A stretch of DNA of 64,000 nucleotides from Rhizophagus irregularis (Eukaryota > Glomeromycota > Glomeromycetes > Glomerales > Glomeraceae), in NCBI RefSeq assembly GCF_026210795.1, contig NC_089446.1:4059001-4123000 (forward strand), given 5' to 3'. The translations under genes and the position numbers were made by a program. Below the pieces are notes generated by a model that did not search any database, was not told the DNA's origin, and was given only the letters and a program-made list of their open reading frames with translations. Shown piece by piece: positions 1-64,000 of this stretch; positions within the stretch are counted from its first letter, which is position 1, and the number at the start of each line of letters is the position of its first letter.

Positions 1-964
1 GAAAATTTGATAAAGGTAGAAAGGTAGAAACCATTAGACCCGATTTTTTATAGGAGAATTTCAGTATGAAACAAAAGTGGCGAAAAAATAATAAGGGTTT
101 ATACATGCAGACCAATCGGAATTAATTTTCCTTTGTCGGGGAATCGGAATAATGATATATTGTATAGTCCGTTGAAATTTTATTATCTTTTCTTATATAG
201 AAATTAAATATTTGTAACGCCCATTTTTCGGGGGGAAAGCAATTTAAGAAGAAATTAATAAAAAAAAAATATATTTTTATTTTTATTAAATTAAACTTAT
301 CGGATTTTTTTTTATTAATGGAAAAAAATGTTGTTATAATATTTCTCTAATAAAATTTTGTGGTTTAATTTACAACTTGTACAAGTCACGCTTTCGATGG
401 GACAAACAACAATGGGAAAGTAACACAATATATATGTACCGTATTAAAAAAGTGATTTGTTTTATATATGTATTAAATATTATTTAGCGATGAATCTGCC
501 GATGAAAAAAATTGCGAGATTCTATAACGACTAATTCAATAAATTTAAATTCATGAATTTATGATTTGTGTCTTTTATCAATTATTTTGATGCTGAAAAA
601 CTAAGCTGACTTAATTGTAATGGTCCAATCAATTCGTTAGAAATCAGGTAATCATTGATTATTTATTTGTTTGTTTAAGGTTTTTAAATCGATTATCTTA
701 CAACCTTTAATCTTAAATTTAAATATGATGTTTTCTCTAGAGCATTTATCTCTAATAAATCTCTAAGAAACCATTGAAAAGAATTTTTTCTATATTTACA
801 AAAACAAATAATTAAATTTGAAATTTTAAACTAATAATGTAAAATCGCAAAATATTAATCACTAAATATTAACTCACTAAATTATTATAATAAAGTCCAT
901 TAAATCACTACCATATAATCCATTAAATCACTAATTATTAAATCTATTCTATTTAATACGTTTA
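1..964. other. AT-rich intergenic stretch
   Basis: I see no credible gene here. The sequence is AT-rich with short homopolymer runs. It lies downstream of the minus-strand KDAP-repeat gene, so its right end may hold that gene's 3' untranslated region. Confidence 0.5.
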
Positions 965-3568
965 TTAAGCAATAATAAAGAATGAGAAACTCATTGTTCC
1001 AACCAAAAAACTTAATGCAATACTCCATATTGCATGATTTACTTCCAAGATAATAGTACTATTATTATCAATATCTGTAGGTTCAGGTGGTAGGGGCGAT
1101 GTTACTTTCTTTACGATGACAACTGTACTCGGTGGTATATATGTAGAAAAGGTTGTAGGCTCTCCTTTATCATTTGTCGTCGTTATGAACATTGTTGAAC
1201 CAGGGATAACTGATGTGAATGTTGTTATAAATGTTGTAAATGGTGGAGGATTATTAGCTTTTGCCTTGCCCCCATTATTGGGTAATTTAGTAATAGTTTC
1301 GTCGGGTACAGTGATAGTAGGTAATACTCCACTATAAATTTTTTTAAAATAAATAAATAAAAGTGAATACAAATTTTATACAGAATGAGATAAATTATTT
1401 AACATAATCAATTCTTATTCTTACTCATTAAAAACTTGAGATTGCTTTGCAGGAACGTCCTTTTGAGGATCCTCCACAGGAACTTGCTTCGGCACAGGGG
1501 GATTCGGATTAGGAGTATCTTGATTTGGTGCGGGAGGATCTTTAGGAGGGTCTTGTTTTGGTACAGGGTCCTTAGGGACATCTTCTGGTTTCGGTACATT
1601 AGGAATATCTTGCTTTGTTATAGGAACATCTTGTTTCGGAACATTAGGAGTATCTTGATTTGGTGCAGGAGGATCTTTAGCATCTTGATTTGGTAAAGGA
1701 GTAGGATCCTTAGGAACGTTCTCTTTTGGCACATTAGGAGTATCTTGATTTGATGGAGGAGGATCGTTAGGAGTGTCTTGTTTTGGTAAAGGTATATCCT
1801 TAGGAACATTTGGATTCGGAACGTTAGGAATATCTTGCTTCGTTACAGGAGCATCGGGAGCATCTTGTTTTGGCACATTAGTAGTATCTTGATTTGGTGC
1901 GGAAGGTTCTTTAGGAGTATCTTGATTTGGTGCGGAAGGTTCTTTAGGAGCATCTTGATTTGGCACAGGAGTAGGATCTTTAGGAGTATCCTGATTTGGT
2001 GTGGGAGGTTCCTTAGAATTATCTTGAGGAGTAGGAACATTATCCTTAGGGGCGTCTTTTGGAGTATCCTTGGGAACATTTTGTTTTGGTACATTAGGAA
2101 TATCTTGCTTTGTTATAGGAGCATCATCTTTAGGAGCGTCTTTTGGAGCATCCTTAGGTGTATCTTTTGGAGCATCCTTAGGAGCGTCCTTAGGAGCATC
2201 TTTTGGAGCATCCTTAGGTGCGTCCTTAGGAGCATCTTTTGGAGCATCCTTAGGAGCGTCTTTAGGAACATCTTGTTTTGGTATATTAGGAATATCTTGC
2301 TTTGTTATAGAGTCATCCTCGGGAACATCTTTGGGAACTTCCTTGAGGGCATCTTTTGGAACATCTTTTGGAGCATCTTTTGGAGCATCTTTTGGAGCAT
2401 CTTTTGGAGCATCCTTAGGAGCGTCCTTAGGAGCATCTTTTGGAACATCTTTCGGGGCATCTTTTGGAGCATCTTTTGGAGCGTCCTTAGGAGCATCTTT
2501 TGGAACATCTTTTGGAACATCTTTTGGAGCACCCTTAGGAACATCTTGTTTTGGTACATTAGGAATATCTTGCTTTGTTATAGGAGCATCATTGGGAGCA
2601 TCATTGGGATCGCCCTTGGGAGCATCTTTTGGAGCATCTTTTGGAGCATCCTTGGGAATATCTTTGGGAGCATCTTTTGGAGCATCATTAGAAGCGTCTT
2701 TAGGAGCATCTTTTGGAGCATCCTTAGGTGCGTCCTTAGGAGCATCTTTTGGAGCATCCTTGGGAATATCTTTAGGAGCGTCCTTAGGAGCATCTTTTGG
2801 AACATCCTTTGGAACATCTTTTGGAGCATCATTAGAAGCGTCTTTTGGAGCATCTTTTGGAGCATCCTTAGGAGCGTCCTTAGGAGCATCTTTTGGAGCA
2901 TCCTTAGGAGCGTCCTTAGGAGCATCTTTTGGAGCATCCTTAGGAGCGCCCTTAGGAACATCTTGTTTTGGTACATTAGGAATATCTTGCTTTGTTATAG
3001 GTGCATCCTTAGGAACATCTTTGGGAACTTCCTTGGGGGCATCTTTTGGAACATCTTTTGGAGCATCATTAGAAGCGTCCTTAGGAGCATCTTTCGGAGC
3101 GTTATTAGCAGCATCCTTGGTAGCATCTTTTGGAGCGTCTTTGGGAGCGTCCTTAGGTGCGTCTTTTGGAACATCTTTTGGAGCATCCTTAGGTGCGTCC
3201 TTAGGAGCATCTTTCGGAGAGTCATTAGCAGCATCCTTAGGAGCATCTTTTGGAGCGTCTTTGGGAGCGTCCTTAGGTGCGTCTTTTGGAGCATCCTTAG
3301 GTGCGTCTTTAGGAGCATCCTTAGGAGCATCTTTTGGGGCGTCTTTTTGAGCATCTTTTGGAGATGGAACATCATTTTTTTTTGGTGCAGGGGAAGCATC
3401 ATCTTTCTTCGGTGCATTATCTTGTTTGGGTATATCTTGTCGTTTTTGTAATGTTTTTCTACTCATAATTCGATTATTAGAAACCGATGAAGTTCTCGCA
3501 TTTGTAATTGTCAAAATCGATATCAATATTAACAAGAAAACTAAAGTCCATTTTTTACTTCTCTTCAT
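965..3568 (-). CDS. KDAP-repeat, predicted GPI-anchored cell-surface protein (two exons)
   Basis: Exon 1 is 3568-1425 and exon 2 is 1331-965; the 93-nt intron starts GTAAGA and ends TTTATAG. Phase closes (GA|T) and gives about 836 aa. Residues 1-24 are a basic then hydrophobic signal peptide. A Lys-Arg (Kex2-like) site follows near residue 42. The body is hundreds of residues of Lys-Asp-Ala/Val-Pro tetrapeptide repeats, broken at intervals by a module reading roughly ITKQDIPNVPKQDVPK. It ends in a Pro/Gln/Asp-rich stretch. Exon 2 supplies a Thr/Ser/Pro-rich stalk, a small-residue patch (DIDNNST) and a C-terminal hydrophobic segment, the pattern of a GPI-anchor signal. Exon 1 alone would end at an in-frame stop inside the intron and look like a soluble secreted repeat protein. 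The near-identical repeats suggest length variation between strains. The surface role is inferred; I recognise no enzyme domain. Confidence 0.75.
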
Positions 3569-6500
3569 ATTTATTAATTTTTTCTGATTCTATTTTCCCT
3601 TTTAATTTTAACAACAAAGTTTTTATCATTAAATATTAAAGTTCGATGATCCCTTTCTATATTAAACTTTGTCAAATTAAAATGGAAAATTAAACGAGAA
3701 AAAAAATAAAGTATATACCAGCTATACTTATATACAAAAAAAAAAGTATATTTGATTACCAATAATATATGCCAAATAATTTTATTTAATAATAAAGAAT
3801 GTATTTATCAAATTTATCAAATTGAACACGAAAAAATAAAAAATTTGAACAACAAAAATCGCACATAATTACAACAACATATAAAGGCTTTATTTATATA
3901 GAAAAACACCTATTTCATTACTATTATAGATAAAATTTTCTGAAGATTGTGACAAAGTGCATAATGTTAGACATCAAACATTTATCCTGTTGTCTGAAAA
4001 CGGGTCCGATTCGGTTTTAATGCATTCTTTTTTTGAAAATTCGTATATATATTACTAGTTATAGACGCCATTTGCATTTATTTGGGAAAAAAAAAATCAA
4101 TATAAAGATTTTCTCCGTACTATTTGAGCAGTTGCACTAAATGTATTGAAACATAAGTTTTTATTCTTGATGTCATTTTTTTGGTATTATAACAAAAAGC
4201 GGTAGTGTAACTCGTGTAACCTTGCGGCATCCGAGACTTATTCACATTTGATTTAAAACTAATCTTTGATCCCCTATATGATCTACCTGTCGTACGAATA
4301 TTGTTTCTGCTAACTTTTTTTTATCAACAATAGCAGCGTTTCAAACGTGATACAATATGATTATATGTAAATTATATAGTAGATAAAATAATTTAAGGAA
4401 AAGAAAAAAAAGTTTCAGTTATTGGAAATTTGGCTTCAATGGTGATCAATTCTGGTTAAGAATTTACAGATTCGGTAAATTCCGTTAAAACAATTTTATA
4501 TTGGAAGCAAAATTTTTCGCGCAGTGAATTTATGACGCAGCATACCAAATTTGGTAGTAGTTTTTTCTCCAAGGATGTTATTCCTTTGAATTATTCTATG
4601 TTGCACCAACCACGCATAAATATTTGATAAATTCGATAATAAATATTTCTAAAAAAATAATATTAAATTATTAATCTATAAAAGGGTATGTAGAGAAACT
4701 GGTTATATGCGAGCGAACCAATGAAATTGCTCCACTAACAGTGAAGTTGGTACCTGGTAGATGACATAACGAGTTGTCATCGTGTCAAAAGTCAATTCTT
4801 TATAATAGAGACTTATTCGGTAGTCTAATAAAGATTAAAAAAAAGAAAATTATTTAAATGCCTTAAAATAGCTACTAAATACCCGAAATAGCGCACCGAT
4901 AGATTGAAAATTTTAAGATTTCCATATACTGTAAGTTGATATACAAAAGTGTAACTTCTCTAAATAATTTAATGTTATTTAGTACCCGATATGATCGTAA
5001 TACTTGTATTTAATATTCGATCTACCGATTTGTATTGTTGCATGATAAATTACAATGGATATATTGTAGTTACAATGAATGTTACTGGTCTCACTGTTTA
5101 AGTGATTTTGATTTTTGAATTATTCATTCAGATATTATAATTAAATAAGAACTTTGGAAAAAAAAGTTTTCTTCGTAACAAAAACAAGTTGAAAATTTAC
5201 GAAAGAAAAGGTATTGAAAATGCTCTGAAACTATTGAAATTTACGTAAATGTATATTTTAAATCTCTCTTCATCATAAATTTTCAACTATTTTTAAACCA
5301 TTTGTCCGAACCGGAAGAAACTTCCTACAGTAAATATTATAAGATTAAAAAAAAAAACTATTTAAAGGGCAAAGATTGGGCTTAATAAGAAAAAAAAATT
5401 CTTTTTTATGTTTCGTAACGATTATTTTTCGTTCTTCCCCACAAAGATAAAATATTTTTCGGTCTTTGGAAATTTGGAATGAGATTGGAAATTCTTCTTC
5501 GGACCTTTCCTACACTCTCTTAAATTTATACTTGTATTTGTACAACAATGACCGGATCGGATTTTATCCGAAATTTTTTTCGTATACCTTTTTTGTTTTA
5601 TACGTTTTGTAACGATTTCTTGAGAAAAAGGAAAAAATATTCGAACAAACGTTTAATAAAAGAGATAAACTGAACAAATTAAGAAATTTATGATCAAAAT
5701 GCGAACCATAAATTTTTGTAATAATGTAGTTACGGGAATAATTTGTTACAATACCAGGAGAGGATCGTTACATATTTTCTAATGACGATTATCGGTAGTG
5801 TTATCGATAACAGTGTATGATTAATACACAAAGCATATACAAAATATGGAGATTTCAGGATCTACGTTAACAATCGTTGCTAAAAAAAGAGTAACACCGT
5901 TAAAATTACTTGACTACCATCATTACCAGAAAAGAATAACCGTTACCAGAAAAGAAAAGATAATTACCAAAAAATCTTGTACAAATTACTCGTTACTAAA
6001 AAGAGTAACATCAATTGTCTGCTAAAACATATTGCGCATTGCGTTACCAACAAAGAGAAACATCGTTACCTAATAACACATAACACAACACTGTTGTCTA
6101 CTATCTTATACACGTGTCTGTTATTGACAACGTAGTCTTATGTTTTCCCAATATGCAACATCCTTCTATCGTGATTTTTAAAATATATGTTAGAGAATTT
6201 TTTAACTATTTACTATACAATTTTAATAAAGCTTTTATCTGCTCTCTTTCGCAATCTGCTTAAAAACTCAGATGATTAAATTTTGATTATTCAAAGTTGT
6301 GTAGCAAAAAATGTAAAGACTTGCTTTATTAATACAGAGTTAAAAATATCGGGACTTTACCAATAATCCAGGAAACAATCATCACAGCATGGAATTTTTC
6401 TGAAATTTATCTAAATTAAGTAGCCGGAACCGTAAGTTTTGAAATTTTTGGCCGGAATTAAGCGGTGCGGTGACGGTGACAATTAGCAATGCCCAAATAA

Positions 6501-8978
6501 ATATCTTATACCATGGAATATTTGTTTTAACGTTGCTTGACCAGACTCCAATTGCAGCATCACTTCGAAAAATAAAAAGAAACCCATAATCCCCATAGTC
6601 TCCATTCGCAAGCAAGTTCGCAACTATTGCCGCTGCGTCTGAGCTGCAATTCCGTTGCGACCTGGATTTGCAGGATCATGGTTGAAACCTAAATTATATT
6701 CCAATCAAAAAGTATCACTGACATTTCGTTATTGTTTTTGATTGAATGGAAAACGATAGTGTTGGTCTTCGTAAATAGTTGTAAATCCAAAAGTCAAGTA
6801 AGTATAATGATTGCAAATCAGAATTACCAAACCACAATAGTGTAGTATTTACAGCCAATTTACAGCTTACGTTTATAATATTACAACCGCTAAAGGTTAT
6901 AATAATCGATACTTACGGCAACCAACCTTAGAGGACGATTTAGCTGTCTGTGGATTTTGTAATGCAATTGGAAGAGCTGCAGGAGCTAAATGTAAAAATT
7001 TATAGTTAATATACTTATGAAAATAATTTAATTGCTGATTTTTATTACTTGCCTAAAGAACACTTTCTTGCGAGTTTGACTAAATAAATAAATTGTTTTT
7101 GTTTGATATTTGCCTTTGAGTTCTTTGACGGATAAATGTAAGAATATTAGACATATTAAACAGAGGTAGATACAGTATAAATTATTAAAATTATTTAAAA
7201 ATCGTTAAAATAATCAGAGCGGATTTATTATCATTGTTGGGGAATTGGGCCTTAATCAATACCTCAAAATACCCAAAATTATTAATGTTAATTGATTTGA
7301 CCGATTTAAAGATTCTAAAGTTTCTAGGTTCTGGAACAATATAATAAAAACGGGGTAATGAGTTTATTTTAGGGGTACTTTTAGTTTTTATGAGGTGCTT
7401 CCTGATCAATAATCCAATAATCATGTGAAAAAATGAGCAATAACCTTTTATATAACGTTTTACCATTTTCTGAAGTCTAGTGTATATTAACATAAAAACT
7501 TTATTATCATGGGCTACATCCCAAACTTTGTATTACAGTATTTTTTGCGTGTATTAATAAAAAATTTTCTTGATTTAAATCACAGTAATTTGTATAAGCA
7601 TTTACTTATAATTTTATAATATAGGGCGTATAAAGTTATTTATTTAATTAAATGATGTAGAGTAATTGGCATAACGAACTGAGTTATACACTTGCACGTG
7701 ATAGCGGTAATCGGCGTTAATATCAATTGTGTGTATCATAGTAATGCAGGCCGACATTAAAATTTGCGAATCGTATATTGGCTGACTTTATGTAATTCGT
7801 TGATGATCACTATTTACACCAATTGTGGATTTTAGGTGAAACCGAATTTGATAAAAAAAGACGCGTAACTATCATATCATTTTTTTCAATTGGAATATGT
7901 CTCGAGTCTCGACTTAGAATATAGTATTAACGTGTTAAAAAAAATTTTATTGCATAATGGCACGATCTGGAATTTGTTCTTTAAGTGCTATTAGGAACAG
8001 ATTTGCTAAATATTTCGAGGAAGTTTCTTGAGTGGGAACGTACGTCTTTTCAGGAATAGTTTATAGTAGTGCTAATGAAAAAGGAACCCACAGATGAGGC
8101 AGTGTTGTACATTTCTTTCTATGCAGTGGTATTTGTGCAATTCAGACATTTAGAGTATTGGATTCGGAATACAACGAATTAAGTTGCAGACTTTCATGCA
8201 AAATTCGTTTTTCTGGAGGACAAAGCTATTCAAGGGAGGTCTAAATGTTATACGGGTTTCCTCTTAATTTTTTCGTAATATTGTTGAGCGTTTGTTGATA
8301 ATGTGTGAAGCTTAACAATAGAATCAAAATAATATTATTCGTCCTTGAGTCGAGAAGAGGGAAGAAAAAATCGGATCTTTGATAGTACGAGTGACTATGT
8401 TAAAGTATTAAGAATAATGGTTATATCAACATCAATATATGAGATACATCAAACGACTAGTACGTAAATTATAAGAGAAGAGAACATGAAGAGGGATGAA
8501 AGTTTTTCCATTGCGAAAAAATAGCTTAATGGCTTCCGGATTATCATTGAAGGTGTTGATTTTTCACTTAAACAAAATTGGGATAGTTCCGCAGAAATGA
8601 TACACTATCACTACGACCAAAATTACGGATAAAATAGTTTTATTCGAATAGGAGTGTTAAGAAAATGTATAAAATATTCGTCCACATGAGCGACGCAAAT
8701 GATGTAATCAACCTTAATCTAATGCTACAAATGCAGTGATGCGCAGTATTAATAATTCAGCATATTTCTCTGATTAACTACAAGGAGAAAATATTGTTTC
8801 TTGGATCATCTCACAAACAACAAAAAAGTTAACCGTATTTTGACATGATGATTATTTCGTATTTTATTTTGTATATAAATACAATCCTTGCTAAAAAATG
8901 GGATATCTAATGATGACAGAAGAACGCCCAACCGACCTTCCTGAAACACGTTAAACAATTTCTCGAAGAGCATTTGAA
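3569..8978. other. Long AT-rich intergenic region with degenerate repeats
   Basis: I see no convincing gene. Short open frames on the minus strand at 6382-6615 and 7191-7493 have low-complexity translations that resemble repeat debris common in such genomes. They lack splice context and I do not call them genes. A degenerate GTTACCA-type repeat lies at 5880-6090. Confidence 0.4.
5880..6090. repeat. Degenerate short tandem repeat (GTTACCA-AAAAGA type)
   Basis: Between about 5880 and 6090 the words GTTACCAGAAAAGA, ATTACCAAAAAA, GTTACTAAAAAGAG and GTTACCAACAAAGAG recur at 20-40 nt spacing. They are diverged copies of one purine-rich unit. No open frame spans it. Confidence 0.45.
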
Positions 8979-9740
8979 CTATTCAAGAATGATAAAAATG
9001 ATATTAAAAAAATCTGAAAACAAAAAGTCGATGGTTACGCTTTCTTCACCGACTGACTTTAGAAATCCCATCCCTCTTCTCCCTTGAAGTATTCTTTTAA
9101 CGTGATATGGAAAGATTGTTGAAGGTACACCTGTGTCTATAACACATTCATATTTTTTTATTATTGTTGTGGGTATCATAAAAATCATAATCAATCAGAG
9201 CAATTAATTCAGGATCTTCCGGTCTTCTGATGCGAGCTCTGACCGTTATTTGAAAAAAATCACTGTTTTGAGGACTACATAAATTCTTATGTACTAAAAC
9301 TTATAAAAGGTAACCTAATTTTTTTTAATTTTTCAAATATATATTCAAACCTTGTGGTCATTCTCATAACTAATACGCTTAGCAGTTACCATCTTTCTTT
9401 TTTACCAGGTGGCAAACATTTTTGATTAATCGGCAATTTGCAACAACAGGTAGAAAAGAATCCTTCAGTGTACAAGAAACAACAGATTTAATTAACCCAA
9501 GTCCGACCAAATCACGTAAGTATGTCACATAGATACCCATAAGAGAATCAATCATCTACTAATTTATTATCGTAACAAAAACTCATTGTATACATTGCTT
9601 GCAAAATATAGCTATAAAAGTCCATGAGGGCCATAATAGACTGCGACCCGGTCTTTTTCATAGACCGACGATGGTCTTTATACCAATGTCCCTCCTTACC
9701 ACAAAGGTGCGTTTTTGAAACACAACGGAAACTGGTCAAT
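8979..9740 (-). pseudogene. Retropepsin-like / zinc-knuckle-like fossil
   Basis: The minus strand keeps a short aspartic-protease-like stretch (around the motif IDTGVPSTIFP). About 0.4 kb 5' of it lies a short zinc-knuckle-like stretch (around CGKEGHW). The order knuckle then protease matches LTR-retroelement gag-pol, but retropepsin-like host gene families also exist in these fungi. It is clearly broken and old. No long terminal repeats are visible in the surroundings. Confidence 0.3.
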
Positions 9741-11420
9741 TTTTTTTTATGAAGAATATGCCGAATGGAGACAATGAAATATGGCGGGATACTTTTTTCT
9801 TAACCCTTAAACTAATTCAGGATGGCAAACTGGGAATGATTCCTTCGTAAAATTTAAAAATAACATATACCCTTATTCTTTGTACAATGATTTTTTAAGT
9901 CATGTAGATTTTCAATTGAAATCAAAACTAGCGCGAATTAATAATTTCAATATACTTAGATTCCGATTTGCGAAATCTATAAAACGACTTCCCCAAATAC
10001 AGTGCTAGTATTGGGGATCATTAAGAAACTGCGTACGACGAGGTAACGTAAGCGTTTCATAATTTACAGTAAAGACACCTCGTGACCACGTGAAAGCTCA
10101 GTTTACTTGTGCAAAAAATTTTACAAAGTTGCTTGTTATATAACTAAATGTGTCCGGTACTGTCGAATTTTTTCAAATGGGTTTACATTGTTCAAACAAA
10201 TATGAATAAAGTTTTATAAATATAAGTTTTTATATTACATTTCCAATTAATTAATTTAATTAAGCATAATACAAATACAAATCTTTCATTTAAAAAATTA
10301 CCATTTTCATGAAATGCAGATTACGTAAAACTTTAGGATTAGTATTTATTTAATTTGAAACCCTATTTTCCGCACATTACTTAGAAGTGGATTGGGTTAT
10401 TACATAGCTAAAAAAAATTAAGTACTGACTCTAAAATATGGGATTCAATCGGTTTTTTATATTCTGGGCATAGAATTATAAAATTACATCCAAGCAAAAC
10501 GATTGAAATCCGGAAAAAAATTTTCATGATATTGAAATATATATTTATCTTACAATTGTGAACTTTCGAATCTTCGAATCTTAAAAAAAAAATACCGATA
10601 AAGTTAAGTGAAACTTTTTTTCACACGTTTAAGATAATTATGTACATCTTATTTACTAAAGTTTCTTATGTCGAAGCATTTACAAAATAAGTATTCAAAG
10701 GAGTATCATAATTAAATTTGGACTACAAATCAAAAAAACGAAACCCGGATAAATTGATTGTATGGAATGTGGAAAGCATATGATGTGTTTAGTATCAGGA
10801 GTTTATAAACAATGTTTATGTCGTTATAAACATGTAGAAAATTAAATATTACATATTTCGTTGTTTAAAATTTTAATTTCTCGACAAATGCTATCTCAAC
10901 ACGTGACTTGAAACAATGATAACCTTTCAGACGTATATATGACAAAATTTTTCACGCCCATATATATACTATATATACTACAGCGTTACTCCGATTGTTG
11001 ATGAACATGACCGAACTATAATAGTATATTAAGTAACATTATATGTTATTACATATGAAAATTGTCAAAACTTGGTTAACAAAACAATTAGTCTTTATAT
11101 AAAATTTAATGATCGAACCTTTTTTGCTTTTTAATATTTTCATTTTCCTCGATTTTTATTTTCCCCCTTTGCTTTTTTATTTAAGAGGAAGAAAATCTAC
11201 CCTTTTTCTTTTTTTTTTAATTTGATCCTGATAGATTACCCTGGTGGTTGATCTCATGTTCTAAGGAAAAGAAATAAAAAAAACAAGTTTACACATCCCT
11301 TATAAATTACGCCTCACTCCTTTAATGCCACTTTTTTTTTTCTTTTTTATAAATATTTCTTTTGCCTGAGTACAAACCACCAAACATACTAAAAGGTAAA
11401 AACAATAGGATCATAAATTA
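9741..11420. other. AT-rich intergenic stretch upstream of the Tag1-like gene
   Basis: I see no open frame worth calling. The last 300 nt (about 11120-11420) become pyrimidine-rich with T and CT runs, as expected for a fungal promoter and leader upstream of the ATG at 11421. Confidence 0.4.
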
Positions 11421-14215
11421 ATGTCTTTGGAACAACCTCTTCCCAAAATTGGTACAAATAATACAAATAATGGCGTTGAACGTCATTCACCCCCTCTTAT
11501 AAATAAATCAAATATAAACGATGATGAGAAATATCGTGGATTAGCTTATAGCTCTGACAATATTTCACCTTCACACCAAAACGATTTATCTCCTCCCACT
11601 AATAATAACCCATATCCATATAATATATATAAGAATAATAATACAAGTAGTACAAGTCAAAGTAGCCAAGATAGTGCAAAAAGTAACGATAATTTATTCC
11701 GTGATTTCAATTCTCTTCCATCCCCTCCAAAGAATTATCATACATATCCACAAACAACTGAGCTACATCCATCACGTGATTTGGATTCTGAGGAAATAAA
11801 TAGGAACCCCGCTGAACCAGCAAAGAAAGGATTCTTTCGTAATAAGAAGAAAGCTTACTGCTGTATTTGTTGCGGTCTTATAATCCTTATTATTATAATA
11901 ATGATTCCATTAACGCTTAAAGTGATAGCTCCTTCTATAGCGCAGGGAGCCGTGACAGGAAGTAAATTGTCTTTTTCTAGTGCGTAAGTATAGTAAAAAA
12001 GAATATATATATATATATAATTATTTTTTTTTTCGTATATAATAAATAATGAACGTATATTATCTTCTTTAGAAAACTTACTCAATTATCAGAAGATGAT
12101 TTTATGATGAGTGTCTCAGGAGAAGTAACGGGTACTGGTCCTCTCAAAGCTACGATTCAAGTACCTGATGGCGTCAAAGTTTCATGGAATCAATTATTAA
12201 TTGGGCAATTACCTTTGGATACTATAACCGCTCAACCTTTTACTGGTGCTAAAATCGAATCATCACAGAAATTCAAAGTCTTAAATAAAACTGCTTTTGC
12301 TGAATTTAATAAATTTATGTTGAAAGAACGTGAATTTACGTGGCATCTGGAAGGAATAGCTTCAGTCGAAGCTGCAGGACTCAATCTTCAAGGAATTGTA
12401 TTATCAAAAGACGTTACGATGGGAGGTAATATTATTAAGAAATTTTAATACTTAAAAAAGTCATTGATTTTTTTTTTATTTATAAAGTCTCCCATTAATA
12501 AAACATTTTATTTAATTTATGATCTTATAGGCATGCAAAATTTCCCATCAGTAAAAATAGATAGTTTTAATGCTCCAGCAGAACACCCTGATGGTGGAAT
12601 TGAAATTGAGATCAATTCAACATTGGGAAATCCTTCACCAATTAATGTTGAATTGGGAGATTTAGTTTTCGATGTTGAATACCTTGGTCATATTGTAGGT
12701 GAAGTTGGTGCAACAGGAGTTACATTGGTATCTGGTGATAATAAGCTTGACCTTAAAGGTCGTTTAATTCCTCAAAATAGCACTGAAGCATTAGCAGCGG
12801 TTGGAGACTTGTTCTCTAAATTTATTACTGGACAAAATGCGACAACTAGTGTGATAGCAAAATCAGTTAGACCAAATAACGAGAGTGCACCAATAAGTTG
12901 GCTCCAATCTGCTTTTGTAGGGACTAAATTATCAGTTGTATTACAAGGTGGAAAAGATTTAAAAATTATTAGTAGCGTTGATATTAATGCACTGGATTTA
13001 CAATTCAACAATGAGAATCCATATATTCCTATGGCAAGTTCTTCTTCGCTCACAGCAGGGTTCAGCATTCCATTTGGATTCCCGTTGGAAATGAAACAAA
13101 TTTCTCAACAAATCACAATGTTTGACGGCGATAAGGAATTAGCAAGTTTAGGTTCACCATTCACTGCCGCAACAGGAGATTCAAAATCTGGGAAAATTGA
13201 GACTAGTTTTGCCCCTACACCTTTCAAAGTCGCTAAAGGATCTGAAGAATTATTTGATGATTTCAGTAAAAGATTGACATTAGAAAAGAGTGTTTCACTT
13301 AAAATGAAAGGTGTTGCAAATTCTATCGCGAAAACTCCTGTTGGTGAGGTGGAAATTCAAGGGATCGAATTTGAAGTGCAAACCACATTGCCAGGTATTC
13401 AAGGATTAAAGACGAAACCTGCTGTTGTCAATTCTCTTGTTGTTACAGGGGGAACCGCGGAAAATATGTTAATCAAATTATCAGTTACATTATTTAACCC
13501 ATCAAATGTTAAGATTTCAATGGGTGATGTAATATTCGATTTATTATTTCAAGATCAACCCATGGGTAAAGTAATAATGGAAAATTTCGTATTGGATCGT
13601 GGTGAAAACAATGTAAATGTTATTGCACAATTTGGACCAAAAGGTGATGAAGCTAATAAAGCCGGTCGTGAATTACTTGATAATTTCATCATTGGAAAAT
13701 CGAATACGGTTGGAATTAAAGGATCCGCTCAATCAACTCCTATTGCTCCGTTACAAAAGGCATTGGCTGCTTTGGAATTAACGACTACAATGCCTGGACT
13801 GAAATCTCCGAAACCTATAATAGAACAAGCAAGATTTGCCATTGGATTAAATACAATATTTGATTCAAAAGGAACTGCTTCAATTGATGCATTTAATCCA
13901 TTCGATACTACTATCAAATTCTTAAATATTAAATCAAACATACAAGTAAAAGATGATGAAATTGGCAATATTGATCAAGACTTAAGTGCGGATCCTGTCA
14001 TTATTCCATCTGGAAAAACCGTTACGACTAAAGATTTTGATTTAAATCTAAAGATTAGTGGAGCTGCTATTAAGAGTCTATTTGATTCTTTGGCAGGAAA
14101 TTTGAAAACTAATATTGCCGCCACTATTGGAGTTGCTATTGGAGATTTTGTGACCGAAATTGATTATAGTCAAAATGATGTACCAACTAGTTTGGGGAAG
14201 GGTGCCGGACAATAA
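11421..14215 (+). CDS. Single-pass membrane protein with LEA-like luminal repeats (DUF3712/Tag1-like)
   Basis: There are three exons: 11421-11983, 12073-12425 and 12531-14215. Donors are GTAAGT and GTAATA, the acceptors end in TTTAG and TATAG, and all phases close, giving about 866 aa. The first 140 residues are Asn/Ser/Pro-rich and disordered, probably cytosolic. A basic patch (FRNKKK) precedes a Cys-rich hydrophobic segment at about 145-166. The remaining 700 residues form repeated beta-rich modules with motifs such as INVELGDLVFDVEYLG and VKISMGDVIFDLLF, typical of LEA-2-like folds. This matches fungal DUF3712 proteins and the layout of yeast Tag1, a vacuolar-membrane protein tied to ending autophagy. 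Family placement is from motifs; a vacuolar role is inferred. The start follows a T-rich leader and is the first in-frame ATG. Confidence 0.7.
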
Positions 14216-15826
14216 TTATAATTATAATATTATATATATATACATATAGACAAACAACTTTTTTTTTTCTTTACTGATAATGTAATATAAAATTGTAATT
14301 TAAAAATTTTCTGTTAGTTAGTAATAATACTAAAATACAAGAAGAATAAAATATTTAATTCACTAATGCCAAAATAAAAAGAATTGTAGAATATTAATTC
14401 TGAAAAAATATTATCACATGAAAGTTCAAAGTTTTTTAATCACATCTTTAGTTCTTCAAATATCTAATTGACGATTTGACACATCACAAGGATGGGCCTC
14501 ATCCTTTTTTGCTGTATTATATTATATACTCTTTAGGTAATTTTGAGAAACAGTGTACTTGGGAAAAGAGTGAGGTAAATTATACTAGATCATCAGATGA
14601 TGCTCTTGCTTGGTAAACTTAGAATTCAAAGAGAATACACCCAAAACCTCGAACATATCCAAGAATGATCTTTTGTGTTGACCCCAAGTACACAACTTTT
14701 CTTAAAATCTTGATCTAATCATGCTCAGTTATCTTCCATGAAGAAGCTTACTTTGTTGCGTCCAAACAACCTTCTTGTCTTGTTTCACATTCGCTGTTAT
14801 AATCATATAACAAAGGCATAGACTATCGAACAAAAAGAATTAGAAGCTTTTATCAATTAGAAAATAGAAATAACTTGCTTATATCATTGAAGTGATGACT
14901 GAGATTTTCTCCCTAACGTGTAATTCATCCAGATAAAAATATCATCCAATAGGCGTTTGCGGTTGCATACTTTTGGTTTGTATTCTCATTTTTAACAAGC
15001 TTAGGTGCGAGCGTAGGTATAAATCAGCATCTATATATTTTTATCACGATTAGAAAATAGAAAATAACCCATGATGAATTTTTTTCATCCCGATTTTGAC
15101 AAGTATTGATAAAGGCTGTGAAGTCCTGGGATCAATGGTATCAGAATATAATGTACTTTGGATACATGGAAAAAAAAAATTTGGTGTCTATCAAATTGAC
15201 TGCAAAGAATTCAAATATTGTACGCGATTAAATTATTAATTGAGTTTCAGATAAAGCCTCTAGATAGATTTGGTTACGCAAAGAATGATTCCATCGAAGT
15301 TTTCCCGGATTTTATTTTCGGGTTTTTTTGCGATTTTGTGATACTTTTCGATGAATCGTAGATCTGACAAACAATTTTGCGTATATTTTTTTCGTAATTA
15401 CGTTTGTTCTTTATAAGGAAATAATTTTAATTCATCTAAATTTTATTGTCTTGTTTTTAAAATTTATTAAATTTATTTGTTTCTATAGTTTCAATATTTC
15501 AATGACAATGCCAATATAATTGTAGTAGAACTTGTGACTTTTGTGCTTTGTGAATAGTTTATTTTTTTTTATGATTTTTACGTTCAAAATACAACGCATA
15601 TTGAACAATTCTTATTCTCTCTTTTTAAATTTATTATACAATTATGATTTTTGAATAGTTCTCCCCACACAAAAAAAAAAGAAAGGAATTTGAAAAAATT
15701 CTTTGAAGCACCAATAATAATTTACGTATATACTATATACAAATCAAGAAATGGATATAAACTTTTGTTTCTTTTTGTTTCAAAAATTATAATACATTAA
15801 ATATAAAAAATATGATAAAAATATAT
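14216..15826. other. Intergenic region between convergent genes
   Basis: It separates the 3' ends of the plus-strand Tag1-like gene and the minus-strand hemocyanin-like gene. I see no gene, RNA or clear repeat; it should hold both 3' untranslated regions. Confidence 0.4.
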
Positions 15827-18166
15827 TTATACTTCAGGGAAATCCTCAACCCATTTAATTGTAATATCAGTATGAGCAACATTTTTCATGCCTTGGAAAG
15901 TTTTATAAAAAGAACCATCTTTAAAAGGTCTATCAAAAGGATAACCAAAAGGTTTGATATCAGGAACTTTATCCGTCCATTTTTCACCTCCGCATAATAG
16001 TGTGCTACCACATTGCGTATCAGTCCTTACCAAATCATTCGTACCATCGGAAACATAAACGAAAAGTTTAAATGTTGATCCTTTTTTACTTCCACGTGGT
16101 ATAATTAAATTATAAGGCCATCCACAATCACAGAATAATTTTTCCGCGACTTGAGCAAAATTAAATTGATCTAATTTTTCTTTTTGCCATGGTGTGATTG
16201 CTGTATCATCCATTTGTTTTGTCGTTTTTTGTGCTGGCTTACGAATTACCACCGCATGATCACATCTTTGAGAAACGACAGTTTTTTCATAAGGTCCTAA
16301 AGTTCTTTTGAATTTATCAATTTCAATCCAATAAGCATGTTTATCTATCAAATCAATTGGCGCAATCCAAATACGGAACGTTAATGTCACAGGCTACATA
16401 AGGTAAATTAATTAATTAATCGATCAAAAAAGAATGAAATAAAACATATAAATTCATCTTATTTATAACTTACTTTTGGTGAAACATTCTGAGCACGAAC
16501 AAACCATATCCAATCCCTTGGATATAAATATTGAATTTTTTCATGATCTTGACCATCTTCCAACCAGACGTAATCTCGGATCTTCATTTTAGTTTGTAAT
16601 GTTTTCGTGACCATGGGATGATTTGAAAGATCTTTATCAAAATATTTACCACCAAATTTCTCGTTCGCGTATTTAACCCACGTATCATTCACTCCACTCT
16701 TATCAACTTCAAGTAATATATCGGTAAATGAAAGAATTATATCTTTTTCTCTGATGGTTACTGGTGGCATATCATCACTAAAATCACGAGGTCCTAATAA
16801 ATTCTGCCACTTGGCATAAATGTTGTCAATATGACGATGCCATCTCCAAAATAATGGATCACGCGTTCCGGCACGAGCGCCGACAAGAACACTTGGTACG
16901 GCTATTAGATTAATCATTTTAAAAATAAAATATTTAGTTTTTTTTTTTTGAAAGATTTTTTTTTATGAAAAGGACTTACCATGTAATGTATAAGGATGCA
17001 TAATATAACCAAGCATGTTGTGACCAATATTATGTAAGACGACTTCGATATCACCGCCCAAGCTTGTTGCTTCATCGTCAGTTAAGTTTAATTTAGATGG
17101 ATGCACCTCATCTGTTTTACCGTCAATCCATATTTCAATTTCGTCCAGTATATTTGTTAAATCTTTAACGGCGAATACAGTTTCGGTGTTATCATCACCC
17201 ATTGTAACTATAATATCAAATAATTTTTTTTTAAAAAAAAACCCCAATAAATTTACTAGAATTTAAAAAGAATTTACCAATATCGCGAAAGACCTGATTA
17301 GGAGGACGAGCAGGGAAAGGAACCCGTACACCATCCGGTCGTCCATCAATAGACTGTGATAAGAATGGAGGAGGATAAAAAGCTTCAGGTATCGGATGAA
17401 CGTAATCAATCAATGGATCGACGAGCGGCATTCCAAGACACCAACGATTCGCGTCATATCTAACAAAGGTTGAATTTAGTTTCACAATTTTAAAGAAAAG
17501 TTTTTTATTTAGAAAATTACCTGGCCAACATGTGTCTGTGCATATAAATAAAATTCTCTCCTTCTCTATCTTTTGAAGTCCCATTGTGTTCTCCGGAAGG
17601 CATAACTATGTGCCAATGTTCATGATGTTGATTTAATACTGGGTCATTACGCCACCAAAACATTTTATCTCTGGCAGGATCATAAATATTTTTATCCGGC
17701 CATCCGTCAGCCATTATTTTTACTTGTGGTGGATCTTTGAATAATTCTTGAAAGTTGGGTTTCTTTCTCTTTTCCTCCTCTTTTTTTGTTGTATCATCTG
17801 TATCCCTTTTTTCTGCAAAATTCTCTTTTTTAAATTGCACAATTCCATAAAGATTTAATTCTTCTTGAAATGCTGATCTCTTTTGAAATGTGGTCCGTTT
17901 CGTCCATGGAGATTGTAACCTTTTCTCAAAAATGTTATGAGAATTCTCTTTAAAATGTCTTATACATAGCTGCGATTAAAAAGAAAGGATTAAAAATTGT
18001 GTCAACTTCGATTTTATCACGTTATATCACGTGAGTATAGCCTTCAATTCTCATTCCGAAAAATAAAAAAAAAATAATCAAAATTCTGTTTGACACTTAC
18101 CGGAGAAAGTTCAGCAATATGGCTGCTACTACGGACTTGGTTATAACAATAATTAGAAACTGACAT
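15827..18166 (-). CDS. Hemocyanin/prophenoloxidase-type type-3 copper protein
   Basis: There are six exons: 18166-18101, 17969-17521, 17459-17278, 17207-16980, 16901-16474 and 16393-15827. All phases close and give 639 aa. The copper-A site reads HHEHWH (H138, H142) plus H166 in YMHRHMLARYDANR. The copper-B site reads LHNIGHNMLG (H291, H295) plus H330 in TRDPLFWRWHRHIDNIY. These six histidines and their spacing match arthropod hemocyanin and prophenoloxidase, not ordinary fungal tyrosinase. The C-terminal third carries the hemocyanin-C style motifs CGWP, LIIPRGSKKG and FGYPFDRP. The region before copper A is shorter than in arthropods, so the N-terminal domain is reduced or absent. There is no signal peptide, as in prophenoloxidases. 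Likely activities are phenol oxidation or O2 binding; which one cannot be told from sequence. CACGTG occurs in intron 1 at 18028-18033. Confidence 0.85.
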
Positions 18167-19900
18167 AACTCTCAAAAGAAGTAAATAAAAAAAAATTTTT
18201 TTTATTTAATTTTTTTTATGAGTCAAAAAAAAAAAAATAGTCATAAAGTCTCGTTTAAGAAAGAAGAGAAAAAAAAGAAGCACGTAAATTAAAGAAAAAA
18301 AATCAAAAACTGAATAAAAGAAATAGGGATCCCTTTTATTATTTCTAGTGGCTGTGTAATGTCACAATTGTAAAAATATTATGGTAAGTTTACAAGTGGC
18401 TATTGATACAAGATATATATATATATATATATAATTCAAAGAAATAATGACACGATTATTAAAACATATTTTGAAGAATGGTATTTTTTTATGAATTTTT
18501 CTAAATTTATCCTGGAATTTTTTTTAAGGTAATTTGATAGTGGATAGATCGACACGCCAAGATGTAATTTACCAAATTTGCCCAAATTATTTATCTTAAT
18601 ATTCGGTAAATTACAAAATTAAATATTCATCCAAGCAATTTCCTTTTTTCTCTCTTCCCATAATATTTTGTCGAAGTATAAAACTACACCAAATTCCAAT
18701 TCTTTTACAACCGAAAAAATTAGAAATCGGATGACTTTTTTTTTCTTCAAATTTAGGGAAATTTATATATTTCCTGTTAAAAAATTTTTTTTTTTAATTA
18801 TATTAAATTATATAAATTACATAGATTACATGAATTTACATAAACAAGATATATTGATATATTCATAGAAAGTTTTATATAGATGTCAATATTTTAATAA
18901 AAAAAAAATTAAATTTTTGATTTTTTTTTTTACACGAAATTAAACCTTTTTTTAAAAAAATTAATTGCATAACAATGTAACTTAATTTTCTGATAATCAG
19001 CCTAAGGATCTACAATTTATTAGCCATATCACATAATTATGTTGTAACTCAATATGAATTTACTATTTCAGGCAAGTTTGAATAAATAATAAAATCATTT
19101 TTTGACAATGAATTTCCCATTAAAAGTAATTTAATAGTAAACCATTCTTTCAGTTTGTAATTTCTATTTTTAAAAATAATTTCTAAAATTATATTGATAT
19201 CAAAACGTGGCGCAGGAGAAAATCACACAGCCATTCGATGGCTTTGTTAACAAAGCCACGAATGAACGGCTACTTCTCTTTTAATTTTTACTATCGGAAT
19301 TATCGGAACTTAAATCAAATAGAACTTTATATGCCATACATTTAAATGTTGATTGCGTTATAATTTCCTTATATGTATTTTTCATCAATTTACTTTTTAT
19401 GTATGCATTCATAGGGAGTAGTATATTTTTAGGTACATATATGAAGTCTGAATTTTTCCCGAACTTTGTATGAAATTATCAAATTTATTGGGGGTTTTTC
19501 CTAAAATTATTCTTTTATAGCGGAAAGAATTTTAACATTTTTAGTGCGCATGTAAAATTTGATGTTCACGCAAATGTTCGTTCCCGCTAAGCCTCCTTGA
19601 GAAACTAGTTGGCTTTAAAAGTGGCTTAAAAAATTGTAAATATTCTTTTTGTGATAAAAAAATCTTGTTAATAACGACATCAAATCTCTTATTGTCCCGC
19701 AATCATATGATTCAATTTCATTTGAGTTCAACAATGGGTAAGATGATAATATCAAAAAGGCCTAATATGGGCTCTCATAGTTTTAAGGGGAATATATGGA
19801 AATTACGTTTGAGCATGACATATCATGTGATTCTTTTTCATCATTCGTCTAAATATAAACGGTAATGCGGGCACATATCGCTTAAGGATATCGATGGTTT
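18167..19900. other. AT-rich upstream region of the hemocyanin-like gene
   Basis: No gene is visible. It contains an AT dinucleotide microsatellite at about 18411-18433 and many T/A homopolymers. A strong GC-containing palindrome at 19240-19257 is listed separately. Confidence 0.4.
19240..19257. repeat. Perfect 18-bp palindrome, possibly a tiny fold-back element
   Basis: GGCTTTGTTAACAAAGCC is a perfect palindrome. It sits inside a longer imperfect one: AGCCATTCG on the left and CGAATG...CGGCT on the right are near complements. A 40-nt hairpin or a very short fold-back transposon relic would explain it; nothing else nearby does. Confidence 0.5.
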
Positions 19901-19929
19901 AGAAAGAGAGGTAGATTTTCGTTACTTTT

Positions 19930-20345
19930 CTCTTTTTTTTTAGGTAGTCGATTCATTGGATCTTTGGATGCGAGAATCGGCTACTTTTTTTTTAAAAAAA
20001 AAAATTTAGGCGGCCGGTTCATCGGATCTTTGAAGGTGGGAATCGACCATTTTTTTAAGGAAACGTTTCGTTATTTTTCTTTTTTTTTTAGGCGGCCGGC
20101 TCATCGAATCTTTGAAGGTGGGAAACGGCCATTTTTTTAAAAAACAATCTCTCTCTTTTTTTAACGAAACGGATATTAACGTTATTTTTTTTAAGCCGTC
20201 GGTTCATCAGATCTTTGGATGTGGGAATCAGCTACTCTTTTTTAAAAAGGATATTAGCGTTTCTTTATTTTTCTTTTTAGGTGGCCGGTTCATCGGCCGG
20301 TTCATCAGATCTTTGTCTTTTTTTTTTAACGAAACGTCTCATTTT
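19930..20345 (+). repeat. Array A: intron-like tandem repeat (about five units, 66-104 bp period)
   Basis: Each unit has a T-rich tract ending in AG, then a conserved GC-rich core (CGGCCGGTTCATCGGATC type). In units 2-4 a GTGGGAA donor-like site follows, then a spacer. Core segments are 20010-20035 (26 nt), 20092-20117 (26 nt) and 20196-20220 (25 nt). Cores with weaker ends start at 19944 and 20281. Spacers carry the inverted motif GAAACGTTTC or ATTAACGTT upstream of the T tract. The core sequence is shared by all units, so this is a true tandem array. Confidence 0.7.
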
Positions 20346-20429
20346 TTTTATAAGGACCGGTTCTTTGGGCCTCCTTTATTAATTAACCGTAACATTGTTA
20401 AATTTATCCCGCATCTCATCAATTTGTAA

Positions 20430-21411
20430 CGGGTTTCTTCTTTGTGTTTATAATTGATTGTTAGATTTATGTCTTTAATCCTGTGAGTGTCTTTGACCGA
20501 CTATACTTTTAAATAGAATAAATTAAATTATAAAAGATCTTTAATAGTGAGTCGACGTATTAGTACGACTTTTTAAAATTGTCTTATTGGTTGAGGATGA
20601 GTTGGTAGCGAAGGCTTTTATTTTATTGGTTGATTAAGACAATCATTACTATCCATAGGTTCATATGACTTTAATCGTTTTAATTATTTCCATAAAAGAT
20701 ATTGTATTAGTATAAATGGTAATAATTTATCCTTTTGAGAAGGACATTCAAAATTTGAACAATATTAGGACTATTTATAAAGTTTATTTGAAATTCTTTT
20801 TTAACAAACCTTTTTCTTTTTGTAAAATAAATTCTTGTCAATGAAGCCAGTTTTGTTCACAATGAATTAAATTTTTATTAAAGTCCGTAAATAGAAAATT
20901 GAAACAAAGGAACATGAAGCATTTGAAACATTTTTGAGATTATATGTATTGTTCGTACTTCCGATAATTCAGAACTGCGCCTAGAAAATAAATACTTTTA
21001 TATTGTTCTCTGCCTCTCTTGTTAATACTTGGTTTTTTTTTTATTTTTCATTTTTCATTTTACAAACAATATTTTGGACGAATTCTTGCATTTGTTTTTT
21101 CAAAAGTACTTTTATGGTCACGAGATTGGATTAAAATACGCAGTAAAGTAACTTTTTAATTTCCGCACTTTAAAAAAACGATTTTAAAATCAGCCAATCA
21201 ATATAATTAATATAATCAATATATTCGATGATTTGATTCGATTCTTCATCTTTTTTCCATTCAAACGATACGATCATTTTTTTTTAACTTGAATTTCTTT
21301 TCTTTCCTTTTTTTTTAAAAAAAAAAAAAAATACTGATAATTAATAATCATATTTTGACTTATTCTTTGTCATCTATAATCACATTTATTCTATCGGAGC
21401 CACAATAGAAA
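20430..21411. other. AT-rich intergenic stretch
   Basis: No gene is seen. The right end (about 21280-21411) is T-rich then A-rich and leads into the ATG of the next gene. Confidence 0.35.
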
Positions 21412-21957
21412 ATGTATTCAGAAGATTTATCACCATTATTAGATTCTTTTGACACATCACCAACAATTTCAGAAACATCAATTAATGAAAAATTTAATAT
21501 GGAAACGGAAACTTCGACCTCTTTTAATTCACCGACGGAAAAAAAAGAACAAATTTCAAATATTATTCAACGTGCCAATGAATTACAATTCGTTGTGCAA
21601 AATTTAATTAAAACTCACGCACCAGAAAAGAATGGTTCTTTATTATTTCCTTCATTAAATGAAACGGTAAATGTTAAAGGTTCTTTAAATTTCAACGAAT
21701 CTAATACTAATAATAATAACAACAACATTTTATTAAATTTTAATGAGAATGAAAATCAATTATTATTAAAAGATCAAACTGATATAATTTCATCACAATA
21801 TGATTATGATAATATAAAAGATATCTTGAATAAATCATTATTCTATAGTGATATTTGTATTATGCCACAATATTTTAAGGAAATTTATGATACTGCATAT
21901 CAGGATGGTTTATTAAATGTTGGGATTGATATTGAAGATTTTTTTATCATGAATTAA
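21412..21957 (+). CDS. Small Asn-rich protein of unknown function
   Basis: This is an uninterrupted 181-aa frame with its own ATG after a T/A-rich leader. The protein is acidic and rich in Ser, Thr and Asn, with a six-Asn run in the middle. A helical segment (about 45-70, around ISNIIQRANELQFVVQNLI) could be a coiled coil or short binding helix. The acidic C-terminus holds several Tyr and Asp residues. I recognise no domain. There is no signal peptide or membrane segment, so a soluble intracellular protein is likely. The length and clean start make it a credible gene. Confidence 0.6.
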   Translation: MYSEDLSPLLDSFDTSPTISETSINEKFNMETETSTSFNSPTEKKEQISNIIQRANELQFVVQNLIKTHAPEKNGSLLFPSLNETVNVKGSLNFNESNTNNNNNNILLNFNENENQLLLKDQTDIISSQYDYDNIKDILNKSLFYSDICIMPQYFKEIYDTAYQDGLLNVGIDIEDFFIMN

Positions 21958-24701
21958 TGGGTATTTTAGTCTGTAATTATAGATTATGAAATATATATAT
22001 ATGAACATTTAGACATCATTTAATAATGTAATTCTTATAATAAATTGAATCTGATATTTACTTTATTTCAAATTTTATAATAAGTTGAATCAAATATTTA
22101 CTTATCAATTATATACACTAATTCTAGTCATCTTATAAGTGAATCCATGAATCGTTGATAAATATAAACAATTAAAAATATACTATTCCTTTAACTAAAA
22201 AGTGATTCTTACACACTAACTAATTTATTATCTAACATTCTAGCAATGGCATTATGCATCCTATGGGATTTGCACTAAGAGATTGATTAATAACACTATT
22301 TTACATAAGATTTTAGAAATACACCGACTTTAAGGCTTATATGTTGCTTTTTTAATGCTTTCGCCTTTCGGGACGGATGTTGCCATTTAAATCTTTACCA
22401 CCAATCTTCAAGATTCCACTTAAGATTATGAAGACTGTTGAATATTATTTGGTTTGCTTCACTATCTTGTGAGTTTTTGCATTTATTCCGATGCTTCCTC
22501 ACAAAAATTTTTAAATTAGCTCCAATTTTTGATCTTATAATTAAACCAAAAAACACTGTAATTCAGCAACAATTTAAATGTATTAATTGAAAAATTCTTT
22601 GCTTTAAAGTTTTCCTGAGTTTAAATTTTATTCAACTTTTCATAATACTATATAATCAACTTTTAAACAAACTTCCAATTCTCTTATATACTATCAAATA
22701 GTAAAATTATTATATGATAATTTTGGTTAATTGTTGATAATATCATAAGGAGAAATAGTGTTTAATTGTATATACAGTAATATATATATACAGTAATGTT
22801 ACACGTATTCATTCAGTTCTTTGATATCTTATTATATACAGTATTACTAATAACTTGCTGTTTTCGATTAAGGCCATTTGACAGGCGTAAGTGGCACATT
22901 AAAACAAGCAATGCATAAAGACCTATACAATAAGTGTTTATTATATAGACTCTCAAGATCATAATATATTTGTAATTTATATACATTCATTTACTATATA
23001 AATCCCAAATTTAAAAGCATGTGTACTTGTTTCGTTAAACTTCGGATAATATGAGAAAAAAGGCACGCGCTATTTTTAAAACATGCATGTGAAATCACGG
23101 AAATTGAACAAGTGAGTGGTCAGACCATTTATCTTATATAAGGCACAGAACGTAAAACATTTATACTTTATGTTCCGTACCACCAACAATGTGAACTCCG
23201 AAACTCAAATCCGACTGGCCCAAATTATCATCATAATCCGACAAAATCTTAATCATTAAACGGTGTCAAAAATTGAAATCATAGTAAATTAAATACAAAA
23301 AATACATTCTAATCGTGTTCTTACATTTCAAATTTCTTGAAGTTAAAAATTTATCTTTTTTTAAAAAAAAACTTATTTAGCTCAAGATGGTATAAAATTT
23401 AAATACTAATATAAATGTAGCTTGAAATTTCTATAATTTTATATGTTTTTTATATAACTTTACTTTCCGGGTGATTGTACATCTAAAACCTTAAATATTT
23501 ACAAAAGAAGATTGCACTATAACCATATTAAGTATTTTATAAAAAGTATTTATAGAACTGTGAAGATTTGTTACGGTGTTATTATACTGATTATTATACT
23601 TTGGATCGTCATAAAAGATTACTTAACGACTAAAGCATTTCTCGCGATTCGACTGAGCATCGTCAGAATGCTCTTGTATGGCGAAGATGCAAATCTGCCA
23701 ATTCGAGAAAGAAACAATTTGTTAGTCAAACAGGTCTATGTTAATCATATATAACCGTGTAAGGTACGATTAATTTATTAAAGATACAGACCCACCTATA
23801 TCTATAATTTATTAGCATAATATATAAATCAAACCATAATTAGTTATCATTATCATATTTAATTAGAAGTAATGTGTCAGAGCAAAGAATTTTAGAACGT
23901 TACACCTTTGGAAAGATTCTTTGAAGAGTCCTAATCCGACTACAATTCTTAATATAATATACATATTTAAACACATAAAAAGATACTGTGCATGCACAAA
24001 GATTACAAAAACATGTGTTTATTTATGTAATGTATGAAATGTAGCAGGAAGATCGACCACGGCCAAAATTCAAAATTATAAGATTATATTTATATATACT
24101 CCATAAAAATCTTTTTAATTTTCTTTGGTTTTGTTGGATGATGAGTGAATATATTAATTGACTTCTTATTTAAGTTCTATCGATTCACCATTAAATATTT
24201 TTTTTGTCAATCACCAAAAATCTGCAACTCATTTCCTATAAATAATTCTGTCAGCCCAAATCGCTCGGTTCAAATACTTATTTTGGTTTAGCAATTTCGG
24301 TAAAATAATTTGTCAAGATTTTTTATTTGTTGCTGCATAAAACCAGATGATCCAGCATTTCTGACTTACGATAATTGTTTAAATGATCAAATGACCCAGA
24401 TCATCATCATAAAAGATTATTAATATTATTTTTCATAATTATGACATATTATCTGGGAAATTCAATCGGTCTGTTTGTTTTCATTTAAGGTTCGGAAATT
24501 CGGGCCACACAGATTTATATATTATATTTTAATCGACAGGAGTACAAAACGTATCAGCCGATTTTTTAGTGGGGACCAAAATATTTTAAGTTTCGTCCCT
24601 TTTTTTTTATTTAATTGACCATAAAATGTTAATAATAGAAGTTTTACCAGAAATATTTCTTTCTATAATTGTTGATTAATAAAATTTTATAGGAAAAAAA
24701 A
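21958..24701. other. Intergenic region upstream of the CBS gene
   Basis: I see no supported gene. One open frame at 23512-23754 encodes a hydrophobic helix and a basic tail but lacks an ATG and splice context. It is more likely chance or debris. Confidence 0.35.
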
Positions 24702-26529
24702 ATGGAGTCTAATGACAAAGAAAATAATTGTACTTGGTCACTTAATACTAAAGGATCATCGTCTCATAATCATGAAAAGCAGTAAATACTAAATTTTTTA
24801 TTTTATTTTTTTATTTTATTTAAATTTTATGATATTTACATTATTTTCTTTTATAAAAGCTTACCAGAACCTCCGATTCTCGACACTATCCTTGATCATA
24901 TCGGAAATACTCCGCTTGTGAGAATTAATAATATCACGAAATCAGAAGGAATCGAATGTGAAATATGTAAAATATCAAAACTTTATTCGTATTTTTGATA
25001 TTTTAGTTTATAAATTAATATACTAACTTGTTTTTGTCAAATTTAAATAGTGGCAAAATGCGAATATTTCAATGCTGGTGGATCTGTAAAGGATCGTATT
25101 GGTAAACGTATGATTGATGAAGCTGAGAAAGCAGGAATACTTAAACCAGGATATACAATTATTGAGCCAACTTCTGGAAATACCGGAATTGGTCTTGCAT
25201 TAGCGGCTGCTATCAAAGGATATCGAACAATTATTACTCTTCCAGAAAAAATGAGCCAGGAAAAGGTGAAAAAAGTCCCTTCATTGAGAATATATAATGT
25301 AAATAAAATAAATATTTAACCATTTTGTTATTTTTTTAATATAGGTTGATGTGCTTAAAGCTCTTGGAGCAGAAATTGTTCGTACACCAACTGAAGCATC
25401 ATATGATTCACCTGAATCACATATTGGAGTTGCTAAAAGGCTTAATAAAGAGATTCCTAATTCTGTGATTTTGGATCAATATTCTAATCCATATAATCCT
25501 ATAGCTCATTATGATCATACAGCTGAAGAAATATTAAGTTCTTGTGATGGAAAAGTTGATGTATTTGTAGCAGGAGCAGGAACTGGAGGAACAATTACAG
25601 GAGTGGCTAGAAAATTGAAAGAGAGATGTCCTAATGTTAAAATTATAGGCGTAGATCCCGAAGGGTCACTTCTCGCAAATGGCCATTCATCAGTTTGTTC
25701 ATATCTCGTACGTAAAAAAAAAAAAATATTCTTTTTGTAAAGTTTTAAATATCTTTTTTAAAATCAATGATATTAATTTGTTATTTTATAGGTTGAAGGA
25801 ATTGGATATGATTTCATTCCAGAAGCACTTGATTGCTCTTTAGTTGACGAATGGATAAAATCAAATGACAAAAATTCTTTCATTTATGCACGTCGTTTAA
25901 TCCGTGAAGAAGGAATTCTTTGTGGTGGATCATCTGGTTCAGCAATGTGGGCAGCAATTCAAGTTGCAAAATCTCTCAAAAAAGGACAAAGAATTGTTGT
26001 GTTGTTTGCAGATTCCGTTCGAAATTATATGACAAAATTCTTGAATGATGATTGGATGAAAGAACACGGATTTATTGATGATGCTACTAAGAAAGAGGAA
26101 GAAATAAAAATTCAACAATGGAAAGGAGCTACTATTAAAGACCTTAATTTAAAAGTAGCTGTCACTATTGATTCAAGAGCATTTTGTAGAGAAGCCATTG
26201 AAATTCTTGAAAAAAATGGATTTGATCAATTACCAGTTACTTCTTCACCTAATAAAAAATTAGTTGGATTAGTTACTCTTGGTAATTTGTTGTCTAGGAT
26301 ATCTAAAGGAAGAGCGACTCCTGATTCTCCTGTTAAAGATGTAATGTTTAAATTTGTTAGAGCAAAGAATTTCGAAGAGATTGCACCAGATACACCCTTG
26401 GAAAAATTAACTAGGTTCTTTGAGAAGCATAGTTCGGCTGTTGTTACTGAATATACTAATGATGGCGCGCTTGTTCCAAAACATGTTGTTACTAAAGTTG
26501 ATCTATTATCTTATTTAGTTAAAAACTAA
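24702..26529 (+). CDS. CBS: Cystathionine beta-synthase
   Basis: There are five exons: 24702-24781, 24860-24966, 25051-25265, 25345-25707 and 25792-26529. All phases close and give 500 aa. The enzyme condenses serine and homocysteine to cystathionine in transsulfuration, using pyridoxal phosphate. The PLP lysine is K76 in GGSVKDR. The phosphate-binding loops are TSGNTG (103-108) and GTGGT (213-217), and [10 protein letters not shown] closes the catalytic core. The last 140 residues form a CBS-domain pair ([22 protein letters not shown]) that in animals senses S-adenosylmethionine. The short N-terminus reads [15 protein letters not shown] (C10, H22/H24), strikingly like the human haem-binding segment CTW...H; yeast CBS lacks it. 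Length is close to the human enzyme (551). The first exon is short, so an automatic model starting at exon 2 or 3 would lose the haem motif. Confidence 0.93.
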
Positions 26530-29500
26530 AGTTATACGTTGGATAATATAATTTTTTTAATATTTATCAATTTAAACTTTGATTAAGTTTTTTTATGACA
26601 CTTTTTAGGAAATACATTATTTATACATATAATTTTAATAAACTGTTATTAGTAAATCCTTATAAATTATGGAGTTGTCGGTTGTTATTTTATGGCTGAA
26701 ATTCTGGCGGGGTATTACAAAATTATGAATTATTTTTTTAAATTGGTAAAGCGAATCAAAGTTCTTTTCAAGTTATTTCTTAATTAGTTGGTAACAATAC
26801 AAAATTAATTATTAATGCAGATTGTCATTAGTTGATTTAGCAGATAGAGCAATAATAGATCATAATTGCTGAACTATAGCATTATAGAATAACAAGTTAG
26901 ATGCTAGAATTATAATATTCAGCTACTTTTTAAGTAAAAATTGTTTTTATGATTTTGTAATAAACTTACTAGACATTGTTTCTTATTAATATTCAAATAG
27001 TCAGAATCTATTCATGATTTTTGTGAATTATAATAATTTGAAGCAAATTTAATCAAAAACGATTTAATTCCATTACTTTTTATTTTGTTTACATATTATG
27101 AGTCTTGTAAAGATTCCAAGAGATGGTACCCTTTATTTTACAAGGAAGGCGTGCATGTAAACACACATTTTTTATCATGGAAAAAGATATCAGCAAAGTC
27201 TTTTAAAAACTTATTGCCACCTGATCACCAAGGTTGGGATGCAGCAACATTGATCAGGATCTCGCAAAAAGGGAAAGGGATAAGGATACTATAGAAGGAG
27301 CATTGTGCCTTTAAGGGTGTTTGAAGTTTCCAATGGCTGCTACAGCCCTTTTAGGTAAAACTAATTTGGAAATTAATAATATGAACCTTCCTCCCTGTAT
27401 TTTTTCATTCCTCCGTTTACTTGCTTAATAATAATTCGTTGTGTGTTATCTAGCGATCACGTCGTCTGGAAACATTTTTTAGACGTATACACTTACCTAT
27501 ATCATACAAACTTTGACACTATATTGAAGTATCCAAAATAACAAGCCGTTATTATATAAACAGGTGGATTTAAAGTACAACTTAATGCTGACCTCGTGTA
27601 GACTACAATTTGCCTTTTCAGATTGACCCGAAATGTTGATCAGACTTCAAAATCTCTTAATGAAGTTGCTAACGATCTTACAAAAGTAATCTGTGAAAAC
27701 CCCATAGTGTCTTTTTTATAAAGTTACTGTTAATGCAATAGGAATTTTGAGAATATGGGATATTGCCTAAGTCTTTCAAATAAATATTTCTATAAGTGAA
27801 GTATTCTGGAACGCGCCAATTTCCACATGTCCACCCAACTGGTCAGTGAAGAGCCTTGAATGAAGAAGTCCCCTGTCACGCTACTATTTTTCACATATAA
27901 AACTATCTATCAAGGAGACACCTTTGTTTTTATTTGCACCTCCCTTCCTCACATTAACAATGGCTCTTAATGATTTGAGGTAACGGCTTCAAATGTTTCT
28001 ATACCGCATTCATTTAGAAAATCTATAATATAGACTTACGTTCAAAGTATTTGTCTCTATGCACCATTTTATTTTTTTATTTACTTAGTTATCAGAGAAA
28101 CACATTATCAGTAGGAGCTACAGGAAATTAAATATAATTTCGTAAAATAGGACGTGATATAAAGCCACCTGTTGGCGACATTTCTCTGGTGGAAGAGGGG
28201 CCGTATTACGCGTAACGATGAAAAGCATCTGATGAAAGCAAATTTATCGTTCTTGACCTGTGCGACGGGTCTGACACTCTGACTTGATCCGCATAATATA
28301 TTTTACAATAGGGTGGTCAAGTTGCAGTTTGCCCCACGAAAACCTTTTCGGCTTATTGATGCAGTAAATAAATTATATGATTCGACTGTGATACAAGTGA
28401 AATGACATTTCCATTTTTTATTTTTTTCGATTAACATCACCACGTAAGAAATAAAGCCCGGTGTGGGTTGAAAACTATTAATTATGAAAGCGGATCCTAG
28501 GCCATTTAATGCATCACATTATTTCTTTTGGTCTCGTATTTATGCAGTGGCACAATGTTAGCTAATCATTCAACACCACCTCCCGTTAACTATAACACTA
28601 GAAATTTCGAACCTATGTATAATAAATTCGGGAGATTAGCAATTAAGGTAATAAATAAGTGACTTTCACCTGATTCACACTTACCTCTATACTTAATTTT
28701 CATAATAGTCAGCTCCGCCTCGTATTTAAGAAATTTGTTCTTAGTCTTTTTATCACCAGTATGATACTGCGCCGGAAAATTTATTAGATATACTGCGACA
28801 AATTTTGTTGAGACGCGAGATTCATATGAATAATTTCACTGTGTCTAACTGTATATTGTACGGACGTCTAATATAACAAAGATTTGTAAGGAGTTGGGTT
28901 GACTCGAATAGGAATATGCAGGATATTAATGGGCATATTCATTAGGAATACTGCGGTGACCAATAGGAATTAATACTACTAATCTGACAGTTAATCGACC
29001 AATAGCTCATCCAATAACTATTTATTATTACAAGTTAACTTGTATTAATATAAGTCCCTTAGCTTTTTAACATTTATATTATTCTTATATAGAATAAGAG
29101 TAATGCGAGCGGGAATAGAAAAATCGGTCGATATCCTACTAAAACTTAATTATCGGTCGTACAGTACATTCCCAATCGACTGGACAATTAGATTACTGCA
29201 CTTATTAATTGGAATATGAAAAGAAGTTTAGGAATTCTTAATGATCTGATATAAATTTTCTATATTGCCTACATATTCTATTTATATTACAATTGGTAAT
29301 GAAAATTATTTACATTACTAATTCTCATCTTTTATAATTAATAATCGTTCGATTTGTATTATTAAGATAGTTGCAGCATTATAAATGATTTAATTCATTA
29401 GAACGGACAAAGTATTCGATGTGAAATGTCAGTTTATATGACTTTACATGATGTTAATTTATACATAACAAATTATGAATATTAAAATTTTAAGTACTAT

Positions 29501-31073
29501 AGATCTAACAGGTTTTGATTATCATTTATATAAGTATCAAATTATTATTAATAAGAAAATAATATATTTTTTAAGCATCATGAAAATTTTATGTAAATGG
29601 AAGAATTTTATTGGAAATAAGGAATTTTAGCTTTATAATGCCACGCATGCACGCATGATTAAAAAGTGTTAAAACAATTATTATTATATCATTTCCTTTT
29701 AAATCATTATTGGTTTGAAACATTTAAATTTCTCCTTTTCTAATGCAACAATTACGCCATTTTTCTTTTCCTTTTTGACTTCCTTGTTTGATAAAATCTT
29801 TGAATAATGAATAAATGAATAATTTGTTTGTAATTGTATTGTAATTTTGTTCAATATTTAAAGACACTAATAAATAAATATATTTTGAACAATATACTTT
29901 ATACTTTATAAATTTAACCTATCTTAAATTCTTGATTCTTGGGAAATTTCTTTGCTTCAAATACATTATTTTATATTACACATTGATTTTTGTTTTGAAA
30001 CTCATTCTAGAAGGTTTTATAATAAAAAGAATCGATTACAAGTATTTAACTTAATATAGCAAATAAATTCGGATAGCCATTAAAATTAATTTCGGCATTT
30101 CGGATCCACTAATAAAGTAAGGAAATTCGGACCATCTTTTTAAATTCTATGCTAGAAAAAGTATGGAAAATATTTAAAAAAAGATGTACCGATGAATGCA
30201 CCAATGATATACAATTTTCTCAAAGAAATTTTTTTTCTTTTTTCTCACCTGGAAAACCTTTAAAACATTTTCCACGTATTTCTATAGAAAAATAAATTAA
30301 TTAAAACATAAAAACATATAAATGTTTCGTAAAACATCATATTATATTATTCATTATGTATATCAGTATATGTCTCTATATTATAATCCTTATAGCGATT
30401 CCAAATTCTGAACATCAATAATAATCACGACTAATCAAAATCTTCCTTTTTTGAGTAAATCAGTTAAAATTGTTTGTTTGTTTATCGTTATACTTTATAA
30501 ATAATAATGTAAAAAACTTGAGATTTTCTTGTATATCATTATAATTTCATATATTTTACAATTAATACAATTTAATTTAATTTAAGCTTGACAATTGTCG
30601 TGAAAATTTAAATGTAATATTAATTTTAATACGTATAAAAAGTTACGGATTTACGGAAATTAATCTCTGATTGAATGATTAAAATATTATTATTATTACG
30701 AAATTATATTATGTAATATAATACTAACGCGACTTTCATTATTTTCTCAAAATAATTGGTACCTAATGATTTGATTACACGGGTTAAAATTTTTTTCAGT
30801 CTAAAATCTATCGGCAAAACTTTACTCAAATAAGATAATTAGGCACATGTAAACGTCCCACTCGCCCCATTTTTTTACTAACTTTGTAATATTCATTTCC
30901 AAAAAAAAAAATAATAAGCTTATATAAATATAAGTACATTCGACTTTTTTTTTCAATTTATTTTTGAAATTTTTAACTTTTATATAAATAGGAGGGAATA
31001 GATTGTAAATAATTTTTAATCGTTTAGAAAAAAAAAAAAAAGATATTCCAAAACTTTTATATAATTATTATCC
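26530..31073. other. Long AT-rich intergenic region
   Basis: No gene is supported. A slightly more GC-rich segment lies at about 27800-28350 without a usable frame. A 16-bp palindrome, TACAAGTTAACTTGTA, lies at 29029-29044. The last 150 nt are A/T-rich leader for the next gene. Confidence 0.35.
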
Positions 31074-33280
31074 ATGTCTCGATCAAAATCCGCCTCGATT
31101 ATTTCATCTTCAATAAAAACAAATTCAAATTTTAAACCATTAAAAAAGAAATTCAGTTTATTTAGTTTTTTAAGTGAGAAGAGAAGTATAAAGAAAAAAC
31201 AAAAAAGAGATGTTGAACAATCTATAACTATAGGTGAAACTTATCTTATAGTTCACTTATACGTTAATGAATTAGTTAAAAGAGGTAACGTATTAACGTA
31301 TCTTCGTGTGACGATGAAATTTATTAGAATTAATTCCGAGAATATACTGTGAAATTAGGATTAACGGATCCCAATATCTTTGGCCCTGGTCCTGTTCAAA
31401 CTGACAATGAAAATGATGAGGTCCGTTTCCTTATTAATTGTCTATTAAGAGATAATCGTGTAGAGTTTGAAGAAGAATTGAAATATCAATCCATAAATAA
31501 TATTATTATTGGTATAAGGATGGCATTAAGAAATTGTACTTCTATCATAATTTCCTACGAAAATTATGAGGATTTCGTTAAACACGAAATAGGTATTTTG
31601 AAATTTTTTTTATTTTTTATTTTTTTTTTTTTACCGTACGTCACGTGATGATACCCGTATATTAAAACTTTCTTCTATTATATTATAGAATGGCAATATG
31701 ATCCAAAAATTGGTTCATTTAATCAATTCCTTTCGTATCTTCCATATAAAAATCAAGGAATTCTCGTGGAATTATTTGATTTTTTCGCAATGACTATGGA
31801 AGTTTCTCATATAAATCACGTCCATCCAAGACGAATTCTAAAATCAATGTCACTTCACTTATTTAATGAATCACTTTCAAAATCTTATGAAAATTTTCAT
31901 TTAGCTTATCAAGATTGGTTAAAATATTCAAATGCATTAACTCATCTATTTTTGGCTTATATGAGGGAAAGATCTTATTCAACTAATTTACCTGATAGGT
32001 TAAATATATTATTAAAAGATTATGTTGAATGTAGGGAGAAATGTATAAGAAATAGTGTTACTAATGAATATGGAAATGAAATTATTTTTAAGGAACATAT
32101 TTTACCTGATATTACTATGGAAAATTTAGATGACGCTATTATATCAATGGAACAATTTGATATTAATCCTATCCAAAGATCAAGCATGTTAAAAAGAAAT
32201 GTTAAAAAAATTCAGAAAAAGATCAGCAGAAGATTCAGAAATTCTTTTTATCCAACATTTCCCGAAAAATTTATCTTAAAACGTAAAGAAAATATTAAAC
32301 CTTCTTCTTTCCCTAATATAACTAAGATTGATGATCCAGAAACTGTCGAAATTAAATGGGATGAGTTACAAAGTAGAGGTTTATATATATTATCTGAAGA
32401 AGCTTTGAAATTATTATTTATTTATGATAATTTTAGATTTACTAATTTTGAAAATAGAAAGAATAAAAAAATAGAAAAAAATGAACGATATAATATATCA
32501 GGTCCATTGGAATTCATTAATGATCCGATAAATAATGATGTTAAGAATGTTTATTCAATTTATTCAGTTGATAATGAAAATATTGAATGTAATGATTTTA
32601 TAAAAGAAGAATTTCATGATTCAATAATCAGCAATTCAAATATATTCAGTTCAACTTCAACACTTAACCCTTCTGATAATGGAACTAATTCAACAACTAT
32701 TGAGTATAATAAAATTATGACTTCAAATGAGATAGAAGAACGAAAAAAAATTCGTACTTGTTATAAACTTTCATGTTTCAAATGTCATGAAATAAATTAT
32801 TCAAGTTGGGGCGATTGGAATTGGGATGGTTGGCAAAATATAGAAAAATCTAATTATCTATCCCATGATAATTTAACAAAATCTCAACAACATTATTTAG
32901 AAGACGACGAGCAATTATATGAAAATTTTCAACAAAATGATGATCAATATCAATATCAAGATGATTATGATGAAAAAGCATCGCAATCATGTCAATCTGA
33001 TCAGTCAGTATTTGAACGATATTCTGTTATACGTGGTAAAGAATTTCCTTATCCACTTACTCCAACGAGATCTAATCGTCAATCTCCAATTCCAGGGAGT
33101 AGAGGTTCTTTATTTAATAGACAGATTCGAGTTGCTAGTCAAATTCCTAATTTAATAAATACAGATAGAATTGAAGAAATTGTAGAAATTATTATTAACC
33201 ATAATCTTAACAACAACAATCTGCAACAGATTACAGAATCTGAAACTATCATTCCATATTCATCCATTAATTACGAATGA
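31074..33280 (+). CDS. Msb1/Mug8-like protein (putative Rho-GTPase pathway regulator)
   Basis: There are three exons: 31074-31284, 31359-31592 and 31689-33280. Introns start GTAACG and GTATTT and end TTAG and TATAG. Phases close and give 678 aa. The N-terminus is Ser/Lys-rich. From about residue 55 a helical domain begins (YLIVHLYVNELVKRGLTDP) and includes NIFGPGP, and later LLDF/VELFDFFAMTMEVSHIN and HLFLAYMRERS. This order resembles the Msb1/Mug8 domain, a RhoGAP-like fold found in fungal morphogenesis and Rho1 signalling proteins. The C-terminal 300 residues are mainly disordered, with acidic Gln/Asp/Tyr stretches and several Ser/Thr-Pro sites. No arginine finger is evident, so GAP activity is doubtful. 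The family call rests on recalled motif order and needs a profile search. Confidence 0.55.
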
Positions 33281-34289
33281 ATTAAGTGTTTAAGTAGGAA
33301 GAATATATGGGAGACACTAAAAATAACATATATGGCACATTTATAAGTTACTTACTCGTGACGTTGTAATTTAATGCGCCTTTTTAATGATTTTCAACGT
33401 GAAATTGACTCAAAATCAGACCGAACTGGTAACGATAAATCCTTATATCATTAAGTTTTCTAACCAAATATGAGTTTTCAATTACCGGTTATTTATATAT
33501 TATAAAATTTTTACTTATATATATTGTATTTATTATACTTTGTATTTAAATTATTATTAAAAATTAAAATTCCTTTATCGGTTCCATAACTTTATAATAT
33601 TTATATTATGTCACTTAAGTAATTGTTCTCAGAAATAACTACATTTATTTTTGAGATTCACATAATTGAAACCGAAAACTAAAGATAAATACTGCACATA
33701 ATAATACGCAACAAATAAATAATAAATATGAGCGGAATTCGAAAGTTAATAGCAACTAAACTTTATTAAATTGTAATTCCTAATTTAAGTTAAAATACCG
33801 TAACACTTTTTGCTAAAGGGAGGTTCATTATGTTTTATTAATGTCCATTGTGTATGCCTAAAAAGGAGATCGTCCAGATTCCAGAAAACATTATCCGTTT
33901 CATATATGGTAGTATTTTTTGATTTACTTTTGATCCGGAAAATTTGATCCGTTTCCTATTTATTTTACTTTATCGATAAAAACTATAATTAAATAATTAT
34001 AATTTTTTTACACTTATTATCGATTTGACGAAATGATTTAATCTGACGACATCTTATGAACCTTACGACATAAGAATTTCATATATTAAATCATTATGGG
34101 CTAATTCATATGGATTTGCCTAATATAACCTAATTGAATAATTACAAATCCATAAAGTTATGTAATCAATTTTTCAGATATTATAGGGAATTTTAATGAA
34201 CATCACAATTCAATTTAGCATAAATAAGGTAATCGAAACGCCTCAAAAAATTATTTTCTCTCTTTTTATTAACCAAAGAAAAAAAAAAT
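33281..34289. other. Intergenic stretch upstream of an F-box gene
   Basis: Nothing beyond AT-rich sequence is seen. The final 30 nt before the ATG at 34290 are T-rich then A-rich, like a fungal leader. Confidence 0.35.
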
Positions 34290-35816
34290 ATGATTGAAGA
34301 ACGAACGGAACTTTCATCTTTACCAACAGAAAGTTTATGTGAAATTTTTCATTATTTAGAAGAGGATTTTCGCACGTTATATTCATGTCTTCAAGTGAAT
34401 AGATTTTGGTGTAAACAAATAGTTACAATTCTTTGGCAAAATCCTATGCCAAATACTTATTCATCCATAAATTTGGGTGTATTCATTAATTCTTTTGAGG
34501 AAGAAATAAGATTGGAATTGGAACAAAATCATGGAATAAATGTTAATGAGTTACCTAAACCTTTATTTAATTATGAAAAATATTTAAAAATTTTAAATTT
34601 AAGGGGAGTTAGACATGCGGTATTTTATTGGTTAAAAAATTATCGACTTTCTAAAAATCCATTCTTTGATGAATGTATTAATTTTAATCAAAATCCAACA
34701 ATTGATATTATTGAAAAATCTTTAATGAAATTAATATTAAAAAATTCTTATAGGATTGATCATTTGATATTGGATTTATCTCGTAGATATGGGGATATAT
34801 TGGAAGTTGAAATTTTTACCAATGAAGAATATTCTGGTATTAGAAATATTACGAAATTTTCTTTTGTTAATAATACTTCAGAAATATGTTATAATAATAT
34901 TAAAAATCTTTTGCAAGTTTTACCAACATTATGTACCAAGATTGAGATATTCAAATTTTATAATTTAATTTATTTACATGATGAATATGAAACAAGATTG
35001 GTTAACTTCATTAAAAATCAAAATCAATTAACTTCATTTGATTTATCAAAAGGTTATATTAATATTTCAAGAATGATTATGGCTTTAAAATATCAAGCAA
35101 CTAGTTTAAAAAGATTAACTTTTAACAAAATTAGTTTTATTGATTTTTCTTATTTCTCATTTGATCATTTGATTAATTTAGAATATCTTGAAATTGAAGG
35201 TACTTATCCTATTGAATTTATTTTATTCCCTTTAAGTAAGGCTAATTTAAAACTTAAATCTTTTATGGCTAAATTTATTGAAATTGATTATAATCTTAAA
35301 GAATCTATTTTAAAATCTTCAAAAAATACTTTGGAAGAATTATATTTAGAAATTTATATTCCTAGGATTAATGGAAAATCTCCACTTTGTAATATATGTC
35401 CAAATTTATCTCATTTAACAATTTCATTATGTATTTTTGATAAGATTCATGATCATATTATAATCTTTTTAAATTATATTAATAATTTAAAAAATTTATC
35501 TCACCTTTTAATTGAATTTTCTTGTACTTCAAATAATGAAATTTTAGATAAATTTAATGAAGTTAATTTACCTTGTTTAAAATATTTTTCTTTTAAATTT
35601 AATGATTATTCATTTATTTCACTTAAAAGATGGGTAAAATATTTTTTTTATAATATTTATTTTAATAAGATAATTTTTTATTTTAAGGATTGTTATTTAA
35701 ATATTGAACAAATGAATCTTTTAAATAATTTTTATATTAAAAATAAGAAAAATAATTTTTCATTGGTTTGTTCTGATAATTTTAAATTTGTAGCTATTAA
35801 AAATCCAGAATTTTAA
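34290..35816 (+). CDS. F-box/LRR protein
   Basis: This is a single exon of 508 aa. Residues about 8-50 form an F-box (LSSLPTESLCEIFHYLEED then LYSCLQVNRFWC and LWQNP), the part that binds Skp1 in SCF ubiquitin ligases. The rest is a run of irregular leucine-rich repeats (for example LEYLEIEG, LEELYLEI, LSHLTISL), presumably the substrate-binding horseshoe. F-box/LRR genes with this N-terminus are highly expanded in Rhizophagus-type genomes, so the substrate cannot be guessed. The gene is convergent with a second F-box gene 0.85 kb away; the two share layout but not close sequence. Codon use is very A/T-rich, like the neighbours. Confidence 0.85.
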   Translation: MIEERTELSSLPTESLCEIFHYLEEDFRTLYSCLQVNRFWCKQIVTILWQNPMPNTYSSINLGVFINSFEEEIRLELEQNHGINVNELPKPLFNYEKYLKILNLRGVRHAVFYWLKNYRLSKNPFFDECINFNQNPTIDIIEKSLMKLILKNSYRIDHLILDLSRRYGDILEVEIFTNEEYSGIRNITKFSFVNNTSEICYNNIKNLLQVLPTLCTKIEIFKFYNLIYLHDEYETRLVNFIKNQNQLTSFDLSKGYINISRMIMALKYQATSLKRLTFNKISFIDFSYFSFDHLINLEYLEIEGTYPIEFILFPLSKANLKLKSFMAKFIEIDYNLKESILKSSKNTLEELYLEIYIPRINGKSPLCNICPNLSHLTISLCIFDKIHDHIIIFLNYINNLKNLSHLLIEFSCTSNNEILDKFNEVNLPCLKYFSFKFNDYSFISLKRWVKYFFYNIYFNKIIFYFKDCYLNIEQMNLLNNFYIKNKKNNFSLVCSDNFKFVAIKNPEF

Positions 35817-36669
35817 AATTACTGTATTTTGGGATTGGGAATTGGAATTTGGAATTGGGATAAATAGGGAGGTTCTTTTTATTTATTAAAGTTATTATTT
35901 ACTAAGATTTTTTGATATTTAAGAATCTGAATATTTATATTCAGTTTGTATTCGTAGATTTCATTCATTTTTTTTTTTTTTTTGAAAATAAAATGCTTTT
36001 TTTACATAAATATGATAACGACAAATAAAATTTGTATAATACGTATATATGTGAATCTTTTTATTAAATATAATCATATAGACATCGACATTATTCAAAA
36101 ATTTTCAATTCTTAATTTAGCAGATATCGGCCCACTTCTGGTAAATTATTAAATTCACGACGAGGAAAAAACAAATGATATATTTTTTAACGAAATTCTT
36201 TTTTTATTTATTTTGATTTTTTTTTTCTTGCATTTTGCATAAAACTTGTAAAACAAATAATCTATATATAAACTTTTAAAATTCTATTCTTTTTTAAAAA
36301 AATCCCCTTCTTTAAGTAGCTCTTTTAAATATATTTTAAACACATTTCTCTTATTTTTTTTTAAAAAAAAAATTCTTCCAAAAATCCAACTTCTAAATAT
36401 TCTTCTTTTTAAATTTTCTTTCTTTCAAAAAATCAAACTCTTTTTTGAATTATTTGTTAATATATATCCAAAAAAAAAGAAAAAAAAAACTTACATAAAA
36501 AAAGAGATCTCATAAAATTCTTCCACAATTTTCCAGATCAATTATATCATTTAAATATTGTTCATTATAGCTAAATTATTTACAACAGAAGAACTATAAA
36601 AATTATGTTTACTAAATTCACATTTAAAAATTAATATAAATAAATAATTATTTATATTTATTAAAAAAC
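35817..36669. other. Intergenic region between convergent F-box genes
   Basis: It contains only T- and A-rich low-complexity sequence and should hold the two 3' untranslated regions. No gene is seen. Confidence 0.4.
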
Positions 36670-38244
36670 TTACTTGTTTAACATATATATAGAATCATCA
36701 AACCATGCTCTAATGACTTCACAAGAATCAATACTTTCTATACGAAAATAAGGAATAACTTGTAATGCTTCATTAATAACTACATCACTTAAATTCGTAC
36801 TTCTATCATTATCCAAAGCCACATACTTTAATTGTGAATTTCTCTGAGCATATCCTATAATAACTTTAATGTGATCATCACTTATATTAGGACACCATGA
36901 TAATGTTAAAGATTCAAGATTAGCTGTTAAATTTAATAAGAATTGTTCAAAAGATTCAGCTGAAGTATCAACACAAATTTCAAGATGTCGTAAAGTAGGA
37001 GTCAAAATCTTTCCAAGTTGTGAAAGTTGATTAGAATTAAGAATTAATCCATCTTCACTGTCAATTGATAAACATTCTAATCTATTAAAAGATTCTAAAG
37101 CACGAAAAGCCGCGTCCAATTCTGCATCTATGTTAGCCCAAAATGCGAAACATGTAACATTCTTACAATTCACCAATATTTCCGTAAACATTGTTAAATC
37201 TTCTTGTGGTGTCATACATGGTAAGAAAACTTTTGATAAATTCTTTTGACTATTCTTTACGATCGTTGTTACCTTTTCTACATCTAAATATACCACTCCA
37301 ACAAATGATAGAATTTCCAAGTTTGGAAAAGTTACATTACACCAAGAAGTTGCTTGATCTTCAGGAAAATCACAATTATGAAATTCTAAATTTTTTAAAT
37401 TTTGACAAATTCCCAAATAATCAAAGAGGTTATAAAAAGAAAAATTACATTCAGAAAATCTAATGGTATGAAGGGTCTTATATTGAGTGGATAAAGCTGA
37501 TATGATCTCTATTGGAACTCCAAGCCATTCACATCTTGGTCCGTATAATCGAAAATCTTTTAAAGAATTTTGAAGTTTTATCAAATGTGATAAAGAATCA
37601 AGTTGTACACCAGAAATTAAAGGACCTATCCATATCTCTTCTAAAGTGACACAATTTATTCGTGTTAAATATGATAAAATATGATTATCATATTTAATTT
37701 CAATTTGTAAAGATCGTAAAAATTTCGGATATTTAGGTGAATATTCTATGTGTTGTCCACGTAAACTTTGAAAATTTTCTAAAGAACAATGAATAATATT
37801 TTGTACTGATGTAAAATTTTTAATAAGTAATGAATATAAATGACAAACCAATTCAACTTTATTAAAATCAAAGAATAATCCTTCTAATTCGCTTTCAAAT
37901 TGATTTTCCATCCCGTTAACCCAATCTTTAATACTTATTGTTAAAAATTTAGTTCTTAAATCTTTCAAATATATTGAATATTTAAAGAATGGTCGAGATA
38001 AATTCTTGATATATTTAGTTAATCTCACTTCACTTTCCAGTTGATCAAAGACGTTAGCTATATAAGTATGAATAAGTTTCACGGAAGGTTTATTTAATAA
38101 TAAAAAAGGTCGTCTCCATAATATAGGTATTGCTGTAATACACCATGAACGATTAACAAGAATACATGAATGTAATGTTATTTTGTCGTCGTGTAAATTT
38201 TCAAAAATTTCTTCAAAAATTTCTAGGGGTAAAAATGAGGACAT
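36670..38244 (-). CDS. F-box/LRR protein
   Basis: This is a single exon of 524 aa with its own ATG. The F-box is at residues about 3-48 (LPLEIFEEIFENLHDD, LHSCILVNRSWC, LWRRPF). Leucine-rich repeats follow to the end (LKNLEFHNCDF, FPNLEILSFVGV, LESLTLSWCPNISDD, LKYVALDND). The CPNISDD-type repeat near the C-terminus is classic for F-box/LRR substrate adaptors of SCF ubiquitin ligases. It is better preserved in LRR spacing than the neighbouring F-box gene. The target is unknown. Confidence 0.88.
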   Translation of the reverse strand: MSSFLPLEIFEEIFENLHDDKITLHSCILVNRSWCITAIPILWRRPFLLLNKPSVKLIHTYIANVFDQLESEVRLTKYIKNLSRPFFKYSIYLKDLRTKFLTISIKDWVNGMENQFESELEGLFFDFNKVELVCHLYSLLIKNFTSVQNIIHCSLENFQSLRGQHIEYSPKYPKFLRSLQIEIKYDNHILSYLTRINCVTLEEIWIGPLISGVQLDSLSHLIKLQNSLKDFRLYGPRCEWLGVPIEIISALSTQYKTLHTIRFSECNFSFYNLFDYLGICQNLKNLEFHNCDFPEDQATSWCNVTFPNLEILSFVGVVYLDVEKVTTIVKNSQKNLSKVFLPCMTPQEDLTMFTEILVNCKNVTCFAFWANIDAELDAAFRALESFNRLECLSIDSEDGLILNSNQLSQLGKILTPTLRHLEICVDTSAESFEQFLLNLTANLESLTLSWCPNISDDHIKVIIGYAQRNSQLKYVALDNDRSTNLSDVVINEALQVIPYFRIESIDSCEVIRAWFDDSIYMLNK

Positions 38245-38845
38245 CTCTCTATATATATAAATTTTTTTTTTTTAATTAAGATGATGATGATTAAATGATG
38301 ATGATTAAATAGAAAAAATTTTTTTTTAAAGTTATATTTGATTAGCCTTTTATTACATATAAATTTTTTTTTTTAAAAAAAAAAATTTTGAAAAGAAAAA
38401 TTGAATTAAGAAAATTTCTGCACAGAATGCTAAAAGGAAAATCTTTTTTGTAACCTTTATTTTAAACTAAAAAAAAATCGTGTAACCGGGATGGTAATAG
38501 CCGATACAGGGAATACAGGAAAAATACCATCCGATCTTCCGAACTCATCGATGATCTAAACTATATCCGCAGAACAAATTCGGATAGCGCCACAGGAATT
38601 AAAAGAATTTATACTCAAATTTCCTAGAAATAACGCTTCCGATAAAGATGAAATTATCATGGATATAAACGGGAATGACGGAAGGCGTAACATCATTATT
38701 CTCACGAAAAATCATCATCTTTGAAAAAAGTGCATCGTACCAATTATTAATTTGAACGTCATAAAAATTTCTGAAAACGATTAATTTGATTGACAACTAA
38801 CTATCTCCAGTAACTATCACATTTACAAATGGGCACAAAGTTCTA
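38245..38845. other. Intergenic stretch
   Basis: It starts with a duplicated ATGATGATTAAATG word just upstream of the minus-strand F-box gene, then is AT-rich. A 65-codon minus-strand frame at 38599-38796 has no support as a gene. Confidence 0.35.
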
Positions 38846-39615
38846 AATAATATATGGTTATTAAAAGTTAAATTAAAATGATATGCTTAACTATTCGCAG
38901 CTTCTTAGTATAATATTTCCATATGCGGGGAGATCATTTACCATTTACAGGGCGACTATATCAATCTTATTTTATAAGGCAATTTTTTGATGGTATTTTC
39001 GACTAAATCGCTTACCGACTTTTATTTCTATTATCCGTAATTGATAGCTACCATTTTTTATTATATCCGTAGTATCCTGGATCATTGTTTTCCGGCCAAA
39101 GGGCAAAAGATATACGAGTAATTTGAGATGAATCTCGATAAAGTTGAATATCGACGCAGTCTCTTTTAAATTTTAGAAAAACTGTAATAATAAATAGATC
39201 AAAATCACCATTAGTTATGAAAGAGTAAATGACTTTTAAATGATTTACAGTTTACGATCAAAAATCTCTGATTTTTTTTTATGTAACATGCAAAGGAATT
39301 TGGAATTCTTCCGAAATTAGTTATTTTCTTCCTTTTTAAAAAAAACTGATGAAACTTTGCGCTAAAAAAAGTCGTACAATAATAATTAATCCGGATTTTG
39401 TTTCATTGAAAAGTCGGATTATTAAAACCAAAAGTTCTAGGAAGTATCTGAGTAATCACATGGGATTTGCAGGATTACTTATTCATCACATTATTAATAG
39501 TATTACTAATTGCATTCTTGACGATCTTTACTCACATATTCATAACAGATGAGTATAAAAATAGCCCTTTTCGCTATAATTCTACTTTAAGTTCTTTACA
39601 TTTATTAAAAAACCA

Positions 39616-40504
39616 ATGTCTGTGTTTAAAATTGCAGGAATATGCGGATCACTTCGTAAAGATAGCTTTAATAAAAAATTACTTCTTCGTACACAACAAT
39701 TATGTTCTGAACATATCAAAGGAGCTACTATCGAAATTATCGATTGGAGTCAAGTGCCCATTTATAATCAGGTGCTCGGTGCTTTACATCTTTAAAAAAA
39801 AAAACTCCGAATTAACATTTATATTACTTTAAATATAAGGATCTCGAATCTAATCCTCCACAATCGGTACTTGATTTCAAAAATTCTCTCGCTGACCATG
39901 ATGCAATCATAATTTCTACACCGGGTAAACATAATAACAGTTTTAAATCTTTTATAAATTTTTTTATTGACAAAAATTTTTTATTTTTATCCTTATTTTA
40001 GAATATAACTACAGTATTCCGGGTAAATAAAATTAAAGAAATTCTCAGTAAATAATAAATAAAAGTTATTTTATATATATTTTTTATTTTTTATTAGGTC
40101 CATTGAAAAATGCAATAGATTGGGCAAGTAGGCCCGTTGGCGATCGTGGGCAAGTATTTGCGGGTAAGGCTGTAGCAATAATAGGTTCCGGTCCAGGTTC
40201 CGGTCCAGGTTCTTCGGGTTCTGGACGCGCCCAATTTGTTTTAAGAAAGTCTTTAGTTTTCTTGGATATGGTCCCAGTTAATAAGTAATTAACTTTTTTT
40301 TCCATTATATATACATGTGTGTATTATACATTAAATTTTAATTAAAATTATTTATTTATTAGACCTTTGATTACGATTACTGACGCAGGCCATGCTTTTA
40401 ATGAAGATGGTAGCTTAATTAATAAGCATTTTGAAAATAATATTATTAAAGTATTGCAAAATCTCGTTAAATTAGGTAAACAATTAAAAATTGATCCAGA
40501 ATAA
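39616..40504 (+). CDS. NAD(P)H-dependent FMN reductase, copy 1
   Basis: There are five exons: 39616-39771, 39840-39924, 40002-40022, 40098-40284 and 40363-40504. Phases close and give 196 aa. Exon 3 is a 21-nt micro-exon that completes the EYNYSIPG loop. The fold is flavodoxin-like. The N-terminal FMN-phosphate loop reads GICGSLRKDSFN (8-19), and the signature STPEYNYSIPGPLKNAIDWASRP is split over exons 2-4. Such enzymes reduce FMN or quinones with NAD(P)H in the cytosol. Compared with copy 2, this copy carries an in-frame expansion: GSGPGSGPGSSGSG where copy 2 has GAAGSSGSG, built from a repeated GGTTCCGGTCCA unit. This lies in the loop before the RAQFVLR helix. Nothing else looks broken, so both copies may be active. 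Confidence 0.88.
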
Positions 40505-40934
40505 TATAATAGCAATAGTTCCAAAAATAATATTGATCTTGTAATTTTAAAAATCTTCATGTCTAAATTACAAATAAAGTTATAATTATTTAAACGTCCT
40601 GCAAATTTATTAGTTTTCTTGTATAAAATCCTATTTCCCGTAAAGGTTAATTATATTATGTACGAGATACTCAGTACAGTTAAATTATCAAATCTTGGCC
40701 GGAAAATAATTACCTTGATTTATAGTATCAGCTAATCTTAATTTTAAAATAATTGGTTGTTCTTTATTTTGAAATTTGAAAGAACCTATTTGATAGAATT
40801 TCGTGGTAATACTTTTTTTTATCGTTACCCAATTTTTAAATTTCATTATGCTAATTAACATTATAAAACCTTGTCTTTTAGGAAATGTTTTGCAAAAAAT
40901 GATTTTTTTATATAATTTTATGAATTTTTGACAT

Positions 40935-41523
40935 TGGATTGTTCCGTCGAAAGCATTTTTTTAGACTTTCTTTTTCTTTCAATCTCTTGATGATTTCGGT
41001 AAAATAATTCTAAACATCTTCTCATAGATTCTAATGACTCATATATTATTAATTCTTGTGTTATTAAATTTAATATATGAAGTAAGAAGTGGAATTTTTA
41101 ATAAAAGTATGAAAATGTATATCAAAATTTAAGGTCATAAAGTCTAGTCTATTAAATATTATTATTAAAAAAAAATTTTCAAATTATTGTTATTTTTTTT
41201 TTGATCAGTTTTATAATTTGTACTTACGAAATGAAAATCTGGTACGTCCTTTATCTTTTCCAATACAACAGCATTCTTTCTAGAAGATTCATATTTTCCA
41301 TACGAATTAATGTTGTATCAAATATTATTTCAGTTTTATCATGTTTTCAATCCATTTACACGAAATTTGAATTATATAAAATAATTCGTCTTCGTTCAAA
41401 GTTTTTAAAGCTTCCATCATCTTACTATCATTCCTTGGAGCACAAATAATTAATGCGAAAAACTCTTCAAAAAAAAAAGAAAAGAAAAAATCTAAAAAAC
41501 CTTTAATTGAAGATGAAGCTCTT
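40935..41523 (-). pseudogene. Broken duplicate of the 3' part of the 534-aa gene
   Basis: The segment matches 43785-44418, that is, part of exon 5, the last intron and much of exon 4 of the 534-aa minus-strand gene. The last 200 nt of coding sequence are missing: the join TTTTTGACATT|GGATTGTTCC skips about 0.27 kb present in copy 2. The frame carries small indels, and the 5' part of the gene is absent because the duplication ended inside exon 4. A 37-40 bp block near 41469-41507 is inverted relative to the functional gene. Confidence 0.85.
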
Positions 41524-42141
41524 TAAATAATATATGGTTATTAAAATTAAATTAAAAAGATATACTAACTATTCGTAGCTTCCTCATGTTAATCATATAG
41601 AGTTGCAAGGGAGATCATTTACCATTTATAGGAAGCGACCAGATATTGTATCCTGGATCATTGTTTTTCCGGCTACTTTAAAATATTACCAATATTACAG
41701 AAAAGAGTATACGAATAATTTGAGATGAATCTCGATAAAGTTAAATATCGACGCAGCCTCTTTTGAATTTTAGAAAAACTGTAATAATAAATAGAGATCC
41801 AAATCACGGATGTTCAATTAGCATATAAAAAGGTAAAATGGTAAATGACTTTTAAATAATTTCAGTTTACGATCGGGTTTGGTTAATCAAATTCACGATA
41901 TTACATAATTAATCCGGATTTGTTTTTATGAAATAACTCCTAAGTCGGATTATTAAACCAAAGGCCCAAGGTTCTAGGAAAATGTCTGAGTAATCACATA
42001 AGATTTGCAGATTACTTTTTGTGCACATTATAATTACCAATGCATTCTTGGTACCCATGTATTTTTATGACTTCGAACCCGCCACAAAACATATAAAGAG
42101 ATGAGTATAAAAATAGACCTTTTCGCTATAATTCTATTATA

Positions 42142-43028
42142 ATGTCTGTGTTTAAAATTGCAGGAATATGCGGATCACTTCGTAAAGATAGCTGTAATAA
42201 AAAATTACTTCTTCGTACACAACAATTATGTTCTGAACATATCAAAGGAGCTACTATCGAAATCATCGATTGGGGTCAAGTGCCCATTTATAATCAGGTG
42301 CTCACTGCTTTACATCTTAAAAAAAAAACTCCGAATTTAACATTATTACTTAAATATATAAGGATCTCGAATCTAATCCTCCACAATCGGTACTTGATTT
42401 CAAAAATTCTCTCGCTGACCATGATGCAATCATATTTTCTACACCAGGTAAACGTAATAATAGTTTAAATCTTTTATAAATTTTTTTTATTGACAAAATT
42501 TTATCCTTATTTTAGAATATAACTACAGTATTCCGGGTAAATAAAATTAAATTTTCAGTAAATAATAAATAAAAAGTATTTTATATATATTTTTTACTTT
42601 TTATGTACTGTATATACAATAGGTCCATTGAAAAATGCAATAGATTGGGCAAGTAGGCCCGTTGGAGATCGTGGACATGTATTTGCGGGTAAGGTTGCAG
42701 CAATAATAGGTGCTGCAGGTTCTTCGGGTTCTGGACGCGCTCAATTTGTTTTAAGACAGTCTTTAGTTTTCTTGGATATGGTTCCGGTTAATAAGTAAAT
42801 AACTTTTTCATTATATATGATATGTGTATGTATATTTAATATGTGTATTATATATTAAATTTTTATTAAAATTATTTATTTATTAGACCTTTGATTACGA
42901 TTGCTGACGCTGTCCATGCTTTTAATGAAGATGGTAGCTTAGTTGACAAGCACTTTGAAAATAAGATTATTAAAGTATTGCAAAATCTCGTTAAATTAGG
43001 AAAACAATTAAAAATTGACCCAGGATAA
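42142..43028 (+). CDS. NAD(P)H-dependent FMN reductase, copy 2
   Basis: There are five exons: 42142-42297, 42363-42447, 42516-42536, 42623-42794 and 42887-43028. They match copy 1 exon for exon, including the 21-nt micro-exon, and encode 191 aa. The FMN-binding loop GICGSLRKDSCN and the signature PEYNYSIPGPLKNAIDW are intact. It lacks the five-residue GSGP expansion of copy 1 and reads GAAGSSGSG there, closer to usual family members. A few replacements (S/G near IDWGQ, R/Q in VLRQS) separate the copies. In this unit the intergenic flanks also differ by small indels, so the duplication is not brand new. Confidence 0.88.
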
Positions 43029-43566
43029 TATAATAGCAAAAGTTCCAAAAATTATGTGAAGTAATATAAATCTTATGGATCTTGTAATTTTAAAAATTTT
43101 CATTTGCTAAACGTCAAATTTAAAACACTTTTCTTGTGATAAAATCCCATTTCCCGTAAAGGTTAATTAAATATTATGTACGACACACACAATACAGTTA
43201 ATCTGGCCCAAATTATCAAATTTTGGCAAAATAATTAGTATTAGTTAGTCTTCAGTTCTTTATTTTGGAATTTGTTCATAAGTAGTTTGAAAGAATCTAT
43301 TAATTTCGTGGTAAACTGGAAATGATAATTTTTTTTTTATCGTTAATTTTTTTTAATTTCATTATGCTAATTGGCATTATAAAACCTTGTCTTTTAGGAA
43401 CAAAAAATAAAAGATGAATTTTTCATTGTTTCATTGAAGTAATCTGTATAATCTACATATTTTAATTAAATGTTTTGCAAAAACGTTGATTTTTTTTATA
43501 TAATTTTATGAATTTTTGACATTTGAGGTTTCAGCGTACTAGATTAAAATAAAATACATAAAAAAA
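43029..43566. other. Intergenic stretch between FMN reductase copy 2 and the 534-aa gene
   Basis: It is AT-rich and holds two convergent 3' regions. It matches 40505-40934 of copy 1 in large part, including the word ATTTCCCGTAAAGGTTAATTA. No gene is seen. Confidence 0.5.
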
Positions 43567-45530
43567 TTAATTGACATCCGCCATTTTTTCTCGCTCTTTA
43601 TTTGTGTCATCATCATTATCTAATTCGGCATGCACATCATTATCATATTCATCCATATCAATATTTGCTTCATCTAATATAGGATTTTCATTTTCTTCCC
43701 CAAAAAAGCTAAATAATTCTACTGAATAAATAGGTATATCACCATCATTTAACCAATAATTGTTCTTCTTCCCATTATCTCTTGATTGTTCCGTCGAAAG
43801 CATTTTTTCAGACTTTCTTTTTCTTTCAATCTCTTGATGATTTCGGTGAAATAATTCTAAACATCCTCTCATAGATTCCAATGACTCATATATTGTTAAT
43901 TCTTGTGTTATTAAATTTGATATATGAGTAAGAAGCGGATGGAATTTTTTGGAAATAATAAAATTAGGAAAATGTATATCAAAAATTAAGGTCATAAAAT
44001 CTATAGCCTATTAAATATTATTATTAAAAAAAAAAAGATTATAATATTTCAAATTATTATATTATTATTATTATTATTATTTGTTAAATAATAATCAGCT
44101 TTATAATTTGTACTTACGAAATGAAAATCTGGTACGTCCTTTATCTTTTTCAATACAGCAACCTTCTTACTAGAAAATTCATATTTTCCATACGCCTCAA
44201 TTAATGTTGTATCAAATATTATTTCAGTTTTATCATGTTTTTCAATCCATTTACACAAAATTTGAATTATATAAAATAATTCGTCTTCATTCAAAGTTTT
44301 TAAAGCTTCCATCATCTTACTATCATTCCTTGGAGCACAAATAATTAATGCGAAAAACTCTTCAATTGAAGGTTTTTTAGATTTTTTCTTTTCTTTTTTT
44401 GAAGATGATGAGCTCTTTGATACCAATTGTTTTGAGGATGATAGTGATATCAAGTATTTCAATAGGTATACAAGATCTTTTTCAGGTATATCGGTAACAT
44501 GAATTATAGCAAGTTTCATTATACCCTATCAATTTATGAAATTCTGTCAATAAATAGAACAATGAAATTAACATTTTTTTTAAAAAAAGAGAAATTTTAA
44601 AATTTACCCATGAATTTCTTTCGATAAAAGCTTTGACGATTCCATCTTTCACATAACTGTCGGATAAGAGATTTTTCTCAATAAGATATTGAAATAAAGA
44701 AGCAGACCAAAAATTCATATTAGGAGTTCCATCCGGGTTTAGCGATATGCAATATGATACTACTTTTTTGATAAAATCATTCGAAAATATAGGTATACGT
44801 GTATTCATCTAAGTTTTTCAGGATGATGTAAGAATGATTGATTTATAAGACTTTTTAAAATGGTTGATATATGACAAAAAAATGGTTATTTACCTTGGCG
44901 AATTCTCTTGACTTCATTTCTATATATTCGGATTGCAGTGATACATTTTGTCCTTCCTCCATTTCTTTTTGCCATGAAGATAATGTGAATATATTATCTT
45001 CGTTATTATCTATATTATTTAAAACAATATCCTGGTCTTTAGTGCTTTGATTATCATTACGAGATTGTTTTAAATAAATTTTTAGGTATTCATCATATTT
45101 TTTAGGTTCAATTGAATGGTTTTTTAATTTAGATTTTAAATATTGTGATTCGCTTTTCGCTGCGAAGTTTTCAATTTTTTTTTCAATCTCCTTTCCAGTA
45201 GGAGTTAAAGTAGGATCTAGAATATCAGCAAGTAAATTAGATTCGTTTTGCAAATAACTCTGATTTTTCTTTTTAGTATTTTTGTTAGCAAGCTCTGGTT
45301 TAATTCCGTTCACCTAAGAATATATTTTAAAGATAAGGCATTATTAAAAAGTATCTAAATAAAAACTTATACCTGAATAAAACATATGACACTACCTGTT
45401 TGTCAATTCCATTTTCTGTGATACTTGCGTCTCTAATTTCCTTCTCTTCTATTACCAAACTCCCGTCTGTTTCATTTAAGCGATTTAGTGCTTCCAACAA
45501 CGTCATTGATAAAAGATTTCTAGAAAACAT
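43567..45530 (-). CDS. Putative nucleolar/ribosome-biogenesis protein (Utp8/NOL11-like C-terminal region?)
   Basis: There are five exons: 45530-45396, 45313-44894, 44808-44608, 44525-44118 and 44007-43567. All introns are phase 0, giving 534 aa. The N-terminal 180 residues are Lys/Asn/Asp-rich. The middle and C-terminal parts are helical (WSASLFQYLIEKNLLSDSYV, LFYIIQILCKWIEKHDKTEI, AIDFMTLIFDIHFPNFIISK, SNLITQELTIYESLESM). A Ser/Lys run (SKSSSSSKKEKKKSKK) may act as a nuclear or nucleolar signal. The tail is very acidic. This resembles the helical C-terminal part of t-UTP proteins such as Utp8/NOL11, but the usual beta-propeller is absent, so the call is weak. Two CACGTG boxes lie upstream. 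The start may be preceded by an untranslated exon. Confidence 0.6.
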
Positions 45531-45673
45531 TATGAATACTAAGAGTGAGTTTATGACGAAAAAAATTAAAAAAAAAAATATTAATAAATAAGCAAAAGTG
45601 TTCAATACCTTTGATCAAGGATCAGTTAAAAATAGATTGTCAAAAAAAAAAAATGTTTTATGCGAGCAAAAAC

Positions 45674-45718
45674 CACGTGACCGTGGCGCAGCAAAATAAC
45701 GGTTCACTTAATCACGTG
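45674..45718. promoter_or_regulatory. Two CACGTG boxes upstream of the 534-aa gene
   Basis: CACGTG occurs at 45674-45679 (inside CCACGTGACCGTGG) and at 45713-45718 (inside TCACGTGAA). They lie 144 and 183 nt upstream of the ATG at 45530, between that gene and the 3' end of the EF-Ts gene. CACGTG is the core site of bHLH factors such as Cbf1. In such AT-rich DNA two copies 40 nt apart are unlikely by chance. Confidence 0.5.
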
Positions 45719-45760
45719 AAATATTTTAAAATAACAGATAATCATTCTGATTTTTATTAT

Positions 45761-47021
45761 TTAAAATAAACTTGCTTGATTCATAACTTCTTTAGCAAAA
45801 TCTCCTTCCGATTTTTTTATTCCTTCCCCACGCTCCCATCTTCTAAAATCTATTATTTCAATCGCAACTCCTAACTCTTTTTCTATTTTCCCTATAACAT
45901 CTTTTACACTGCCACCTCCAATTAAAAAATCTTGATTTAATAAAACATTTTCTTTTATATAATCATCCCTATTAATTCCATCTTGAATTGCTTTAATGTC
46001 ATTTTTGCTAATGTACTTGGGATTAAATCCAACAACCTGTCTGGATAAATTTCTCAATAATTTAGCTATATGTTCTGAAGAGTATAGGGAATTTTGATTT
46101 TGTTTTGCAGGTCTACCTAATAATTTTATAACAACTAATCCTCCAATTCTTCCTGTATATGAATCATCACCATGAACATAACCACCCGTCAAAATGTAAC
46201 TATTTTCATTTGAAGATTCGTTATTATCTGGAAACATTACGGCTTCAGCTCTACGTAAACTAATGTTTTCACCTAATTTAGTTACAAGTTCTGATATAGA
46301 TTCTTGAATGGTAGTTAAAGAAAGATTAGCAAAAGATGATGAAGTTGATGGATGAGGAAGCAGAGGTGAAGATTGGAGAAGTGAAAGTGGTATTGATTGA
46401 ATGAATGGGGCAGAATTGGAAGATGACGAATAAATAGGCGCAATATCGGAAGATAGTAAAAGAGATGTAGATGCGATTTGAGTAACAAATTGTTGGAAAA
46501 GAGTATTACGCGAAACAAAGTCAGTTTCGCAATTTACCTATAATTTTAGTATAATTCGTGAATAATTTATGAATTAATATACATATATACATAGCAATAA
46601 TAATTTTTTGTGAGAGGAAAAAAAAAATTTACTTAAAAAAAATAGTTGTATACAATAATAAAAAATTTTTTAATACCTCAACAATTGCACCTCTCGTATT
46701 TCCCATAACTTCTTTTCCTTTTGTTAATACAATTCCAATCAATCCTTCTTTAGCAACTCTTCCTTTAAGTTTTTCAGCTTTAGCAACACCACTAGTTTTA
46801 GAATCTTCTAAAATCCACGATAATGCTACGTCATAATCATTATCATGCTTTGTTAACGCTTCTTTTGCTTTTGTAATACTAACTTGCGTTTCTTGGCGTA
46901 ATTGTTGTAAAAGTTTTAAATTTGGTTTTACAGTTGTATAAAACCTATATGCAATTGTGGAAGAAGGAAAGCCAAACGAGGATAGAAATGCTAAAGGGAG
47001 TTTTTGAGAAACTCTAAACAT
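45761..47021 (-). CDS. TSF1: Mitochondrial elongation factor Ts
   Basis: There are two exons, 47021-46677 and 46537-45761, in phase 0, giving 373 aa. It is the nucleotide-exchange factor that recharges mitochondrial EF-Tu with GTP. The first 28 residues are basic and hydroxylated (MFRVSQKLPLAFLSS...IAYRFYTT), a mitochondrial presequence. Residues about 34-72 form the UBA-like domain (LLQQLRQETQVSITKAKEAL). The EF-Ts signature VNCETDFVSRN starts exon 2, with the TDFV core that contacts EF-Tu. The C-terminal domain has GGYVHGDDSYTGRIGGLVVI and ends VMNQASLF. A Ser-rich insert of about 50 residues follows the signature. Frames upstream of the ATG are open but lack another ATG. It is divergent from the RUS-family gene with a 147-bp gap. 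Confidence 0.92.
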
Positions 47022-47168
47022 GTTTACGAATGAATTTCTTATCAAAAAAGTTATCTAAGATAATCAAATATCAATTACTATTTTAGAAAGTATACAAATT
47101 ACACCCGTTTTTTGATCATCCATCATTCTCTCAGTTTAATTTCTAGAATTCATAAAACTTTTAAAAAC
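47022..47168. promoter_or_regulatory. Shared promoter region between EF-Ts and the RUS-family gene
   Basis: The two start codons are only 147 bp apart on opposite strands, so the segment must carry both leaders and is a natural bidirectional promoter. Both products are, or may be, mitochondrial. No CACGTG or clear TATA box is visible. Confidence 0.5.
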
Positions 47169-49306
47169 ATGACTTTAAACTTTGTATGGAAAGCATGGGA
47201 AGGAGATATCTGGCGCAAATCTTTAAGGAATTTATCCTTTATAGCAAACACTTCTAGTAATACGCGACGAAATTTGAAATTGCAATACAGAAAGTTAGAC
47301 TCTCGAACTTTATATAATTCTAATAAAAATTCTAATGTACAAACTCATCAATCAATTCGTGTTAAACAACATACTGGTAGATTCTTACGTTCTAAACTAA
47401 CCATAATTAGTTTTCCTCCTGACGAAAAAAACGAATCATCCAAAATATCTAATGAACCGAAAATGACATACGAGCACTTACCATTACGTTCCATTAAAAA
47501 AACCTCAATTAATGACTTAATTTTAGAAGGAAAAAGACAAATGATTAAGGCATTTATGCCAAAAGGATATCCAGATTCAGTTACTAAAAATTACTGGGGA
47601 TTTGTAAAATGGCAATTCCTTCATAATGTAGCAGGATCAGTTACGGGAGGTAAGTTTAATTGAATGTCAAACTGTATAATAATAACAATAACGTTGATCG
47701 TTAGCTTTACATAGTTCTGTCGACGCAGTCCTTGCTATACGCTATGGGACTTGGAGCAAAGTCAATTCCTGTATGTCAAATCAAGTTACAATAGTGCAAT
47801 ATGCGGCTTTGTCGGAGAGAATAAAATATCTAATATATCAATTTCATCCACAAAGCTCGCTGCAGCATTGAATTGGATCATTAAAGATGGTTTAGGTCAA
47901 TTAGGCGGTGTAATTTATGCCGCGTTCATTAGTGACCGTTTTGATTCTGAACCAAAACGTCATCGCTTTCAAGCAACTGTCGCAATGCAAATTGCTTCAA
48001 TCTTGGAATTATTGGCTCCATTATGGCCGGGCTCGTTTTTGCTAATTGCTTCAATTTCAAATATAGGTAAATCTTGCGATGATATACATAAAGTAATATA
48101 AGAATTGTCAATTTAACAAATTTACTGCACATAGGTAAAAATATTGCATGGTTAGCTGGGTCTGCAACAAGGTAATTTGCACAAATATTTTATTACTTGA
48201 CATATTAAGGATATTTATTTAGTTTTATATTTATTTAGAGCACAGATGCATAAAACATTCGCGTTAAGAGATAAGTAAGTTAAATTCTAGCTACGATTTT
48301 GTTGCGGCAGGAAATTAAATTAACTGTCATTCGTTGTAATAGTTTAGGAGACATTACCGGAAAGTCAGGATCGCAAACTACGGCAGCAAGTTTAATAGGC
48401 ATGTTAGCTTTATTATAGTTTATTCATGTTTGTTTCCATACTTTAACGTTCGATTTTATATAAAATTAAACAGGAACGGCACTTGGTGTTGTCATAAGCG
48501 GTACTATCACCAAATATAATCCAGATATTACTGCTGCAACATCTGCCGTTCAACCTATTATTCCAATCTTTCTTGCGTTTGGTCCATTTTCATTTTTCAA
48601 CATTTATGGTAATTATAGATCTAGTCTCTATGTAACTACTAGTACCTTAAATGTCCCACGTGCAGAAATGATTCTATATGGCTTGTTAAATCAACTTGAT
48701 GGAGCAACAACATTGTCAAAGATCAAGTGTGACATTAGAGATCTTATATCGTCGCCAAAAAAAGTTTCATCTGAGGAGATATTTGTTGGACGTTATCATT
48801 CTCCATTTGAAATACCATTGGAAATAGAACCAGCTTTGCATCATTATACTTCTAAAAAGCATGTCCATGATTTGCATGCTGCGTTGAAACAAAAGGGGTT
48901 ACTTCACTCTGAGGAATACTTCCTTTTACATGTTCCTTATCACCATTTGTTTGGCAATTTAAGGAAAATGAAACGTCCTATACAACAAAATTCTCACCGA
49001 CATAAACACCATACTCAGCTGCCTGGTAGCAGACAACATCTTTCATTATGGTTTTCGCAAAATGCTAACACTAGAGACATGATTAAGGGATTTTGTCACG
49101 CATGTGCGATTAGACATGCTCTGGAATATGTCGATCCTGCTACGTCCGAAGATAAAGATCAAGTGTTAGATATTATCCGAGATACTCATATCTTAGTGGA
49201 GAATTCATTTGAGAGTCTTATTAGTGCACTTGAGAGTAAAGAGTGGGAAACTGAACATGTTTTCTTTACAGAAAGAGATGATGGAAGACTATTTGTTGAA
49301 AAATAA
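47169..49306 (+). CDS. RUS-family (DUF647) membrane protein
   Basis: There are seven exons: 47169-47649, 47715-47770, 47856-48066, 48135-48171, 48239-48274, 48343-48398 and 48474-49306. Phases close and give 569 aa. After a basic N-terminus, possibly a mitochondrial presequence, the DUF647 core begins at FMPKGYPDSVTKNYWGFVKW. It continues through VLSTQSLLYAMGLG, AALNWIIKDGLGQLGGVIYA, WLAGSATRAQMHKTFALRDN and LGDITGKSGSQTTAASLIGT. These are hallmarks of RUS1/RUSF1 proteins, multi-pass proteins tied to vitamin B6 and UV-B responses in plants; the molecular activity is not known. Intron 6 is GC-AG (donor G|GCATGT), needed to give LIGTALGVVIS. Exons 4 and 5 are only 37 and 36 nt. The C-terminal 200 residues have His-rich HRHKHH and two helical blocks. 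Confidence 0.9.
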
Positions 49307-49387
49307 AAATTCATTATTCGTAATTTATTGTAATTAAAGACTTATTTATAGTAACTACTGACTCATAATACGAGAAGATCGTCACGT

Positions 49388-49393
49388 CACGTG
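49388..49393. promoter_or_regulatory. CACGTG box upstream of the 274-aa membrane protein gene
   Basis: CACGTG within GTCACGTCACGTGAA lies 97 nt upstream of the ATG at 49490. It resembles the boxes upstream of the 534-aa gene. Confidence 0.4.
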
Positions 49394-49489
49394 AATAAAT
49401 TTTTTTCGATTTTTGAAGAGCTCGAGTTTGTCGAGTTTAACTGTTGAGTTAACATTCGTTTGCTTCGCTCGCAATGAAGCTTATTGAAT

Positions 49490-50655
49490 ATGAGTTATAA
49501 TTCTGAAAAATCTCCGCTTATACACTTCCTTGTAGTATTAGCACTACTTCTAGTTTTGGCTTTACTTATCACGCCAGTTTTTTGGTCTTTCATTGCAATC
49601 ATCCACATTTTTGTTTCGATCCTTCAGCTTATAGCTAAGTTCTGTACGTCGTCTGTTGGAATATTATCGCTTATTGCAAAACGTGCTCTTAAAGCTGGCT
49701 CATCCTGTGCAAATACTAATGGCTATCGTGATGTTGTGAGAAATATAAATGGAGTACAAATACATTTAGTCCTCACAATTGGTGTTGGCTTCGGTGCGCA
49801 CAGATTCTACAATCTAGTTGAAGAACGGTACGTGTTGATATTTGTAGAAGTTTTTACTTCGAATTTTGAAATGACATAAATAACATGTAAAAATACTTAG
49901 CATTCAAATATTAAATTTAATAATAATAATCATAGTCCAAAATTCCGTCTTCAATTATATATACCCGATGAACCAGAAATCATGCCAAGAAAAGAACAAT
50001 CCGGGATGAGATTGAGTAAGTGAGAATAGAATTGAATTAATCATATAAGTGTTTCATTTAAAATATGTTTACTAATAAATTTTTTGGTCCTTATTATGAA
50101 TGATAAAGAGACGCAATCTCTACCCATTTATATTAGGTATAGACCACATGTGCCATCACCACTCGGACCTAATTATATCGTAGAATGGAAAGAATTAATA
50201 GATTTTTATCTTTCTAAAAGATACGCCTCGGGAATTTCAAATGGAACAAGATTGTCTACAACAGTAAGTCTTCGTTGATGATTTGTGAATTCTATTATTT
50301 TTTTCCTAAATTCTAATAATAGTGATGACATGTAGAAAGAAATTAGTGAATTAATCGTTCGATCTAACAAGAATACACGTGGCTTTAGCGAAAAGAGAGT
50401 TGACATCCACAATGTAAAGGAATTTGATTCGTAAGTTATAATTTGATAAGATTTCTATTATTTTAATCGACTTATTTAATCGATTTATTTTTTTTTAGTA
50501 TCGAGATTCCTGGAGTAAACCCTTGGATCAATGAGACAAGAAATAAGGTGGTTCAACAAAAGAGAAACAATTTAAGCCCCCAGGAGACTTTAAATGCGGC
50601 TCGCGCACAACTTAAGCTTCTATTAAGAAGTCACAAGAAGCGATGCAACTGTTAA
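49490..50655 (+). CDS. Unknown membrane protein, 274 aa
   Basis: There are five exons: 49490-49827, 49936-50015, 50109-50263, 50336-50430 and 50499-50655. Phases close. Residues about 10-55 hold one long or two close hydrophobic helices (LVVLALLLVLALLITPVFW and IAIIHIFVSILQLIAKF). A soluble part follows with GYRDVVRNINGVQIHLVLTIGVGFGAHRFYNL, then IRYRPHVPSPLGPNYIVEWK and a basic Cys-containing tail (HKKRCNC). I do not recognise the family. An upstream ATG at 49474 opens a short frame that overlaps the start and ends at 49500, which could lower translation. The acceptor of exon 3 (GATAAAG) has a poor pyrimidine tract and is the least certain join. Confidence 0.7.
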
Positions 50656-51030
50656 ACATAAATTTTCTCTGTTTATATATTTCGGAAAAAAAAATTATTT
50701 TCTCCGCAGAATATAATCTTGATAATTTAGAATAATATAGAATAGAATTTAGAATTCCCTTATAAATAAGAGTTGTTCTAGAGCTATATCTTTAAGGATT
50801 ATATCTTAAAAGTAGTTTATATTAATCATTAATCTTAATTCTTTATTACAATAGAGAGAAAAGTAATTAGTAATTTAATTAGATAATATTATAATATCAC
50901 GGGTAAAAACTTAGAGAAATTAAAAGTTTGAAAATAATACAAATTTCTAATAAGTAATTATATACTAGTATAAATTCCTAGTTCTTTTTCTATTATGGAT
51001 TATAATTGTACAAAAAACTTTTTTTTTCTC
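50656..51030. other. AT-rich 3' region of the 274-aa gene
   Basis: Nothing is recognised. The word GAATATAATC/GAATAATATAG recurs, but no clear array forms. Confidence 0.35.
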
Positions 51031-51090
51031 TGTTTGCAGGTTCCGGGATGGAGGAAAAAAAAATCTCAATTTTTTTTCTCCATCTGCAGG
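51031..51090 (+). repeat. Two isolated intron-acceptor-like units
   Basis: TTTCTCTGTTTGCAG|GTTCCGGG is followed after 48 nt by TTTCTCCATCTGCAG|GTCCGAG. Both are pyrimidine tracts ending in CAG with related downstream words. They look like a remnant or seed of the same kind of repeat as array B, 0.9 kb further on. Confidence 0.4.
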
Positions 51091-51940
51091 TCCGAGTACA
51101 TGACAATTACCATTATCAATGATATAATGAATTCTCGACTTACCGAACTTTTTTTAGAAACCGGTTCCATATTATTCAAAAAGAGAATGTAGGATTGCTA
51201 ATATTTCTCGATCAGTTTTTCGTCCGGGATCCGAACTTGATAAATGCGCAGTATCATTCAAAAAACAACGTCACGGGAACAAGTAATAACTTCCCACATA
51301 TACGCAAGCTTTTGCGTGTATTAATAATAAGAGTATCCGTGATCTGATTTTCGTGATGAATTATAATAACGTAATTTCCCCAAAGATTTATTCCAAAAAT
51401 CGATCCTTAAACCCTATAAAAAATCTGATCCGTGTTTTATCTTTCCATGTTAATATTTCCGTGAATGTATCATTTTAATGGAATTTATAGCCATAAATCA
51501 TGGAAATTTTCATCTCGCTAATATCATTTTCACGGAATTTTTATGGAAGACACGGAGAAATAACGGAAATATTCGGATAAAAATTTTTTATAGGGAAACC
51601 CACTAAACCCACTACAAATCATATAAAAAGGTGAGGCATTATTTAGCGAATCCATTTATCCGCCTTGTACAAATAAAACAAAAAGCGAAACATTCAAACT
51701 TACCATTATTTACATCACATATCAACAATCGAATAAACAAGTATAATCTGCAAAGTAAACATAAGGTATATTGGTTTTATAGTTCGGGTTAGCTTCTTGA
51801 AATGCCATCACAATGCAAATCGATTTCCCCGCCTATATAGATGTTCCAAAACAAAACGGACATATTACTTGCTATATATGGGCATTTCGATCTTCACCAG
51901 AAAATCTTTGACTACAAATTCCGCATTTTTTCTTTTTTTT
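51091..51940. other. Non-coding stretch before array B
   Basis: No gene is seen. ACGGAA/ACGGAAT and CGGGATCCG words recur around 51220-51600, suggesting diverged repeat sequence. Confidence 0.3.
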
Positions 51941-53345
51941 ATTTGAACAAAATGTTGACTAACGTTTCGATTTTCTTTTTTTTTTAGGGTTTTCGGATAT
52001 CTGGATGGAATTTCGAAGGTACCTCTTCGAAATTTGCATTTTTTTTTCTTTTTTTATTTGAACGAAACGTTGATTAACGTTTTGATTTTCTTTCTTTTTT
52101 AGGGTTTTGGCTTTCTGGGCGGCATTTCGAAGGTGAAACTTCGAAAAAAAATTTTTTTTTATTTTATTTTAATGAATGTTAACTAACGTTTGTTCTTAAT
52201 TTTGTAGGTCCAGAACACTAAAGTGCGGGGTTCCGATTTGGCTAAATCTTCGTATTTTCGAAACTTAATAAAAAAACATTAATTTTAATGTTTTTTATAT
52301 TTTTTTATAGGAAATTGGCTCCAAATTGGCCAATCCTATAGGTAAAGTTTCAAAGTTTCTTCTAACTTTGAAACTTTCATAAAAAACGTTTAATTTTAAC
52401 GTTTTTTATATTTTTTATAAGAAATCGACTCTGAATTGGCCAATCCTATAGGTAAAGTTTCAAAGTTCTTCTAACTTTGAAACTTTCATAAAAAATGTTT
52501 AATTTTAACGTTTTTTATATTTTTTATAGGAAATCGGCTCTGAATTGGCCAATTCTATAGGTAAAGTTTCATATTTTCAAAACTTAATAAAAAAATGTGT
52601 ATTTTAACATTTTTTAATTTGTTATTATTTTTTTTTGCAGGGAAATTGACTCCAATTTGGATGCCAGAATCCCGCAGGTAAAGTTTTGATTTTTGAAACT
52701 TTTTGACAAAACTCAATAAAAAACATTTAATTTAATGTTTTTTTATTATATTTTATTAATTTTTTTGTAGGGAAATCAGCTCCGATTTTGGTATTACAGA
52801 AAGGAGTATGTCGGGTCAGCGTGATGAGTAGAGTATGGTGACATTTGGCAGTGAGTGCTACGGAAAGGAGTATGGTCGGGTCAGGGTGATGAGTAGAGTA
52901 TGAACTCCTATGTGACAGTTTACTCAAGTGATAAATAACACGACGGGCCAAACACGTGATTTGGAGTGGGCTGAGATGCTATACATCACCTGAGTATGGT
53001 TCACACTCCACCGCCAAATGTCACCATACTCTACTCATCACCCTGACCCGACCATACTCCTTTCTGTAATAACGTTTGGCAGTGTATAACATAAGGGGTG
53101 TGAACCATACGCAGGTGATGTATAGCATCTCAGCCACTCCAAATCACGTGTTTGGCCCGTCATGTTATTTATCACTTGAGTAAACTGTCACATAGGGTTC
53201 CATACTCTACTCATCACGCTGACCCGACCATACTCCTTTCTATAGCACTCCTCCGATTTGCCATCTTACAGGTAACTTTTTGATTTTCAAAACTTGAAAC
53301 TTAAAAAAAATGTTATTTTAACGTTTTTTCTTTTTTTTTTGTAGG
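51941..53345 (+). repeat. Array B: intron-like tandem repeat (eight units, 103-130 bp period)
   Basis: Units have a T-rich tract plus AG, then a 30-31 nt core, then a GT donor-like site. Cores are 51988-52018, 52103-52132, 52311-52341, 52422-52451, 52530-52560 and 52641-52677. A weaker unit starts at 52208, and a split unit starts at 52771 and resumes at 53251. Later cores share AATTGGCCAATCCTATAG, followed by GTAAAG. In the spacer after 52341, AAAGTTTCAAAGTT and AACTTTGAAACTTT form a perfect 14-bp stem. A second stem (AAAAAACGTT / AACGTTTTTT) holds a TTTTAAC word. The first two units place the GT in the loop of a TTTCGAAG / CTTCGAAA stem. Period and core length are constant although sequence drifts. 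Confidence 0.8.
52789..53250. mobile_element. 462-bp fold-back insertion with 9-bp target duplication
   Basis: It is flanked by CTCCGATTT at 52780-52788 and 53251-53259. The inside is a compound palindrome. A 60-bp arm at about 52792-52849 is inverted at 53015-53072. A 160-bp block at about 52851-53010 is inverted at 53097-53250. Both share the terminal words AGAAAGGAGTATGGTCGGGT and GATGAGTAGAGTATGG. The 9-bp duplication and long inverted repeats suggest a Mutator-like or fold-back non-autonomous element, with one copy nested in another. It encodes nothing. Confidence 0.75.
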
Positions 53346-53404
53346 AAAATCATCTACAATTTTAGAAACGAATGGGAATTAAGGAATTTAACATATACTG
53401 GATT

Positions 53405-53620
53405 TGTTAGAAAGTTGGGATGATTTTTGGTAAAATTGCTTTAAATGTATATATAATATTTTAAATTTCAGAATAAAATTTACTGTAATTTGCAATACAA
53501 TTCAGAATAAATTTTACTATAATTCGAAATAAATTTTGCTACAAATTGGAATAAATTTTACTACAATTCAGAATAAATTTTTACTACAATTCAGAATAAA
53601 TTTTACTATAGTTGGGGACA
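53405..53620. repeat. Short tandem repeat, unit about 22-27 bp
   Basis: The unit ACAATTCAGAATAAATTTTACT recurs about six times between 53469 and 53615, with variants CAAATTGGAATAAATTTTACT and ATTCGAAATAAATTTTGCT. Confidence 0.6.
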
Positions 53621-54855
53621 TAACAAATCATCAAGTTGTTTCAAATTGAGATTTTAAAAAATCACGTGATATATATAACACTAATTTGCAATTGGTTAAA
53701 AATCAAACCATATCAGGAAATGTTTTACTTTATTAATCATCAATATTTTCAAAAATAAAATCTGGAACAAATCTTTCACAGCTTTTTTTCTTTTTTTGAC
53801 AGTGTTATGCTTGTCTCTTTAGTCGTGCCATAGGAAAAAATTCTATGATCTGCATTACCTCTCAGTCAGTCATAGTTCTGGCCTAGTAAATTATAGAATT
53901 TTGTCAATTTCTGGCCAGAATTAGATGTTTCAAATCCTACTGTTTATTAAGAAAATACCGAACTTTGCAGGCTAATAACTTTTGATTTAGATCACCAATC
54001 AGGATAATCTCAACGTCATTTTGTAGTTTAAGTTAGTAACAATTAAACTATGTTGAGTTATTTTAAATATATATATCCAAAATATTTTTATTAAATTTCT
54101 AATTTGAACAATTTTATTTAATGAATTGTTGTATCCCAAACCATATAATTTAAAAAATTTTGTCACAAATTTACCATAATTTAGAATAAATTTGGTAAAT
54201 TTATGAATATATTTTTTTAAACAATTTGGATTAAAAATACTAAGCAATTCAGATACAATTTGAATATTCTGATCGGCATCAATCAGCCTGCCAATTGGAA
54301 CTTTACCTAAATTAATAAATCGGCCATCTTTATCACCAAATTTAGCTTAAAATCAGACATCCAATTTCTAGCTGATTTGGACTATTTTGACCAGTGATAC
54401 TTTGAGAGCGTCTTGAATCTATAAAAAAAAGAATGAAAATATTAGCAAACGTTTTATTAAGTAAAATTAAAGAAAGTTTCTAACTCTCCTACTAAAATTC
54501 TCACACATTTAAAAGCTGAAAAACTAAAAAAAAAATAGTTTTGAAATTAGTTTATTAAGACAAAACAAGGAAATTAAAAACATTAAAAACTTACTGAAAT
54601 ACCATATCCAAAGAATGAAGTGTTACCTAAAAAGAAGGAAAAGTGAATGACGAAATAAAAGGGACGAAAGAAAAAGATGAAAAGCGAGAGGGAAAGGGAG
54701 ACGAAAGAGTGAGTATAAAAGGGGAAGATAAAAGAGTGATGAAGGAGTGTGTAAAAAAGTAAAGTGAGTAAAAAGGGGAGAGACGAAAGTGTAAGAAAAA
54801 TTTTATTTTATTTTATTTTATTTTATTTTTAAAATATAGACACGACTGAAGCATA
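53621..54855. other. Non-coding region with purine tract and TTTTA microsatellite
   Basis: No gene is supported. A strongly purine-rich stretch (GA/AGGG words on the plus strand) runs about 54620-54800 and is followed by a TTTTA pentanucleotide microsatellite at about 54801-54830. Confidence 0.45.
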
Positions 54856-55134
54856 CACTGGTAAAAAAATGGTCTATCCTACACATATCCTACACATATC
54901 TTACATATATCGGGTACTCAAAATGTAGAAAATCATACACAAATAATACACATATCATACACATATCGGGTACTTATATATATAGTATACCTATCATAGT
55001 CACGATATATGTATGATATATATATTAGTACCCGATATGTGTATGATATGTGTATTATTTGTGTATGATTTTCTACATTTTAAGTACCCAATATGTGTAA
55101 GATATGTGTAGGATAAATCATTTTTTTACCAGTG
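54856..55134 (+). mobile_element. 279-bp palindromic MITE, CACTG termini, copy 1
   Basis: It begins CACTGGTAAAAAAATGG and ends with the inverse, CCATTT-type sequence then CCAGTG. It is flanked by the 3-bp direct repeat ATA. Nearly the whole element is one inverted repeat made of CCTACACATAT and ATCGGGTACT words. CACTG ends and a 3-bp target duplication fit the CACTA (EnSpm) superfamily; a Harbinger-like origin is possible. It has no coding capacity and must rely on another element's transposase. Confidence 0.8.
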
Positions 55135-55243
55135 ATAATGTTACATAAGAATACTAATTATCACCTGGCTACTAATTGGTATTTAGGATTTTTTCTGCCA
55201 GTTATAAACTGGCGGATCAATTAGTATATCTAGGATGATAAAA

Positions 55244-55345
55244 AAGTTATTTACTGATCTAGTTTAGTATATAAATGGGCCATCATACTGCCATCATCCT
55301 TCAGATGATAACCTATTTATATACTACTAGATTAGTAAATAACTA
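55244..55345. repeat. Inverted repeat, about 33-bp arms
   Basis: The arm AGTTATTTACTGATCTAG at 55245 onward is the near complement of CTAGATTAGTAAATAACT ending near 55344, with both arms continuing through TATATAAAT. GCCAGTTATAAACTGGC, another palindrome, lies just upstream at about 55198. It is probably a small fold-back element next to the MITE. Confidence 0.5.
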
Positions 55346-55392
55346 ATACTTATAAACTAATAGTCTACTAAATTCTAAGCTAATGATAAAAT

Positions 55393-55614
55393 TCAACCTC
55401 TCGGGAGAAGCCTGAAGAAGTTGTCAAGTTGTCCTACCTGAAGAGATTTAAGGGACTCACGCATAATGTGGACCTCTAAATCTGCTCTTATACCAGTATC
55501 CATCTTATGGCAGGCGTAGTGCAATGGTAGTTCATTTTTATTCAAAGTTCTTAGAGACCTACCACTCATATACACTACACTAAGGCCATTCCAATAAACA
55601 ATTATGTTTAACAA
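55393..55614 (-). other. Short open frame, possible repeat-derived fragment
   Basis: 73 codons contain SLRTLNKNELPLHYACHKMD and HIMRESLKSLQVGQLDNF. The composition looks protein-like, but no family is recognised and no splice partner is clear. It lies among repeats, downstream of the Cys-rich remnant on the same strand. Confidence 0.2.
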
Positions 55615-55869
55615 GAATCTTCTCTAAAAAAAAAGAGGGGGATGGGGTCAAAAAAAAAATTACAGATTTTTTTTTACAGTATTATTGAGCGTAAAAATTG
55701 AGGGGAGGAGTATTTATTATATTAATTTTTTTTACAATATTAAAAACTTTTAAAATAAGAGAGGATTTTATATTCTTTTTTTAAATGTAAAAAAGTAACT
55801 ATTCTTTATTTTATATTTTAGTATTATTTTCAATTATACACATTGCTTTTTTTTCATTTGAAGTTTACC

Positions 55870-56085
55870 TTTTGTAAAAAAAGTTACACCATTTTCTTGA
55901 CAAACCTCGCATAAAGGATATACTATTCTAAATCGGGATAAAACTTCTGGTGATGGGTTGATAAGATTATTCTCCTCACCACAATAGTAACAAACTTGTG
56001 AATGTTCAATTCTACATGAATAATAAGTCTACTCAATTGGTGAATCACAAGTCAAATTCATTCTAACAAACACCTTATTATATTT
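55870..56085 (-). pseudogene. C-terminal piece of a Cys-rich zinc-binding repeat-family gene
   Basis: The minus strand encodes VFVRMNLTCDSP, then an internal stop, then HSQVCYYCGEENNLINPSP and YPLCEVCQENGVTFFTKG, with paired CxxC motifs. I recall this arrangement from a very large gene family in Rhizophagus genomes. It should be the continuation of the 61139-61668 fragment, cut off from it by the 5-kb element. It is broken. Confidence 0.5.
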
Positions 56086-56591
56086 CTATAAAAACGTTTT
56101 GTTTATAAATTATACATAAAATAGTTACATAATGTTCAATGTGTTCATTATTCGCTCATAAATTAGCCATATTTTTAAAATTGCATTTTTTAAAATACTT
56201 AAAATGTCTAATAAATGTTTTGATATGTGTATAAGTAATGGAGAATTTTTACAAATATACAAAATATATCCAATAAATGTACATTTAAACAAATCATAAA
56301 ATTGTAATTTGCAATTTATATAATATTTGTACAGCATTTATATAAACTTAACGTACAAAATATGTGCAGAATAGTGTTATTAAACCAAGTAGCTGAACTA
56401 TTATAATGATCAATGAATTACTTCTCATAAGTTAGGTTCACTTATGAGGTTCTGATTATAATAATCATGTTTCATTCACAGGATCTAACCAGTGATCAGC
56501 CTAATAACACTTTCTTTACTCCCACCAATCTTTTTACAATTCTTTGATATTGTTTAATTAATATATTTTATAATATAATAATTATGTAGGA

Positions 56592-57300
56592 TTAATAATT
56601 GTCTAAATTTTCTCCAAACTCTTTATCTACTATATAATATATTCCATTAAGATTAAAAAATCCTACACAATGATCAATTGCAAAGGCATCAATAAATTCA
56701 TGCGCACCATACTTTTATGTTACAGTGAGACTTGATATCAAGTAATTTTAATGCACATGACATCTCATCTGATAGTTCTTCATCAAAGTCTAAAATTAAA
56801 ACTAATTAGAATTTTGTTTAAAAACTCTTAATTAAACAGATGAAATCATACCAGACATATTTTCTAAAGAATCTTCAGAATCAGATGATTCATTAGTTGG
56901 AGAATCCGAAGTTAATTCATTTTCAACATCAGTAAAATTACATTTGTCATCACCCCTATCAACCATATTTGTCCAATTTTCATGTATAGAAAACTATTTT
57001 CTAAATTTATGTTAATATTATTAAGAGGTTCATCAAAGTTTACATTAGCATTGTTAAGAGGCTCATCAATTGGTTGAGATGATTTGCTTTCTGAACTACT
57101 AAAGTTTACATCTAAGAGACTTAAATTTGACCATTTACAGAGCTTAAAGAAGAATCTGAAATCACTGAGGTTTTTTTTTCTTTTTTCCGATGTCTAGTTC
57201 TAGCAGATTTAGAAATTAGGAGGCCAATACCTTGTTCTGTATCTTGTTGTTTACATTTTGAACAAGTACATAATACTTTATTTGATTTTTGTGATAACAT
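56592..57300 (-). pseudogene. Remnant of a transposon-linked CxC-type protein gene
   Basis: It starts with an ATG and encodes VLCTCSKCKQQDTEQ, then SARTRHRKKEKK. This C-x-C-x2-C...R-x-H pattern resembles the N-terminus of Tnp2/Plavaka-type fungal transposase proteins. After about 60 codons the frame breaks. A Ser/Asp/Glu-rich part (SSESKSSQPIDEPLNN, DSEDSLENMSG) follows in other frames. A proper intron (56851-56790, GTATGA...TTTTAG) joins to FDEELSDEMSCALKLLDIKS. The last piece reads IDAFAIDHCVGFFNLNGIY and ends at 56592. At least two frame breaks exist, so the gene is dead as it stands. It is divergently placed to the 57679 gene, separated by 0.38 kb. Confidence 0.45.
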
Positions 57301-58711
57301 AATAAAATAAAATTTTATTAGATATAATATTGTATTTAGTTGTAAATTATTATAATTATTAATTTATAATTGATTAGTTAAATTTTGGATTATTAATAAT
57401 ATAAAATAACTTAAACTAACGAACACGATAAAAAATAGTGAAATTTGGATTATAACTAATAAAAAAAATAGTTTAAACTGATGAACGTGAATAAATAGTA
57501 AAATTTGGATTATTAATAATAAAAATAGCTTAAACTGATGAACGCAATAAAAAATAGTAAATTTTATAGATAATAAAATAGTCTATAAATAGTATATTTT
57601 TAGCCTATTTTATCTATATAAGTAATCAATTATAATCACAAAAATAAATATTCTTTTACATTTAATTTTTTAAATATAATGGCTAGACAAAAAAATACTA
57701 ATTCCAGTAGAATATAGTGAACCACATAGTTCAGGAGATAACTTGGAACTTAATAATTCTGAAGATAATAGTGATATATGAAAAACAACAGATGAAAAAG
57801 TGTTATCATCAATTTTATCTCGTATTGCTGCTTTAGAAAAAGAAAATAAAGAACTAAAAAATGAAGCAAATAAAAGAGTTGAAAAAGATAGTAAAGATAA
57901 TGATATGGCTTCTAATCAGTATTAACTAATATTGTAGGTAAGAACGTTCAAAAGAATGTAAAGAAATGTGTACTAGAAGTATCAGACCAATCAAGTTCTG
58001 AAGAATCAGATAATATAGAGGTATATAATATTCTAAATATAGTGTATTCTGTATATAACTACATATTTAAAATAAATCTATACTTTTTAATTATTATATA
58101 TCTTAAGGATGAGGAAGATATTAATGAATCTGGTCAGATCATTACTACGCCAATTCCAAAGCCACTAGTAGGAAAAGGCCAATTTGCAAATTTGCACTTA
58201 AATTTAAATTTAGAAAAAAGTGTATATGAAAGCTATAGGGTAAATACTAATAATAATACAAGTTAATAAAATTAAGTAATAAATACATAGGAATTATTAT
58301 AATTATAATAACTATATACTTCTTTTTTTTTGTATTTTCAAACTGCTTTTTATGATCTTATTGATCGTTATGCTCCAAATGAAGTTCAATATAAACACCT
58401 CGACAAAAAAATTAGAGCAGCTATTATTCGTAAATTTAAAAAGAATAATCCGCACTTCCCACCTTGCATTGGCGATTGGGCTTTAACTTATCTTATGCGC
58501 CATAAGATAAATATAAAACGTATGTATTTTATAAAGCAAAACACTCAAAAAAATTATCAAAATTTTTCTGGGTTCGAAACTCAAGCCCCTTTTAAGCTAT
58601 ACATATATATGCAATTTACTTTTTTACCTTTTACAACTTTTATTTTAATAGAATATAACCATCGCCATCAAAACAAAAAAAGTGTAAACAATAGTATTAA
58701 AATAAGAGGTA

Positions 58712-60158
58712 CAGTCCCCTCTCGATATAACGAACCCTAGGTTCCAGCTGATCAGGGCTTCGTTATAAGCAACTTCGTTAACACTATAACGAATTATTCG
58801 GTATTGTATAACGAATTCTTTGGTATAGGAATATCGGTTATACAGATCATATGACTTGTTGATCTGATTACCGATAATTTAACATTTTTTTTAATCTTTT
58901 TTTTATAGGGGTGCTTTCTAAACTTCAAAATAGATGCCTAGAATGAGAAGTAAGTGGGAACTGGGGGTTTTTTATATTAATTTCGTTTAAGAACATTTAC
59001 TGATGTTCTTTTTTTATTTTTTTATTGTAGGGAACTTCCTGGACTTCGAAATGGACGCCTGAGACGAGAAGTAAGTGGGGAACTCAATTTTTTTTATTTA
59101 AGAACATTTACTAATATTCTTTTTTTATTTTTTTATTATAGGGAACTTCCTGGACTTCGAAATGGACGCTTGAGACAAGAAGTAAGTGGGGAACTCAATT
59201 TTTTTTATTAATTTCGTTTAAGAACATTTACTAATGTTCTTTTTTTTATTTGTTTAAGGGACTTGATTCAAAGTAAGGGCTTTCTTTAAGAACTCGAAAT
59301 GGACGCTTGAGACAGTTAATGGGACAACTTTCATTTCTAATTCGTATTCGAAAGGACAGACTAATGTTCTTTTTTATTTTTTATTGTATTTTTTACGTTT
59401 TAAATGGACGTTTAAGTTGACAACTCAATTTTTTCTTTTTAATTTCCTAAGTTCTTTTTTATTTTTTTATACATACGAAGTAATGGGACAACTCAATTTT
59501 TTCTTTTAATTTCGTTTAAGAACATTTAATAATGTTCTTTTTTTATTTTTTTATTATAGGGAATGCTTCCTGAAGTGTTCTATATAAAAATGTTTATTAT
59601 AATTCCTTTTTTTTGTAGGAATGCTGTTTAACAATAACTGACTATATAATAAATAAATTATTAATGATATATTAATTTAACTAGGAGTGTCCTTACCCCT
59701 GTGATAAATATAAATTAATAACAATTCACATCGAATCCTAATACAACTGAATTAATGTAAATTAATGTAATTCTGCCTAAATATTAAATAAAATAGCCAG
59801 AATTATTAATCCTGATACGATCCTGATACAATCCTGATCCATAATTTAAATATAAAACACAGGGGTGATATTTAATGTCATAATGCATCAATATTTATTA
59901 ATAATTACATTTAATTATAAACTATAGAAATTCTTCGTTATAACTGAAAAAAAATTCGTTATAAAAAAAATCCGTTATATCGAGAGGCATTTTTATATAA
60001 GAAATTCACACTTTACTTCGTACTATGTTATACGGTAAATAAATAGTAAACTTCGTTATATCAAGGTTTTTTTCATATTTAAAATCGGTACCACACTGTA
60101 TGATCCGTTATATCGTGTTATTCGCTATATCGAGGTTCGCTGTAGAGAGGGGTGACTG
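58712..60158 (+). mobile_element. Tigger/pogo-like non-autonomous element (1447 bp)
   Basis: It is flanked by TA at 58710-58711 and 60159-60160, the target of Tc1/mariner-type elements. The left end reads CAGTCCCCTCTCGATATAAC and the right end, inverted, reads CAGTCACCCCTCTCTACAG followed by GCGAACCTCGATATAGCG. Such ends are typical of pogo/Tigger elements. Internal copies of TTCGTTATA and CGTTATATCGAG near both ends look like transposase sites. No transposase frame is present; the middle is array C. It sits at the 5' splice site of the host gene's intron. Confidence 0.75.
58870..59640 (+). repeat. Array C: intron-like tandem repeat inside the Tigger-like element
   Basis: Cores are 58909-58949 (41 nt), 59031-59070 (40 nt) and 59142-59181 (40 nt). 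Each is preceded by a T tract plus TAG and followed by GTAAGT. The core word is CTTCCTGGACTTCGAAATGG and then GACGCCTGAGACGAGAA. Spacers contain AAGAACATT and AATGTTCTT, a 9-bp stem whose loop shows TACTAAT or TACTGAT, close to the branch-point consensus TACTAAC. Weaker units follow around 59258, 59430 and 59561. The period of the clean units is 111-122 bp. Confidence 0.8.
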
Positions 60159-61138
60159 TATATCCTAACAAGTTTTATAACTAATATTTTATAATATAGT
60201 AGTAAACTTACTATATATTTAGACAAAGTAGATGATAAAAGAAATCATGCTCCAAAGAATGATAAAAACGCTGGTGAAAGTTCTATAAAATTAAATACAA
60301 GTAAGTTGTTATTTATCTTTAAAATAAAATTATATTATTTTGACACGTACTTATTATTTATTTAATTATAATAGGTAATGATTTTAATGATATTAATCAG
60401 AAAATCAAAGAGCTTTTAAAAAAATGGGAAGCTTTGCTTGTTGATGCAAGAAAAAAGAAGCAAAAAATAACAGATTTAATTTCTATAGATGTGCAAGATG
60501 GAAGGAATACTGCGGATATATTGCCATTTAATGCAGATGAACATGAAGATTCTGATATATCACCACTACTTAATAACAGAGATAACCAAGAATTAGAACT
60601 TTCTGGAAGTATTCTTGACGAACCTCAACTATCAAAAAAAGTAGCAAAAAAATCATATGTATTAAAGATGTTTATCTGGAATATGAAAAGTTCATCATAT
60701 GGTGATAATATTAACTATTATTTAAAAATAACAGGAAGAGTAATTTGAAGCTAAATAAAACTGAACTTCAGAAGTCTTCAAGAATTAATAATAACAAGTC
60801 AAAAACAAAGAATTAAATGATCTTCTATAAATTTGTAACACGTTAGCAATATTTGTACGTAAAGACGTAAAGTCATAAAATATACATGTAGTGACACATA
60901 TATTAAATGTAATAAACTACAATATACAAATAGTAAGTAATATTTGTACATATACTAGTGAACATATAGTAAACACTATTTTAGCCATAATTTGAACATA
61001 ATTTGTTTAAATTGGGCCCATTTTTCTATACATTTGATACTCAAAATATGGATATAATATGTATATTCAGTAAACATTCATATAAATATTATTCATTGTA
61101 CATTTGCTATACATAAAGTGGACAATATTTTTTTATAG

Positions 61139-61668
61139 GGTATAAAGGATGATTTTCTGGAACAATAGGCGAACTACATGTATATGCAAACGTTTCCATA
61201 GCTGTTTGCAATATTTCACTATCGGATTCTCTTAATACATATTTACTGAAGATCACTGGTAAAAAAATGATTTATCTTACACATATCTTACACATATTGG
61301 GTACTCAAAATGTAGAAAATCATACACAAATAATACACATATCATACACATATCGGGTACTAATATATATATTATACATATATCAGGTACCTGATAGGTA
61401 TACTATATATATAAGTACCCGATATGTGTATGATATGTGTATTATTTGTGTATGATTTTCTACATTTTGAGTACCCGATATATGTAAGATATGTGTAGGA
61501 TATGTGTAGGATAGACCATTTTTTTACCAGTGGATGCAGCGTAATTTTGTGCAAGATATACAAAGAGCAAAATTACGAACCTTTGCAGCAACTAACATTC
61601 CATCTGGTGCAAGCTCTTGACATACAAGGTTATTTTTTTTACTTGAAAGGTCAATTTCAGTAGTATTA
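61139..61668 (-). pseudogene. Cys-rich zinc-binding repeat-family gene fragment, interrupted by a MITE
   Basis: Reading on the minus strand from 61668, it encodes HNTTEIDLSSKKNNLVCQEL, then APDGMLVAAKVRNFALCISC and TKLRCI. The 279-bp MITE follows. The same frame family resumes as FSKYVLRESDSEILQTAMET, FAYTCSSPIVPENHPLY. After that the 5-kb element begins. Upstream, beyond the 1.3-kb TIR element, NLLYG continues the reading from 62970. The CxxC...C spacing suggests a zinc-binding module. The gene has been split by at least three insertions. Confidence 0.55.
61254..61532 (-). mobile_element. 279-bp palindromic MITE, CACTG termini, copy 2
   Basis: It has exactly the length of copy 1 (54856-55134) and is inverted relative to it. 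Its right end is the reverse complement of copy 1's left end over more than 70 nt. It is flanked by the 3-bp repeat GAT. It interrupts the coding frame of the Cys-rich gene fragment, so the insertion is younger than that gene's duplication. Confidence 0.85.
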
Positions 61669-61672
61669 TGTC

Positions 61673-62961
61673 AGGACCCCAGAAAATGCTTATATATGTA
61701 AGGTACCAAGATGCTTAGCCAACATAGTAAAGTTTTATGATGTAAGAATTTTATAATGTTTAATTTTAAGAAAATTTTATACTATATAAGATAATTAAAT
61801 TGCATATTTTTGGTATTATTTTAAAATACTAAGAGTTTTTAGTTGCTTATTTTTCATATTTATATAACTTTTTAAAATATTATATATTGAATTTATAATT
61901 AATTTTTATTTTATTTTCACTAACGGTAAGTGTTAATTTTGTACTACATTTCACAATTTTATATAAATACATAAACAAAAATTTTTTTTTTGATGAAATT
62001 ATCTTTCAATAGTATCTTTTGAATTTTTATTAAATTCAGTGTATTATTTTTAATATAAAATTACTATATTATACATGTTTATTTTGTTAAATAAAATTAC
62101 TATATATGTTTTACTTTAAAATATAATTTCACTACTCACCACTTTGGTTATATCAAATTATCTTTTATGTTTAAGTAAGTTTGTTCAGCAAGTTAAATCT
62201 ACTTGTATTTTAAGGCTAAGTATGATATTTATATAGAAAAGCATATTTTTTTTAACAGTAATAACTTTTAAATTTTCACTTTTTTGTTTATAACTTCAGT
62301 GCGTAATTACACCACTTTAGTCAAATGAAATCGACTTTCTAAATTAATTGAAAGTTGTTCAGCAAGGTCGAAACTACTTATATATTAATTTTCATGAGTG
62401 TGGGTATAATACTTATGGAGAAAAGTGCATTTTTCATAACGGTACTAACTTCCGAATTTTTCGTTTCTCCGTTTACAACTTCAGAGCGTAATTACGCGTA
62501 ATTACACCTCTTTGGTCAAATGAAATCGACTTTCTAAATTAATTGAAAATTGTTCAGCAAGATCGAAACTACCTACATATTAATTTATATGGGTGTAAGT
62601 ATAATACTTATGGAGAAATTTACATTTTTTGTAATAGTATTAATTTTGAATTTTTCTTTTACTGTTTATTAACTTTATTAATTGAATATTGTTAATCTAC
62701 TTGTATATTATGTTTAGTTTAGCTTCACAACATATTTAAAATTGGATTTAATAAAATATATTAATTAATAAATATATTTTATAAATTATATGTGTTATAA
62801 TAAAAATTTAATTAGGTTAGAAGATTGATTTGCTTATTTTTATATAATTTTTAAGGTTAGATATCAACAATGCTTAGCGATCATAGTAAAAACCTATGCT
62901 TAGAGCTACTAATAAAAAATATTTTTGGGACCTTACCTATATAAGTATTTTCCGGGGTCCT
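61673..62961. mobile_element. 1.29-kb TIR element with 8-9 bp target duplication
   Basis: The word TATTATGTC stands at 61664-61672 and again at 62961-62969. The ends match over about 34 bp: AGGACCCCAGAAAATGCTTA on the left, and GGACCCCGGAAAATACTTA when the right end is inverted. No transposase frame is present. The interior holds a tandem repeat at about 62122-62660. An 8-9 bp duplication with a longish TIR fits Mutator-like, hAT or Merlin elements; I cannot choose. Confidence 0.75.
62122..62660. repeat. Tandem repeat of about 175 bp, three units
   Basis: Shared words are CTTCAGTGCGTAATTACACC, TCAAATGAAATCGACTTTCT, TTGTTCAGCAAGGTCGAAAC and ATAATACTTATGGAGAAA. The first unit is the most diverged. 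The array lies wholly inside the 1.29-kb TIR element. Confidence 0.65.
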
Positions 62962-62989
62962 ATTATGTCCGTATAGTAAATTGAAATCT

Positions 62990-64000
62990 TTTTTTTTTTT
63001 TTTTTAAAAAACTTTATTATAGATGCGATCATGTCCTATTATAATCACACTTACTTACATATATAAACTTACAAAATATAAGATAAACAAATACATATAA
63101 GAATTAAGCATTATGAAACAAGACTACTTTTCATAAAGAACAAGTCGACCTGTTACCTAAACGATCACATCATTGTTAAAAACTATAATGCGACTTCAAA
63201 TTCAAAGGTGACTATCATGATCTATTTAAAAATTTGCCCAATGACTGCCATGATGGAATGCCAAATCATTTCATTTATTCCAATTACTTTCTAACATATT
63301 ACAGCCAACATTTTTAACACCCACTTCAGTGTGTTTACTATGTGACTTAGCTTTTTTATCTTTAACGCTAATACTGCACCGCTTTTCTTTCTTTATTTGT
63401 AACTCGTTCCTTGGTTCCCAAATAAGCACTTTGAATTCTAATAAAACTCTCCCAGTTATTTGTTTCAGTACCTTATACAACAATTTTTCTTCAGTTATTT
63501 TATAGCACTTTAATAATTCTATTAACTGACAACTAACTTAATTCTTCATTAAAAATGTAAAATCATATAAGCGTCCAATATCCTACATACTAAGCTCATT
63601 AATTTTAACATTTAATTCTTATATATCTATATCATCTCTTGAATACTTCTGTATAATTTTAGCTAAAAAAATTTTTAATCATATGAGTATATCTTGTACC
63701 ACATTTTGAATCTTACTACATTTCCAAAAATGGGCAAAGGTTTCTTCTTCTATTTTGCAAAAATTACATCTCCAATTTTCATCATATAGATCTGGCTTTT
63801 ACTTTTTTAAATTAGCACAAGTTGGTAATTCATTACAACAAATTTTAATCCTAAATGATTGTAAAAAATGATCCTCAAACAATGTATCATATTGATTTAT
63901 GTTATTTAACTTTAAAGATATTTTCCAATCTGATTGTTTATAGACTTCATTACGGTGTAACATTAGGAATTCTTCTATAAATTGAGCGTCCTTTATTCCC
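62990..64000 (-). mobile_element. LINE 3' end with poly(A) tail, cut by the window edge
   Basis: On the minus strand, 64000 to about 63620 encodes a zinc-knuckle tail of a LINE polyprotein: HFLQSFRIKICCNELPTC, then ENWRCNFCKIEEETFAHFWKC with the pattern C-x2-C...H-x4-C. After internal stops, a further piece near 63540-63271 reads TEEKLLYKVLKQITGRVL and VLIWEPRNELQIKKEKRC, the usual C-terminal end of such elements. A 3' untranslated region follows with AATAAAG just before an A run (T run at 62992-63007 on the plus strand). The frame has at least two stops, so this copy is dead. The 5' part lies outside the window. Its insertion split the Cys-rich gene. Confidence 0.7.

Follow-up and report, generated by a model that had tools for sequence, protein, structure and literature searches.

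The window analysed here is a stretch of 64,000 nucleotides of Rhizophagus irregularis DNA with a GC content of 28%, in which DUF3712 and Msb1/Mug8 Pfam domains, both indicative of fungi, were found. A RUS-family gene (47112-49330, Pfam UVB_sens_C) lies 2.6-4.8 kb upstream of the tandem array studied here, array B (51941..53345, plus strand), and by hand annotation two of its exons measure just 37 and 36 nt, so that mini-exons seem to occur in this genome; one of the later intron borders of this annotation, near 48.4 kb, is ambiguous. Elsewhere in the window a long 12/36-bp tandem repeat (2125-3363, found by TRF) lies inside a minus-strand ORF of 715 codons without a Pfam match, and blocks of 11-bp repeats (TATCCTACACA and GATATGTGTAT types), by eye partly inverted copies, lie at 54870-55070 and 61270-61510.

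Array B consists of about 8 tandem units of about 100-130 bp each, and TRF reported a 115-bp unit at 51926-52134 and a 109-bp unit at 52260-52578; both TRF and unit alignments thus show head-to-tail copies with a unit size in the tens to hundreds of bp, as is usual for a minisatellite. The original prediction described a fixed layout of T-tract and AG, core and GT, and this layout could be placed by hand in all 8 units (9 T-tract-AG sites, 8 cores and 8 GT sites between 51987 and 53344), with the qualification that sites were picked because they are AG or GT, that one acceptor of the nine reads AAG and that unit 3 offers three GT options. The first three cores are of 31 nt (51988..52018, followed by GTACCT), 30 nt (52103..52132, then GTGAAA) and 44 nt (52208..52251, then GTATTT, one of the three options), and cores 4 to 7, each followed by GTAAAG, are of 31 nt (52311..52341), 30 nt (52422..52451, the core with the AAG acceptor), 31 nt (52530..52560) and 37 nt (52641..52677), all on the plus strand. 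Core 8 is split into a left part (52771..52788) and a right part preceded by a second target copy (together 53251..53271, then GTAACT), and the last acceptor of the array is at 53344. The spacers between cores are 59-93 nt long and fall inside the range of ten hand-annotated gene introns in the window (55-139 nt).

The interruption of core 8 is a fold-back TIR insertion of 462 bp (52789..53250, with no strand assigned) made of nested inverted repeats, whose 117-bp arms are 94% complementary. The 9-bp target duplication CTCCGATTT is found on both sides of it, at 52780 (52780-52788, the end of the left part of the core) and at 53251 (53251-53259, followed by the right part of the core at 53260-53271), and we take a duplication of this length to fit a MULE-type element. 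As core lengths stand (31, 30, 44, 31, 30, 31, 37 and 501 nt), 5 of the 8 are of 30-31 nt; when the insertion is removed, the flanks are joined and one target copy is kept, the empty-site core 8 is exactly 30 nt, as had been predicted, and the claim that most units keep a core of 30-31 nt then holds for 6 of the 8, the exceptions being those of 44 and 37 nt. Such near-constant length is predicted by shared ancestry through tandem duplication, and core lengths in the other arrays of the window differ from those of array B (40-41 and 26 nt).

The cores of units 4-8 align among themselves, as do cores 1 and 2 with each other, while core 3 gave no match at z > 3 to any other core, and by eye the donor-side segment of unit 3 seems to have been deleted. 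Cores are thus homologous within units 4-8 and within units 1-2, so that core and spacer were copied together, by tandem DNA duplication and not by separate insertion of introns. This bears on the reading of the arrays as introner-like elements, that is, structured introns that would multiply locally and persist as tandem copies, each with some of the adjoining exon. We consider this reading quite improbable, as exon-like sequence is here duplicated along with the spacer, which self-inserting introners would not do; in its favour are the occurrence of three arrays in 64 kb with a common hairpin-T-tract-AG end (a model built on arrays B and C finds array D at E 0.01) and the structured or symmetrical introns that the accessible part of PMC8469720 describes as fungal introner-like elements.

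Hairpins are placed in array B at recurrent positions. In units 1 and 2, as predicted, the GT sits in the loop of a TTTCGAAG/CTTCGAAA stem (52009..52034, 10 bp, and 52125..52146, 8 bp, both purely Watson-Crick, plus strand), and 14-bp Watson-Crick stems lie in spacer 4 (52344..52377) and spacer 5 (52454..52486). A hairpin on the T-tract side is found ahead of all nine acceptors, with purely Watson-Crick stems in units 4 (52271..52296, 11 bp), 5 (52379..52409, 12 bp), 7 (52590..52615, 9 bp) and 8 (52718..52743, 10 bp), and with stems that include G-U pairs in units 1 (51950..51967, 7 bp), 2 (52063..52084, 9 bp), 3 (52171..52194, 10 bp) and 6 (52488..52518, 12 bp) and ahead of the last acceptor (53305..53329, 11 bp), all on the plus strand. 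The prediction that every spacer holds one 14-bp and one 10-12-bp perfect stem was therefore overstated, since the former is present in 2 of 8 spacers and a T-tract hairpin of 10-12 perfect Watson-Crick pairs in 3 of 9 units. Counting Watson-Crick pairs only, 4/9 units reach at least 9 bp and 5/9 at least 7 bp; with G-U allowed these become 8/9 and 9/9, and the G-U stem exceeds shuffles of its own segment (p < 0.05) in 6 of 9 array B units (units 1, 2 and 7 fail) and in 3 of 4 units of array C. A branch-point-like TTAAC or CTAAC is seen by eye inside the T-tract hairpin.

These hairpins clearly exceed chance. To the 15 Watson-Crick stems of the window (at least 8 bp, at least 2 G-C pairs, loop 3-10) array B contributes 5, all within its 848 bp to the left of the insertion (0.2 expected) and none within the 96 bp to the right; array C contributes 3, where 0.17 would be expected, and array D contributes none, expected numbers being taken from the window density with the arrays counted in. 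With G-U pairs allowed the total for the window rises to 77, with 6 in the same 848 bp of array B (1.0 expected), 5 in array C (0.9) and 3 in array D (0.5). The 5 Watson-Crick stems of array B are of 3 kinds (the GT stem of units 1 and 2, the 14-bp stem of spacers 4 and 5, and one T-tract hairpin), and even when kinds are counted, 3 where 0.2 would be expected is an unusual number (Poisson 0.001). The best stem upstream of a T-tract-AG site reaches at least 9 bp in 11 of 19 sites of arrays B and C compared to 4.4% of 180 others (Mann-Whitney p 2e-6), the controls being from both strands with array D among them and the array sites being mutually dependent. For whole spacers, the gain in folding energy over shuffles was strong in 2 of 8 array B spacers (z -9.0 and -7.4), marginal in one, and strong in none of 3 array C spacers; the 9 gene introns showed no gain. 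As the two strong spacers are near copies of each other, whole-spacer folding was dropped as evidence for structure, and the stable secondary structure of a whole element, a mark of introner-like elements, is limited in array B to these two spacers, with the third marginal.

The original prediction turned in part on whether stems are more conserved than the rest of the unit, and the two stems differ in this respect: the T-tract hairpin is somewhat better conserved (mean pairwise identity 0.76 in units 4-9, a value raised by its A and T runs) than the core (0.68, units 4-8), while the first stem together with the donor is the least conserved segment (0.61, units 4-8). The arms of the T-tract hairpin co-vary weakly. 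It has two variable pairs, both of which, with G-U counted, are kept in 9/9 array B units, a result reached in 2% of arm-shuffling trials (5%, exact, within units 4-9 alone); for arrays B and C together the variable pairs are kept in 12 of 13 units, which arm shuffles reach in 0.2% (the stem is broken in one array C unit, C2), and of the 90 cells given by all ten pairs of the hairpin in array B, 86 are paired where shuffles average 79.4, all of these statistics ignoring the kinship of units and using arm registers set by the best stem, which favours pairing. With relatedness uncontrolled and registers so chosen, this co-variation is suggestive only. Four of the 9 array B hairpins are rescued by G-U pairs (T over G), which favours pairing in RNA over DNA copying as the explanation. 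Decay of CpG was considered as a source of paired arm changes. The observed/expected ratio of CpG is 1.02 for the whole window, which shows no depletion, and rises to 1.61 in the part of array B to the left of the insertion and to 1.79 in array D, so that methylation-driven decay is not an obvious driver.

Splice sites were compared with those of the genes using a donor matrix built from the ten hand-annotated introns of three neighbouring genes (the RUS-family gene, EF-Ts and one further gene). When all 5492 GTs are ranked, array B donors come within the top 3-33%, compared to 0.1, 15, 2.6, 2, 0.6, 1.2, 3, 0.7, 8 and 27% for the gene donors when each is left out of its own matrix. The average array B donor is thus the weaker one, but the ranges overlap (0.1-27% for genes), a difference of degree, and weak donors alone would be compatible with splicing. 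A G at position +5 is absent from all 8 array B donors but present in 7 of the 10 gene introns (Fisher p 0.004 when units are counted and 0.026 when donor types are, in a post hoc comparison). Acceptors are AG, having been picked as such, and intron-like lengths are found throughout array B; at least 13 pyrimidines in the 17 nt ahead of the acceptor are seen at 9/9 sites in array B and 5/5 in array C but at only 1/9 gene acceptors, suggesting that the long T-tract is a mark of the repeat and not of splicing in this genome generally. Five of the 7 uninterrupted cores (31, 30, 44, 31, 30, 31 and 37 nt) are not multiples of three, and no open frame runs across concatenated cores 1-7, stops being present in all three frames, unlike what a coding micro-exon gene would show. 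An SP7-like effector gene (a repeat-rich secreted protein of arbuscular mycorrhizal fungi) was likewise set aside, as array B keeps no frame, and the accessible part of PMC3886924 is silent on exon structure. A search of the window against Rfam at gathering score gave no match, so that structured RNA genes (snoRNA, SL RNA) were set aside too; a leader of the SL type would in addition require a single unvarying exon, whereas the cores differ both between and within arrays.

Taken on these sequence features, array B may possibly, if doubtfully, be a spliced array of mini-exons, in which exon and intron were tandemly duplicated within a non-coding or pseudogenic transcript, the hairpins would shorten each intron and present branch point and T-tract, and the 30-nt cores would be skipped or joined. 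AG and GT can be placed in every unit with spacers of intron size between them, the branch-point-like motif stands in the hairpin (by eye), arm pairing is preserved with G-U, the donors of array B overlap those of the genes in the leave-one-out comparison while those of array C are GTAAGT, and the RUS-family gene provides a precedent for exons of 37 and 36 nt. Set against this are the missing +5 G and frame-breaking cores, the low conservation of the donor and first stem, T-tracts that are atypical of gene introns here, and the upstream side of unit 1, where inspection by eye found no clear donor, the nearest GTA-type site seen being at about 51766. On balance splicing of array B does not appear to be favoured, its donors arguing mildly against it. 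The proposal that selection or a copying mechanism acts on a splice-like architecture, and that array B is not a plain satellite, therefore survives in part: hairpins are enriched, and the T-tract hairpin has the highest conservation of the segments and weak co-variation between its arms, but selection on splicing finds no support in donors without +5 G (0/8) and a lost frame.

Array C (58880..59640, plus strand) shares the layout of array B and has 3 cores of 40-41 nt and 4 positions for a T-tract hairpin, a 9-bp stem (G-U allowed) being retained at 3 of them. Its donors are all GTAAGT and rank in the top 0.2% of all GTs (3/3), a quality that is hard to ascribe to chance, and array C is a better place than array B to look for splicing. 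It lies inside an element (58710-60160) with the terminal inverted repeats and target duplication of a DNA transposon, its ends being TACAGTCCCCTCTC and TACAGTCACCCCTC, which resembles the pogo/Tigger type. Further near-copies of the CGATATAACG motif occur in this element, which by eye seems to be intronic to a plus-strand gene whose exons lie near 58.4 and 60.2 kb. The position of array C is the point in favour of regarding all the arrays as passengers or subterminal repeats of non-autonomous TIR DNA transposons. For array B, however, the fold-back element is inserted into the array and does not surround it, and no convincing TIRs were found in the flanks searched around arrays B or D: with words of fewer than 4 G+C skipped, the best pair around array B (50655-51960 against 53345-54900) had 2 mismatches in 14 and that around array D (19294/20960) had 1 mismatch in 14, with unmatched flanks in both cases. 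This transposon reading is accordingly held to be decidedly unlikely.

Array D (19930..20370, plus strand) consists of T-tract-AG units with folding cores (-22.8 for the first core, then -5.7, -15.9 and -10.3 kcal/mol) and GT sites that rank low, at 28-55% of all GTs, yet carry a +5 G (GTGGGA, 3/3). A covariance model built from arrays B and C and searched in the window gave array D as its best new match (E 0.01), with three more array D sites at E 0.04, 0.19 and 0.61, but non-array sites score too (for example 55621-55680 on the minus strand, E 0.017), the rest being scattered and weak. By comparison of coordinates the 67 matches of this model include no gene intron of the ten, a result which, with the scoring of non-array sites, is a further point against introner-like elements. 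In-window BLAST with the low-complexity filter off aligned 51961-52089 of array B with 20062-20191 of array D at 64.8% and also linked array B with array C; as unrelated AT-rich places score equally or higher, these links were not relied on. At 51020-51092 two T-tract-GCAG sites enclose a 16-bp hairpin, the left arm of which repeats the T-tract in inverted orientation. Together with the three arrays this pair indicates that hairpin-bearing tandem units ending in T-tract and AG are characteristic of this window, whether or not they come with good donors.

Our preferred reading, to which we give a probability of roughly 0.46, is that array B is a hairpin-rich minisatellite which arose by tandem duplication of an intron-like segment, the cores and donors having since drifted while the hairpin was kept; most likely, then, we see a tandem repeat in decay and not a structure that functions in splicing. 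The segment would have been AT-rich, with an A-run, a hairpin over TTAAC or CTAAC, a T-tract ending in AG and a core of about 30 nt, and was probably taken from an intron-exon border, an origin that would explain why array B retains its splice-like look. It would have multiplied by repeated local tandem DNA duplication, after which cores and donors drifted and the hairpin on the T-tract side stayed complementary, whether through fold-back of nascent strands, with one arm copied from the other, or through RNA folding that maintains the pairing. The inverted T-tract copy at 51 kb is what fold-back copying of DNA would leave, and so favours the DNA route, and array D supports the minisatellite, since its T-tract-AG units are likewise in tandem while its GT sites rank low. 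Against the minisatellite stand the donors of array C, the overlap of array B donors with gene donors, the +5 G of array D, the rescue of stems by G-U pairs and the intron-sized spacers. A wider proposal, that structured mini-introns multiply genome-wide together with a piece of exon to give non-coding transcripts of many tiny exons, with pairing of the branch-point hairpin kept at the RNA level, is judged from these sequences to be improbable.

If the arrays were spliced, introns and mini-exons would be spreading jointly as tandem copies, a way of gaining introns for which the usual evidence is a single event; if they are unspliced, hairpin T-tract minisatellites in AT-rich fungal genomes can mimic micro-exon genes and mislead gene prediction. 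Among the papers listed from one open-access collection on micro-exons, introners, satellites and minisatellites in Rhizophagus and other fungi, and on exonization of minisatellites, none describes such arrays in its title or opening abstract. A 21-base pattern of the array had one match, in a gammaproteobacterial MAG, where by our own estimate about one is expected by chance; three patterns gave no match in viral contigs, nor did megablast in plasmids.

Hairpin-forming AT-rich minisatellites have tandem units of about 100 bp, divergent copies and inverted repeats inside the unit, and array B resembles them in all of these features, but differs in its T-tract-AG ends, in the GT that follows a core of similar length and in the presence of three arrays with a similar end in 64 kb. 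Minisatellites within introns of C. elegans are, by the title of PMC4039745, linked to alternative splicing and to multi-exon splicing decisions; array B differs from these in that the putative exon is contained in the unit itself and in that it belongs to no known gene. Structured introner-like introns and symmetrical introns, or (stw)introns, are described from fungi in PMC8469720, as far as its accessible part goes, and array B is like these in being intron-sized and hairpin-forming with splice-like ends; it is unlike them in being tandem, with its core co-duplicated, and in matching 0/10 of the annotated gene introns in the window. Gain of introns through tandem duplication is the subject of the accessible part of PMC4974935. 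From such gain array B differs in its many copies, its mediocre donors and its lack of a known host reading frame, and it resembles it in that copying across an intron-exon border brings the acceptor, T-tract and branch site along.
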